A model generated the notes under the pieces. The model was not told the DNA's origin and made no database searches. It worked only from the letters and a program-made list of their open reading frames with translations. Position numbers and translations under genes: made by a program. Below are positions 1 through 64,000 of a stretch of 64,000 nucleotides of DNA, one piece after another (position 1 is the stretch's first letter; each line of letters starts with the position of its first letter). Location: NCBI GenBank assembly GCA_946406115.1, contig OX291547.1:8313001-8377000 (forward strand), read 5' to 3'. Origin of the DNA: Apoda limacodes. Taxonomy: Eukaryota; Arthropoda; Insecta; Lepidoptera; Limacodidae.

Positions 1-567
1 AAAACCTTTATATGCCTTATTTCTTTGTTACATTAACTGAAGTAATTATACAGAAGACACCTACGTCGTCGTAACAAGTATATTGCTACCTTTTGGGCTT
101 ATGGTCTTGTTTCTGTTTTTAAAGATACTAGAAAAAATTACAGTAATGTTTTTAAGTAAGTAGGTAGATTCTTTTTAGGGTTTTGTACCCAAAATATGTC
201 AACATTACTAGGCCTACGCTGTCTGTCTGTCAGTTCAACCTTTAACCCTTAGTTCACCACCATGAGTCCATAGGACTCACCATTGTTTTTAATTATAGTG
301 TATTTTTTAGTGTAAAAAGTCGAGCGTTCCGGTACTTTTCTTTCTGCTGTGAGACGCGGGATGCGGGAGTAATCGGCCGTGTGCGTGCACCATTTACACA
401 GGTGAGTTTTGATCGACTTTAAGTCCTGGGTATTCATGGTGGTGTTTTGTGTAGCAAAAAATATTTTGATAACTTTTTAATGTATCTATTTTTATTTCGG
501 ATTAGGCATTCATCATATCATCTAAGCGTCGAAAGTTTCAATCAATAAATCTTGCTTCAGATATAAT
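1..567. other. AT-rich non-coding stretch
   Basis: I see no convincing gene here. The short open frames have no recognisable domain. Confidence 0.6.
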
Positions 568-870
568 CCTACTAATATTACAAATGTGAAAGTTTGTATG
601 TCTGGATGGATGTTTGTTACTCAATCACGCTTCAACCACTGGAAGAATCGGTATGAAACTTGGCATACACATACGTTAGGTCTTGGAATAGCATATAGGC
701 TACTTTTTAGCCTGAAAAATTCAAAAGATTCCGCGGGAATAACTATAACAGAGTTTAAAGAACAATAGATGTAGCTATGGCTTGCTATAGCAAACTTCAT
801 TACTATAATTAAGGAGTTTCACGCCGATAACCGAATTCAGGGCGGGCGGAGCCGCTGGCAAAGTCTAGTA
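568..870 (+). repeat. Interspersed repeat, family A
   Basis: Starts with 'actaatattacaaatgtgaaagtttg' type sequence and ends with 'cggagccgctggcaaagtctagta'. The same element lies inverted at 22175-22456, and shorter relatives occur at 12836, 16045, 25432, 32840 and 55672. The family is common in Lepidoptera. No protein is encoded; the 60-codon frame inside it is incidental. Confidence 0.7.
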
Positions 871-1642
871 TATAATAAATGGCTTCAAGAAGACGATCTA
901 CAGCGCAAACATGAAGATACTGGCGGCAATCATTCCACAGACTTTGATACTGAGCCAGAACATCGCAAACATTTTACCACGGGATCAACGGTAATTATAA
1001 GAAAAGAACCACGACTACATACAATTGCACTGCCTCTGAGAAACCCACCGACTTACTTGTGCCAAAAAGATATGTCAAAATGTGTAATTTTATACTGTGC
1101 CATTGTTAGTGTAGTTTTTGTTTATATTTTTTGTAATGTTTTTTTTGAGTTGTATAACAGAAATATTGTTTTTTTTTAGGTTTAACTTAATACTTAATTT
1201 TTAGAGACTGGATTATAATTAGCTACAAAGAAACTGAAAAAAGTGCATTTTTAGATAAGTTTATTTTAAAATGTTACTTAATATATAATAATGATAGTGA
1301 AATGTGAAAAAAAAAAATAATGAATTCAACTAGTGTTTTTTTAAGTATATAAAATGGGTCCTTGGGACTTAGGGTAGTGATAGGTGGGATTTTATCGTAA
1401 TAGGTAGATAGCTAAAATTCACATATTTTGAAATTCATTATTCACAGAACAATATAATAGCAGATTAACTACTGGAAAATAATAAAAAAAAAAAAATTTA
1501 TTTTAAAAGAGACACGTTTTCGTTTTTTTTTTTTTTGCTCTATTGTATAAAACATATAAGCTTCAAACTTGCAGTGTTAATAGTGTGAGCTCTTAAGTAC
1601 AAAAAACATTAAGACTATTTTTTCAACGAAAAACATTAATTA

Positions 1643-1912
1643 ACTAAAAAGTAAAAAATAAGCCCCTATAGCAGACTTATTGTGAGGACATTCAGCTACA
1701 TGTTTTATTCGCCTTGAAGTCGATTGCCAAAAATAAAGACAAGTAAAGATTAGATTAAAAAGCTCTGTTGGCATCCGACATTAAAACAAAGAGACTGTTG
1801 TAGCTTAATGTTTTGTCAGTATGTCTGCTTTAGGACGTTGACAATTGCGACTTCCAGGCGAATAAAACGTGTCTATAAGTCTGCTTTAGGGGCTTATTTG
1901 TAACTTTTTAGT
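1643..1912. mobile_element. Fold-back element (MITE)
   Basis: Near-perfect terminal inverted repeats of about 38 bp: 'ctaaaaagtaaaaaataag' then 'cccctatagcagacttat' on the left, and the reverse complement with a few mismatches at 1875-1912. A second inner inverted pair ('ttttattcgcctt' / 'ggcgaataaaa') makes a long hairpin. It has no coding capacity and no clear target duplication. Confidence 0.75.
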
Positions 1913-2559
1913 GGATTTTAAGTTGGATTAAGGTTTTCGTTAAAAAAAAATGTTTTTATTTCATTTTTAGTTGCCTTATATTAAACAAATTGCAGTTGAT
2001 CGTTAAATAATCAAAGAAACATAAAACTTTCTAACATTTTTTCTCGAAACCCTTAATTAGTCAAGCGGACTTATGGATAAGAAAGAATGGATACGAAACT
2101 ACAAGGGTTCGGTTTTTGCCACATATCTTCAGAACCCTAAAAGCAAATGATTAAAAATACATAACGAAACTATAAGCGATCAATTTAATGCTTTTTACCG
2201 CTTGGCTACGTCTACGTAGGTATATGCCTACCGCTTAAGAACAAACGGACAGATATGACGAAAATGTGGTAATAATAGCTATTGTTTTTTTTTCCTAAAA
2301 TTGTCAAATGGAAGAACAGAAGGACAGAAAAGACGGAATCCGTTTTTGCCGTAAGTCTACGGAACCATAATATTTGACAAATAGACGCACAGATATAACG
2401 TAGTATAGCGACTACGCTATATCTTATGTATAACTACTAAGTTATACATAAGATTTCATTTTGGACGAATTGGATTTCGACGGAACGCTAAAAATTAAAA
2501 GAAAATACCAGTTTTTGATCCGCTTTAGGATGTCAAAATGACAATGTCGAAATGTAAAT

Positions 2560-2979
2560 AAGTAAAAAGGGTTGTTTATTTACTTTTTTGTCGTTGTATA
2601 TTTGACAGCTCAATCTGTCATAGAATTAAAATCCAACCTCCCTGTACTACTCATAATCGCCATATACTAAAAATAAAAACTAACCTAATGTAAATAAAGG
2701 TCACGTGTCCTAACGCGAGTGACATCTTACGAATTTTCGATCAGGACACGTGACCTGACATGAATTTAACAGTTTTTACCCATCACAAAAAAGTGCACAG
2801 CGCCGCTTAAGAAGTTTTCACTTCAATAAAAACTAACCTAATGTAAATAAAGGTCACGTGTCCTAACGCGAGTGACATCTTACGAATTTTCGATCAGGAC
2901 ACATGACCTGACGCGAGTTTAACAGTTTTTACCCATCACAAAAAAAGTGCACAGCGCCGCTAAAGAAGTTTTCACTTCA
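2560..2979 (+). repeat. CACGTG-palindrome repeat with an internal tandem duplication
   Basis: A unit of about 150 bp is present twice in tandem (about 2674-2825 and 2826-2979). Each unit runs from 'aaaaactaacctaatgtaaa' to 'gcgccgct..agaagttttcacttcaa' and contains an inverted pair, 'ggtcacgtgtcct ... aggacacgtgacc' (the second unit reads 'aggacacatgacc'). A third copy with the same left flank lies inverted at 8322-8600. Confidence 0.8.
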
Positions 2980-4410
2980 AAAATTCAAAAAAGTTATCGG
3001 ATTTGTTAGGCCTGTCGTGCACATATGTAAAATTGCGTTTTTCTCAAAATTTGTAAGTTCACACGACACAACGAAAGTGAGCGCACTGCGAGGGAGAGTT
3101 GCATGCGGATTTCTGTGGTTTGCTACAGATTTGTTACGGATGCAATTTACGGTGTGTTTCTGTACGGAGTTTTTTTTTACTAATAGCCTTCAACTCGTAA
3201 GCTTTTGTAAGGCCAGTAATTTTTATTAAACACTTTTCGATTCAAATTCAAAACGCGTACCAAATGACGACTTTCAATTATGAGAACGCATCGCAGATTT
3301 TGAGTTGTCAACTAGAGTGCGCGTCATATATGTTTACACGTAATAAAATGCAGCGATAATTATACTGCATAACATTCACAGTGGTGCCTTCGCTGCACAG
3401 AAACTTATGTGGCTGGTCAAGAGGTAGAGTTCGGTAAAAGGTCGTCTAAATAATCGAAGTCTGAAATGAAGACACTTTTTCACCTAACTCTAGGATTCTT
3501 GGACCAATCCTTACTAAACTTAAATGGAACCAATCTATGGTTTTTTACATGTTCATACATGTAAAAAAATCCGAATCGGTTTATAAATTACGGTGTTCTG
3601 TGAAAAGATAACAAACAATAAAACATACTCCTCCTTTTTTGCAGTCGGTTAAAAAACGGCTAAAGGTAGATCCGGCTCGCGCCATTAACATTATAAATTA
3701 TCCTATACGCGCCATCTAGTGTATAATATAATCTAGTGTGTAATAGCCCAGTTATATACATCTGTTTATTGGAAACGATATGCAAAGCTTTAGGTAATGT
3801 CCGGCGGTGTAAGTCATTGGATGGGTGACCGCTTAGTGGCTATTTTTCTTGTTTGTGTTCGTAAATTATATGTAAGTACGAAACCCACCGTGCGCGAGGC
3901 CGATTTGCATCCCACTGATTTTTTAAGTACGTTAGAAACACTTATCGACGATTTTTCCACTCCGTCTCGATGCTTTGAAAGACTACTAAAGTGATAGCCT
4001 AGGGTAAGGTAAACACAGTAGCTAGAAGATTCTCGAATGGTTTAACATAGGTAAGAACTGCTATCTACTTTGTACACAGGGATCTATTCTTCTGCGGTAT
4101 TTTCAGGGCAACTCGAATGGTTTTGTTACGAAATGGTAAAAATAAAAGATAACACTCATACAGCGATGGCGAACAAGATAAGAAATGTTCAGAGTAGTAC
4201 CTACGTGATATCTATACCATGCATTTGTAAGGACTCAAGGTTTTCATAAACATATGGATCTATGACGATAGAGATAGCACGCCTTTGTATAGGGAATATA
4301 AGAAGGGTGCCATTAAATGCTAGGAGAATAACTTCAAAAGTGCGGGCAGAACTCTATGTGGGTCAAAACTGATTTGTGCGGAACATGTAGGGGTAACCAC
4401 TAAACTTCTT
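2980..4410. other. Non-coding stretch
   Basis: No gene recognised. The frames at 3017-3229 and 3797-3994 are short and lack any known domain or splice support. The rest is AT-rich unique or degraded repeat sequence. Confidence 0.5.
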
Positions 4411-4517
4411 TAAAAAAAAAACCAACTGGTTTCAGAAAGATGCACTGAAATGGTAAAAATAATTACTTATTTTTACCTTTTTAGTGCATCTTTTTGAAGC
4501 CGGTTGTTTTTTTGTTA
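4411..4517. mobile_element. Short fold-back element, 'accggcttcaaaaagatgc' type
   Basis: Inverted arms 'aaaaccaactggtttcagaaa' (left) and 'tttttgaagccggttgtttt' (right) with inner arms 'agatgcact' / 'agtgcatct'. A related element with the same ends lies at 57507-57683. Confidence 0.65.
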
Positions 4518-7500
4518 CAAACTGTTTATTACGTATTAGCTTAGTGTATAGGCTGTATGTATAATCCCAGTCACATATAGGTACCTATCATTTTAACGGC
4601 TGTCAACATGCAGTCAGCATGACAAAAATTGCAAGAGATAATAGAATAGACTAAGAGCAAAGCCTAAACCAGGATTCAATCTACGTATACTTAAATCACG
4701 TGTTTGGTTTGAGTAGGTATCTACTCATAGTATGTATGACATAATATGCTGTTGGAACTTGATACCGCAATAATAATAACACGGTAGAATTGTTTCCGCA
4801 ATAAGCGATTCCCGTAAGACAATTTGCAATTTTCAAATATCCTGCCAACTGAGATCTTGGCAACCTATACCAGCTTATACTAGGTAAGGTTTTTTTTATA
4901 TTAAGAGGAAATATCAGACCCAATCGAATACACAAAAAGGAAATTTGGAAATACAATTGCTGTCGCGCTAAGACCTAGACCAAGACACCCATGTGTGATA
5001 GGGACAACAGCAATGCACCTTAATACGAATGGTATTTAAAAAAAAAGAAAAATAAACAGGCATAGAAAAAAGAAAAATTTATTGGTCTAATACCTAAATA
5101 AAATCCAGGAAGGAAACAGGGGAATACGTTTGTATGGGGAAAAGTAGTCTGATATTTCCTCTTAACATGCATATTCGTAGAATGTAGTATTTAACGAAGA
5201 AATTTGCCAAGAGACATAATTTTTATTAAACTTTTAAAAATGTCGGTAGGTATTTTAAAAATGTCTAGGGTGAAAATCCAGCCAATAGTACTCATCATAA
5301 CGCAGGAACAAGCATTTGTTAAAATAAGTTACAATTATATAACAATATTATTGCAAAAAAGTTCCTGTTTTAGATCAACGAATAAGGTATACCTATTAAA
5401 AATTTTAAATACACGCACGACCTATCGGTCAATATGGTGATTCCCTTTACAGAAACTCTTCAAGTGGGTATCCCGTTTATCTTAAATATTTGAGCTTTGT
5501 TTATGATTACGTCAATCGCGTGTTTAGTCTCCCAGTCTTTATAACAAAAGAATATGCGAATATAAACTTTAGCCAAAATATATACTCTTTAGCCTAAAAA
5601 AAAATTTAAAGCATTTGTTACATCGATCGGGTCATTATCCCGTTTAAGTCTGACTTGAGAAAATTACTTAGTTAATTAATTTATCATGACTGCGTTTTCC
5701 GTTATTAATGTACAACTGTTTTTTTAATGTTAATTTTATATCTACTTATGTAATTATACATATTAATCCAAAACTGCGCGTCTTAGCAGGCAGGAAGTTT
5801 GAATGATCTAAAGAGATTATTTTTATAACAAAGAAGTTATTAAACAATCTGTATTGTCCGACAATTTCATAGATATAGTAATCGAAATTTTTTGAGATAA
5901 AGCTATGCAACAAATAAGGCTTTGTTTATGATTTTTGCCACCTTTCTTTTGAAGTAGTAAAACCCATTTCTAGAAATAACTGAACTTATAGTACAGTTCT
6001 CACTCTCTTTGAACTTAAATATTTTGAAATTTATTTGAATAGCAACAGAAAATATTTATATATGTAGTCGTAAAAATTCTTTCTTTATCAGCAGTAAGTA
6101 GCAGTAGTAGTAGGAGTAAACATAGTAATGATAACAGTGACTTTTTCTTTGATTTTGATACTTTGAGAACTGCACTACACCGCCAATCTTCAAGTAGGTA
6201 TACAATTTAAGTTATACTAAATTTACCAAAGTTAAAGTTACAGGAGACGTTAAACACGATACAAAACATCACTTAATACACCTTCACTAACTCAATCACA
6301 TCACAAAAACTGATTAAAACTTTAAAAAAAAACACTTGCCTAGCGAGCTAAAAAGAAACGAAACGTAGTTCAGCCACATTGATGCAGTTGATAATGTTAC
6401 AGATAAATAAATAAATAACTTATGTGACAAGAAACGCGTGCACATCTTACAGTGCACTCCCTAACTACTGACCACTAAAGATATTCTTAAACCCGTTACA
6501 CGCACCATCTCACGCATTCATTATTTAACCAAACGTAACAGCATTTTAGAATTATTTAGCAGTAAAAACTTGCGAGAAATCAATTTTACGCATCAATAAT
6601 TTTATGATCATTGCTAGCTGAATATAAAACGACAAACGCGATCATAGAGTGAATAAATTTAATCATAAGAATAATATATTTTACTGTATTAATGTAGCTC
6701 TCTGTGTATACGATTCAGAATTTTAAATATTTGTAGAATTTACCGCGGAATCCAAAACACTGCATCCTTCGGCGCACGCGGCAGCAAGCGCCTGCCGTCA
6801 CGCTCACACTAGTACTGTCGCGTTCTGACATCACCTTTTGACATACAACCTTTGTTGACAATTAAACACGTGGCGTATTATTGGGCACTAGAGTTTAAAT
6901 TACAAAATGAAACGGCAATAGCACAGGCAATGCCGGTAAACATGACAAGGCGCGCGCTAAACCGCAACTGGTTGGGTGAGATATCGGACAATTGGAAAGC
7001 GTTATCGCAAGTTGTCGACAGCAATCAACAAGATAAACTTCTGATCTAAACGAGATGATTCTTCTACTTTTACAATTGGATCGGCAGAGTAGAGCATCAG
7101 CGGATAATACTCAACTTTTATGCATAAAACATGGTTTTTCTTCTCTCTCTCTCTTAAACTTGTTTAGGGATATATTGGTTTCCACTGAACGCGTTTAGTG
7201 ACATTATACAGTCAAGTAAATTAATTAAAAAAATGTATAAATTAGCTATGCCAATCATTACTGATCTCTATAACCAGATATTGATACCTGTTCAGTGCAC
7301 ACCTAATGTAAATTATACGGTCAAACATAACACGGCTTTTAGTGATAAATTTTACATTTCCGCATACAAATTTTCTTTTATTATAGTAGGTATAATATAA
7401 TAAGTTTGTATTGGGATAGATTCCAATTGATCTAGAGATCAATGACTTTTAGAAAAATCAACATAGTGCAGAAAAACAAACATCGCGCATCATATAAAAA

Positions 7501-8040
7501 AAATATTCGTTGACTGTGCGACTTCTTCAGAACTTAAAAAAATAAATCATAATCTTGATTACTATAACAAAAGAGAGACATAACCGGTTCAGAACAATTA
7601 CATAACACAGCTCAATCAACGTCAATTACCGGATAATTTGGAAATGTTTGTCTTCGGAGGATGGAATGAAGGCAGACATCCGTATCATTCGGTTCCGAAT
7701 TCCAACATGGACCGAGACAATTGGGGCCGCTGCGGCGGAACATGAACCTAACAGACCGGAACCACAACGAGCGTCGAAACTCTTAACAAAATCGACTCAA
7801 CGGTAAAACACTCGGTTTTAACCAAATTATATTAATTCCCTTACTTATCGTGCACATAAAACTAATGTACCATGTTACTTTACGCATACTACACTTACAC
7901 AAATCATCTTCATTACCCACAGATTTTTGAAATCAAAATCCGGGAACATCAATCAGGCTATACATTCAAGATCTAGCCTAGTCTAGTAAATAGTTATTAG
8001 CAAGTGTGTTATACATGTACACTCATTCAATTGCCAGAAT
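4518..8040. other. Non-coding stretch
   Basis: No gene could be supported. Frames of 60-86 codons lack recognisable domains and codon-level signal. About 6740-6850 is locally GC-richer ('ttcggcgcacgcggcagcaa...') and could be regulatory, but nothing decides this. Confidence 0.45.
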
Positions 8041-8043
8041 TGT

Positions 8044-8155
8044 ACCTTGATAGCTCAGTGGTAGAGCACTAAGCCGATATCTAGGACCATAGTTCAAGTT
8101 CGAGGTTAATCTTTTGACTGAATCTAAAATATGAAAATATTTATTTATTTTGATG
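8044..8155 (+). repeat. tRNA-derived SINE or tRNA pseudogene
   Basis: Contains a good pol III A box ('tagctcagtggtagagcac') and, about 35 nt on, a B-box-like 'gttcaagttcgagg', followed by an AT-rich tail. The tRNA fold cannot be completed, so it is a SINE head or pseudogene rather than a working tRNA. Confidence 0.6.
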
Positions 8156-8321
8156 ATATTGTGATAGGTTTATTCGAAGACCAACCTTCAGGAATACTCA
8201 AACAAGAAAAGATTATTTCTATGCATTTATATTTATCAACCTACTTCTTAATTCTACAAAGATATTTGTATTTGTTAGATTGATGTACTAGGCATTCATA
8301 AGTTCCTGGTAGTTGTATTTT

Positions 8322-8600
8322 TTGAAGTGAAAACTTCTTTAGCGGCGCTGTGCACTTTTTTTGTGAGAGTAAAAACTGTTAAACTCGCTTCAGGTCACGT
8401 GTCCTGATCGAAAATTCGTAAGATGTCACTCGCGTTAGGACACATGACCTTTATTTACATTAGGTTAGTTTTTATTTTTAGTATATGGCGATTATGAGTA
8501 GTACAGGGAGGTTGGATATGGGATTTTAATACTATGACAGATTGAGCGGTCAAATATACAACGTCAAAAAAGTAAATAAACAAAAGTTATTATTTTTAAT
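8322..8600 (-). repeat. CACGTG-palindrome repeat, inverted single copy
   Basis: Reverse complement of the element at 2560-2979. It runs from 'gaagtgaaaacttctttagc' through 'caggtcacgtgtcctgatcg' to the shared flank 'gtagtacagggaggttgga' and 'gtcaaatatacaacgtc'. Only one 150-bp unit is present here. Confidence 0.8.
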
Positions 8601-9335
8601 AAATAAATATGGATAAGAAGTGATGGGAAGTAAAAAGCGAGTATGTTTTCACTTCTGCCGGCACTCCCGGAGTGCAACCCGTTTTTTTTTTCATCTAATA
8701 ACAAAAAATTTAAAAGACTTATCCTTTGCTGCATGCATTGCCTGAAATGTGTGTGTAGGTTTCTAGGAGTTAACAATCAATATACCCACAAATAACAGCC
8801 TTATGCATCTAGTGTTAATTATAGTTAAATAATAAGCCCTTACCCAATTTATATATGGTATATTTTAAATCTTTTTTGAGTTTCAGTAGAGTTTCAGTTT
8901 CAGAAGGTTCTCAATTAGACTTGTTCTAAATATGATCTACTTAACGTACTAGATCAATATTACGTATAAATCGCGGCTATACTTTTTTTTTGCACTTTAG
9001 TTTATACAACGTACTTAAGTATACTTTTCAGTAAACAACATTTAGGTTTCTATCAGCGAAAGATGGATATCATTAGCAAAGATGTTGATAATATTGATAA
9101 TCTGAAACTGAAAACAAAAGAAGAAAATAAACAGAGAACATATTGGAAGTCATAATGAAACAATGTTGGTCAGAGTCACTCTTCAGATACTAACATAGCA
9201 TATACGTGTTAGTAGCGGTTACTTACATAACAATCATTCGAGCAGAATTGTTTTATTTAAATGATGCAGTAGAACCTTTCGCCGTCAAAACAATGAAGTA
9301 GGAAATAAAACAATTGAAGTATAATTTCCCGTCAT
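8601..9335. other. Non-coding stretch
   Basis: AT-rich. No gene, RNA or clear repeat recognised. Confidence 0.5.
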
Positions 9336-9712
9336 TAAGAGAATACGATTCGCGGCGTCTCGCACAGCGTTTCATTCAAACGAATTTCCCACTTATTTTC
9401 GACACTTACAAATCAAACACCATGAAATGTTGAAGCCGTGCTCTAAGATGAAATATCTGGGTCTGCAGTGTGCCAGTTTTCTTTTAAATTATAAAGTTTA
9501 AAAGCTATGCAGGATTCTAGTTTTTCATGCAAATTATCTCGGATAAAATTAAAAGTTAATAAAATCTCTTTTGGAAAACTTCAGACATAGATATTCGGCT
9601 TGCGATCATGTCTACAAAATTTCACAGTATTTGAACAGTAAATGTCCAAAACAAGTAGAAAATTCGTTTGTATGAAACACACTGCAAGGCGCCACGAATC
9701 CGTATCCTCTTA
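9336..9712. mobile_element. MITE, copy 1 of a two-copy family
   Basis: About 377 bp. Terminal inverted repeats 'taagagaatacgattcgcgg' / 'ccacgaatccgtatcctctta', and an inside that matches the element at 54469-54817 along nearly its whole length (for example 'ggtctgcagtgtgccagttt' in both). No target duplication is evident. Confidence 0.8.
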
Positions 9713-10564
9713 AACATGAAAGTGATGGGCATACACAAGCGACAGTGCAGACTCAGAATAATGCAATAGTACTAGTAACTAATAAATAATTCAATCAAAC
9801 GCAAAGAGGAGAAGCATCTATCGTATTACTACAGAAAAAGATTTTCCAGAAAATAAACACGACCCGCAACTTCAGCAATGGATTGTAATGCTGCCGATTT
9901 TGCTACATCGATGTTTAATAAACTTAGACTCAACAAGAACTAGTTATTTCGTAAGTGCTTGCTAGAAACTACACCAAGTTACTTAAATTTTATTACTTAA
10001 AAGAGAACGAGGGTTTGGTGTCACGAACATTGTGGTATTACGGGCTGCGGCTGTCAAATGTATTGCTTAAGAAGATTTGTGCCAAGTTTGCAAACAGTTA
10101 AACCGATAAACGACAATAGTTAGCGTGTCACCTGAAAAAAAGTTAGTGTAATAGAATAACATTAAAATATAAATGTGTTTTTCGATAATGTTCCTCTTAA
10201 CACGATAAAAAGGCACATCATTTACACGGAAGCGCCATATGATGTACCTAATGTTTTGTAACTAAACAAGCTTCGAAATAGAAAAAAATCACTCGTAAAT
10301 CAGGGCATCTTAATCGCTGAAGACGCAAGAGAGTTGGTACGTGATCTATTCTCATAGTCAGTCAGATTCTATAATGAGTTCTATAAATGAAACTAATTCT
10401 TAGTGATTATAATCGAAAACAATTAGAAATAGGCTAACATAAATACTGACATGTCTAATATTTAATTTTGGTCTTTGTCACCATGTAAGTAAATAAAAAA
10501 ACATAAATTGTAAGCACACCGCTATGAGTTCGTAAACTAAGCAAAGCTATTGTATGTTATATAT
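9713..10564. other. Non-coding stretch
   Basis: No gene, RNA or clear repeat recognised. Confidence 0.5.
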
Positions 10565-10713
10565 ATTATGGAAACCAGATAACAGTTACAAACCAATTAA
10601 CACCTAGACTTAAGACTACCACAAATGTTCATTACATGAATGGTTGTCCTGTGCGGGGATTGAACCCGCGCCCCTCGGATCTACATTACCAACAGAGTCA
10701 CGAAGCCGCCTTC
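10565..10713 (-). repeat. tRNA-derived SINE
   Basis: Read on the minus strand it gives 'ggcggcttcgtgactctgtt' (A-box region), then 'gcgggttcaatccccgcaca' (a strong B box), then a tail of the type usual in lepidopteran SINEs ('gaacatttgtggtagtctta ... ctaggtgtt'). Confidence 0.75.
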
Positions 10714-11148
10714 GAAATTACAGAACCGTTTCCAATTTATCTATAGTTACGCCTTTGTACTTTCCCCACTATTCAATCGTGCGGGAATATAATAGATTAT
10801 AGAATAGAAATGTAGTGAATTAAAGTGATTCTGTAAATCTAAATGAAAATTCAATATACATTGTTCACTTTACAATATGGTGGCTCCATAATGCCATGAT
10901 GGTGAACATACAAGTAAAGTTTATTCACTGTTAAAGGTTTTTATGTATATTTGACAACGATATAAATAAAGTAAACAATAAAATGTAATTAGTAAGTTAT
11001 TTATATATCTTTGTTGAAAAGCTAGTGTTTTGATGTAACATGATGGATGGATTGACGACACATTCATAAGTTCATCACCAATCACCAAAGGAAAATTTTT
11101 AAATTTAATAAACCGGCAAAAACTTCAGTTTTCTTACATGTAAGTATA

Positions 11149-11156
11149 CGTATGGG
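11149..11156. repeat. 8-bp target duplication (left) of hAT MITE
   Basis: CGTATGGG; repeated exactly at 11446-11453. Confidence 0.9.
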
Positions 11157-11445
11157 TAGGGTTGCCATACGTCCCGTATATGCGGGACTGTCACCGCATT
11201 TGAGAACTTGTCCCGTATTGCTATTGCGTCCCGTTTTTCGTTAACATACACGTGTGCAACAATACGACTGTCGCATATTGTCAATTTAATGATTTTTGTA
11301 TTAGTTAGGTAAGCAGGACTTCATAATTATCTTATGTATCCATATCTTGTCAGTAAAACATAAAGTTTATTTAAAAAAATTGCTAATCTCGGGAAGTATT
11401 ACCTTAAAAGTCCCGTATCAGTTCCCAATAATTATTGCAACCCTA
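11157..11445. mobile_element. hAT-type MITE with intact target duplication
   Basis: 289 bp. Starts 'tagggttgccatacgtcccg' and ends 'attattgcaacccta', so the ends are inverted over about 10 bp with imperfect extension. Flanked by a perfect 8-bp direct duplication (CGTATGGG), the size made by hAT transposases. Several 'gtcccgtat' words lie near both ends. No coding capacity. Confidence 0.9.
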
Positions 11446-11666
11446 CGTATGGGGCTACGTCATTTCATACATATAGTAGTAGCTTATTAATAATAAATTG
11501 AGCAGTTATAGCCTATTTCATGGTTTGAAATTACTTACTCTCAAATTTTAACATTTCATTGAGATTATACTTGCGTCCCGTCCTTCTTTTGGTTAGTTTT
11601 TTAGATAAATATCGGCTCATTGGAGTAATAAGGTATAAACTGAAAAACGGCGCCTATTATAAAAAC

Positions 11667-12090
11667 AGCCAAGTGTGAGTTGGACTCGCGCACGAAGGGT
11701 TCCGAACCATTATCTATAAATACGACAAAAAAATCACGTTTGTTGTATGGGAGCCCCCTTTAAATATTTGTTTTATTTTAATTTAATTATTTATTTTTAA
11801 AGTGAATATATAACTAAATATTCTGTTAATATTTCAAGCGTCTACCTGTTGCCGTAATCAATATCGAGCAAAAAATCACGTTTGTTGTGTGGTAGCCCTC
11901 TTAAATATTAATTTTATTCTGTTTTTTTAGTATTAGTTGTTAAAGCGGCAACAGAAATACATGTTCTGTAAAAATTTCAACTGTCTATCTATCACGGCTA
12001 TGACATACAGCCTGGTGATAGACGGACGGACGAACAGCGGAGTCTTAGTAATAAGGTCCGTTTTTTACCCTGTGGGTACGGAACCCTAGA
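11667..12090 (+). repeat. Interspersed repeat, family R
   Basis: Begins 'cagccaagtgtgagttggac' + 'tcgcgcacgaagggttccg' and ends 'ccctgtgggtacggaacccta'. It contains 'cacgtttgttgt' and 'gacggacggacg' words shared with the copy at 16846-17275. Non-coding. Confidence 0.8.
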
Positions 12091-12835
12091 AAGGAGAGCA
12101 GTATATTCATATATATTATTTTATTTACTATTTGATGGAACCCTGATATGCGCGAATTTCGCTTAACGCGATTTTCTGTGCAATGCATCCCTTGCCTAAA
12201 GCGCTGTACTACTGTTAAAAGTGCACGTAGTAGGCGTCAATAAAATGTAAACAATTCAATTGGGCACAGCCGCAGCACAACTGATGCTTGTTTTTGCGAG
12301 ATTCGTTGAAGCGGCACGCACGGCAAAAACGAATCGATTATACAACTTCATTTCAGCGAACTGCTCCCCATGTTTCACCAAATAAGTACGTTGATAAAAA
12401 TGGAGACGTAACTATCTATATCTAGATAGATAAAAAAAACTTAGTTTTTAGGTTAATTTTGGAAATTCTGTGTAGTCTGCAAGTCGTAGAATTTAGATTA
12501 ACTATGTTACAAATCGCCAATTGTTTATGTATTGAACATTAACGGTTGTAAGATTATGGTTTTCACACCTCAATTAAGAGATGTTCTTGTTAACTTTATG
12601 AAAATGTCTGATTAAAACCAAATTTACTATACTAATACTATATTATATATTATATTTATATTTTGTTATAAATTATACAAATCTTCACTGCAGAATGTTA
12701 ACTTTTGGCAGATACCTACATTATGAAATTGCAAGACCATAAAAAGACAAAAAGTTGCGTTTCGTCATGTGATTTCTGTAAAGCATAACTTGAATAATAG
12801 CAAAATTATATTTGAGGGTAAATTGCTTGTATAAG
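12091..12835. other. Non-coding stretch
   Basis: No gene or assignable repeat recognised. About 12120-12200 ('gatatgcgcgaatttcgctt') may be the edge of a further repeat. Confidence 0.45.
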
Positions 12836-13083
12836 CAACTAGCTTTTACTTGCGGTTCCACCTGCCCTAAATTCGGCTATCGGTGTAGGATTATAACGGA
12901 AACCCCCCATTTTTTTAAAAAAAAAAACCTACTACCTACACTTGACGTTTTCAAGTAGCCTTTGTCCTTCCCCGGCACTTAAAATATTTTCATGACAAAT
13001 TTCATCTTAATCGGTACAGCGGTTTAAGCGTGAAAAGGTGACAGACAGAAATAATTTCGCAAATATTTATATTGATAATGGGA
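12836..13083 (-). repeat. Interspersed repeat, family A relative
   Basis: Contains 'cttgcggttccacctgccct' + 'aaattcggctatcgg' and 'gtagcctttgtccttccccg', the same marks as at 32840-33410, and ends near 'aatatttatattgataatg'. Confidence 0.65.
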
Positions 13084-13849
13084 TATAGATAGACAACATA
13101 TATGAAGAAATTATTAACAAATTAAAATATATTTTTTTAATTGAAGCAGATAGCAAGGTACGTAAAGATCGCTCGTCGCCGCGCCAGTTCAAGATACTTT
13201 ACAGATAGAATTCCACACTGCTTCACACAATAAACATCTGCGTGGTAGTTGACGGAATTCCTCTGGACAATAACAATTTTTAGTCCATATGCGTATATTT
13301 GTCCTTTTGCGTTTTGGTCTTAATGCGTCGAAAGGATATTGTTGTATCTCTTTGTTCTGGTGATGTTATACATTATTACGCTTGACCATGACTAACGTGA
13401 TTTTATTAGTTTGTCAAATATTTATCAATGAAAAATCTTAAATCGGGCAATTTTAAATTCGTCGCTCTTCCTAAATATTATTATAGATACTAACAAGTGC
13501 GTTCTTATAGAAAAGTATGAATTTAATTAACAATATTTAATTACTACCTATCATGTTTAATTGTACCTACTGTTCTTAAAATAAATATCCGTAAAAGGTT
13601 TTTCCAAGGCAACCTAATCGAAAAATAATTTGGTCTGACATGAATATTTGACGGTCTCAAACTATGTCATTGTATAATCGATTACGCTAACTTAAATAAC
13701 TAAAATTTCAGTATTTTTTCACGAATAAGCAGTCAGATTTAAATTCAAAGCCGAACTACCTTTTTTTACCAGTGTTTATTTATTCTACTAATCAATTAAT
13801 CATTTTTTAACTAATGTAGATAATGTTTGCAGAAATACTTGTTTATTAT
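13084..13849. other. Non-coding stretch
   Basis: AT-rich. No gene recognised. Confidence 0.5.
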
Positions 13850-13980
13850 AGTGCAACAAACTTTTCTGACCCGGCGGTCAAAAATTAAAACTGCAGTCGT
13901 CATATTGAAATGGTGTAAGATTACAACGCCACTAGCGACCAAACACCCAATGTCAGAAGGTCAGAAAAGTTTGTTGCACT
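13850..13980. mobile_element. Small MITE with 22-bp inverted ends
   Basis: 131 bp bounded by 'agtgcaacaaacttttctga' + 'cc' and its exact reverse complement at 13959-13980. A target duplication is not clear. The 70-codon frame through it is incidental. Confidence 0.8.
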
Positions 13981-15642
13981 CCATCACTGCATCCACTGCG
14001 GATTGCCTTACTTTTCAAAATTTTTATGTGACACGTTAGTTTAACGGTGGATTAGTTAGTAAAAGCAAAGAAGGAAGTCTATTTATGACGCTGAAATACC
14101 TTGTTACACTAACGGACACTTGTGAATGACGTCGTACGTAACACTAACATATTTTGTTATTACCTAATATGGCATGGTTAATTTTTTTAACTTTTTAAAT
14201 TAAATCTTCTAAGAACATTTCAACTTTGCAAAATCAAAAAAATATAGCAGAGACAGTTCTGCAAAACATAACAGGGAGAATTATCTAGAGATGAAAGCCA
14301 ATGCTGAGTGCTGACACATATTTAGCGGGACCGTTTGGTTGAGTCCTCAGTGTCCTATCTAGGTTATCTGTGGCACACAATGCACCAGCCTTGGCGGGCA
14401 GGCTTTGTGACGCGTTCGCCAGCCAGTTATCGTTTCAATCTACGCGCCATAAATGTGGGAAATTCAAAGGAGCTCGGCATTGAAAAACGCTTTGTTCCAC
14501 ATAGAATGTCGCGCGTAGAAAAAAGTAATAAATAATTTTAACATCTCGTGCAAACATCGCTGTGGTGATATTTTTTTTTTATTTAAATTTTTCTGAAGTT
14601 TGACAAAAACAAAAAATCATGAAAACATTTAACAAAATTGATACCCGAATAGTAATGACTTTTAGCAATCGGCAAATGGAAATAACACAAAAATTAATTC
14701 TGCCAGTCAACAATATCATGTTGCTTATTAACAATATAATAAAATATTAATCTAATAGTAGGTATCCTAGTAAAAACTTCTTAAATAACTATTGCTTGTG
14801 ACCATATCACTTATAATGAATCGAATATTTCTTAATGTTTGTTACTAAACAATTTAAAATTCGAAGCTAAGAATATGTTTTAAGATATATATCTCTTCTA
14901 CCTCAACTGCTTTTAAATTTCATTGTTGGAACTCATTTAGTGTAACCTAGTCGTGATTCTCTGCTAGGTACTCTTTTTTTTTAATAACCGAGTCCTAGCT
15001 GAGCTGAAGTCAATGTTTCAAATGTCAAAGCAAAGGACATGTTTGGTGTTCACTGTTTTTTAAAACGCAACTATAATGCCGAAATTATGTGATTCGTAAT
15101 TCGCTTAGAGACAAAACTACTAAACAAAATACTGGGGCAAGTGCGGATTATAGGTTTAAGACATATATCATTTGTCCTAATCAGCATAGAAATATCGGTT
15201 TAAAATTATGTATTTTAGGATTCATAGGACTGAGTTTGAAACCCAAAATTTACGAACCCTAATACAAAACCCTTTGTTCATAACAATATTTAAACTTCGC
15301 ACAGTTTTTCCTCAAAAGAAAAGGATAGACTACAAAGAGATACGTAACCCTAAATATAAAGAAAAATAATTAATTCATCAGGAACTCACAGCAGTAGAAA
15401 AAGAAAAAAATTACATATTTTGAACATATCTGCAGACACAATAAATATAATATAAACAGGTACCTACATTTTTGAGGCAGAATGGAAAAAAGAAAAAAAA
15501 CACATTGAGTACAATTTCCATATATAACTTTATAATTTGTGATATCAATAGACATCACAGCACAGAACAGGTTAGGTAATATCATGATAATTATCTGAAC
15601 CATTTTTCTCGTCTTATTTTACTAATGTCGTAGTCAACTGAA
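13981..15642. other. Non-coding stretch
   Basis: No gene supported. A 66-codon frame at 14335-14535 has no recognised domain. Confidence 0.45.
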
Positions 15643-15702
15643 TGTTAGTCATCATCAGCCCTCGCAGTCCAGTGCTGGGCAAAGGCTCTCCCAACAGAAT
15701 TT
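15643..15702 (-). repeat. LINE 3' end remnant (RTE-like)
   Basis: On the minus strand reads 'gcctttgcccagcactggac' then 'tgcgagggctgatgatgact', the usual 3' terminus of a LINE group widespread in Lepidoptera. Only the terminus remains. Confidence 0.7.
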
Positions 15703-16044
15703 TACATGAATAGTTGTACATAAGTAAAACTGTTACTTTTAAGTTACAGATATATAAGATATACCTAATATACTGAAACCCAATGTGTTAACGGGATTAA
15801 CTACTCACAACTGCAGCTAATATAGAGTATTGTTTGCAATCCTGTCTAGCTTATGTGTATATTCTATTAAAGTTACAGATTTTAACGGTTTACGGGAGCA
15901 TGCTTGAAAATAATAACAATTAACAATTCCATCAAAGATCAAGACCACCTGCAAGACAGGTTTAGGGCAACGCATGCTAAAAACAGAATTCTCGTCAAGG
16001 GCTAGTTAGTAATTTAAATTCTAGCAAATAATGTTTAAAGTTAA

Positions 16045-16566
16045 CTAGCTTCTGCCAGCAGCAGGCATGGGTTCTTACGGCAACTTCTCAATTATAGAAA
16101 AAAAACAAACAATCAAAGCTTACCTCCTTAATGGCATAATACATTTGTGTCCTTGAAAACATGGAAATAAACATACAAAATTTTAAGCCAATCGGTCAAG
16201 CCGTTTAGTAGTTGACATACCGACAGCAGCGCCACCTACCGGGTTCAATTTTTTTAAATCATCCAGGAAACCATCGAAATACCCATATAAAATTTGCAAT
16301 CCAATCGGTTCAGCCGTGTCGAAGTTATGTGAAAAAGATAAGTACGGAAGGATAATTCTTACTACCCGTTGTCCTATTACCCGTTTTCCCGCAGGAATGA
16401 AGCAGTTTCCCGCAGTAAAAGAAGTAGATGTTCATCAGGGATAATGTCGGCTTCTAATGGTAAAATAATTTTGTTTCAAATCGGTCCGGAAGTTTCGGAG
16501 CCTATTCAATACAAACAAACAAACAATCAAATCTTTCCTCTTTATAATATTAGTATAAAAGTATAG
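16045..16566 (-). repeat. Interspersed repeat, family A relative
   Basis: Starts 'aactagcttctgccagcagc', carries two 'caatcggt(tc/ca)a(g)ccgt' blocks, and ends 'tttataatattagtataaaa'. It has the layout of other family A copies read on the minus strand. The open frame at 16369-16566 lies inside it and is not a gene. Confidence 0.65.
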
Positions 16567-16845
16567 ATAAAAGTTATTTAAAGGTTGGCTGTGAAAGACC
16601 TGCGAAGCGCTTTCGTTAAGTGTGTGTGTAACAAATAGCGCAGTTCGGAATATGGTCGTGCACTATATTCAACCTAAATAAAAACGTTTCATTGGTGTCG
16701 AAAGCAGAATATATTCTTTGGCCAAGAGTCGAATATGTAGGTAAAGAAGAGGAACCAGTTACTTTTTATTTAGCCAACAAAAAAGTATTTCTGAAAACAG
16801 TGTTTAAAGTCGCATGTCTTCTACCCATATTATCAACTGAAAAAA

Positions 16846-17275
16846 AAAATCGGCCAAGTGCGAGTCGGACTCGCGCACGAAGGGTCTATAAAAATGGCAA
16901 AAAAAATCACGTTTGTTTTATGGGAGCCCCCCTTAAATATTTGTTTTAATTTAATTATTTATTTTTTAAGTGACTTTATAACTAAATATTCCGTGCATAT
17001 TTTAAGCGTCTGGCTGTTGTCGTTATCAATATCGAGCAAAATCGAAAAAAAAATCATGTTTGTTGTATGGGAGCCCCCTTAAATATTTTTTCTTTCTTTT
17101 TTTATTATTTGTTGTTATAGCGGCACCAGAAATTCATCTTCTGTGAAAATTTCAACTGTCTTACTATCACGGTTCATGAGATACAGCCTTGTGACAGACG
17201 GACGGACGGACGGACGCACATCGGAGCCTTAGTAATAGGGTTCCGCTACTTACCCTTCGGGTACGGAACCCTAAA
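16846..17275 (+). repeat. Interspersed repeat, family R
   Basis: Full-looking copy: 'cggccaagtgcgagtcggac' at the start, a 'gacggacggacggacgcaca' block near the end, and the terminal hairpin 'agggttccgctac ... ttcgggtacggaaccct'. Confidence 0.85.
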
Positions 17276-17734
17276 AAAAGTAAAATCTGCATGACACACG
17301 TTATCATTTTCAGTGTTATGTGTCAATTCTTTATCTCTATAACTAATAGGTACATATTATATGACGTCGATAAACATACAACCTCCAAAATTATTGTAGG
17401 TCAAATATAATGTACCTACTGCAAATGTGGAAAACTTTTATAATACTTACCACATTTTGCAACAATTTACCTTTTGTAGTGTGGTTATTAATATTAATAA
17501 GTGCGTCTAGTTTATTATATCGTATATGTTAATGTAATTCAGCAAAGAATAAATAAATAAAATAAATATAAAATTACCGCTTCCGAAAGTTATTTCCAAC
17601 TTGTTAGGCACTTCGTATCGTATTCTCATATCACTTCGCTAAATAACACATAGAACACAAAATCCATCTAATTCCAGAACAGATGACCGAATTTCGAAAT
17701 CGTATCACAAAAAAAACGTAAGCATGGTTTTTGG

Positions 17735-17905
17735 ATTAGTACTGGCTGGTTGACGCGAATGGTCCGGATGCCGGTGTTTCTCGGTGACAACGAAACGCGA
17801 CTGGCGTCCGCAATGGATGGCTCCCGCAGTATTCTATAGAATCTGTCTGGCTCCCGCCGCGCGCCGGCCTACATGCGTGCCATGATGCGACGCCACGCGA
17901 AAGAT
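17735..17905. other. GC-rich CpG-containing patch
   Basis: About 170 bp much richer in G+C than its surroundings, with many CpGs ('cccgccgcgcgccggcctac'). It could be a promoter or first-exon region of an unseen gene, or a repeat remnant. No start, TATA or splice signal decides. Confidence 0.3.
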
Positions 17906-18349
17906 GTGATATTTGCATACGTATGAATTTTTTGATAAGGTTATATTGTCGTATCGAACCAAAACGTCAGCTATACGTCAGTGGTCGGGTAACGTGCCTG
18001 CATGGACGTTACCATCTTCATGAATAGTAATTAAAATAAAGTGTATCATTGAGGAAGGAAAATCAAATAATACCTATTAGGAAGTTAAAATATACGACAA
18101 AAAATTATTTCGGCGGGGCGACTTCAAAAATAAATTATAGCAGACATAGCTATATTTTTAATTTTTTTCTACTGGCTTATCAATAAAAGATCAATTTTCT
18201 CCTATTTTTGCGACAAATTTTAGCACTTAAATTCCAGAGCATAAACATGTGGACGATCTGCTTATCTAAATCGGGTGTGCGGGTTCAGATCCTGTGAAAT
18301 TTCTAAGGGTCCACATGAGGTGAGATTTCTATATCCAAACAAATGAAAA

Positions 18350-18905
18350 TTTCTGGGGGGTATGGCTATCGAAGGTGGTTAGTTTTCAGCAATTTTTTTT
18401 TTTTCGATACGGTCGCGAAAGCAGATTTTAAGTCTGGTGACATAAAACAATCCTATAAACTGAAATTATGAATTTTGAAAAATCTTCGACAATAATTTTT
18501 TTTCGTCAACTTTGGAAATATAAATTTATAGCTTTATCAATTACAGCTATTACCAAAATTTTTCACCGAAGAGGTGATTTAGAGGGAGGGTCTGTACGCC
18601 CCACAACTGATCTTTATGGTATTTTGACAGCTTCGAAGCCAACGCAATCAAAAGACACAGCCGTTTATGCCGCAAATTTTCGAAACTCGCCAGGGAATCA
18701 AAACCTACAGGGTACTTCCCGTGAACTCAGAATCATGAAATTTGGTACGAAGCAACGTCTTGTAGCACAGATAAAGGAAAAATTGCGAAAACCGTAATTT
18801 TTTAGTTACATCATATACTAAAAATATTTTTACTAATTTTACATACAGGATTGTACGGAATACTCGGTGCGCGAGACCGACTCGTACTTGGCTGGTTTTT
18901 AATGG
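18350..18905 (-). repeat. Interspersed repeat, family R
   Basis: On the minus strand it begins 'aaccagccaagtacgagtcg' + 'gtctcgcgcaccgag'. It contains 'atttcatgattctgagttca' and a 'gggtac/taccc' block shared with the copy at 30245. The 109-codon frame at 18468-18797 is a reading through this repeat. Confidence 0.75.
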
Positions 18906-20559
18906 TAAGTGGACTGTTAAAGTTGATTTTTTTTAACAAATGTTTTTCTTCTTCATATTGAGCTTAAAATAAGTCCAAATTAATTTTGATTTGGACCGAC
19001 CTGAAGGAGAATGAATTCTTCGCTGAAACAAGTGACATTATCTGAAGTTTAAAAAACCCCATCCCAAAAAGAACATATTGATAGAACGAGTGAAAGTAGC
19101 CAAGTATAAATAGGATCCGTCACCAATATCTCTTTCCTGCTCCATCATCAGGCCTGATCACCATCATCTAAAACTTATTAATAGAGACCATTCCAATAAG
19201 CCCAAACATGATACCTCTGCACTAAATTGGTAAGAATTTAGGTATCATGTAGATTTCAGGTGAAGGTACTATATATCAAGTTACAGGATAACAAATTTAG
19301 AATCAATCGGACCGTTTGAAGTTGCCTATATTCCTTCATCAATTAGAAAAGAGCTGACGATCATCAAACTTTGGAAGAGATTTTCTTAAAACCTAGCTAA
19401 GAACAATATCACTCAATCAAGTCACCTTGAAACAAAAAAAACTAAATTAAAATCGTTCATCCGTTTCGGCGCTATAAGATGCCACAGAGAAATACACGCC
19501 AAACTTATTAGACTCCTTTTTTTCGTCAACAATTAAAAAAAATCCGAATAGCTTCTGAAATACCAGAAATCTGTAATCTTTTAAAAATAAAAAAAGATGG
19601 TGAATTTGTATCTTATAACACACGTGTCAGTCCTATTTGCTAAAATTCTTTATATTATGCGTAAGATGCCTGATAAAAGAGGTTCAAGCTATAAGTAAAA
19701 CCTTACGCTGCGTAACAGCAGTAATAAGTGAAACGTAGCTAATACCTACGATATAAAAAAAATGGCACTAGTGACTTTTGATATCTATTACTTTAGAACA
19801 GAAGTTAGTACAGAATTTCAGTACACTAAGGGTGCTTTATGTTTGGTTCTCACCCGCGCGCACAATTAGGGATCGGCATTGCGTATGGGATCAAGGAAAA
19901 TCCTGCTAGACTTAAAATGCTGTGAAGTTGCAATCCCTAACCCTAACTGTAATTTATATTCAGACACCCGTGAAAAACAACTCCACCTTTCATTTCTCGC
20001 AATTGTGCAGTAATTAGTCAAATACACTGTATAAAATATATTTTAATCATCTTACGATACAAGATATTGTAAGCTGATGATGGTAGATATACCATAAAAT
20101 GTCATTGTTCTCCTGACTTCTAAACTTTTAAGTTAATGCTGATATGTCATACGTCAAACGTTAGATAAATGTCAGACAGAATCTCTGAGGCTTTACTTTT
20201 GTAGAGACGCGATTAACTTCGATTGTCTTCCAATCAGCTATGTGATTCAAAATCTATCGAATGATAGCAAGATTTCGTAGCGGACCCCTGGTTCACTCAA
20301 GGCATTAATGACAAAAAAACTGTGTAAGAGGTTTATTAATAGCTGTATAATACTTGAGCGATGGCGACGTTCTACCGTTTATGACTATCATTATAACAGA
20401 TTGCAGCGTCTGTAATGATTTGGAATAATGGAGCGCCTTCGCACTGTATAGTAAATAGGGGACATGAAAGTATACCGAAGTGACAATCGACAAAACACTA
20501 ATTCATTATTTTTATTAAAGGCTTTATATTAGCTTGCAATATTTTTTCGTAGGTACGTA
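18906..20559. other. Non-coding stretch
   Basis: No gene, RNA or clear mobile element recognised. Confidence 0.5.
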
Positions 20560-20885
20560 AAATAGTTGTCCGTTTCAAAACTTGCAAACCATATTCAAGC
20601 ACTTGCTGGGATCTTAATGAGCTGAAATTGAAAGGTTTCTGACTGGGGCACGGTAAAACGTGGGACGATTTAACCCTACAAAGACACAAGTCTGCGCGTT
20701 CACCGCTCTGGAAATCTCATTCACTGATGGTCCCACAATTTCAGAACACTCCCTTCTCCATCTACAAGAGCATTGGGATCCTTGGTGTTGAAATCTCCAG
20801 CGATGTTCAGTTCCGAGATCATCTACAAGACAATGTGAAGCTGGCGTTGGGAAGACAGTTGTCCAACGGCAAATTTAACCCTTGG
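20560..20885 (+). pseudogene. LINE reverse-transcriptase fragment (decayed)
   Basis: Reading + frames with stops and frame changes gives pieces typical of the region after the RT palm of Jockey/CR1-type LINEs: 'VSDWG' and 'FQNTPFSIYKSIGILGVEIS' followed by 'SDVQFRDHL'. The same region is in the longer LINE at 50530-52306 (opposite strand). Not functional. Confidence 0.8.
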
Positions 20886-20925
20886 TGCGTGAGTCCGACT
20901 CGCACTTTTCCGGTTTTTTTATAAA
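20884..20925 (-). repeat. Family R 5' end fragment
   Basis: 'ggtgcgtgagtccgactcgc' then 'acttttccggtttttt' is the reverse complement of the family R start. It abuts the LINE fragment directly. Confidence 0.7.
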
Positions 20926-22174
20926 ATTTTGGCCATTTGTGAAAAAAAGTATTTCACTAGTATAGTATAATAAAGTTTTAAAATCTTCCACAAAAACAAG
21001 TGTTTTTTTACAATTCCCATTTCCGATATCCTCCTTGTACACTTACACATTTATTTTTATTACAAAAATATTTCAAAATGTATAAATATTTCTATTTTAA
21101 AACTAGCTGTGCTTTCTGCGCCTATGTTATAATTTACTTATTAATAAGCAATTTATAAAGTACTTTATTTATCTGGATGTGGAGTAACGTACCTTTCAAA
21201 TAGTAACAGAAAAGTTTCAAATAATTGCAGTGGTTCCGGTGAGTACCCTCTACATATAAATAAACTTACAAAATCGGCTTTCTTTCTTTCTTTATATTCA
21301 AGTATAGAAGTGTAGATGAGCTACGTGTATATAGGTACAGCACTTCACGGTGTAAGTAGGAGTGAAAGTTTAACATAAATGCATTTGACGATTATTAACT
21401 AATAAAGTGACAAACAAAAGTGTAAACCTTTCGTCTTTATAAAATTAGTAAGTGACCAACAAAAATAATATTATAGGTACCTTTCAAAATCCTAGAGGAA
21501 CCTAATGGTCGGTTGCACACACTAAAAACTTATATAATCGGGTCTTTTTATTTACTTTAAGCTAAAAATTACAATAGGTATTTATCTAAACATCCGAATA
21601 TTTTACCGGAATGGATTTTCCAAACAGCGGTTTTCTAATTTGTTTTCGAAATTTACGATCCGTCGGGACACGAAATAAATTGTCTGTCTCCCACAGAATC
21701 AGGTAACGAACAGTTTTCGTTAGCCATACCAAAGCCTGCAGGCTAACTGTTGAAATCTATTTCAATAGCAAAACCCTACTGCGATTGTTAAATCCGAATT
21801 GGTCCATATATAGAGGCTGGGTATTATTTCTTCTATTAGATATGTTGATGGTCAACATAGACATAGAGAACTGGACAGCGCATTTTCTAGCTCGATGTGA
21901 AAAACAAAGTGGTAGAAAGAGTGTGACACAGACGAAGCGAAACTGAGGTCTCTATACACAAAGAGAAAAAAGACCACAGGTTTGGTTTTGTCTTTTTCTA
22001 AAGACCAATTTTGTAAGGCTATTGCACAGTAGATAGGGCACAGAGAATGGTAGATAAACATACCCTAACCTACTCTTAAAGGTGATGGCATACCCAAACG
22101 AGTTATGTTTGCAAGAATTTGATTAATATTGTTACAGTCCTCAGTACAATTTTTAACGTGAAAAAAATATATGT
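20926..22174. other. Non-coding stretch
   Basis: AT-rich. No gene supported. Confidence 0.5.
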
Positions 22175-22456
22175 TACTAGACTTTGCCAGCGGCTCCGCC
22201 CGCCCTAAATTCGGTTATCGGCATGGAACACTTTAATTAACTCAATGCTATAGATGCATCAATAGTTCGTTTAACTTTGTCATAGTTATTCCCGCAGGAA
22301 CTTTTGATTTTTTAGGGATAAAAAGTAGCCTATATGCTATTCCAGGACTTAACCTATATGTCTGCCAAGTTTTATCCCGATCCGTCCAGTGTTTGAAGCG
22401 TTATTGAGTAACAAACATTCATCCAGACAAACAAACTTTCAGATTTATAATATTTG
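22175..22456 (-). repeat. Interspersed repeat, family A
   Basis: Inverted relative of 568-870. Starts 'tactagactttgccagcggc' + 'tccgcccgcc' and ends 'aaactttcagatttataata'. The two copies match over most of their length. Confidence 0.75.
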
Positions 22457-23279
22457 AAGGATAGTTCAAACTTTAATTAAGTGGATTTGATATTAAAATA
22501 TTTAGATAAAAAAATAAATCTGATACTATATTTTTGGGCTTTAATTCAAATTGTTAGGAAAACTAAGAGTAATATACTCTTGATTCTTATTTCATAAAAT
22601 ATATATTAATGTGACCAAGTGAATTTGCTAATTAAATATTTGAATTCTATACCGACAATAAACCTAGAAAATCGAGATTTTCAAAGTGCGGTCACGTGCT
22701 AAATTTGGCACTAAAAATCATGAGTTACTCTTGACCTCAGAACAATGAGTGACCAGCATAATATTGAATGACGCCGATGTACAAACGGACGACACTAAAA
22801 AAGGTTTCCGTTTTTGCCAATGGCTACGGAACCCTACCCTTATAAGTAGTGCAGTTATCTACGTAAATAAATGAAAAAGACAGAAGACATTATCTAACCT
22901 TCGTCAATCGCCTCTGGGATTCAACTTTAGGCATAAAAGAACTCGGCTCAGAAATTTGTTTGTTATTTTGGTTTAGTGGGCAAGATAAAAGCGTTTCTCG
23001 GCTTTCCAAAAGGAAAGGAAAGCATTATTTCAACAGTCTGTTTTATTTAACGATTTTGTAACGTTTCTAACTACACTCGGACATGTTGAAGCTATTATTA
23101 GCCAGAACTAGTAGGTAATGCAGACACCCTCGTCGCGTCCATTTAGCTTTCATATTGCAAGACGCTACTGATTGGATTACCTCTAGAACATAAGTAAAAT
23201 GAACCCTGTTGACGAGTTATTAATAGAAAGAAAACCATGAGAAAAATACGGCTGTAAATATTATGTACATTAGTACTAT
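22457..23279. other. Non-coding stretch
   Basis: No gene. A family R 3' hairpin remnant ('ggtttccgtttttgccaatg' + 'gctacggaacccta') is at about 22803-22837. Confidence 0.5.
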
Positions 23280-23505
23280 ATTACTTATTTTGTGTTAATA
23301 TCTCAAAATAACCAATAATAATATTACTTGTGTTATAGACCAGACAACGGATACAAACAAATACATATACATTTGTACATACTTCTTTTTGTAAATACAT
23401 AAATTACATATTAAACATCCAAAACACCCAGTCTCAAGACAAACACAAATAATAAATATTTGATTCAGCAGTCGGGTCACCACTGAGCCACGAAACCGAC
23501 AAAAT
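23280..23505 (-). repeat. tRNA-derived SINE
   Basis: On the minus strand reads 'gtcggtttcgtggctcagtg' + 'gtgacccgactg' (A-box region), then 'tttgtgtttgtcttgagact' + 'gggtgttt', and an AT-rich tail. This is the same kind of SINE as at 10565-10713. Confidence 0.7.
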
Positions 23506-23577
23506 CACGTAGGAACTCTTGGTCAGAATAAAAAGCATCCTAAAATGTGTTTATCTAGGAAGGATATGGCCTATTGT

Positions 23578-24405
23578 TTCAAAGTCAAAGTCAAAGTCAA
23601 AATGGTTTATTCAAATAAGTCAAAGTTATAAAATATTATTTTTTGAACCCTCCCACCTTCCCGCCGGTTCACAATGTTGTTGATTTCTACCGAGAAGAAT
23701 CCGGCAAGAAACTCGATAGTTACTCTTTTAAAAACACTTAAATAAACTAAAATACAATTAATGTTTTAAATAAAAGATTTTTAGTCGTACAATTTTATGT
23801 TATTTCCATTTTAATTTGGTTTACCTATGCATCATCAGTCCCAAGGATTTTTATCATTTACATAGTCTGAAATATTGTAGTATGCCTTTTTACAAAGCAC
23901 CTGCTTGATAAAAGATTTAAATTTACTTATTGATAGATTTTGAATTTTATTGGGAACTTTGTTGTAAAAGTGTATACATTGCCCCATAAAAGAGTTACTT
24001 ATTTTGTGTAGACGTGTATCATGCACCAACAGCTTATTTTTACTTCTAGTATTTACTTTGTGAACGTCACTTTTCTTGCTGAAACTATTGATATTCTTAT
24101 GTACATATAAAAGATTTTCATATATGTACTGCGACACTAAAGTTAAAATTTTTACTTCCCTAAACCTATCCCTCAGAGATATCCTAGATCCTAATTTATA
24201 AATAGCACGAATTGCCCTTTTTTGTAACAAAAATATTGTATTTACATCAGCAGCGCTACCCCACAATAGGATACCATATGTCATTAAACTATGGAAATAG
24301 CTAAAATATACTATTTTTGCAGTGTCGACATCGGTCAATTGTCTTATTTTCTTGATCGCATACACAGCAGAGCTAAGTTTTTTGGCTAGGTTATGTCGAT
24401 AATTA
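23578..24405 (-). pseudogene. Jockey-type LINE, C-terminal fragment of ORF2
   Basis: A 176-codon open frame (24365 to 23835) reads like the C-terminal part of a Jockey-clade reverse transcriptase: 'DVDTAKIVYFSYFHSLMTYG' then 'ILLWG', 'LQKRAIRAIY', 'FYNKVP'. The frame continues upstream without a start codon to about 24405, where it joins a different LINE. The 3' flank ends in a (tttgac)n-type tail at 23578-23606. The palm domain and everything 5' are missing, so this is a dead 5'-truncated copy. Confidence 0.85.
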
Positions 24406-24411
24406 GAACCC

Positions 24412-24660
24412 GAGAAGAGAAGAACCCCATACTGTAGCCCTTAGACAAAAGCTTGGTAGGGATTCCTAAAACCAAGTGTCGGGAGGAAGTTTGTCTGAAA
24501 CCGTCCTGTACGTGGCCAGGAGGCCGGAGGCGAGCGGTGCGATTGTAGAAAGTAGCCGTGGGCATCATTTCGATCAAGCGGTAGTACACACAGAGATACG
24601 GCTAATGAGTTTGGGATCGTCGACAATTCTTTCAGCCCGTTGTTGAACCTAGTCAAACCT
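24412..24660 (-). pseudogene. Second LINE, C-terminal fragment
   Basis: Minus-strand frames give 'LCVLPLDRNDAHGYFLQSHR' and, in another frame, 'GRFQTNFLPTLG' and 'YSMGFFSS'. These match the end of the LINE ORF seen at 50530-52306. Broken by frameshifts, and fused to the Jockey-type fragment near 24405-24412. Confidence 0.7.
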
Positions 24661-24774
24661 GGTCAAAGTTAGTTGGTGTAACCCAGCCTAATTGGACTAT
24701 TAGTTTTGGAAAAACATGTCGAGTCAAGTACCAGTCTAACATGCACATTGTTTTCTCAAGGTTTTCTCTAAGGA

Positions 24775-24906
24775 CTACAGTATGGGGGTCTTCAAGAAAG
24801 AAGTTATTAGATTTTTAAAGGGTCGGCAACACGCGAGTGATACCCCTGATTTTGCAAGCGTCCATAGGTTACGGTGACCGCTTACCGTCAGGCCTATCCC
24901 TGGCCC
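24775..24906 (+). pseudogene. LINE 3' end fragment
   Basis: Contains 'aagggtcggcaacacgcgag' + 'tgata' and 'ggttacggtgaccgcttacc', the 3' end of the same LINE family as 50530-52306 but in the opposite direction to the neighbouring fragment. It ends just before the target site of the hAT MITE. Confidence 0.7.
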
Positions 24907-24914
24907 TATCCGTA
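24907..24914. repeat. 8-bp target duplication (left) of hAT MITE
   Basis: TATCCGTA; repeated exactly at 25200-25207. Confidence 0.92.
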
Positions 24915-25199
24915 CAGGGCCGTAGCTAAGGGGGGGCATTGTGGGGCAATGCCCTACCTTGAAATACTAATGCCCTACCTTAAAAGTACCATAAACTAAG
25001 GTATAATATATATAAATTGTTTTCCCGTACTATAAATTAATACCATTTTGCTCTTGTTTTCCCGCGATCCCACCCAATTACCTTCTACCTTAATTACTCA
25101 CGCTTACAAGCAGGTAAAATAATGAAAAATTACATGCGCCGTACCCGTGCATGAAACCACCGCTGCCCTATCTTAGATTCAACTCTAGCTACAGCCCTG
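24915..25199. mobile_element. hAT-type MITE with intact target duplication
   Basis: 285 bp. Left end 'cagggccgtagctaag', right end 'ctctagctacagccctg'. These are inverted repeats of about 17 bp with few mismatches and begin CAGGG, as hAT elements do. Flanked by a perfect 8-bp duplication. No coding capacity; the 77-codon frame at 25130-25363 crosses its right end. Confidence 0.93.
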
Positions 25200-25431
25200 T
25201 ATCCGTAGGCTACATTTTCCCTGCTAACTGAGGTGAAGGTAAAGCTAATGTAGACATAATTTAAAGATCTTTTATCCCGGTCAACATTTACCCGAAAACG
25301 GACAAAAAATCCACACAGGCGATGCTGCTTCACCTTTACAAACAAACTTACAACAATTTTCAACAGTCACAACTCAACTCTCAAGCATGTTACAATGATA
25401 AAAAAATAGTTTTTTCTTTGATAATAATATC

Positions 25432-25590
25432 CATACTAATATTATAAATGCGAAAGTAACTCTGTCTATCTGTCTATCTGTTGCCACTTCTCGATTAAAC
25501 AGCTGTACCGATTAAAATTAAATTTGTAATGGAGATAGTTTGAGTCTCGGGGAAGGACATCGGCTACTTGAAAACGTCAAGTGAATCGGT
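25432..25590 (+). repeat. Interspersed repeat, family A fragment
   Basis: 'actaatattataaatgcgaa' at the start, 'cggggaaggacatcggctac' + 'ttgaaaacgtcaag' near the end; truncated. Confidence 0.6.
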
Positions 25591-25644
25591 TGTTTTTTAC
25601 AATTAAGAAGATGCCGTTGAAATCCAACACTCCGAATCCGATGT

Positions 25645-25814
25645 TAAGGCCCCTCTTACAGTCCACTAGCGCCGCCATTAGATATCCTCAATTTTCTCTT
25701 CGTAGAAAACGAAATCCAAATGTCGTAAATGTAAAATTAGTCATAAGCTATTTTTAGAAGAAAAAATTGAGGATATCTAATGGCGGCGATAGTGGACCGT
25801 AAGAGGGACCTTAT
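25645..25814. mobile_element. Fold-back MITE
   Basis: Two arms of about 55 bp, inverted and almost identical: 'taaggcccctcttacagtcc' + 'actagcgccgcc...' on the left and '...ggcggcgatagtggaccg' + 'taagagggacctta' on the right, with a loop of about 60 bp. No clear target duplication. Confidence 0.8.
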
Positions 25815-27139
25815 GGAATGGTGGAACCGCAGGTAAAAATATATGTATTCCAGATCAACACAATACCTAATATATACAGTTTTGGGAGTGAATAATCGTT
25901 TGTTAACTTTATAACCACAACCGGATGTTTGTACCAACGTACCTACACGTATAGTAAGTAACCTGAATTATAAAAAAAATATTTTTCTTCGCAAAATTTA
26001 GTAGTTTGTTTATATTAAACGAAATAATGAGGGTGATGTTGATGGTGATGACCTTGCCCTAAAAATAATGATTTATTTTGTTATACCTATACACAGTTTA
26101 CATACTTAATTATAGTGTTTGCAAATGGTTTTTTGACGTGAATTCGATGAACGTTTTTCGGCTGTACTGGCGGCGGGCATTCCAAGACGGATGAAACATG
26201 CAGGTACCTACTTTTAAAAGCTTCATACTTCGAAAGTGCAAAAGTTACAAAAATGATAATTTGTAATGTAATGTAATTGTATTTGTTATGTTGCAAATAT
26301 CGATCTGACGACAGCACAAAATTCAACACAATTTTTGAGCAATACAAGAAAAAAAGGCCGGTCTCGGCTCTAAAACAAAAAGTTAATTGATATAGGTACT
26401 CAGACATTAGTATTAGTTATTTTTACATGGTTACAATGTTAGTTTTTGCAGAAGTAAGTACTAGTTAGGAATTTATTTACTTTTCTTAAATGTATTTCTA
26501 TTTATTTAGATGTAACTTTATTAATAATTTTTATTTTTTACTAAATTTTCTGGTAACACTTTCGATATAGAAAGTTAGTTAGTTAACTGGAGTTATGTTT
26601 TCCGCACTTAGCCTTATTATAGGGCCATTGTACGTAGGTAACCGATTCGTGTCATTGGTTACTCATACCATCCCAGCTCCGTCCAGAAATCTATTTATTT
26701 ATTTATTTTACTTAGAAACAAACAGTCGTAAAATAACAAGAGTTACATATGTTTTTATAAATAAGACCTATAGTTTCCTTATTTTTTAATTTATATAAAT
26801 TTACTAACGGGCAGCAGATCAATTAAAAATTAAAAATAAATTAATAACAGATAAACAATTTAAACTAAGCAAGTGCGAGATGAACTTCTATAACAAGAGT
26901 TCTGTACTCAATAGAAAATTCAAGCCTTTTTTTTATTGTTATATTTAGAAGGTATCTTCATGAACCATTGAATATTTTTTAATTATCTCCTGTTTTCTTA
27001 AATTTATAATTAAATAAGGTTCATATTTTCCGATTATTCATCTCACACATTTGAAGATAGCGATCAGTTATTCTCAGTTTGGTCTACATTTTCAGAACCC
27101 TGAAGTTTAAGTATACCTTTTATAAAGGTGTTAAGTTAA
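25815..27139. other. Non-coding stretch
   Basis: AT-rich. The 106-codon frame at 26087-26407 has no recognised domain and I do not support it as a gene. Confidence 0.45.
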
Positions 27140-27480
27140 TGTGTAACTAAGATATTTATTAAATTATTAATAATTAAATCTAGGAGGCATATGATGTTAT
27201 TCGGCGCCTCTAACATGGCTTGTGGATTCTTGAAGAGTTTTCTCCGTTGACGACCACGTGTGAGTGTCTCCTCGGCTTCCATGCAGCCCCAGCATAGAGG
27301 ACTGTCGGTAACGCCGATATTAAAAAAGTGTTTGTTTAGCGGGCAGTGACCTGTTATTATGCCAACTATGTAGCGTAGGTTTTTCCTACTAAGTTGTAAC
27401 AGCTTTTGCGATAAATTCGCATCGAAGGATGTGACATTCTTGGTTTGTCTGCAATCTGTTTGTTCTGTCCACTGTTTGTT
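27140..27480 (-). pseudogene. LINE RNase H/C-terminal fragment
   Basis: Minus-strand reading gives 'NKHFFNIGVTDSPLCWGCME' then 'AEET', which resembles the cysteine-bearing end of R1/I-type LINE proteins ('rH..iGl.dsplCr.C..eeEt'). Short and without the rest of the element. Confidence 0.65.
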
Positions 27481-28371
27481 ATGTATTGTTCGGGTGCCAT
27501 TATTTTATTGCCCGATCCTCTCTTTGCCAACTGATCTTTCGATATAGGGATACAATCAGCAAAGCTAGTGCCATTCTGAGAATTTTTAGAGTTCTGTACC
27601 CAAAAGGTTCCATGCCAACAATTACTACTAAAGTTACTATAAGTATAGTCTACCTAGGCGGTCTGTCTAGGGGGGGGGGTTGTAGTACTTTAAGTCATTT
27701 TTGAACATGTGTATCTATGAAAATATAATACGTTAAGTAATACAATTTATTTCAAATTATAATTGAACCCTTGTTTAATAAAACCCCAAGACAAAAACAT
27801 GATTTGTTGAAATTTGTTTGGTACATTTTTTGTTCAAAGATAACACGATATTGATTTTTAAAACGTCAAATGCTAAGGTATTTGATCACTAAATGATTTT
27901 TAAGTTTTATTAACAGATTAGACCCGATATTTTTAAGCACCTGACAATGTTACTTCTTTCATATTCATACATAATTTTTCGAGTAAAAAAAAAAACTGCT
28001 AAATTCTGTCAGCAACAACTCGCGGACAACATTCTCGGGTCAGCAGTGTTCGCCGAAACGTCATAAGGTGAGGCAGTGTCGCTAAGTTCACTTTTCCGCT
28101 CAGTGCGTTGCACTGATTTCACATTTCTTACGTAAGGATTTTTTTGTAAATATATATATATAGACTTTGAAAAATATTTATGAACTTCTAATTCATCAGA
28201 TTAAATTATGTTCATGTTAATTAGAATATTGGTAAAAAAATATATTTGACAGAATATTGTAATATTAGAGTTTTGCTATTGCTTAGTTGTATACTGTGAC
28301 GCGAACTGACAGCTCAAAAGGTCATGAAATCACGCCAACACGTCGAGTGCGCGGCTCTTGCGCATAGTGTC

Positions 28372-28374
28372 TAA
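28372..28374. repeat. 3-bp target duplication (left), TAA
   Basis: Same triplet directly after the element at 28756-28758. Confidence 0.7.
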
Positions 28375-28755
28375 GGGCGTGTTCGTTTTGGGATGCAGAA
28401 TCATCATTTTCGTTCACTTCGTCATCTGTCATCCGTTTGTTTTGCATTGGTGTCAAAAATAACAAAATTGTAATATCATCTGTAACAAACTGTCACGCAT
28501 TTTTTTACGATATTTTTGTTATTTTTGTCAAACTGCCTATACATATTCATTTTTTATAGTAGTGTATGTGTGTTGTATCGTAGCACACTACGATTATGGA
28601 CGTCACCCGTTGGTTTTGCTAGTTTTGCAACCAAAATTTTTGTTAGTAACGTTTCAAAGCTACACGATCGATAGGTGTCGGTGGCAAAACTGGCGTTATC
28701 AAAAGTGTGAAAAGTATCAATCGTGGAAACTCCTAATCCCAAAACAAATGCTCCC
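28375..28755. mobile_element. PIF/Harbinger-type MITE
   Basis: 381 bp. Left end 'gggcgtgttcgttttgggat', right end 'atcccaaaacaaatgctccc', which are inverted repeats of 20 bp with a few mismatches. The GGG start and the TAA duplication fit the Harbinger superfamily. A related copy lacking a clear left end is at 56160-56463. The two overlapping frames on opposite strands (28554-28822) fall inside it. Confidence 0.8.
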
Positions 28756-28899
28756 TAAATACGATATTATTCGGAGGCAGGCAGCGATAAATACCGATAA
28801 CGCTCGGATAACCTGGCCTTAACAATAATTAAAAAAACAAAACGTGAAAATTTAGGATAGACAAAAAAACCATAATTTTACATTATAAACTTAATTCAA

Positions 28900-29108
28900 A
28901 CTTTTAGTGATTGTAAACCCTAAAGTAAAATAGACAACTTCGTAAAATCTCGGTGTACAAAAATACCGTACGCCTACAATACAAAAACAAATGATTGCTA
29001 ACTATTATTTATTAGGCACTGAATCAATTTTGTTGCATAAAACTTAGTATTATGTGGCGGTACGGATCCCTTAGTGCACCAGTTCGACTCGCACTTAACC
29101 GGCTTTTC
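28900..29108 (-). repeat. Interspersed repeat, family R fragment
   Basis: The start at 29108 reads (minus) 'agccggttaagtgcgagtcg' + 'aactggtgcac'. Confidence 0.6.
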
Positions 29109-29795
29109 TTCAATTCCTACTAGTTATTTACAAAGTTCATGTTTTTTTACCGACTTCCAAAAAAAGGGAGGTTATATATTGGACTGTAAATTTTTTTTAT
29201 GTATGTTCACCGTTTACTCTGTCAATTATGGACCGATTTCAAAAATTCTTTTTTATTCGTAAAAGTATGCTCCTGAGGTTGTTCCATATTTATGTAGTGG
29301 ATATAAAACTTAAACATTTAAAAAAAAATGATGTTAATTTGGAACTGGTGAAAGACGCCTTTTATGTTGATGATTGCATACAATTTTATTACAAGTATAA
29401 ATGTTTTTTGTGTACGAAAAAAAAGGAGTTTTAGAAAAAATGCCTACAAGTGGGACAACGCTTTTTTATTTTATTTTTATTTAAATAAAAGTTTTGTATT
29501 AGTATTTCCATTCATATAGTTTAAAATAATTCTCCAGACGATAATGTAGAATAAATTATTAGATGACCCCTTATTATGCTATAATAACTAACTGTCTCCG
29601 AAATATTTATTACAAAATACGACTTAATTAAAATACTAAATAAAAAAATGAAATGACCAACCTACAGTTCGTAAGGTACGTCAGTACATAGTATGTACTA
29701 CATACCTCCCTAAAATAACTTCCAGGTCTATTAGCTAGGGTAATTTTAGGGTTCCGTACAAAAATATTTACCTGTTTCCCTGTGCACCTTGCATT
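29109..29795. other. Non-coding stretch
   Basis: No gene supported. Includes a further 'cgacttccaaaaaaagggag' repeat word near 29151. Confidence 0.45.
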
Positions 29796-29945
29796 ATATT
29801 TTGGTGACCACTAAGTTTTACTGAATTTGTTTTTTCGCATTGCAGATATTTTGGTGACCACTAAGTTTTACTGAATTTGTTTTTTCGCATTGCAGATATT
29901 TTGGTGACCACTAAGTTTTACTGAATTTGTTTTTTCGCATTGCAG
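29796..29945 (+). repeat. 50-bp tandem repeat, three copies
   Basis: Unit starts 'atattttggtgaccactaag' and ends 'tttttcgcattgcag'. Three copies at exact 50-bp spacing (the word 'ttggtgacca' at 29801, 29851 and 29901) with no visible difference. Confidence 0.95.
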
Positions 29946-30244
29946 ATATATATAGATTTTCTCAAAAGCTCTTTTATGTAACCTATTCAGCTTCGTCATG
30001 TCCATCCGTCCGTTTGTATGTCAGAGTCATTCAGGACGCGGAAATTTGATTCACTTATCAGTTTTGCAATATTATGCCGTTTTTAGGGTTCCGTATTGAA
30101 ATGGCAAAAACGGAACCCTTCTAGTTTTGTCATATTCATTCGTACATCCGTAAGTCACAGCTTAAATATTTTCGTCATCCTAAGATTGATTCTGATGAAA
30201 TTGTACAGAAAGGTGTCTTATTTAAATCGCCATATAGTTTTGTG

Positions 30245-31005
30245 AAAAAAAAAAAACCGGTCAAGTGTGTGTCGGACTCGCGCACCGAGTATTAAAAAGG
30301 TAAACTGTTTTGAGCGAAAAACTTAACTTTGCCCATAAGTGCATAACTGTTGTCCCAATTAATCGACATAGGTTAGTTTACCAACTGCAAATAAATTTAT
30401 AATTGCAAAAGATATTTTTTTTTGTGATTTAGGTAACAACAAATTTACGGTTTTCAGATCTTTTCCTTTATGTGTGCTACATGGCATTGCTTTTTGCCAA
30501 ATTTCATGATTCTGGGTCAACGGAAAATACCCCATAGGTTTTTATTTATTTGTGTCACAGTATGCGACAAACATACCCGTATTTTGGGCTTTATTTTTTA
30601 TTGCATTGACTTAGAAGCTTGATTTTTTACAACCTTAAGTGACCGTAAACTTTAGTAGGTATATTTAGAATTAATTTGAACTGGATACCTTCACACGTTC
30701 TTGAGTAAAAGGGTCTTGTCAGACCGACAATTTTTTCTTAAATGTGTTATAATTACAAATTAACAAATTTCGGATTTGTGATGTAAGACCTTGCTTCGTG
30801 CAAAATTTCATGATTCTAGGATAACGGCAAGTACCCCATAGGTTTTGATTTATTCGTGAATGGCAAAATATGCGACAAAAATGGCCATGTTTTGGCTGTA
30901 TTACAGCTTCAAGGGACCGTAGACTTTAGTATTTGATATTAATTTAAACTTGATACCTTCACGCGTTCCTGAGATAAAGGGTCTTGCCAAACTGAGTATT
31001 TTTTA
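30245..31005 (+). repeat. Interspersed repeat, family R, with internal duplication
   Basis: Starts 'accggtcaagtgtgtgtcgg' + 'actcgcgcaccgag'. A block ('aaatttcatgattct ... taccccataggttt ... tatgcgacaaa') appears twice, at about 30480-30730 and 30780-31000, so part of the element was duplicated in tandem. Confidence 0.7.
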
Positions 31006-31609
31006 TGAGCACCCATTGGGCCCACATGATCGTTGGGAAAAAATCACTTAGAGTTCATGTTCTCAATTTTTTTTCTCTCGAGTACATTTATCAGCTGCCA
31101 AAGCTGAAAATTTTTGGCCTTATTCCTTTAACTTTTGAACCATGAGTTTCTAAAATTTGAAAAAAAAACCACAGTAGTAAAAAATAATGAATAGTTTCCA
31201 ACCAAGGGCGGATCCAGAACAAAAGCTTAGGGGCGATCATAAGATCTGAAGGTAATTTTTGAACTTTGAATCTGCAAACGTAAGTTACCCAATCGACCCA
31301 TCTCGTGCAGTTAATGAATAATTAAATATACAAACCCAAGTAACCTCAAGTATTTTTTTATATGTAATAAAAGTTATATATTTAGAAAAATATACAATTC
31401 ATCTCTTTCTCTCCTTAGTCGCCCCGATCGCCCCCCGTATGGCATGGCACCCCCGAAAAGGGGCCATTTTGGGTTTGGATTTCTGAACGCAACGTCGGAA
31501 TTATTTTAAAGCAATCAGAATGCTCCCATTGTGGACTTAATTAACATTAAAAAATAACACGAGTTAACACGACTTACTGATATAATATCTAATACCTTTA
31601 AATAAGCAA
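31006..31609. other. Non-coding stretch
   Basis: No gene. 'gggcggatccagaacaaaag' at about 31207 and 'tcgccccgatcgccccccgt' at 31420 look like pieces of a decayed MITE; its ends cannot be fixed. Confidence 0.45.
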
Positions 31610-31950
31610 TTCTTGTATATATATATAGATATATAACCTGAATCTTGGAAACAGCTCGAACGATTTTCAAGAAACATATAGTATGCAGGTGGTTTCGAGG
31701 GCGATGAAACGATCTAGCTAGGTTTAATTTTTAGAAAACGTCGTTTTATCCGTATTTTCAGGCAATAAATCAATTGTCGATCAAATACATCTATTGGCGA
31801 GTAGTAATACTATTATTTTTACCGACATAGCAACATTAAAGCTACTCGACAATAGATGGGGTTGTTAAGCAATACTAAAGCTACTTGACAATAGATGACG
31901 TTATCAAAAAAAACGAGCAAAGCTTGGTCTCCAGGCTATAATATAAATAT
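31610..31950 (+). repeat. Interspersed repeat with a two-copy internal motif
   Basis: Starts 'ttcttgtatatatatataga', contains 'ggtggtttcgagggcgatga' and 'cgatctagctagg', and ends 'cgagcaaagcttggtctcca'. The word 'taaagctact(c/t)gacaat' + 'agatg' occurs twice about 44 bp apart. Similar sequences are widespread in Lepidoptera. Confidence 0.55.
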
Positions 31951-32839
31951 TATAATAGTCGATGATTATAGCCGACCAAAAGTTTTGTATATGATTCAAA
32001 ACAATGATGTTGCTACGTCTAACCGTCTACTTAGTATGACCTGACATGCTCTTGGTAGGTTTTTCATAATTTTTTTGCAACGTTGCCTTTATTGACAACT
32101 GTCATAATTTCATGAAATTGATTTCAGTACCTTTAGCTCTGCGTTTAGCCAAGTAGAACTTCTATTTTTATCATAACAGAATATATGATAGAGGTTGCCA
32201 GGTACTAAGGTAGGCAAGTTCTATGTTTATCCAATACGATAGCAAAGTGATACAATTTAGGATGGTTTCAACTGCCTTATATCGGAATTTGGCAATACCA
32301 AATACACATTAAAATTCAATACCTACTTAAGTAACGATGACATCAACACCTTAAGCGTTAGATACGCATTTCACACAATACAAGGATAGAATACCAAATA
32401 CAAGCAGTTCATAATAAACAGGCAATAAAAATGAAACAGTTGATGTATGAAGCAACGTCAGGCACGATGGCAAGCTAGGACAATGGCGCTGGCTGACAAA
32501 AGACGATAGTTGGCAAGCATAGCAATCACTAAAGAGTCACAAACATACTGTCTATTTATCAGTCACTATTGTAAATGGACAAAGCCCGCACGCAGCCTTG
32601 TGGTGTTAGAAGCATAATATACACTACTCTCCTGTACGTAATGATCCAGCCACTGGATTCTCCCTACTGGAGATTAAAACCGTGATGTTACACATTAATA
32701 CACACATAGGCTCGCGGTTATGTCCATATGTTTCATGTATTTCACTTCTTGTTAACCGACTACGTTGGGTTATGATTATAAATGTCTTAAGAACCTACAA
32801 GTAATATTAGTAGGAAGGTACTGCAATATATATAAATAC
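31951..32839. other. Non-coding stretch
   Basis: No gene or clear repeat recognised. Confidence 0.5.
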
Positions 32840-33410
32840 TAGCTTCTGCCCGCGGTTCCACCTGCCCTAAATTCGGTTATCAGTATAATATTTCAACGGC
32901 AACTCCTCAATTTATGGAAAATAAAACCAGCCAAGTGAGAGTCTGGTTCGCGTATCGAGGGTTTCTTACAAACTTTTTATATGTAGATAGCTCTTCCATC
33001 ATGAGATCAAGTCTCATAGGTCAATGGGAAGAACTTATAGGTTTTGATTTATTTGTGTCACAATATGCGATAAAAATTTGGGCATATTTCTTTTCCCCAT
33101 TGACTTAGAAACTTGATTTTTTTGCAACATTAAGTGCCCGTAGACTTTACTATTTTATATTAATTTCAACTTGACATCTCCACGTATTCTTGAGTAAAAG
33201 GGTCTTTACAGACAGACAGAAAGGCAGACAGACGGACAACAAAATTATCCTATAAGGGTTCCTTTTTCCTTTTGAGGTACGGAACCCTAAAAACCGACAC
33301 ACATGACGGTTCCAAGTAGCCTATGTCCTTCCTCATGACTCAAACTATCTCCATGCGAAATTGAAGGGAAGAGGTAACAGACAGACGGACACACAGAGTT
33401 AGGGTCGGCT
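32840..33410. repeat. Family A copy interrupted by a family R insertion
   Basis: Family A sequence ('ctagcttctgcccgcggttc' + 'cacctgccct') runs to about 32922, then a family R copy (+, 'accagccaagtgagagtctg' to 'gaggtacggaaccctaaaaa') fills 32923-33293. Family A resumes at about 33297 with 'acatgacggttccaagtagc' + 'ctatgtcctt'. The 64-codon frame at 32914-33108 belongs to the insertion. Confidence 0.7.
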
Positions 33411-34984
33411 CATACCGAGACGCAACGCAACGTAAAGAGGCTTGAAGATGCGAGCGAGCCTCTTCACGTCGCGTATAATTTGTATCTTTTTCATCTAGTG
33501 AACAAGGTCCATAATGTGTTGCTATCTCAAAAAAAGCCGCGTCGCGTCGCGAGTTAGTTTCGCATTTATAATTAAAATGTATGGATTTTCAACTTGGCAA
33601 AAATCGCAGTATTTCCAATTATCTTTACATATTGGTAGGCACATTGACTAACTAGGTAAGAACAAATTATAATTAATCCACTGAATTAAACATGTACACA
33701 CCAATTTAATCACAACGGAAGTTCTAATTATATTTAGGTATTAGGTATGGTCTCGAGTTATTTACATAGATTTGTACAAACACGAATATTCATACTATTC
33801 GTTAGTATTACAATCTATCGTCGCCTCACACTGAAAACCTCGTGTTTGTTTTGGAGACAACTTTGCAGGAGAAAGAAATCGATTCGATTTCAGACAAGTG
33901 CGTATTGCACATGCTCATAGGGTTCCGTAGCATTATAATTATTGTTAATATCTGAAAAACTTGTACTTGAACCGTATTTTTTTAAAACAATTTTCGTTTT
34001 TTGAAAGTATACAGTAAATTAATATTAAGGCTGTGGTAGTAATGACCAACCTATTATTTTTACTTTAGTTAAAAAATTTATAGAAAACATGTTTAACTAT
34101 TCTGACTTCTTAGAAGACAACATTATTTTGTAGGTCCTGACAAAAACAACTACATTAATAATATGTCTGTATGTCTTGTTTATTTTTGACACACACCGAA
34201 GTCTTAACATAAGTGTTCATTCAACGATTTAAGTAGGGAACCCTGAAAGCTAGGATAAATAGGTAGTCTCATAGTCACGATGGTTGTAAATTTTTATTCA
34301 AGGTATTACAAGTCTTAGTCCATAAGGCATAACTAAGGTATGTTGCAAATAACTTAGTACTTGTGACACTTAGTAGTTAGTTACCTGCCAGACAGTGCAC
34401 AGTCCACACATAAAACCATGCAAATCACTGTTAAAACCGCTACTACATACTACACAAAAGCAAATACCTATACCTATTGTAAAAGCATATGCTAGATAGA
34501 CATGCAAGGCTGTCAGTCATGCCATGACGCAAACCAATGTGTAAAAGAAAAGATGGCAATGAAAACGAGTCACTCTGCTTCAGGCATTGCACCGAGGCAA
34601 CTGTGGTCGGTTACCTCTTGACTGCCAAATGCATTCCGTCTGTACCAGCCCTTACAGTGCAGCGGACGTCACTAATAAAATTTAAATGATTCCTCACGAA
34701 TTGAAATTGATGATTCTACAAACAGGGCAAAGACACGTTTTGCAAGATACCTAATAAACACTTCAATAAAGTTTTCTTTGCTCGCCTTTAATTTTAGTAA
34801 ATCTTTATGTAAGTACAGAAACTACCTAGTGATACCTCCATATATAAAACGTACAGTATTTTTCTGTCTGATTTCATTACTTGAAAACTACTCGACGGTT
34901 TATACCGTTATTTCGGAAACGTTTCAATCATAAACATGTTTTAAGGCTTTTTAGGTTTAACGGCGTATTCATTATAGGATATCT
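33411..34984. other. Non-coding stretch
   Basis: No gene. About 33420-33560 carries GC-rich words ('gccgcgtcgcgtcgcgag') and an inverted pair ('aagaggcttgaagatgcgag' / 'ctcgc...cctctt'), probably another repeat. Confidence 0.45.
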
Positions 34985-35670
34985 CGTATGCCTGTCTATC
35001 CGTCTGTCATATCCATTTTGCTTCGAATGTACTAATTAAACTACTAATTAAATAAAACTTTGGTACACATCATGTGACTCAAACACGGACGTGTATCGTA
35101 AAATTAATACATTTTGCATTTCCACTTTTGGGGATGGATTAGAAAATTTCAAAAAAAGGTTGAAAAACTGTGCCATGTGACAAAACAAATAAAAGGGCTT
35201 GTTGTGAGAATCTGAAATACATGTTTATTTAAATGAATAATTTAAAATTTATTTGTTAAAATAGATGAAAATTGGCCAATCCTACTTATCTCCAAAACTA
35301 TTGAGCCTAAAATTTTGGAAAACACACTTTGTGGCTACATTTTATGACTTTTTGCTACAATTTAGTCAATGCTCTATATAGATAACAATCAATCCTAATT
35401 ATTCGACCGACTATCATAACAACCTTTAAAAATTTGCACAAGTGTTGAAACAATGGTCACTTGCAGTTTTTTTCGGCATTAAATACAATAAATAAAAATC
35501 ACTCCGTAGGATAATGCACTAGATAAAAGCAAGTTTTAGAACATTTTTTTGTCAATCCTTTGGATGCTTAAGTGTTGCCACAAAATTTGCACAAAAACGG
35601 TGTATTTACGCGATCCAGCCTATATCATAGCCTTAATTAAGTACGGAATGCACTTGACCGGTTTTTTCAA
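34985..35670 (-). repeat. Interspersed repeat, family R relative
   Basis: On the minus strand it starts 'aaaaaaccggtcaagtgcat' + 'tccgtacttaatt'. It ends near 'gacagacggatagacaggca'. A divergent member in which the 'actcgcgca' block is absent. Confidence 0.55.
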
Positions 35671-36022
35671 TTGGTTTATATCCCGTTAGATTACAATATG
35701 ATAAATGATTTCTAGACCATATTTTTTTCTCAAAATGATTACTTTGTTGGAGAATATCAAAAAAATACCAGTGTTTGAAATAGAAATAATACCCCTATTA
35801 TGAAAATCCGGTAGTTCATCCTTTAGGTATGTAAATATACTTACTACCTGCTTAACCAGATATAAATGTGAAGGTTAGGTTAATATTATTCAATATTAAA
35901 AAAAACCTATGAAATAGAAATACCAACCTCGAGCTTACATAATACCTAAGTATAATATTTTAGTTGTTAGTTAGTTGTTTTGTAATTAGGTTTTAAATGT
36001 ATGCGTGTACCACAATGCGGGG

Positions 36023-36028
36023 GATAGT
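36023..36028. repeat. Polinton target-site duplication, left
   Basis: GATAGT; identical to 49010-49015. Six base pairs is the size made by Polinton integrases. Confidence 0.95.
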
Positions 36029-36330
36029 AGTAGAGGGGATTCGTGGTTCTGGCGCACTTCCCCCCAACCTCAACCCCTCGCCTAAAAAAAAGCTCACCAA
36101 CTTTTTTTCTGCTTTGTACGACTCGCGTTTGACCACTCTCAAAACATCGTTGGTTCTGGCGCACTACCCTCCAACTTCAACCCCTCGCCTAAAAACTTTT
36201 CTGCCCCCGCACGACTCGCGCTTGACCACTCTCAAAACCACCCCTGTGTCTGGGGTGTGGCGACTCGCGCTTGACCACTCTCAAAAACCACCCCCTGTGT
36301 CTGGGATACGTCGACTCACGCTTGACCAGA
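36029..36330 (+). repeat. Subterminal repeat units, left arm
   Basis: A terminal unit, one unit of about 93 bp ('cttgaccactctcaaaacat' ... 'ccccgcacgactcgcg') and two short units containing 'accccctgtgtctggg'. Each unit carries 'cgactcgcgcttgaccactc'. The right arm has three long units instead of one. These are candidate binding sites for replication or integration proteins. Confidence 0.85.
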
Positions 36331-36522
36331 ACTACCACGTGACATCACTGTAGGTTCTGTGTAGTTTTGTTAAGTATTTATATCATTATCGTAATGGGTC
36401 TATCGTATTTTTCCGTTCATTAGTTATTCTTATTTAATTACAATGTCGTGAGTGCGATAATGATGTTTGTGGTGACATTCCTAATACCTTTTTAATTATA
36501 TTTGTACTTGTAAGATAAATCG

Positions 36523-36534
36523 TATATATATAGG
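36523..36534 (+). promoter_or_regulatory. TATA box of left repeat gene
   Basis: 'tatatatatagg' about 95 nt before the first ATG (36629); mirrored at about 48311-48322 for the right copy. Confidence 0.6.
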
Positions 36535-36628
36535 ATAGTCGAGAGTATTCGAGTTACAATTTATCATCAAGTGATTGAATTCATCCTGTGTGATACTGAG
36601 GCTGGTTCTATTTACTTCAAAAAAAGCT

Positions 36629-37158
36629 ATGGAGGTATGTGTTTTTTTGCTTTATAATTCTTTATCTATATTTATTATATATATTACAGACCCTCAAAAC
36701 TATGTGTTTGTTTGAATGTCTATTACTTAAACCAATTTTGTTTAGGTTTTCACTTTAGGCAAATTTTTGATTCAAATTATTATACAAATATGTTTTTAAA
36801 GCATAGGCTTATTTTATTACAGAATTCAACATTTAACGTAATGGAAGAAAACACGTTCAAGCATTACTACTACGCTACATCGGATGATGAGCAATCAACT
36901 GAGAAGGCCTTAGAAACAACAAAGCTCAAACGGTCTCGTCGAAATAGTATCGACTCATTCTTTGAGGGGACCAATCAGAAGAAAAAGAAACTCAGCTCTA
37001 CAGTGGCGAGATCTTCAAAAGATGGTATCCCTGGTGTCACATACTTGTCTACTAATAATGATGATGGGGCTCATGCTACACATTTGATAAAAATTGAGGT
37101 GTATGACCTCATAAAATTGAAAAAAGTACCAGTAGAAATTGGAAACACTCAGAAGTGA
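36629..37158 (+). CDS. Terminal-repeat gene, left copy, C-terminally truncated by a frameshift
   Basis: Two exons: 36629-36634 (only ATG GAG) and 36823-37158. The 188-nt intron (36635-36822) starts GTATGT and ends 'ttattttattacag'. The first exon joins in frame, giving 113 aa. The product is acidic at first, then has a basic stretch fitting a bipartite nuclear signal ('KLKRSRR' ... 'QKKKKLSS'). Compared with the right copy a 4-nt deletion near 37134 shifts the frame, so the last 44 residues are replaced by a few others and a stop. No known domain is recognised; a regulator or DNA-binding protein is a guess. An AATAAA at 37272-37277 follows. It converges on the protease gene. Confidence 0.75.
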
Positions 37159-37341
37159 GGATCAAATATTATACGGATACAAAAGATGAAAAATATGAGC
37201 AAACGAAGGGTATCATATTTGATATCACGAAGCAAATAGCAGAAACCAATAACTGTAAAAATAAATGATATAAATAAAAAATATTTTTTTGTTTTTTAAC
37301 CACTAATTACACAAACACACACATAAGAAAAAAACATTTTT

Positions 37342-37347
37342 TTTATT
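37342..37347 (-). terminator. Poly(A) signal after the protease gene
   Basis: AATAAA on the minus strand directly after the protease stop codon. It may serve the whole leftmost transcript. Confidence 0.55.
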
Positions 37348-37800
37348 TTAAAAAGTTTTATTATCAAAAATTGTTTTAAACATATCATATAATAAAATAT
37401 CATTACATAGAGTGTTATTACTAAAGTGGTTTACAAAATCAATCATTGATTTACCATGAAACTTAAAATACAAATAAACAAGACAATATTCCCCACAAAC
37501 AGTTGTAAAGTCATTTTGAACTCTTTTATTATTGTAACTCCATATCTTAGTATTCTTATTTAAGAAATATAAATGATGTCTACTAGGTTTACGACCATAA
37601 GAATCAAAGTATTCACCTAATCCATTTTTATTAATATGTATTCCCACCCAATGCGATCCAGGTTGATTTTCAACATCTAAATTACTAATGAGAAAAGCAG
37701 GTAGGTGCATGAGTACTGGTAATCTATTTGCAGCAAATACATTTAGTTTAATTTTCGGAGAAATTATCTTTAAACATTTTTGAATATCTAAAGTATTCAT
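37348..37800 (-). CDS. PRO: Adenovirus-type cysteine protease (capsid maturation)
   Basis: 150 aa. In the Polinton/adenovirus group this protease cleaves capsid and core precursors inside the particle. The catalytic pattern is visible: His50 in 'GSHWVGIHIN', Asp66 in 'GEYFDSYGR', Gln95 (oxyanion) in 'RVQND', and Cys102 in 'TTVCGEYCLVYLY'. This is the order and spacing of the adenovirus-type fold (Ulp1-like clan). The start is the only ATG near the open end. It lies 69 nt behind the capsid gene and is the last gene of the minus-strand block. No TATA box is seen in the gap, so it may be read from the capsid-block promoter. Confidence 0.93.
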   Translation of the reverse strand: MNTLDIQKCLKIISPKIKLNVFAANRLPVLMHLPAFLISNLDVENQPGSHWVGIHINKNGLGEYFDSYGRKPSRHHLYFLNKNTKIWSYNNKRVQNDFTTVCGEYCLVYLYFKFHGKSMIDFVNHFSNNTLCNDILLYDMFKTIFDNKTF

Positions 37801-37869
37801 TTCAAAATGTTGATATTATGAATGTCAAAAGTATAATAAGTCCTTTCATTGAGTTCTAATTATTATATT

Positions 37870-39180
37870 TTAGCTACTGTAATCTACTGAAACATTACGA
37901 TTTTTATCTATTTCAATAACATTATCAAATTCAGCATACACTATACAGTTTATTGTTTGTATGAGTGCTGCTTCAAAACGAACTTCAAGTCTTACGCTTC
38001 CATGTCTAATAAGATTCCAATGAGACGTAGAACTAGCTGATAAGTCTGGAGTTAAATCAAATGCCATCAAACAATATCCATTTGCATATTGTTCCCTAGA
38101 AATAGCATTACCATCATTCAAAAAGTGAATACCTGACCCGGAAAATAGTGTATGGTAAGCTGTGGTAAATATATTGTTGTGAAACATTGGTTGTAAAGCT
38201 TTTGATGGTATTTGTTGGCCATCTATATACAAACTAAATGTATTTATTCCATAGTTTTCAAAGTTAAAAGGGTTTCTGTTAAAACTTCCATTAAAAGCAG
38301 CATTGTTTACAAAACCTATTATACACCTTTTTGGAACTTGACCAATAAATATGTTATCAAGCGTTTTTCCCTGAACTCCTGAAGGTATTGTGAGCACTTT
38401 GACTTCAGCTCTGGTTATAGGATACTTAGCAGTCGTTGCACTTAAAACTTTTTGATGTGCTAATAATACACTTGGACTAATTTTTGCTCTACGAACTATA
38501 AGTGTAGCGTCAGTAAAAGTAACTTTCAGTTTAGCATCAGCACCAGCCATAAGATTAAAACTTTCTCTTGATCGTACTAGTTTAAGACTAATTTCAACAC
38601 CATTTATCAGAAACTTTTCTTGATTAAACAAATCCCCATGCAAATGTCCTACCATTTCTACCTCTTTACTCTCACGTACAAATTGATTCCTTTTTTTAAA
38701 TCCATCATTAGAATCATCTAGTGAATTCATTTTTCCAGCTGTGTCTTCATACCATAGTCCACAAGTCAGATGAGATTGTTTAGCTGCTGGACCATAGTTT
38801 AATAAAGTTTCTATAAATGCCCTATAAGCATAAGTGTTGTTTGGTGGAGATACTAGTTTTTGATTTAAATACACATCGAGTTGATTGAACAGTGAGTGTA
38901 ACCAGTTATTAGTTGGGGCTACTACTGTAGCAGCAGCTAAGTTGGTGCCATCTTGGTTTCGAATTTTAACTTTTAAATGTAGTAATGTATGAGACAAATC
39001 GATATAATCATCCCCCGTACCAGGAATTTGAAATTCAATTGGTCCATCGTCTGTAAGGGATGATATAGGTTTGTAGTGTATCCATTGTCCATTTTCAATA
39101 CTTGTCTGAGTTGTTGGTAAAGCAAATAAATCCAATTCCGATTTTATACATTCACATGAATGATTATGTAAGAATGACAT
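37870..39180 (-). CDS. MCP: Major capsid protein, double jelly-roll
   Basis: 436 aa, the usual size for Polinton capsid proteins. The sequence is of the type databases often list as 'F54H12.2-like'. Typical segments are 'IEFQIPGTGDDYIDLSHTLL' near residue 50, 'WLHSLFNQLDVYLNQKLVS' near 93-111, and 'CLMAFDLTPD' with 'GSVRLEVRFEAAL' near the end. The family forms pseudo-hexameric capsomers by two stacked jelly rolls; that is family knowledge and is not visible in primary sequence. The ATG (39180-39178) overlaps the stop of the upstream 148-aa gene by one base (TAATG). Intact. Confidence 0.95.
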   Translation of the reverse strand: MSFLHNHSCECIKSELDLFALPTTQTSIENGQWIHYKPISSLTDDGPIEFQIPGTGDDYIDLSHTLLHLKVKIRNQDGTNLAAATVVAPTNNWLHSLFNQLDVYLNQKLVSPPNNTYAYRAFIETLLNYGPAAKQSHLTCGLWYEDTAGKMNSLDDSNDGFKKRNQFVRESKEVEMVGHLHGDLFNQEKFLINGVEISLKLVRSRESFNLMAGADAKLKVTFTDATLIVRRAKISPSVLLAHQKVLSATTAKYPITRAEVKVLTIPSGVQGKTLDNIFIGQVPKRCIIGFVNNAAFNGSFNRNPFNFENYGINTFSLYIDGQQIPSKALQPMFHNNIFTTAYHTLFSGSGIHFLNDGNAISREQYANGYCLMAFDLTPDLSASSTSHWNLIRHGSVRLEVRFEAALIQTINCIVYAEFDNVIEIDKNRNVSVDYSS

Positions 39181-39626
39181 TATTTGTTTGAAAATATATC
39201 TTTAGTATTTCTATTAATTTTATACTTTCTAGTTCTCAACTCTTTCAAAGCTGTTGACGGAATGGAATGAATCCGACGTTGACGTTTCGTTATATAACCT
39301 GATCCATTCATTAGTCTTTCAATTTTATCATCTGCTCTTCGTTTTAAATTACTACTTACATCTTTTAACCGTGTTTGCACAGATTCATTCATTGGTTTCT
39401 GGCTTATCATATCGCTTAATAATCCCACTCCAGCATTAAGAGCCTCTTTACCAATTACTCTTGCCCCACTTGATAATAAAGGTAGTACTGATCGAAACAG
39501 GCCTCCTAAAAAGCTTCCTATTCCATGACCACGTTGATGTGGTACACCTTTATAAATTACACCAATTCCTGATCCTGCTTGGTGTGAATAATATTGCTCA
39601 TAGGGACAAATACTGTTATTATGCAT
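39180..39626 (-). CDS. 148-aa glycine-rich, basic Polinton protein; possible minor core/membrane-active protein
   Basis: Residues 18-75 are glycine-rich and hydrophobic ('GSGIGVIYKG', 'GIGSFLGGLFRSVLPLL'). Residues 88-145 are strongly basic ('LKRRADDKIERLMNGSGYI', 'KRQRR'). Two places fit the adenovirus-protease rule (M/I/L/N/Q)-x-G-x|G: QAGS|G at 16-20 and MNGS|G at 106-110. Cleavage there would free short N- and C-terminal peptides, an arrangement like adenovirus pVI. The gene sits between penton and capsid genes, sharing single bases with both (TAATG junctions), so a virion role is likely. The function is inferred; homology to pVI is not shown. Confidence 0.8.
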   Translation of the reverse strand: MHNNSICPYEQYYSHQAGSGIGVIYKGVPHQRGHGIGSFLGGLFRSVLPLLSSGARVIGKEALNAGVGLLSDMISQKPMNESVQTRLKDVSSNLKRRADDKIERLMNGSGYITKRQRRIHSIPSTALKELRTRKYKINRNTKDIFSNK

Positions 39627-40387
39627 TATAATCGCTTAAAGTGTAGTTTAACATATGCGGTCCCAAATTGAAATGGTATTTTATTACCAGTGTTTGTTCT
39701 TATATCTATTTCAATTGTATCAAATTCTCTTCGCATAACTGGTAAGTAGTGGGGTGGTGAAAATACATGCATCTTATAAGCACCATAGATATATTTCTCG
39801 GGGTCTAAAGGTATTATTCTTAACAATGGTGTCATAACATCTCCAACTATTTGCGGATCAATTATATCACAGTAAACAAATAATTGAGAAGGTAATCCTA
39901 AATGTAAATTGGGTGGGTATCTTCCAACATTTTTTGTTATTAAATTAGTTTTTGGTTCAAAGCCAAGTTGAATACTTAACTTTGATGATAACGTTAAAGA
40001 TGATATATTTTTATCGTTAATTTGAACAGAGACCATCTGGGAAACTTTATCATAATGAAAGCGACAGTTTTCTTTTAGGTTTAAGGCTTTTAAAATGTTA
40101 TCAATATTATCATAATTGGTTGCAGGTATATGATTTTTATAAATAACTGATGATATTGATTTATCCAAAGGTACTATCATTTTCTTAGTAATATACATTA
40201 TATTTTCACCCTCTTGAACTGTAAACATACTACATGGGTATTGAAATTCTACAACTCCAACAGACCACTGTCCTTCTAATTTTATAGGTTTTGGAAGTTT
40301 TGTTGAAAAATTTGTAGTGGTATTACTCGGAAAATATTCCATTGAACTATTACTGAGCAAAGTTAAATAAAAATCTTCCTTAATCAT
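39626..40387 (-). CDS. mCP: Minor capsid (penton-like) protein, single jelly-roll
   Basis: 253 aa from the ATG at 40387. The frame is open further up, but the only earlier start would be a TTG, so the start that overlaps the integrase stop (ATGA) is preferred. The sequence is of the conserved Polinton penton type: 'FYLTLLSNSSMEYFPSNTTT' at the start, 'GQWSVGVVEFQYP' near 40-52, and 'FGTAYVKLHFKRL' at the end. The family fills the five-fold vertices of the capsid. It is translated from the same block as the capsid gene, and its stop overlaps the next ATG by one base. Confidence 0.9.
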   Translation of the reverse strand: MIKEDFYLTLLSNSSMEYFPSNTTTNFSTKLPKPIKLEGQWSVGVVEFQYPCSMFTVQEGENIMYITKKMIVPLDKSISSVIYKNHIPATNYDNIDNILKALNLKENCRFHYDKVSQMVSVQINDKNISSLTLSSKLSIQLGFEPKTNLITKNVGRYPPNLHLGLPSQLFVYCDIIDPQIVGDVMTPLLRIIPLDPEKYIYGAYKMHVFSPPHYLPVMRREFDTIEIDIRTNTGNKIPFQFGTAYVKLHFKRL

Positions 40388-41463
40388 ATTTTTTCTATAT
40401 CTTTTAATGATACCCAAGTATTAAATTTGTTTGGATAACCTTTCCACTTCACTAGTACTTGCTTTCTATTTCCAAAATAACGAGTGTGGAGTATTTTATC
40501 TATTTTATGTGGGAGAGTGGGGTTGTATATTACTTTTTGTAATTCTTTTTCATAAAATGTACCTGTAATGGGTTCATTTTGAAGATCTTTTAACGTATAA
40601 ACTACCCAAGGTGATCTTCTTATAACTGAAGTAATAACAAATATTTCATCACTCCAGTTGCTCTCGTATCCTTTTTGAAATATGTGTTTATGTTTTGTTA
40701 TCCTAACATAATCACCTTCTTTAAACCTGTTTAGAATAGCCTTTTGCCCTTTATCTCTATCATATAAATTATTCCAAACAGTCATAATATTTTCAGAGTT
40801 AACATCTTTGGGACACATTTTTATACTTGAATGATAGCTATGATTATAAGAATAAATCAAATCTTTTAAAATATCAACATATCTATATGTGTTATGATGT
40901 GTGAAATACCGCCACATTTTTGTCTTTAATGTTCTTTGAAAGCGTTCCTCGATACTAGCTTTTATATCAGGATTGTTAGTGGTGTAATAGTTTATACCTT
41001 TACTTTTAAAATATTTTTGCACATCCTTAGAAACAAATTCAGTTCCCTTATCTGACTGAATGTGGTTAGGTAAGGATTTTGACTCATTAAATATACTTTC
41101 AAAGCATTCTTTTATAGTTATAGAGTTCTTTTTTTTTAAACATCTAGCAAATGCATATTTACTAAATACATCAATAACACACAGAATATATTTAAAACCA
41201 TCATTATATTCAGAATAAGTGCGCATATCACTTAAATCCACCTGCCACAAGTCATTATAATTAGATAAAATGTACTTATTTCTAGGAAATCTATTTCTTA
41301 CAGGTTTATGTAATGTGTAAGTTTCTTGTTCTTGCAACCAATTTTTCACTTGTTTTGCTGTCATTTTTCCCTTTAACGAGTTGATGAGTTTGTTAACACC
41401 TCCATATTCAGCAGGATGAGAAACATCATAGTAAATCTGATTTATTTCTAATAGGGGGTCCAT
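40384..41463 (-). CDS. INT: Retrovirus-type integrase with C-terminal chromodomain
   Basis: 359 aa. The DDE core is visible: Asp76 in 'LWQVDLSDM', Asp138 in 'HIQSDKGTEF' and Glu173 in 'ASIEERFQRTLK', 34 residues after the second Asp. Residues 241-312 form the usual SH3-like linker region ('FKEGDYVRITKHKHIFQKGY'). Residues 321-357 are a chromodomain ('IDKILHTRYF', 'VLVKWKGYPNKFNTWVSL') that may steer insertion to marked chromatin. It makes the 6-bp staggered cut seen at the ends. The gene overlaps its upstream neighbour by 16 nt and its downstream neighbour by 4 nt. Intact. Confidence 0.95.
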   Translation of the reverse strand: MDPLLEINQIYYDVSHPAEYGGVNKLINSLKGKMTAKQVKNWLQEQETYTLHKPVRNRFPRNKYILSNYNDLWQVDLSDMRTYSEYNDGFKYILCVIDVFSKYAFARCLKKKNSITIKECFESIFNESKSLPNHIQSDKGTEFVSKDVQKYFKSKGINYYTTNNPDIKASIEERFQRTLKTKMWRYFTHHNTYRYVDILKDLIYSYNHSYHSSIKMCPKDVNSENIMTVWNNLYDRDKGQKAILNRFKEGDYVRITKHKHIFQKGYESNWSDEIFVITSVIRRSPWVVYTLKDLQNEPITGTFYEKELQKVIYNPTLPHKIDKILHTRYFGNRKQVLVKWKGYPNKFNTWVSLKDIEKI

Positions 41464-42233
41464 TTTTCCCAGTCTATTTTTTTCTTGATTTTGTTAAAAT
41501 GAGTCTTAGTAGGAGTAAAACTATTATCTGATTGCAATTTGTTAAGTGGAATTTCTTCTTTTATATCACCTAAGTAAAGTTTATTAATATATTCTAGTCT
41601 TTTTGGATTTCCAATATAAGTTAATGGTATTTTAATTTCTTTTAATGCTGATGCAAACTCTTGCCACCCAATTGGATCACTGTGTTTAAGTGGTCTTAGT
41701 GTATCATTCACCAGGTCTATAATGTTACTTCCTGGTATTTTCATATTATTGATACTAACAGTTCCATTGGTATCCCAATCTACCTTATTTTTATTTGAAA
41801 AAATTGATTCTATTAGTAATTCACCTCGTTTTATATACGTCTTAGGAATCAATTTCAAGAGTTGTTGCTTTGAATAAAATGGGGTTAAGTCAGTATTATT
41901 TATGGTTTTTGATTTTATGTTTGATACCTGCTCAGTGTCAAGGACTGTTTCCTTAATGACATCAGTATCTTTATAATTAGGCGAACTTTCTGTTTTGGTT
42001 ATAATTGGTATTTGATATGGTCGTCGTTCTACTTCAGTAAAATGTAAATACCTTTGTAGTGTTTGTAAATACAAAATCCATTTTTCTCTATCTTCTACAT
42101 TACTATTTAAAATATCTTTCATTTCACCATCTAAACGGGATAAAGTATTTAAAGCGCTTTGTGTTTCATTTTCCTTTTTAATTTTTTCTATCAAATTAGG
42201 TTCAATTAGAATCATTTTTTTAGCATGTTCCAT
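41448..42233 (-). CDS. 261-aa conserved Polinton protein, function unknown
   Basis: Begins with a charged helical region ('LIEKIKKENETQSALNTL'). The C-terminal half carries a pattern often seen in Polinton and adintovirus proteins of this position: a tryptophan/aspartate stretch 'VDWDTNGTVSINNMKIPGSN' then 'IIDLVNDTLRP' and 'GWQEFASALKEIKIPLTYIG'. No catalytic motif is seen. It lies 19 nt after the 109-aa gene and overlaps the integrase by 16 nt, so it is likely co-transcribed with the capsid set. Assignment to the family is from pattern memory; the role is unknown. Confidence 0.75.
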   Translation of the reverse strand: MEHAKKMILIEPNLIEKIKKENETQSALNTLSRLDGEMKDILNSNVEDREKWILYLQTLQRYLHFTEVERRPYQIPIITKTESSPNYKDTDVIKETVLDTEQVSNIKSKTINNTDLTPFYSKQQLLKLIPKTYIKRGELLIESIFSNKNKVDWDTNGTVSINNMKIPGSNIIDLVNDTLRPLKHSDPIGWQEFASALKEIKIPLTYIGNPKRLEYINKLYLGDIKEEIPLNKLQSDNSFTPTKTHFNKIKKKIDWEKWTPY

Positions 42234-42252
42234 TTTTGCTTTTATTTTCCTG

Positions 42253-42582
42253 CTAAGGTTTTAAAATTGAACTCACCAAGGCACTTAGAACAGATCCTAA
42301 AATAATAGGTAAAAAGGCACCACCCCTTTGAATAATTACGTTTTTTCTAAGTAGATTTCTTCCTTTACAAACCAACTTTCTCAATATATTTTTATATTTT
42401 TTTAATTTGTTTTTATCATTTTCCTTGACGGGTATTTTACCCTGTAATACGTTGTAAATACACTCACAAATAAAATTTATTTCTTCTTTACTACAAGATT
42501 TAAGTAAAGCTTTTCTATGTCTTGGTTTCAATACATGCAACGATTTTAAAAGTTCTTGATGTGTAGTCACTCTTGAATGCAT
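42253..42582 (-). CDS. 109-aa basic protein with hydrophobic C-terminus, possible core peptide precursor
   Basis: Residues 1-86 are basic ('KPRHRKALLK', 'KLKKYKNILRKLV'). They are followed by 'IIQRGGAFLPIILGSVLSAL', a hydrophobic tail able to form a membrane helix. QRGG|A fits the adenovirus-type protease rule, so a cut there would release the hydrophobic peptide from the basic part. Small proteins of this layout are usual in Polintons and adintoviruses and have been compared with adenovirus core protein pX; that comparison is an inference here. It is the first gene behind a TATA box at 42638-42647 and leads the tightly packed block. Confidence 0.75.
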   Translation of the reverse strand: MHSRVTTHQELLKSLHVLKPRHRKALLKSCSKEEINFICECIYNVLQGKIPVKENDKNKLKKYKNILRKLVCKGRNLLRKNVIIQRGGAFLPIILGSVLSALVSSILKP

Positions 42583-42637
42583 TATTTATGAATGATTGGA
42601 ATTTCATTATGTTTGCTGTATTTAAATCCTTTTTTAG

Positions 42638-42647
42638 GTATATATAC
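42638..42647 (-). promoter_or_regulatory. TATA box before the capsid-block genes
   Basis: 'gtatatatac' on the minus strand, about 56 nt before the 109-aa gene ATG. The next five genes down to the capsid gene have no room for a separate promoter outside coding sequence. Confidence 0.55.
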
Positions 42648-42660
42648 AATGCAGTTCTGG

Positions 42661-43242
42661 TCAGAAGGAAATATTCTCGATTTTAAATCGACACATATCA
42701 ATTGTGTCCTGTTTTAAATCTATTATTAGGTAGCCATGAGGTTCACTAGTAGCATCTTTGTAGGCATCTTCCAAAAATTTAATGTTTTCAGGTGAGACTT
42801 GACGTGCTAAGTAACGAATTTGTGTTTTATCTCGTGGATTTTTAAAGTAGACTATATAACTAGAGTTTAAAGAAATATCTCTCTGTCCTTTACCTTGATG
42901 GAATATATTTTGTGTAATATAGAAAACACTAATGTTTCTATGATGACTACCCTTTGTGAATATGTCAACAACACGACCATCAGACTCTCGCATGAGGTCA
43001 TCGATTATTATTAGTTGTGGTTGTTCTCCATCAAACATACTGAGGTCAGGAATACCTTGGTAATAATTAACATTGTTCAAGTTGTATAACGGTTGCATTT
43101 CATCATAACACCACATAATATTAGAAAAATGTTGATTGCAAATCTCATTAGCATGTTTCACAAATTTTTTAACAAAAACTGATTTACCACATCCACTAGG
43201 GCCAGCTACAATTACTGTAAAGGGATGATAAAAATGAATCAT
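42661..43242 (-). CDS. ATP: A32/FtsK-HerA-type genome packaging ATPase
   Basis: 193 aa. Walker A 'GPSGCGKS' (residues 14-21), Walker B 'LIIIDD' (77-82), and a polar strand 'NISVFYITQN' (103-112) typical of the poxvirus A32-like packaging ATPases. The family pumps the genome into the capsid. The length is near the low end but covers the whole core. The ATG is preceded by stop-rich AT sequence. It stands alone between the polymerase and the capsid block, with its own TATA-like site at 43313-43322. Intact. Confidence 0.93.
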   Translation of the reverse strand: MIHFYHPFTVIVAGPSGCGKSVFVKKFVKHANEICNQHFSNIMWCYDEMQPLYNLNNVNYYQGIPDLSMFDGEQPQLIIIDDLMRESDGRVVDIFTKGSHHRNISVFYITQNIFHQGKGQRDISLNSSYIVYFKNPRDKTQIRYLARQVSPENIKFLEDAYKDATSEPHGYLIIDLKQDTIDMCRFKIENISF

Positions 43243-43312
43243 AATTATTTTTAATGTGTGTTCTCTTTGAAAATGTTCAAATTCATATGGAGGAAAGCAA
43301 TAAAAACAAACA

Positions 43313-43322
43313 CTTATATATT
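43313..43322 (-). promoter_or_regulatory. TATA box of the ATPase gene
   Basis: 'aatatataag' on the minus strand, about 71 nt before the ATG at 43242. Confidence 0.5.
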
Positions 43323-43454
43323 AAAAACAATATAATTAATAATAAAAAAAAAAATTACAATCATTATGTTACTTAATAATAGTTATTACCTTACATTTTT
43401 TAAACACACATAAACCAGATACAATTAATACTCTATATTATTATTATTTCAAAA

Positions 43455-46400
43455 CTATAAGTTAATCTTAAAATGACCCCAAGCATATGTATCTGTTGAA
43501 TTAGGTAAAATATATCTCTTGGTGTCATTACAGGATAGACAAGTTTTATTAATTTGTTGTGTAAAAATAGTATGTTTCACACTTCGAATCCTACACATTT
43601 GTGAAACATTTACATTTTTATTAAATAGACACAACTTATAATTTTCCAAATTCATCTTTTTTGTCACACTTTTATTTACACCTTTTGCTTTAGCAATAAC
43701 CTTACTTTCAATGTCCATTGCATACATTTTTGATCGAAGTCCTACAAACTCCCGAAATATTTTACCATTGTTCTCATCCTTAAAATATCCAAGTTTCTTT
43801 TTATTTAAAAGTGGGAAACCATAAACATTATCACTAGAATAGTCTGAAGTATCGAAAAAACATTCTAAGTCAGATTTTATATCATTATAAAAATTATCTG
43901 TAAATACATGGTAAACTAAGCTATCCGTATCAGTGTATAATAACTTGACACTATTATTGTATTTTCTTTTCATGTAATTATAATGAAAGTTATACATCAA
44001 TGTTTTTGATATTTCTAATATACAAAATCCTAAAACAAATGGTTTATTGAAATATACCTTAGTCTTTTGTAATTGTACAGCAATTAAAGACTCGGAGAAT
44101 ATAGATAGACTATGAAACTCAGGGCGAGCAATTAAACTTTGTGCACCTTGAATTTTTCCATGGTTTTCCCAGTGGGTTAACAATTTCACATTAACACGTT
44201 TTTCAACATTTTCCATAGTTTTACCAAAGACTGCATTATTCATAAGTTTATAAAAATCTTTTTCAAAGTCACTTTTAGCTAAAGTTCTTAGTTGTGTATT
44301 TAAATCTATATATTTCTTCAACCAAGGACTTTGCTCAAACTGTAAAACTCTATGAACTCTAATTAATTTCATACCAAGTTGTAAACATTGCTTCAGATTT
44401 CTATAGTGAATAATATATTTAGTTTTGTTATATAAATTTGGTACTAATTTTTTATCTTTACTGTTACCGATTACAATGTTTTCAGGGCATAAAGGTAAGT
44501 CTGAATGAAGATCATGTAAATTTTCAGGGTATTCAAGATCAACTTCCAGTATGTATCCAATATCTGATGAATCTGATATATTGAAGTCTATGTTCGGGTT
44601 AACCCATTTAAAATCTCTTACAGGCAAATACTGAGACATTGCCCAACCATAGAGATTGTTTGCATCAAAATACATTAAGTAAGATTTTGGTAAGTTATCT
44701 TTGTAATCACCCATGTACTCGTTATTTGCCTTTCCATATCTGTTAGAACACTGTGAAATACCACCTCTTATACCAGACTTTACGAATGCTATTTTATCAA
44801 AGTCTTTTAATAATTCCAGTGTTATGTTAGTACATTTTAGCATTGCATCCCAGCTTAATCCTGGAAGGGTATAATATTGTACAGGGTCGAGTTCATATGT
44901 TTTAATACTAATTTCTCTAAAGTTTTCAAAAATATCAGTGAGTAACATTACATCAGTTCTTAAGTATAGATTGGAATAGTCCAACATATTTTTACATTTA
45001 AATTGGACCCAAACATTTTGAGCATGTTTATAATCATCATCTGAGACACTGGTATTACTTAAAGAGTTAAAGAAAGCGTCTTGATCTGGAAGAGTTGTAA
45101 CTTTTAAGGATTCATAAGAATTAACAAATTCATAAGGAAAAACACCTTTCCTAATAAGTTTATTAAAATCATTTTCGTTTGGAAATTGTTTTCTTAATTC
45201 TATAAATTGATCTTTTTTTAGATTTTTAGCTAAACTATCTAAACTACTGGCCATGAATTTAAAGGAATCTAAAAACCGCAAATGTACTAAATGACCTCTT
45301 ATATTAAGTTTTTTTGAGAATGAAATATATTTTTCCTTATTTTGCGGAATGATATCTATTTCTCCATCTTTAAAATTCAAAGCATGAACAATAAAATGAG
45401 CATCATAATTACTTAGATTATGAAATAGAATGGGAATGAAAAAGGGAACACGATACTTTGAACTACATAATTCGTGAGCAACACCTCTAAAATTACCAGT
45501 ATTCCAATCATAGTCTACTGTGATGTCATCACCCAATAGCCCTTCACAAATATAACATAATTGCGATTGTCTAATAGATTCCTTCTCTTCGTTAGTTAAT
45601 GGAAGTGGACATTTTTGAAAACAATTTATCCTATGTATATTGCTAATATCTTTGTAAATGCTTTCCATAAACATTTTTGCACAATTAGGCCCTGTGTATG
45701 TTCTGTATGTAGACAGCTTATCATCATACGAACATTTTATATAGTATCCATAACTATAAACTTCATGTTCATGTATTGTTTTTGTATATGACTTCGATGG
45801 ATCAGGGTCACATGAGGTGACGGGTTTTAAAAGAGCTTCAAAGTCTGCATATATTACAAAAGGTAATTTTAATTTTCTTTGAAACTTATCAAAATAGATT
45901 TCATCATTATTTGTTTCCCGATTAAACCAATCTTTTCCTTTTTTATGAATTCCTGGTAATTCAGTAACAATATGAGCACAGTCATGTTTTTGGTGATTAA
46001 TTAAATTAACTTTAGATTTAAAATATAGAAGGCAACCATCACAGATATGAATAGCATTATTTCGATTCGTTATTTGTTTACTAACCAAGCGTGATAAATT
46101 TTTTATAAAACAATAATGACCATTTGAACCATTGTTTAAAAATAATAAGTTAATGTGTAATTCTTTACGACATTTTGTAAAATATAATGGTCCAACGATG
46201 GTATTACATTTTTTTTCTTTGTTAAATTCTAATCCGAAAACATTGATACTAATGTTATTCTGTTTTTCTACCTTGGGTATATCCGATAATTTGATTGGGA
46301 ACTGTATATTATTAAACTTTAGTCTATTTTGATTCCTCAAGTATGATGATACCCTTTCAGAACTTTTATTTACAGGATATAGTGCGGATAATAAAGCCCA

Positions 46401-47355
46401 CTTAAAACATTGTTGATCGTTATTTTTTACATTTATGACTGCTTTTTTACGCTTAATATCTAAAGGTAATTCAATAAACGAAGACCCTCGTAAGGGATTG
46501 AACTTATTAACATTCATTTCTAAGAACTGAATTTTTTTTAAAGTCCATCCACTATCTTTTGCTTCGAAATCACTCATTTTATTTTTAATGTCTTCGCTTA
46601 AAGTTTCTAAATAATTTTCTAATTCGTCCCCTAAAGAAATAGTCCAATTTTTTGTTTGAAAATCGAAAGAATTTTTTAAATCTTTTGTTTCCTGTTCAAA
46701 ATCTGCATGAATAATAAAATTAACTTTAACAATAGTTAACTCTTTTAAACATTCCTGAATAAGAAATAGTATCGACTCTTTAATTGATGCTATGAATACT
46801 TCAGGAGTTTGTATTTTAAGTGACTCATTAGCTTTAGGTGATACAATTCTATACGTTAAGACCCGAGACCCAAAAGCAACTGATATAACAGAGACATTAT
46901 GTAAATTATGATTATGAATAAGACATTTTTCTTTGTGTTCCTTAGATCGTAAGTGCTGAGCATAGAACCTTTGGCTAACCTGTAATTCACATATTTGACA
47001 CATAACGTTCTGTCTATGTGTTGTATTGGAAGATGATGACGTCGATGCTTGTTGTAAATCTTCAACACTAATATCAGCTTGTCTCTTCAAACCTCGACCG
47101 ACTTGAATTGAAGATTTTCTGTAGATATAACATGCTTATGTTAATATAAGAACACAAATATGTAACATAAAATTTAAATAAGTATAGTTAGAATGTATAC
47201 CTGAATGTTTCCTCAACTTCTTTACAGATGTTAAACAGTGAAGTGTCATAATACGGATTTTCCAGAGCATTATCTTCATAATTCTCACACGCTCTCATTA
47301 GTTCTTTTTCTTCTTCTTCAAAAACATTTTGAAAAAAAACACTTTCTAGTGACAT
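43455..47355 (-). CDS. PolB: Protein-primed family B DNA polymerase, two exons
   Basis: Exon 1 47355-47201 and exon 2 47118-43455, with an 82-nt intron (47200-47119) starting GTATAC and ending 'tatatctacag'. They join in frame to 1,272 aa. Exon 2 alone has no upstream ATG before an in-frame TAA. Exon 1 encodes an acidic N-terminus. Numbered from the TTG at 47090 (add 61 for the full protein): C2H2 finger 31-52 (CQIC...H...H); possible OTU-like region 223-335 (Cys228, His325); Cys-rich pair 350-371; exonuclease Exo I 'ADFEA' 415, Exo II 'NLSNYD' 558, Exo III 'YLRTD' 709; endonuclease-VII-like segment 512-547 with altered histidines; motif A 'FDANNLYG' 808, motif B 'KLMNNAVFG' 948, motif C 'YTDTDS' 1052; 'KMY' 1121. 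It replicates the element from its ends using a terminal protein. Confidence 0.95.
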
Positions 47356-47426
47356 GGTTGAAATAAACCAGTTTAGCTTTGCTTGTGAATGATGAATTAA
47401 TAATAAATATAATGTTCGATTTTGTT

Positions 47427-47437
47427 CTTATATATAC
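47427..47437 (-). promoter_or_regulatory. TATA box of the polymerase gene
   Basis: 'gtatatataag' on the minus strand, about 72 nt before the exon 1 ATG. Its presence just upstream supports the spliced start. Confidence 0.6.
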
Positions 47438-47560
47438 AAGTCGATAAGGTGATTACTATATTAGTTGATGGTTAATTAATAGTTTGCTCGTTACTTATCA
47501 ATTAGATACTCATAAAATTTTGTAAGGATGGTTCTTATAAATTAATTTAGCTATTAGAGA

Positions 47561-48216
47561 TTACTTTTTAAAAAAGTATTTTTTACAGTTATTGGTTTCT
47601 GCTATTTGCTTCGTGATATCAAATATGATACCCTTCGTTTGCTCATATTTTTCATCTTTTGTATCCGTATAATATTTGATCCTCACTTCTGAGTGTTTCC
47701 AATGTTCATCTACTGGTACTTTTTTCAATTTTATGAGGTCATACACCTCAATTTTTATCAAATGTGTAGCATGAGCCCCATCATCATTATTAGTAGACAA
47801 GTATGTGACACCAGGGATACCATCTTTTGAAGATCTCGCCACTGTAGAGCTGAGTTTCTTTTTCTTCTGATTGGTCCCCTCAAAGAATGAGTCGATACTA
47901 TTTCGACGAGACCGTTTGAGCTTTGTTGTTTCTAAGGCCTTCTCAGTTGATTGCTCATCATCCGATGTAGCGTAGTAGTAATGCTTGAACGTGTTTTCTT
48001 CCATTACGTTAAATGTTGAATTCTGTAATAAAATAAGCCTATGCTTTAAAAACATATTTGTATAATAATTTGAATCAAAAATTTGCCTAAAGTGAAAACC
48101 TAAACAAAATTGGTTTAAGTAATAGACATTCAAACAAACACATAGTTTTGAGGGTCTGTAATATATATAATAAATATAGATAAAGAATTATAAAGCAAAA
48201 AAACACATACCTCCAT
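47561..48216 (-). CDS. Terminal-repeat gene, right copy, full length
   Basis: Two exons: 48216-48211 (ATG GAG) and 48022-47561, with a 188-nt intron (48210-48023), giving 155 aa. Apart from the end it matches the left copy. The last codons and stop lie just beyond the repeat boundary (about 47579), so the true C-terminus depends on unique sequence. It has an acidic start, a bipartite basic stretch (nuclear signal) near residues 38-62, and a C-terminal part rich in K, E and Y ('YYTDTKDEKYEQTKG'). No domain is recognised. It reads toward the polymerase. Since the polymerase comes next on the same strand, the gene may be expressed early; that is inference. Confidence 0.8.
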
Positions 48217-49009
48217 AGCTTTTTTTGAAGTAAATAGAACCAGCCTCAGTATCACACAGGATGAATTCAATCACTTGATGATAAATTGTAACTCGAATAC
48301 TCTCGACTATCCTATATATATACGATTTATCTTACAAGTACAAATATAATTAAAAAGGTATTAGGAATGTCACCACAAACATCATTATCGCACTCACGAC
48401 ATTGTAATTAAATAAGAATAACTAATGAACGGAAAAATACGATAGACCCATTACGATAATGATATAAATACTTAACAAAACTACACAGAACCTACAGTGA
48501 TGTCACGTGGTAGTTCTGGTCAAGCGTGAGTCGACGTATCCCAGACACAGGGGGTGGTTTTGAGAGTGGTCAAGCGCGAGTCGCCACACCCCAGACACAG
48601 GGGTGGTTTTGAGAGTGGTCAAGCGCGAGTCGTGCGGGGGCAGAAAAGTTTTTAGGCGAGGGGTTGAAGTTGGAGGGTAATGCGCTAGAACCAACGATGT
48701 TTTGAGAGTGGTCAAGCGCGAGTCGTGCGGGGGCAGAAAAGTTTTTAGGCGAGGGGTTGGGGTTGGAGGGTAGTGTGCCAGAACCAACGATGTATTGAGA
48801 GTGGTCAAGCGCGAGTCGTGCGGGGGCAGAAAAGTTAGGTTAGTTTAGGCGAGGGGTTGGGGTTGGAGGGTAGTGTGCCAGAACCAACGATGTATTGAGA
48901 GTGGTCAAGCGCGAGTCGTACGAAGCAGAAAAAAAGTTGGTGAGCTTTTTTTTAGGCGAGGGGTTGAGGTTGGGGGGAAGTGCGCCAGAACCAACGAATC
49001 CCCTCTACT
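47579..49009 (-). repeat. Polinton terminal inverted repeat, right
   Basis: About 1,431 bp. It is 198 bp longer than the left arm. Two extra subterminal units (93 and 100 bp), the 4-nt indel in the gene and a single base account for the difference. Confidence 0.93.
48562..48960 (-). repeat. Subterminal repeat units, right arm
   Basis: The word 'gagagtggtcaagcgcgagt' + 'cg' starts at 48562, 48611, 48704, 48797 and 48897 (spacings 49, 93, 93, 100). Between words, units carry 'tgcgggggcagaaaagtt' and 'ggcgaggggttg'. The 100-bp unit has a short insertion 'aggttagt'. Confidence 0.9.
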
Positions 49010-49015
49010 GATAGT
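49010..49015. repeat. Polinton target-site duplication, right
   Basis: GATAGT, directly after the terminal ACT of the right repeat. Confidence 0.95.
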
Positions 49016-49240
49016 CTTGTCTTACCAACCACCCAAGTTATTTCGTGAAAGGTGGTGAGCTCAGCCTATGGCCGCAACACTGCTTCTGACACAACAATTT
49101 ATCTGTACTAAGACGGTTTTACATATGTTCCATAAGTCGTAAATACTTGCTTTATAGTAAAAGGCGTTAAAATAAAAGACCCAGAGGCAGAATAATATAG
49201 GTACCCCTTCTACCAAACTCACTATACGAAGTAAAACACA

Positions 49241-49912
49241 GAAAAAAAAACCGGCCAAGAGCGAGTTGGACTCGCGCACCGAGGGTTCCGTACCTACCAC
49301 CATTTATATAATCTACAAAAACAAACAAAAATATTTTTATATTTGAGTTGATTGAATGAATGGTAAATTGCGGTTTACGATTTATGACTACAAAAAAAAT
49401 TAACTACATAACTAGTAATAAAATAACAAGTTCTCGTTCAAACCAATTTTCGGTGGAAGAATGCATAATAATGTACATCATATATTTTTTTTAGTTTTAT
49501 CATTCTCTTATTTTAGAAGTTACAGGGGGGGGGACACACATTTTACCACTTTGGAAGTGTCTCTCGCGCAAACTATTCAGTTAAAAAAAAGGATATTAGA
49601 AACCTCAATATCATTTTTGAAGACCTATCCATTGATATCCCACATGTATGGTACCCCCCACTGATACCCCCAAAAATTTTTTGAATATCAGTTCTAAGTA
49701 TGGGGAACCCCAAAAATTTATTGTTTTTTTTTCAATTTTTGTGTGAAAATCTTAATGCGGTTCACAGAATACATCTACTTATCAAGTTTCAACAGTAGGT
49801 ATAGTTCTTATAGTTTCGGAAAAAAGTGGCTGTGACATACGGACGGACAGACAGACAGACATGACGAATATATAAGGGTTCCGTTTTTTGCTATTTAGCT
49901 ACGGAACCCTAA
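49241..49912 (+). repeat. Interspersed repeat, family R, long copy
   Basis: Starts 'aaccggccaagagcgagttg' + 'gactcgcgcaccgag' and ends with the hairpin 'aagggttccgttttttgcta' + 'tttagctacggaaccct', preceded by a 'ggacggacagacagacagac' block. Confidence 0.85.
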
Positions 49913-50529
49913 CTAGACATTTTTAGGAAATTTCCTCCTAGCTAGAAAAGCTTCTCCCAAAAAGTGAGAGTCTTTTAAGTATATTAGTTACCTAACATAT
50001 GACTAATCAGTCAACCTGGTCAGATCTTATGACAATGGGGGCTAGTCAGTCTATGACAACAATCCCAATTCTCACGAAATATAAAAGCATTTTAGCAAGC
50101 AACGCATTTTCAAACTTGTAAATACACTGCAATTACATTCGGTGATAGGTACCTAATCTTCAAATAGACTATTTGATTTTGTGCCATTAAAAGATGTTAT
50201 TGGGGTTTTTTGATGTCAAAATTACGTATCAAAAATGTCATAATTAGTAATATTATTGAAGCCGAAACTGAACCTGAGGTTTCTCAATGTGAGATCTGTA
50301 CACGCCACAGATCCGCAGGGTTTCACAAAGTTTCAGGGCTCTCTGCGTCAAAATAAAATAGGTATATATATTATATAAATATAGTATCGTATCACAAAAT
50401 GTCTGAACTGGTGAAGATGATTTAGAATTTGAAAAAAGCAACATAATGTAGGTATTTGCAAAAAATTAAATACCTACTTACGTATCTCATATTTAAAGCC
50501 TAAAAATTTAGTTTTTTTTATACTACTAA
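49913..50529. other. Non-coding stretch
   Basis: No gene or clear repeat recognised. Confidence 0.5.
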
Positions 50530-52306
50530 GGTGGCTAACAAGCTTTCAGTCCACCTGATGGTAAACGGTTACTGTAGCCTATGAACGCTTGCAACCACGG
50601 ATATCACTCGCGCGTTGCCGACCCTTCAAAAATATAATAACTTCTTTCTTGAAGAAGCCCATACGGCAGTCCTTAGAGAAAACCTCGGCAGGGAGCTAAT
50701 TCCACAACCCAAGCGTTCACGGTAGGAAGTTTCTCTGAAACCGCAGTGTACGCGACCATTTCGGTTCTAAAGTGTGAGAATGAATTCCCTGCCGATGGCG
50801 AGCGGTGTGATGGAAGAAAATAGCCGTGGGCATCATTTCGAACAATTCCTCAGAATACATCCTATTGTACAATCAGTAGAACACACAGGGAAGCAAAGTC
50901 TCTCCTCAGACTTAAGGGCTCGATACGGCAAGTGAGATTGGGATCGTCGACAATTCTCACAGCCCGTCGTTGAACCAAGTCAGGGCCAAGCTGGTATCTA
51001 GGTGCAACCGCCCAGAGGTAGAAGTACTCCATATGGGGCCGAACTTGTGACTTGAAAGCAGTAACCTTTGTCCCGATGTGAAGTACTGCTTCGCTCTGTT
51101 GAGTACACCAAGTTTTTAGAACTTTAGCTTCACCTTGCCTTGCAAATAATCTCGGAATTGAACATCGCTGGAGATGTCAACACCAAGGAACACAATGCTC
51201 TTGAAGATGGAGAGGAGTGTTCTGGAATTATGGAACGGGGTGTTCACAGTGAATAGAGTTTTCTTAGAGGTGAACGCGCATACTTGTCTTTGTAGGGTTG
51301 GATCGGACCAAGTTTACCCGTCCCCAGTCAGAGACCTTGGACAGAGTGGTCTCGATTTGAGACACAAGTTCTCCACGATTTTTCTGCACAACGGAACGAG
51401 AGATGTTTGCACGGGCCGTGTAAAAGGCGTCTCGAGCACTGTCATCTGCATAGCAGTGTATGTTGTTGATGTCTAACATGTGATTTATTTGCAGTAGAAA
51501 CATCGTGGAAGACAGCACAGAGCCTTGCATTAATGTCCAAGTTATCAGAGCAACTACCGTCAACTACGGCTGTCTAGTGTCTGCCGGACAAAAAGCTAGC
51601 CACCCATTTGCAACAACCCTCAGGGACTCTCCCAGACCTGATCGAACGCTTTCTCTATGTCCAGGCTACATGCCAATGCCTATCGGTGTGTGAGATACAC
51701 TTGAAGAACTTGGTCGCTGACCAGGTCGTGTTTTTCTAGGTATCTCAAAAACTGTGTTGATCATACGCTCCATCACCTCGTAGAGGAGAGGTAATAGCGA
51801 TAGGCCTGTAATTCGATGGATCTGATCTATGGCACTTTTTGGGCACCGGATGCACATTCGCAATCTTCCATGAAGACGAAAATTGCCTAGTGTCTAAGAA
51901 AGCGAGAAGAGGTGCGTGAGTGAGAGGACATAACTCAGGAGCACACTGTTTAAGCACCACTGCTGGGACACCGTCTGGCCCACTCGACTTAACGCCCGCC
52001 GCTGTGTAATGGAGATTTTCGACATGGTCTTACCGCACCCCGGTAAGATGGTGTAGTGCCTTCGTCGTTCGTATTAGAGTTCGAGGCGAAAAGACTGCCT
52101 AGTAAGACCGGCATTCTCTTTAGCACTATAGGATTACGGTCCAAGTTACCATCCGTTTTTCGCAGTAATGGTAACGACGACTCGCAAAAGTTCCCTTCGG
52201 CAACTTTAGCAAGCGACCAGAAAGCACGACTCCCAGAGGGATAGCTCGCAAGTTGAAAACACAAGGATTTGGAAATAATACCCTGCGAGTTGATTAATAA
52301 TGCCAA
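50530..52306 (-). pseudogene. Decayed LINE with reverse transcriptase remains
   Basis: Minus-strand pieces in changing frames follow the order of a Jockey/CR1-type RT. 52306-51989 has 'LASYPSGSRAFWSLAKVAEG' then 'NFCESSLP'. 51960-51745 has 'VLKQCAPELCPL' and 'SWKIANVHPVPKK ... SDPSNYRPIA'. 51563-51264 has 'QGSVLSSTMFLLQI' and the palm motif YADD (51452-51441), then 'VSDWGRVNLV'. The 3' part ends near 50530 with 'cgggtcggcaacgcgcgag'-type sequence on the minus strand. At least three frameshifts and internal stops. The endonuclease half is absent. Confidence 0.88.
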
Positions 52307-54468
52307 TTTACATGAAGCAATGCCCGTTTCCTATTTCATTACAGAAATAAACCAACTTTTTGCTACATAGGTGGGTATAGTATTTTATCTTTTTTACCGA
52401 GTACTGGCAATAAGTAGTAACGAACGAGCACGGTACCTAATATATGTTTTTAGAAATGGCTTGATTTAGTTAGATGAAAGGAAACCCCATGATAACCCTT
52501 GATTTATTTTTTTATGTTACAAACGAGTACCACTGTTAGCAAACCGCAAATAAACCTTTTATAGAGTGCACTCGACTCTTAACTAAAAAATAACTTGTCT
52601 AGTTATCGCCACTAATTACGGTTACGTAACTTATTTTTAGCTAAGAATTCTTTGGCTTAAATAACAAGGTCAGCCAGTAATCCGATTTATATTAATAAAT
52701 ATTATACTATATTAATAAAGATAAATATTATACTTATTTTAAACCATTAAATATTTGAAAACTATTCTTTTCAAAGAACAAGATAATAGATATAATTTAC
52801 TACAGTGTATTATTGATCTTATCTAGTCCTAAAACTAGCTAGGAGAGCAATTACATTTTATGAGAAAATCCGTTCAATGTTAAACAGAAAAAAACAACGT
52901 TAAACAAATACTTACTGCCTATTTCAATAAAAATCGTCAAGTTTGCAATTATTTCCACGTTTGAAGCTAGATTATATGGTAGGTATGTCGTACGAAAGTG
53001 CATTGCTTTACTATTTACGGTTTTGTAAAACTTTCGGGTGTACAGATTTCCAATCCTTGTCAGCCAATATCTTCATCTTCATATGTCAGATGTTTATTAA
53101 TATTATGAGTAAGTTAGGTAAACAGTCCTATATTTTAGATTAGTAGTTTAGCAGCCATGTTAAGGATAGGGATGAAGATAAAATACTGTCCCAATTTTCA
53201 AGTGTTCTGGCAAGATAAACCTAGATGTGACCAATAATCTATACCTACTGATATCATTAGAAATTAACCGGGCTTATGACCAAAATAACAATGTTGAAAA
53301 TCTTAGCTATTTTACGATAGGGGTTTAAATATACAGAAAAAATTACGGGATGTGTCAAAACATTCTAAAAGATAATCTGCAGAACAAACATATATAATTT
53401 TACTATAGTCGTTTTTTTAGTCGCCGAGTTGTTTGTAAATTACAGTCGAGTTCATTAGTAATTCATATGAGCAGTCTGTGCAGCACAGTGAGTGAATGAA
53501 GATAAATTACAGAAATCGTTCGAAAGTGGGTTAATTCAATAAACCAGTTTACAATTAAATCGTACACAATTATTTTTGATTACTGGCCACATTTTATTAC
53601 TTTAAAACATACGCACCGACTAAGGCCGCTCGTCTTTCCCTTTTAGTGCTGCACCTCCAAAACTTCATTTCAAGCAACGAAAAGCCGCCAATGAAGACAC
53701 TACGCGCGCCCGCTAAGGCAAGTCTCCACCGTCAAACTGTCTGATTGGAGCGAAACAATGAGTTTTGTTTACAAATTGACGGCGGCGAGGCGAATTTATT
53801 AAATTGAGTCGAATGGCTGGTTGCAGCCGGCCGAAGTCCGGCGACGCGAGTCGACAAGTGTTTGCAACGCAGTAACTTATCCACCAATATCTTATTTCGA
53901 CTTTGTGCAATAACCTGACTGTAGGAAGTCGTAGCGTAGGTGCCTGCGTGTCCTGGAGGACTGATTGTTACAATATCAGGTTAATGGTGTAATAATCTTT
54001 ATTAGGGTATATACACAAGTCATATAGTGTTAGAAACATGTCACGCAGCCTTTGTATGAAATGGCCAGGGTGTACTTTGAGGGTTGAAAAGTCGTAGGAA
54101 GGTATAAAAATTTAATAAACATGATAGTAATGATAAGTAAAAGACAGTATATCGTAAAAAAGTTTAATTTCTATCACATGGTTTCCTACATCGGAACATA
54201 ATAATGTAGGTAGATGCCGAATACAATGCTACGGGCAAAACCTCTATGATTCAGAGAAATGGCATTATATTGTTACCAAATACGCATGTTATACTATTAA
54301 TATAATAATGGTTCTAATGGAGTTTGTACTTAGTGTAGGTATGTACGGTTTAGTACGAAAAATTATTCTAAAACATAGCCAATAAAATTAAAATGTATCA
54401 ATGCGGTTGTTTTGCAAAATTCGTTTTTAGAGGTGCCAGTAACTTTCGTGTAATGTTGGTTTGAATAA
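52307..54468. other. Non-coding stretch with a GC-rich patch
   Basis: No gene supported. About 53690-53860 is GC-richer with CpGs ('gttgcagccggccgaagtcc' + 'ggcgacgcgag') and could be a promoter or untranslated exon, without a deciding signal. Confidence 0.4.
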
Positions 54469-54817
54469 TAAGAGGATACAATTCGCGGCTCCTCGCAGCG
54501 TGTTTCATCAAATCAAACACTGGAATTTTGAAGACGTGCTCTAGGATTAAATATCGAGGTCTGCAGTGTGCCAGTTTTCTATTTAATTATACGGGTTAAA
54601 AGCTATACAGGATTCTAGTTTTTCATACAAATGATCTCGAATAAGATTAAAAGGTAATTAATTTTTTTATAGGATTTTGGAAAACCACAGACACAGATAT
54701 TCGGCTTGAGATCATGCTTACAAAATTTTTCAGAATTTGATCAGTAAATGTCCAAAACAAGTAGGAAGTTCGTTTTTATCAAACACGCTGCGAGGCGCCG
54801 CGAATCGTACCCTCTTA
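54469..54817. mobile_element. MITE, copy 2 of a two-copy family
   Basis: About 349 bp. Ends 'taagaggatacaattcgcgg' and 'cgcgaatcgtaccctctta' are inverted, and extend to 'ctcgcagcgtgtttcat' / 'aaacacgctgcgag'. Matches 9336-9712 throughout, with small indels. The two frames on opposite strands at 54730-54957 cross its right end. Confidence 0.82.
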
Positions 54818-55671
54818 ATTCTTATCCTTACATATGTATCATTTGTATTGATAAGTACAATATTTAAGGTTGAAAAAATTAAAATACAAAGTTTTTTCTT
54901 CGTTAACACTAAAGAAAAAACTTGACCGGCAGCATTTGATGCAATCAAAGTTTCCAAACATCTACCGGGACTACCATTTTTAACTAAAAATATCTTTCCA
55001 ATGATAACAGTAGTAAAAAGGTTTTTTTAAGTGAATACTGGTATTGGCTTTGTTCTGCAAATAAATGTTTTAAATTACTTATAAAATCTTTCATTTACGT
55101 ATGAAACAAGGAAGGTAACGTTATGAACACCAAGCTAATAAAAAAAAATACTATTCAACGCTTTTGACTATTCAAAATCAACCAATCATGCTTTAAAATG
55201 TATAAAATGGTTTTAAACTGATTAAATTCATTTTTAATCTTTACTATATCTCTGCTGAAGCGCTTTCAAACGCTTCTTCCAATCACTTCTAGCAATATGT
55301 ATATCTACATATTTGTTAATGACAGTATTCCTCAGAACGAGGCAATGCTTTTGTCTAACAGTTTAGAGGCTTATGATCAAATTAAAATGGTCCCAGGAAT
55401 TCAGTGGCTCCACATAAAAACCATAGATCAATTAATGTTCATTAGCCATTGGTCACTGAAACTTACGAGCTGTTAATCACAAGCATTTTTTTGCAAAACA
55501 ACCATTACTTAAATAAGTTAACAGGGTCACTTAGCTAATACAATATTGTGTGAAACTTTCAATTTCAGGTAAATAGCACAATACCGAAGTGAAACACTAT
55601 TACAATAAACTTTGTATTTGACTATTCATAATAGAAAAAAAAAAACGGTTTATTACTTAATAACTTTTGGC
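54818..55671. other. Non-coding stretch
   Basis: AT-rich. No gene recognised. Confidence 0.5.
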
Positions 55672-55890
55672 GGCGGCTCCGTCCGTGCTTAATTCGGTTT
55701 ATCGGGGTGGGATTCCTACGGCAACTCCTTCATCATTGAAAGGATATTTATTATGGTGCAATTCGGCTTCTAAAGATCATAATTTAACATGCACCAGATT
55801 TTAAGTCATACCTCCAGAAATACAATCTGAAAACAGCTTTAAATTTCGTGCTGTAGTTTCTGCGCATAAAAATACATACAAACAGTCAAA
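55672..55890 (-). repeat. Interspersed repeat, family A fragment
   Basis: 'ggcggcggctccgtccgtgc' + 'ttaattcgg', followed by 'ctacggcaactcctt', as in the 32840 copy; truncated. Confidence 0.6.
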
Positions 55891-56159
55891 AATTCTAAAG
55901 ATATTTTTTTTGGCTTCTTTTTTTTCTTATAAAGACTCCTTTTATTGAACTTTTTTAAATATCTCGTATGTAGCGATATCGGCCAGTTACAAATCTATTA
56001 GATACCTATAATTATGAAAAAAATGATTGAACAGCTAAAAAACAAACTTCTGAAATTAAAAGCATCACAATAACTGTAGTCATCTTAAAAGGATATTTGA
56101 CAAGGTTATCAAGAGTGTGTTCAATTAAGGCTAAAGAAACATTATTTTCTTTTATTTTG

Positions 56160-56463
56160 TTATCTGTCAACCCGTTCTAAACGACAAGTGATACAAACTG
56201 TCTGGCGTTTGTTAACGATATTCTTGCCATTGAAAAATGAAACTTTAGACCCATCTTTGGAAGTGTGGTGAATCTGTCAAAATCCTTATACATATTCATT
56301 ATTTATGGTAGTTTGTGTATGTCAACCGTTCGTTTTGCAATCAATGATTTTGTTAGTAACATGTTTCAAAGTTACACGAAAGACGGATGTGTCGGTGGCA
56401 AAACTGACGTTATCAAAAGTGTGAAATGTATCAAACTTTTTATCCCAAAACGAACACATTCTT
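56160..56463. mobile_element. Harbinger-type MITE, partial copy
   Basis: Matches the inside of 28375-28755: 'atacatattcatt', 'tttgttagtaac', 'cggtggcaaaactgacgtta' + 'tcaaaagtgtga'. It ends 'atcccaaaacgaacacattc' followed by TTA. A left terminal repeat is not found. Confidence 0.7.
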
Positions 56464-57329
56464 AGATTCCTATTGATATTTGCTATAAAATAAAACATTA
56501 CATTGTTGATGCATAACATTCTGGGGAATTTCAAAACATTCCGCTATAAAAGAAATGTCTATATTAGGGATTTTCAAACTTCTCATAAAAAATCCACACA
56601 ATAAAGTGCCGGGCTTGATTATAAATTTCATACCAAAATTTAGTGAAGAAAAACATGAAAATATTTATATTGTCTTCTATCATCAATATCCACTAATTTT
56701 TCTTTTGACACCAAAGGTTTGGACAGTTGTGGTTGTCTTAAGATTATGATATAGGATTAACTTATAGGTACCGTTTGGTAAGCTTTACAAATTAATTTAC
56801 ACGCATCAAATATTAATTCATCATTAAAAGCTGAAATCCATTGCTTAGAAAATAATTTAAACTTGATTTAATAAATATAAATAATCATTATTAATATGTG
56901 AAGCCTATGCATGAATAAATTTTATATAAAAATAAGAAATACGCAAAAATGTTTGTACAAACAAGATTTCATCAGACCCTGGTTATCGTTTAAGACCAGA
57001 GTACTTGTCAAGGCAAATCGTACAAGCCCTAACTCGATGGATTAGCGTCGTTTCGTTCGAGGTCCTATGGCCACCTTTCGCCTCGATTATCAGACGAGCT
57101 CTTTAAAATCATTATATTTGTCATCCGATTTACGTGTTTATGCAAAATTTCAACTCAACCGAACACAAATGGGGAAGTGGGTCAAATTTAACTTACAACA
57201 TTTGATTACAGGACAGGTGAAACTAAAAATTAATAAAACCTTGTAAAAGTCAATTGCCACATTTATGACGGAGCATCACTTAAGAACTGCTCGACCGATT
57301 TCTTTTTTATTGATCATAATTTTCAGGAA
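56464..57329. other. Non-coding stretch
   Basis: No gene supported. Confidence 0.5.
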
Positions 57330-57366
57330 AAACGGTCAAGTGCGTGTGTGACTAGCGCACTAAAGG
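57330..57366 (+). repeat. Family R 5' end fragment
   Basis: 'aaaacggtcaagtgcgtgtg' then 'tgactagcgcactaaag'; the rest is not recognisable. Confidence 0.5.
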
Positions 57367-57506
57367 TAAACCACTCATCTGATTGTAATGAAATCTATGT
57401 AAATTGTGCACACGCCGGGGAAGGTTACTGAATCTGTATAACTCTAATACATGGACTCGATAGGTGGCACACTGTTATCGAGTTATTAATCTGCTATATA
57501 AAGACT

Positions 57507-57683
57507 TTTTAACAAAAAAAAACAACCGGCTTCAAAAAGATGCTCTAAAAAGTTAAAAATAATTACTTATTGCCAAAAATCTGTTCTGAATCAGAATTTG
57601 AAGTTGGTGTCTATGTACCTAATAGATATAACACACTTCGCTAATGAGCATCATTTTGAAGCCGGTTGTTTTTTTGTTTGAAA
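57507..57683. mobile_element. Fold-back element, 'accggcttcaaaaagatgc' type
   Basis: Arms 'aacaaccggcttcaaaaaga' + 'tgctc' and 'gagcatcattttgaagccgg' + 'ttgttttttt'. Related to 4411-4517. Confidence 0.75.
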
Positions 57684-59359
57684 ATTTTTATTTTTTGCTT
57701 TTGACTCACGCATTGCTTTTTATTCTCGTACACTAAAAACATCCATACTTGTTACAAAATTTTATATAATCATCAACATAAAAGGCGCGTTTCACCAGTT
57801 CATAATTAAAATAAATATTTTTTTTTTCTCCAAATGTTTATGTTTTATATCCACTTCATTAATATAGGACCTCAGGACCGTACTCTTTCGAATAAAAAAA
57901 AGAATTTTTGAAATCAGTATACAATTGACGGAGAAATCGGTGGACATACATAAAAAAAATATACCCGTCAAACATAAAAGCTCCTCCTTTTTTGAAGTCA
58001 GTTAAAAATTAATTAGCAGCAGTTCATGTTTTAGGAGTAAAAAAGTATCACGGGATAGGGGAAAGGGGGAGAAAGTGGAAGAGGGGGAAAAGGAAGAGAG
58101 AGTTAAGTTTGCGGGTTCAGCTTGTTTAAAATATTTTACAGGAGAACATAAAACCACTATAGATTTTTGTCGTAGACAGAGACAGAGAATAATTAATGGA
58201 TTATTCACACATATCATGAACATTTTTTAAATTCAAAGCCATTTGTTAGATATTAATTGAATTTCAATTAAAATCAGAATTAAAAAGATATTATTTTTTT
58301 GTTCAGTTCTACAATATCAAACATATCCTATACTTTTTTTTTATAAAATTACACATTCAAGTTCATTTTAGCCTAAGCATTATATGATTAATTCTATAAT
58401 TTACACACTGAAACATACAAGGGGGTTAACTTTTGACTACAATCTCAATTCCATTAGTACGACACCTTAAATCATCAAGTATAAGTTTAATTTTAATTAT
58501 TTAATTTAAAATTTAATTCCATAACTTAATTAAAATGTAAAACGGCTGTTTTAAATACTTACATTGCAATCATTATTGATTATTAGCACCTCAGGCGTGG
58601 CTCACGTTTAGGTATGAATGCGTGCGTACGTGCGAACTTGCTGCCGGTCTGCGGCACCCAAATTCAGTGTGTGGCACACACTTGCCGAGATAAGTATATT
58701 TTTCTAAGCGATTGTACTAAGGCCGCGCTCTCTATCGCCGTCAGCTCGCAACCCTATTTACACAAGCGCGCCTGCCGCGTGATGTTATTGTCACGGGCGG
58801 TTTAGTGTATTTTCGCGGTTATCTAATGCGCATAGGAAATAAATTGGCTTGCACTGAATGAAATGATTTTTCGTACATTTCTGTAGATGTTTACGCGTTT
58901 TTAATAGGAGTTCACAAGAGTGAGACTTCTGTACTTTTACTTACTATAGTCTTAATAATACTATTTGATTTTGTAGCACAAAAGATGTTATAAATAGAGT
59001 TTTAGAAAGGATTTTAATTGAAATTGAGCGTCGAAAGTTACCCCGATGGTTTTACAGAATGACAAATTGATATGTACTAACACACAAAAAAAGAAATGTA
59101 CGTATAAATAAAAACCATACACATTTGTTACACCAATCTGAATCAATTTCAAAGGCACTGCTTTTTTATTACAGGGTTATCAATTTACATGAAAATCTAA
59201 AAAAAATACAGTGCGTTCATCATAAGATCCGTAAAAAGAATTTGGCAAGCTTGATTATGGTGTTGCCAGTAATAAAAATACATTCTAAGGATGAGGTTAT
59301 GTCAAAAAATCACATTACATTTAACTCTACGTTGAAATGTATATAATTTTCCCCTCGAC
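57684..59359. other. Non-coding stretch with a GC-rich patch
   Basis: No gene supported. 58590-58805 is CpG-rich ('gcgtgcgtacgtgcgaactt' and 'acaagcgcgcctgccgcgtg'), possibly regulatory. No start or splice evidence. Confidence 0.4.
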
Positions 59360-59676
59360 AGTTTTTAAAGTGTGGGGCGCTCCCCTATATGGGCGTGACG
59401 ACATCTAAAAGGGAGCGCGGGCACTTTCTTCTATTGAAACTAGAACTGGAAATCATATCAAAAACATGCTCCGTCACATTGACTCTTTTTATAACTAGTG
59501 TGTGAAAACATTTTCTTTAAATAAAACACCAAAAAAATTTGACTTCATTACCATTTCTGTATTTTACAATTGCGTGGCGAGACCACTTGCTGCCATTTGC
59601 TGCGCCAAGGGGGGCGTGAGCATTTTCATTTTTAGCAGTAGGGGGGCGTGATAAAAAATAACTTTGGGAATCCCTG
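59360..59676 (-). mobile_element. hAT-like MITE, decayed
   Basis: On the minus strand it begins 'cagggattcccaaagttatt'. The left end reads 'cagtttttaaagtgtggggc' + 'gctcccc'. Both ends are CAG and G-rich blocks face inward ('ggggggcgtg', 'gggcgctccc'), which is the layout of a common insect hAT MITE. The flanking octamers do not match, so the ends are uncertain. Confidence 0.5.
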
Positions 59677-59873
59677 CGATAGAGGTATAGGCCTCTCTTT
59701 GGTAAAAAGAGACAGGCCACCGTCCACCACGCTGGCCTAGTGCTTGATTAGCGGAAGTTAACGAGCTAGTTGCCAATAGTCCACCAGGGACTTGGCTAAA
59801 AAACTACCTTCATACAACAACTATCAGGACTGATGGTTTAACGTGCCCTCCGGAACAGGGAGGAGCTTTGAGA

Positions 59874-59955
59874 AATATACCATGAGGCGGTCAATCATTC
59901 AATGAAAGACTATCAATATACCATGAGGCGGTCAATCATTCAATGAAAGACTATC
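59874..59955 (+). repeat. 41-bp tandem repeat, two exact copies
   Basis: Unit 'aatataccatgaggcggtca' ... 'caatgaaagactatc' at 59874 and 59915. Confidence 0.95.
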
Positions 59956-60111
59956 CTCGATGTTTGTATCTTCGCATATCGTTTCTGATACAAACATAAC
60001 TGGAAGAGTCCCTACAACAGTTTGGTTTGTAAACGTCAAATTAAATCAGAGCTAATGGAGATCCCTTATTTAATTTGGTAAAATTTAAAGCATCCAAATT
60101 CAGAATGAATC

Positions 60112-60117
60112 TTTATT
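60112..60117 (-). terminator. Poly(A) signal for the polyglutamine gene
   Basis: AATAAA on the minus strand about 430 nt after the stop codon at 60545. Confidence 0.45.
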
Positions 60118-60544
60118 TATAGTGATTATGATGAACGGTCTGTACATACAAATTCATTACACTCAGCAGTCACAAAGATAAGCACAGAGTTCTATGACAC
60201 ACAACTAAAATACAAATGAACTCGTATAATCATTTTAAGACTATGAACTACATATCCATCTACTACTACTACTACTAATAATAATATAATTGGTGTAAAT
60301 ACGATTAAATCTATACTTATAAATAACTGTTATACGTTACTTTCAGCCAATACTGATAAGGTGATATCTAACTAACCTCAATTAATTTATTGCCAAAATG
60401 TACGCTTTGTTAACTTATACAAAGATTCGATTGTCCGCAAGAACCACTACAGCTAAAGTGGTTCTGAGATCTCTCAGGTTACGTAAATAGGTCTACATTA
60501 TCTGTATTTGTTGCTGCCTCAACCGAGGTTGTAATACCCGGTTG

Positions 60545-60935
60545 TCAATGTCTGTACCAAGCACCTTGAACACGAGTTTGAAAGTGTGATACAGGTGTAA
60601 CAATGTAAGCTTGCTGTGGTTGTTGTACAACAGCTAAAGGTATAACTTGTTGAGTCATTTCAACCTGTTGACCTCCTTCTTCAGATACTCCTAATGGTTG
60701 AACACAATGTTGTTGAGTCACTTGTTGTACACCACCAACTTGTTGGGTCAATACTTGTTGGTGTTGGCTGACCTGTGGCACTAACATTTGTTGCTGCAGC
60801 GTCTGTTGCTGCGGTTGTTGTTGGTGAATAACAACGTGTGGTCCTTGGTTTTGCATTTGTTGGTGCTGTTGTACTTGGACTTGTACTTGTTGTTGATGCT
60901 GCTGTTGCTGTTGTTGCTGTTGCTGCTGCTGTTGT

Positions 60936-60997
<62 letters not shown>

Positions 60998-61810
60998 TTG
61001 GTGTTGCTGTTGCTGCACTTGCTGCTCTCTCTCCTGCTCCTCTTTCTTCTTAGCCTCCAAAGCTGCCTTCTTTGCTTCTGCCTTCTCTTTCTCTTGTTGC
61101 AATCTAATGGGATCTTTGTTCTTATCATATGACATGCATTTACCACTACGGAATGGCACCATGTCCTTTGGAAGCTCTTGCTTTTTAGTTGCAAATTTAA
61201 CATGAGGAAACTGATCCTTCATGAACGCGCGGAAAGTAGAATAACCCATTAATTTTACACCAGGTTCCAAGATTTCTCCATATTCTTTGTAAGCTTCAAA
61301 CAAATGTTTCCTCGAGTCACCTTGGATTATAATGGTCTTACTGGCTTTTTTTCCTTCGCCCGAAGGTTGAATATCTTTAGGTGAGCTTGCATGTTGTTTC
61401 AAATATTCCTTTAGGAAGTTAGTAGCATGTTTATATATATCAAGTGTAAACGTATTATATGGTTTCTTACCTACATTTCCATGTATCCGTGGTGCTACTC
61501 CGTGTGTCATAACATGCTGCCTGATACGCTTAAGCTGATAGTGTGTAACATTCTCAAGGTATAAAAAAGCTTCTAAGCAAACCTTACGTCCCTGATACAC
61601 ATAGCAAGCACGTAGTCTCCTTCTGACTTTGTGGCGAGATGTCTCAGCAGGGTTAGCCAAACTTGCCATGGTAATTCCCATCAAATACATATCGTGTTCA
61701 CTTTTTGTTAATTCGGCAATGTTGAGCCGGTGACGGTACACGGCTTCAGGATTAAGCCCTCGATAGCAGTTATCTTTGCAGTCACATCCTCTCATTAACC
61801 TATCCTTGAC
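60545..61810 (-). CDS. Terminal exon of a host gene: conserved Cys-containing domain plus polyglutamine tract
   Basis: From the first ATG in the exon (61795) it encodes 416 aa. The reading frame is open further to a good 3' splice site ('caattccag' before 61810), adding VKDRL, so an upstream exon is likely. Residues 4-10 'CDCKDNC', 'RHRLNIAELTKSEHDMYLMG' (21-40), 'YQGRKVCLEAFLYLENV' and 'RIHGNVGKKPYNTF' form a conserved-looking domain. It recalls a metazoan family of unknown function in which 'VC...Fl.l' and 'R.HgN.gr.P.n' blocks occur. Residues about 230-262 are a charged helix. His265 and His300 bracket 34 uninterrupted Gln (mixed CAG and CAA), followed by a Q/V-rich tail. Composition suggests a nuclear co-regulator; the function is not known. 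No frameshifts. Confidence 0.75.
60899..61000 (-). repeat. CAG/CAA repeat coding for 34 glutamines
   Basis: 102 bp of ctg/ttg triplets on the + strand without interruption. The mixture of the two codons makes it less prone to slippage than pure CAG. It causes long spurious Leu and Val/Ala-rich frames on the opposite strand. Confidence 0.95.
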
Positions 61811-61812
61811 CT

Positions 61813-63559
61813 GGAATTGAATACAATAATCAATTATTCCCTAAGTTTAATTTTCTACAGGAATAGTATCTTACAGTAAGATTAAAGTTCAGAATTTAAA
61901 CAAAATGATTCCAAACTAGTTAAAGAATGTATGATAATTCTGGCAGTCGCTACTGTGAATGTGCACAAGGTAGGTAGTAACTGGCACCATGACTGCCCAA
62001 CTAGCACACTAGTGGAAATAGCAGCCTATTTTGCAACTTTTAGCTGTACAGAAGCACTTTAGGGGTTCAGAAAGTCGTTTTAAGTTCTACTATTGCTTCC
62101 ATAACTGCCCATAGCTGTTAATATCACTAACGGTAGCAGAAACTGTACCAAATGCCACTCAAGGCTTTATAAGAGTTCATTTTACAACCAATTTGCCTTA
62201 TATAGCTTTAAAAGAGAGTTAAACTTAGTTTCAAAGTAGTAAAACATGTATGTTGACACTTAAAGCTGCTAAAAGGCTTCTGTTGCCGCTGCTGTACGCT
62301 TGAGAACTGCATAAAGACTTTAATTGCAGACTTTTTAACGGAACTGTACTAAAGATATATTTATCACTGTTCTGTCACTGAAAGTTTTATTGCAGAAGTG
62401 ATTTGTACTTTTGCGCAGACTTAAGTAGCAATTTGATCGACTGTTTTACTAATAGCGACATTAAGGCTTCACAATAGAAGCAGGAGCGTAATGGACATTG
62501 CCAACTCATTTGGATACATTCTGCTATTTTTATCGGAGAAATCACATTTTATAAAATATTTGAGCCAGTTTAAAAAAAATATGGATCTGAAATAGTAACA
62601 TAGTGTTCCACAATTGAAAGAGCGAAAAAAATAGAAGCAGCTAAAAACGATCATCGTATTTTAGGGTTTTCAACGAGTTCTACGGATCTCTAAACAAATA
62701 ACCATTAGTGTGGTTCGATACCTGCAATAATCACGAAATAAAAGTAATTATGAAGACTTGAACTGTATTAGTGGTAAAGGTATTACTTGGACCTTCAGAA
62801 GAGTGAAACTGAACGCTTTGACGCGCAGAGAGGAAGTATTAAGGTTGAAGTTGCAAGTTAAAGCTGCATCTCATAGACGCCATGTTTACAAGACAATTAT
62901 TTATCATTACTTGAGAAATTTATAGGTTTTTATCACAATTGGTAGTAAAATATCACTAAATATAGAACCAGCAACTTACTAAATACAAATGTAGTCAAGT
63001 GTGTAATTTCAATATTGTGTAGGTATGTGATATAAAATTATTTATTTAATAATATTTTACATATTTTAGGATATTCTGGGGTAATTATTGAGGCACGTTA
63101 AAAATACGCCAATAATATTAACTTTATGCACTATGAACTGATCTGCGTTTTTAGCCACTTGCATCTAATACAAAATACAGCTCAAAACACTTATCTCCAT
63201 TTTACTTATTATTTATTTGTATTCAGTAATGTCTGACTCAGGAACAACAGATGTATTTAATAAATAAAAGGGACAAGGTGAATGATCAGTGATCCTTTAT
63301 TCGTTCAGTTAAAACTTTCATTCATTTAATAAGTACCACAAGAGCTTCACTGTGGTGTTAATTATTTGTTGCAACTCCTGTAGCGCTTTTATGTCACTAT
63401 TATGAAGTTCCAATGGAGCTGTAGATTGCTAAAAGTTGTGGCCCTTTGGTTGCAAAGCGGCTGCATAAGGTCTGCATCTGCAGTGCATGCTCTGGCGCTT
63501 GAGCTTGGCGCCTTTGGGAATAATTAGCTCCAAAGCTGTTAAGCAACTGGTTTGTGCTA
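61813..63559. other. Non-coding stretch, likely intron of the polyglutamine gene
   Basis: Lies directly upstream of the 3' splice site at 61811-61812. No upstream exon could be recognised, and no other gene is supported. Confidence 0.45.
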
Positions 63560-63650
63560 GTTGGGTGATGAGCTTAAAAGGACCGAGATAAATGGTGCGC
63601 CATAGAGGAGGCTTATGTCCAGCAGTGGGCCAATATGAGTTGATATGATG
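63560..63650 (+). repeat. LINE 3' end remnant (RTE-like)
   Basis: 'aggaggcttatgtccagcag' + 'tgggccaatatgagttgata' + 'tgatgat' is a mildly changed form of the common lepidopteran LINE terminus. The frame at 63429-63662 is its complement. Confidence 0.75.
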
Positions 63651-64000
63651 ATAAACTGGCACACAAGTTTAAAGACGAAAAGGCCTCTCACTTGAACGCA
63701 TAATAGAATTGTCTTGTATAGAACTTAATAATTATATTATAGTTGTGTGTATCGCCCCCCCCTCTGCAAATTATAATTCTTTTGAGCGTGTAATGGAACA
63801 AGTTCTAATTCATTCTAAAAATTCAGTTATTGTTTCTGGTTACTTTTAGTGAGTTTCCCAAAATGAGATAGATTTATTAACTTATTTACAAGGTTTGACT
63901 AAATTATTTGTTTCTGAAACTAACTAGAATCACATCGATTTTCATGTTTAAGATATATTTTTTTGTAATGTTGAGTAAAGGATAACCTAATAATAGGATA
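63651..64000. other. Non-coding stretch
   Basis: AT-rich. Nothing recognised. Confidence 0.5.

What the first reader, a model, noticed from the sequence alone, without database searches (positions are those of the whole stretch)
36023..49015. Full-length Polinton with exact ends, intact core genes and a perfect 6-bp target duplication
Seen: GATAGT on both sides, termini AGTAGAGGGG in inverted orientation, nine internal open genes with no breaks, and near-identical arms. Known: Polintons make 6-bp duplications and encode polymerase, integrase, ATPase, protease and two capsid proteins. Inference: the insertion is recent, and the element may still move or form particles. At 13 kb it is a compact member.
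Basis: partly seen in the sequence, partly recalled or inferred. Interest (0 to 1): 0.9.

Follow-up and report, generated by a model that had tools for sequence, protein, structure and literature searches.

The report
Recent Polinton burst with palindromic satellites
The window holds an intact copy of a virus-like jumping DNA that has recently spread to hundreds of places in this arthropod's genome, together with a swarm of shorter mirror-image relatives that appear to travel with it.

Summary
A 12,981-bp Polinton/Maverick lies at 36029-49009 between two GATAGT copies, with long inverted arms and nine open genes in the known animal Polinton order. Polymerase and capsid calls rest on motifs and gene order; database searches did not hit them.

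The host genome is held (800 Mb, TTAGG telomere). A capsid-gene 36-mer occurs 222 times. All 96 scored capsid copies (of 445 candidates) are 99-100% identical; 94 have no stop. Of 13 sampled copies read at both ends, 11 have exact 6-bp duplications. Most variable sites are private to one copy; variants shared between copies are depleted in amino-acid changes. The family recently burst from functional source copies. At least 10 of 20 sampled polymerase genes are already broken; the window's is open.

The unexpected part: at least 13 of 19 short elements (4-9 kb) with the same ends are palindromes of the polymerase half, with exact 6-bp duplications in 6 of 7 read at both ends. In the three read whole, an arm piece differs by 0-0.6% within but 2.7-5.8% between elements, so one arm is probably copied from the other around each mobilisation. 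My searches found no such Polinton satellites described.

The parts
36023..36028 (.). target-site duplication GATAGT, left copy
36029..37274 (+). left terminal inverted arm: AGTAGAGGGG end, subterminal repeats, inner TATA-rich region, arm-borne ORF with a different, shorter C-terminus
37348..37800 (-). 150-aa cysteine protease (adenain-like, recalled H/D/Q/C motif residues); weak PDB match to viral protease S273R (E 0.057)
37870..39180 (-). 436-aa major capsid protein (PY), assigned by recalled motif and position only
   Evidence: no Pfam or PHROG hit, no credible NCBIfam or PDB hit
39180..39626 (-). 148-aa PW-position protein; TAATG stop/start overlap with the capsid gene
39626..40387 (-). 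minor capsid (penton, PX) position protein, from the ATG that overlaps the integrase stop
40384..41463 (-). 359-aa integrase with DDE residues (rve, E 1.5e-13) and C-terminal chromodomain (E 4e-9)
41448..42233 (-). 261-aa PZ-position protein
   Evidence: order as in PMC8097293
42253..42582 (-). 109-aa PM-position protein
   Evidence: order as in PMC8097293
42661..43242 (-). 193-aa P-loop ATPase with Walker A and B motifs; best Pfam match RNA_helicase (E 2.3e-5), weak Pox_A32 match (E 0.019); packaging role assigned by position
43455..47090 (-). 1211-aa protein-primed-type DNA polymerase B: three Exo motifs, DANNLYGWAM, KLMNN..FGK, YTDTDS (motif labels recalled); zinc-finger-like and cysteine/histidine motifs in the N-terminal part. 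First in-frame ATG is residue 30, so the true start is uncertain
   Evidence: no Pfam DNA_pol_B_2 hit although phi29 polymerase hits that model
47561..48004 (-). 147-codon ORF (MEENTF...) in the right arm, the longer version of the arm-borne ORF; unknown function
   Evidence: no family hit
47567..49009 (-). right terminal inverted arm with more 93-bp repeats (about 3.3 units at 48609-48919)
49010..49015 (.). target-site duplication GATAGT, right copy

Best explanation
The element is one young, coding-open copy of a Polinton/Maverick family that has recently amplified across all 25 large contigs of its arthropod host. Most likely a linear copy is replicated by its own protein-primed polymerase from the AGTAGAGGGG ends and inserted by its integrase with 6-bp staggered cuts (inferred from gene content and the known family). 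Source copies were kept functional by selection during the spread; inserted copies then decay about neutrally (supported statistically on sampled gene pieces). The same ends carry an older non-autonomous lineage: palindromes made of two inverted copies of the polymerase-side half. Most likely these arose by copy-back of a displaced strand and are now mobilised in trans. On each replication the palindromic single strand folds on itself and one arm is copied from the other, which keeps the arms identical (structure and arm identity shown for the elements read; replication route inferred).
For: Ends and duplication in the window. Gene set: rve plus chromodomain, motifs for polymerase, protease, ATPase and integrase, and the order PolB-ATP-PM-PZ-INT-mCP-PW-MCP-PRO reported for vertebrate Mavericks. 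Copies: 652 exact terminal 25-mers, control 0; 222 capsid-gene 36-mers at up to 3 mismatches, control 0; 96 of 445 capsid candidates scored, all 99-100%, 40 with the top score, 94 stop-free; 38 of 3775 polymerase candidates scored, best first, 28 stop-free. Of 20 sampled copies, 13 had both ends in the fetched stretches: 11 exact 6-bp duplications, 1 with one mismatch, 1 without. Star-like variation: 73 of 87 and 96 of 111 variable sites are singletons; PolB singletons N 69, S 22, stop 5, close to the neutral expectation computed in the same call. Shared variants without the capsid gene: N 10, S 11 against singletons N 117, S 31 (stops left out), Fisher p 0.005 (counts, test; one search used a miscounted S 12). 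Palindromes: arms of 1711 bp at 99.94%, 3077 bp at 99.7% and 1112 bp at 99.0%; exact 6-bp duplications in 6 of 7 read at both ends; arm piece 0/534, 3/532 and 1/537 differences within, 2.7-5.8% between elements; 671 arm 36-mers, control 0; of 53 clusters among the first 100 listed, 32 hold both orientations, each time + before -.
Against: Present-day activity is not shown: no expression, excision or insertion polymorphism data. In the sample only 4 of 20 PolB genes are strictly intact as fetched, plus two cut by the fetch edge (both stop-free over the full length) and one with an in-frame 3-nt loss; 10 carry stops or frameshifts. The sample came from a list ranked by capsid similarity, so the capsid 20 of 20 is biased; its singletons (N 8, S 9) are not neutral-like, and I left that gene out of the selection test. 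The polymerase gets no hit from the Pfam model that finds phi29, and the capsid fold is unconfirmed. That the palindromes are mobilised by this family is inferred from shared ends; their arm piece is 15-18% diverged from it. One palindrome (C22) shows no duplication. 21 of 53 arm clusters show one orientation only in the capped list, and 5 of 7 clusters with more than two hits are not mirror-symmetric there. The outermost repeats are less alike between arms (L092 81% over 158 bp, L091 95% over 61 bp).
Confidence: 0.84

Rival explanations
1. Copies came mainly from repeated germline infection by an exogenous adintovirus-like virus rather than from transposition inside the genome.
For: Capsid-type genes are open in the window copy and 94 of 96 scored capsid genes lack stops. 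PolB plus integrase with C-terminal chromodomain is how adintoviruses are described (PMC11071296, passages). Transmitted variants look constrained.
Against: No extracellular genome or particle data. The star-like spectrum fits either route. The capsid sample is biased and excluded from the test.
Confidence: 0.35
2. The palindromes are ordinary non-autonomous deletion derivatives whose arms were made identical by gene conversion in the chromosome after insertion.
For: Long inverted repeats can convert; arms are 99.0-99.94% identical in the three read whole. In the capped list 5 of 7 multi-hit clusters are not mirror-symmetric.
Against: Two clusters mirror 1000- and 1104-bp repeats exactly in both arms, and the 32 two-orientation clusters all have the same + then - order. 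Copies at unlinked loci share the whole centre at 99.6%, so the palindrome itself moves.
Confidence: 0.25
3. The palindromes are assembly or library artefacts (hairpin reads).
For: Foldback artefacts are known in long-read data (recalled).
Against: Exact 6-bp duplications flank 6 of 7 palindromes read at both ends; the same centre recurs at unlinked loci; arms carry a few private differences.
Confidence: 0.05
4. The high copy number reflects segmental duplication of a few insertions rather than independent insertions.
For: Identity is very high between copies.
Against: In the sample the 11 exact target duplications have 10 different sequences and copies lie on all 25 large contigs.
Confidence: 0.03

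Closest known systems
Vertebrate Mavericks (PMC8097293, passages seen)
   Same: Gene order PolB-ATP-PM-PZ and INT-mCP-PW-MCP-PRO; AGT-type ends (theirs (AGT)2, here AGTAGA); 6-bp duplications; size range 12.7-24.6 kb; arm range 46-1447 bp
   Different: All genes on one strand (reported there for Xenopus tropicalis); 222 capsid-bearing places here, against a reported vertebrate maximum of 287 copies (all defective) and 38 intact in one genome; an ORF inside the arm
Sf Maverick 1 and 2 of Spodoptera frugiperda cells (PMC5803895, section 11 part 1 read)
   Same: Nine ORFs with PolB, ATPase, integrase with chromodomain, protease; in Sf Maverick 1 all on one strand
   Different: By the order of its table the protease comes before ORF6-8; here it is last, after the capsid gene. 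No sequence comparison was possible
Adintoviruses (PMC11071296, passages seen)
   Same: Integrase with C-terminal chromodomain; PolB with an N-terminal cysteine/histidine motif region that may be their OTU-like domain (guess, not tested)
   Different: Not tested by phylogeny, since no relatives could be fetched
Snapback genomes of adeno-associated virus (PMC8235507, passages seen)
   Same: Palindromic defective genomes made of one half of the parent plus its terminal repeat, symmetric or with a loop
   Different: Those are DNA in virus particles of a parvovirus; here they are chromosomal insertions with Polinton ends and 6-bp duplications
Foldback-type transposons such as Galileo (PMC3573991, search listing only)
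   Same: Long internally repetitive inverted repeats
   Different: Different superfamily; here the arms are the polymerase-side half of a Polinton

Membership tests
Polinton/Maverick | 6-bp target-site duplication | tested here: met
   Window GATAGT; 11 of 13 sampled copies exact
Polinton/Maverick | long terminal inverted repeats beginning AGT | tested here: met
   end motif compared with PMC8097293
Polinton/Maverick | rve-family integrase | tested here: met
   Pfam rve 1.5e-13, Chromo 4e-9; DDE motifs
[quoted passage not shown]
   All Exo and Pol motifs in order, and 62% identity over 484 aa to an ORF of a second family of the same genome, itself found by a PolB motif; but no Pfam DNA_pol_B_2 hit, though the model finds phi29 polymerase
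Polinton/Maverick | FtsK/A32-type packaging ATPase | tested here: inconclusive
   Walker A and B motifs; Pox_A32 only at E 0.019, best Pfam match RNA_helicase at 2.3e-5
Polinton/Maverick | adenovirus-like cysteine protease | tested here: inconclusive
   H, D, Q, C motif residues; S273R at E 0.057; no Pfam hit
Polinton/Maverick | double jelly-roll major capsid and single jelly-roll penton proteins | tested here: inconclusive
   No credible family or PDB hit (PDB searched for the major capsid only); AlphaFold2 without an alignment gave pLDDT 31; assigned by recalled motifs and position
Polinton/Maverick | core gene order | tested here: met
   ORF order against PMC8097293
Adintovirus | hexon and PolB reciprocally recognisable by BLAST with reference adintoviruses | not testable with these tools
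   Protein database switched off; three IMG/VR scans found no relatives
Snapback/copy-back defective genomes (works like) | two inverted copies of one end of the parent, with the terminal repeat at both ends | tested here: met
   L091-L093
Snapback/copy-back defective genomes (works like) | replication dependent on a helper | not testable with these tools
   No ORF over 142 aa in the three read whole; helper dependence inferred only

The most novel reading that the evidence does not exclude
Palindromic Polinton satellites form a self-maintaining class of mobile DNA: a mirror-image genome that borrows a Polinton's polymerase and integrase and whose two arms are recopied from each other at every cycle through a folded single strand. 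They would be chromosomal counterparts of viral snapback defective genomes, and their read-through transcripts would be long hairpin RNAs matching the polymerase gene.
Probability: 0.5. Interest if true: 0.82.

Novelty: new variant of a known kind. Interest (0 to 1): 0.68.

Why it matters
Whether Polintons still move, and whether they move as viruses or as transposons, is an open question. A genome with 222 near-identical capsid-bearing places, some of them coding-open, makes it testable by population resequencing and RNA and virion sequencing in one species. The palindromes, if right, are a record of protein-primed replication errors turned into a successful satellite lineage, with arm identity giving a built-in clock since the last replication.

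Tried and rejected
Relatives elsewhere: three scans of IMG/VR with capsid, polymerase and a degenerate polymerase motif found no relatives; tblastn of the polymerase against phages found none; the protein database was off, so no tree was made. Structure: the capsid model at pLDDT 31 was discarded. No other copy of the element lies in the window. I first read the spacing classes of the palindromes as independent turn-around points; some steps are about 410-420 bp and the centres read hold repeats of one unit, so I dropped that. The three palindromes read whole share gaps at the same places of the outer arm relative to the window element (near its positions 11106, 10853 and 10692), which argues for one origin; their centres differ. 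A half palindrome (L124) shows no mirrored second arm in the 5 kb read. A second Polinton family (58 of 59 motif hits identical) matches the palindromes far less than the window family does, so it is not their parent; no intact parent was found. Errors found on checking: the notebook entry says 12 of 14 duplications, the recount is 11 of 13; one search used S 12 for shared variants, the recount is S 11 and the test was rerun (p 0.005 instead of 0.0026). In the sample, 7 of 20 copies lacked one or both ends in the fetched stretch and were left out of the duplication count; 2 of 21 rows (capsid-integrase piece) and 4 of 21 rows (polymerase piece) were dropped from the variant counts as too rearranged. 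The rate for dating (about 3e-9 per site per generation) is recalled and comes from no call. Papers: the listings of nine searches, only some of them aimed at palindromes or non-autonomous forms, showed no palindromic Polinton satellites; subscription journals are mostly not held, and only the first listed papers were seen.
Full report
THE OBSERVATION. The element runs from 36029 to 49009 (12,981 bp). GATAGT stands directly outside both ends, and the ends read AGTAGAGGGG and its complement. The arms pair over about 1.2 kb: one block of 853 bp is 100% complementary, and the other main blocks are 96-97%. They differ in the number of 93-bp subterminal repeats and by a 4-nt indel. Nine core ORFs are open on the minus strand.

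WHAT IT ENCODES. The integrase is certain: rve domain, chromodomain and DDE residues. The polymerase carries three exonuclease and three polymerase motifs in order (labels recalled), but Pfam's DNA_pol_B_2 does not hit it, although the same library finds phi29 polymerase at 1e-110. Protease and ATPase show their catalytic motifs with weak library support; the ATPase's best Pfam match is RNA_helicase. The two capsid proteins, PW, PM and PZ are assigned by position and recalled motifs. The order PolB-ATP-PM-PZ-INT-mCP-PW-MCP-PRO is the order reported for vertebrate Mavericks (PMC8097293, passages). Three stop/start junctions are tight (ATGA, TAATG, TAATG), which suggests coupled translation; this is inference.

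THE HOST GENOME. G000 has 800 Mb in 31 contigs. The 96 scored capsid copies lie on 25 contigs; the other six contigs are 15-191 kb. Contig 1 begins with the arthropod-type repeat TTAGG. The species was not identified.

A RECENT BURST. The terminal 25-mer occurs 652 times (control 0), counting only one of two end variants; the window's left end is the other. A capsid 36-mer occurs 222 times at up to 3 mismatches (control 0; the 100 places listed are all exact). Of 445 capsid candidates 96 were scored: all 99-100% identical, 40 with the top score, 94 without a stop. Of 3775 polymerase candidates 38 were scored, the best first, 28 without a stop. Of 20 copies drawn at random from the 95 others, 13 had both ends in view: 11 exact 6-bp duplications with 10 different sequences, one with a mismatch, one without. 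They are independent insertions.

AGE AND SELECTION. Mean pairwise divergence is 0.33% in the capsid-integrase piece (19 copies) and 0.45% in the polymerase (17 copies); 73 of 87 and 96 of 111 variable sites are singletons. Mean private divergence is 0.13% (175 of 129,794 sites). The window copy has 5 in 7,230 (95% interval 0.02-0.16%). At a recalled rate near 3e-9 this is roughly 0.2 million generations for the window copy. Singletons in the polymerase (N 69, S 22, stop 5) are close to the neutral expectation (70, 25 and 4.5%). Capsid singletons (N 8, S 9) are not, as expected from a list ranked by capsid similarity. Shared variants are depleted in amino-acid changes: N 10, S 11 without the capsid gene, against N 117, S 31 in singletons (Fisher p 0.005; polymerase alone N 7, S 8, p 0.030; against neutral expectation p 0.010). 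So source copies were probably functional while the family spread, and inserted copies rot. In the 20 sampled copies, strictly intact genes number: integrase 13, penton 14 (three more with only in-frame 3-nt changes), PW 19, capsid 20 (biased), polymerase 4, plus two cut by the fetch edge and one in-frame change; 10 polymerases have stops or frameshifts. All five genes were intact in 4 of 20, counting one whose polymerase was seen whole.

PALINDROMIC SATELLITES. Pairing the first 100 listed ends gives 29 pairs: 10 of 12.7-16.0 kb and 19 of 4.1-8.7 kb, each short one of a different length; 42 ends stayed unpaired. Three short ones read whole are giant palindromes: each half is the polymerase-side end of a Polinton, 15-18% diverged from the window family in the piece compared. 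Eleven of the 19 short pairs, one of them read whole, hold the arm marker in both orientations among the listed hits; with the other two read whole, 13 of 19 are palindromic and six are undetermined. Exact 6-bp duplications flank 6 of the 7 palindromes with both ends found; the seventh (C22) has mirror-image Polinton-like flanks, and two more lacked a left end in the fetched stretch. No ORF over 142 aa remains in the three. The arm 36-mer occurs 671 times (control 0). In its first 100 places, 32 of 53 clusters hold both orientations, each time + before -; 21 show one orientation only. Of seven clusters with more than two hits from both orientations, two mirror 1000- or 1104-bp repeats in both arms and five do not within the capped list.

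HOW THEY STAY SYMMETRICAL. In one arm piece, differences within an element are 0/534, 3/532 and 1/537, against 2.7-5.8% between the three elements. In another piece, nine palindromes average 0.15% within (9 pairs) and 1.35% between (162 arm pairs, range 0-2.5%). The outermost repeats are less alike between arms. Because the three share gaps at the same places of the outer arm, they most likely descend from one palindrome; arms drifting apart since then would differ as much within as between elements. So one arm is probably copied from the other around each mobilisation. Protein-primed, strand-displacing replication offers a route: the displaced palindromic strand folds back and primes on itself. 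This route is inferred. Two pairs of unlinked palindromes share the whole centre at 99.6%, so the palindrome itself multiplies.

COMPARISON. AAV snapback genomes (PMC8235507, passages) have the same architecture but were described as DNA of virus particles. The listings of nine paper searches showed no palindromic Polinton satellites; most subscription papers are not in that library.

LIMITS. No expression, population or particle data; no phylogeny; the sample of copies was drawn from a capsid-ranked list; counts of scored matches are lower bounds; the empty-site search did not complete.

Noticed in passing
G000, 59 places; L115: A second Polinton family in the same genome: 58 of 59 hits to a degenerate polymerase motif share one 30-nt sequence; one ORF of the copy read is 62% identical over 484 aa to the window's polymerase, and its polymerase frame is split.
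   Followed up: partly
L111, L112 (G000:C22 about 20.78 Mb): A palindrome whose outer flanks (14 bp seen each side) are exact mirror images of each other and look like Polinton arm sequence, as if nested in a larger palindrome or concatemer.
   Followed up: no
36029-37274 and 47567-49009: A TATA-rich region and a possible intron (GAG|GTATGT...TTACAG) in both arms, upstream of an ORF that differs in length between the arms.
   Followed up: no
window 39172-40394: Three successive tight stop/start overlaps (ATGA, TAATG, TAATG) between integrase, penton, PW and capsid genes.
   Followed up: no
window 60545-61795: 416-aa ORF with a long glutamine run, outside the element; not identified.
   Followed up: no
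window 23835-24365: Fragment resembling the end of a LINE reverse transcriptase protein (recalled resemblance, not searched).
   Followed up: no
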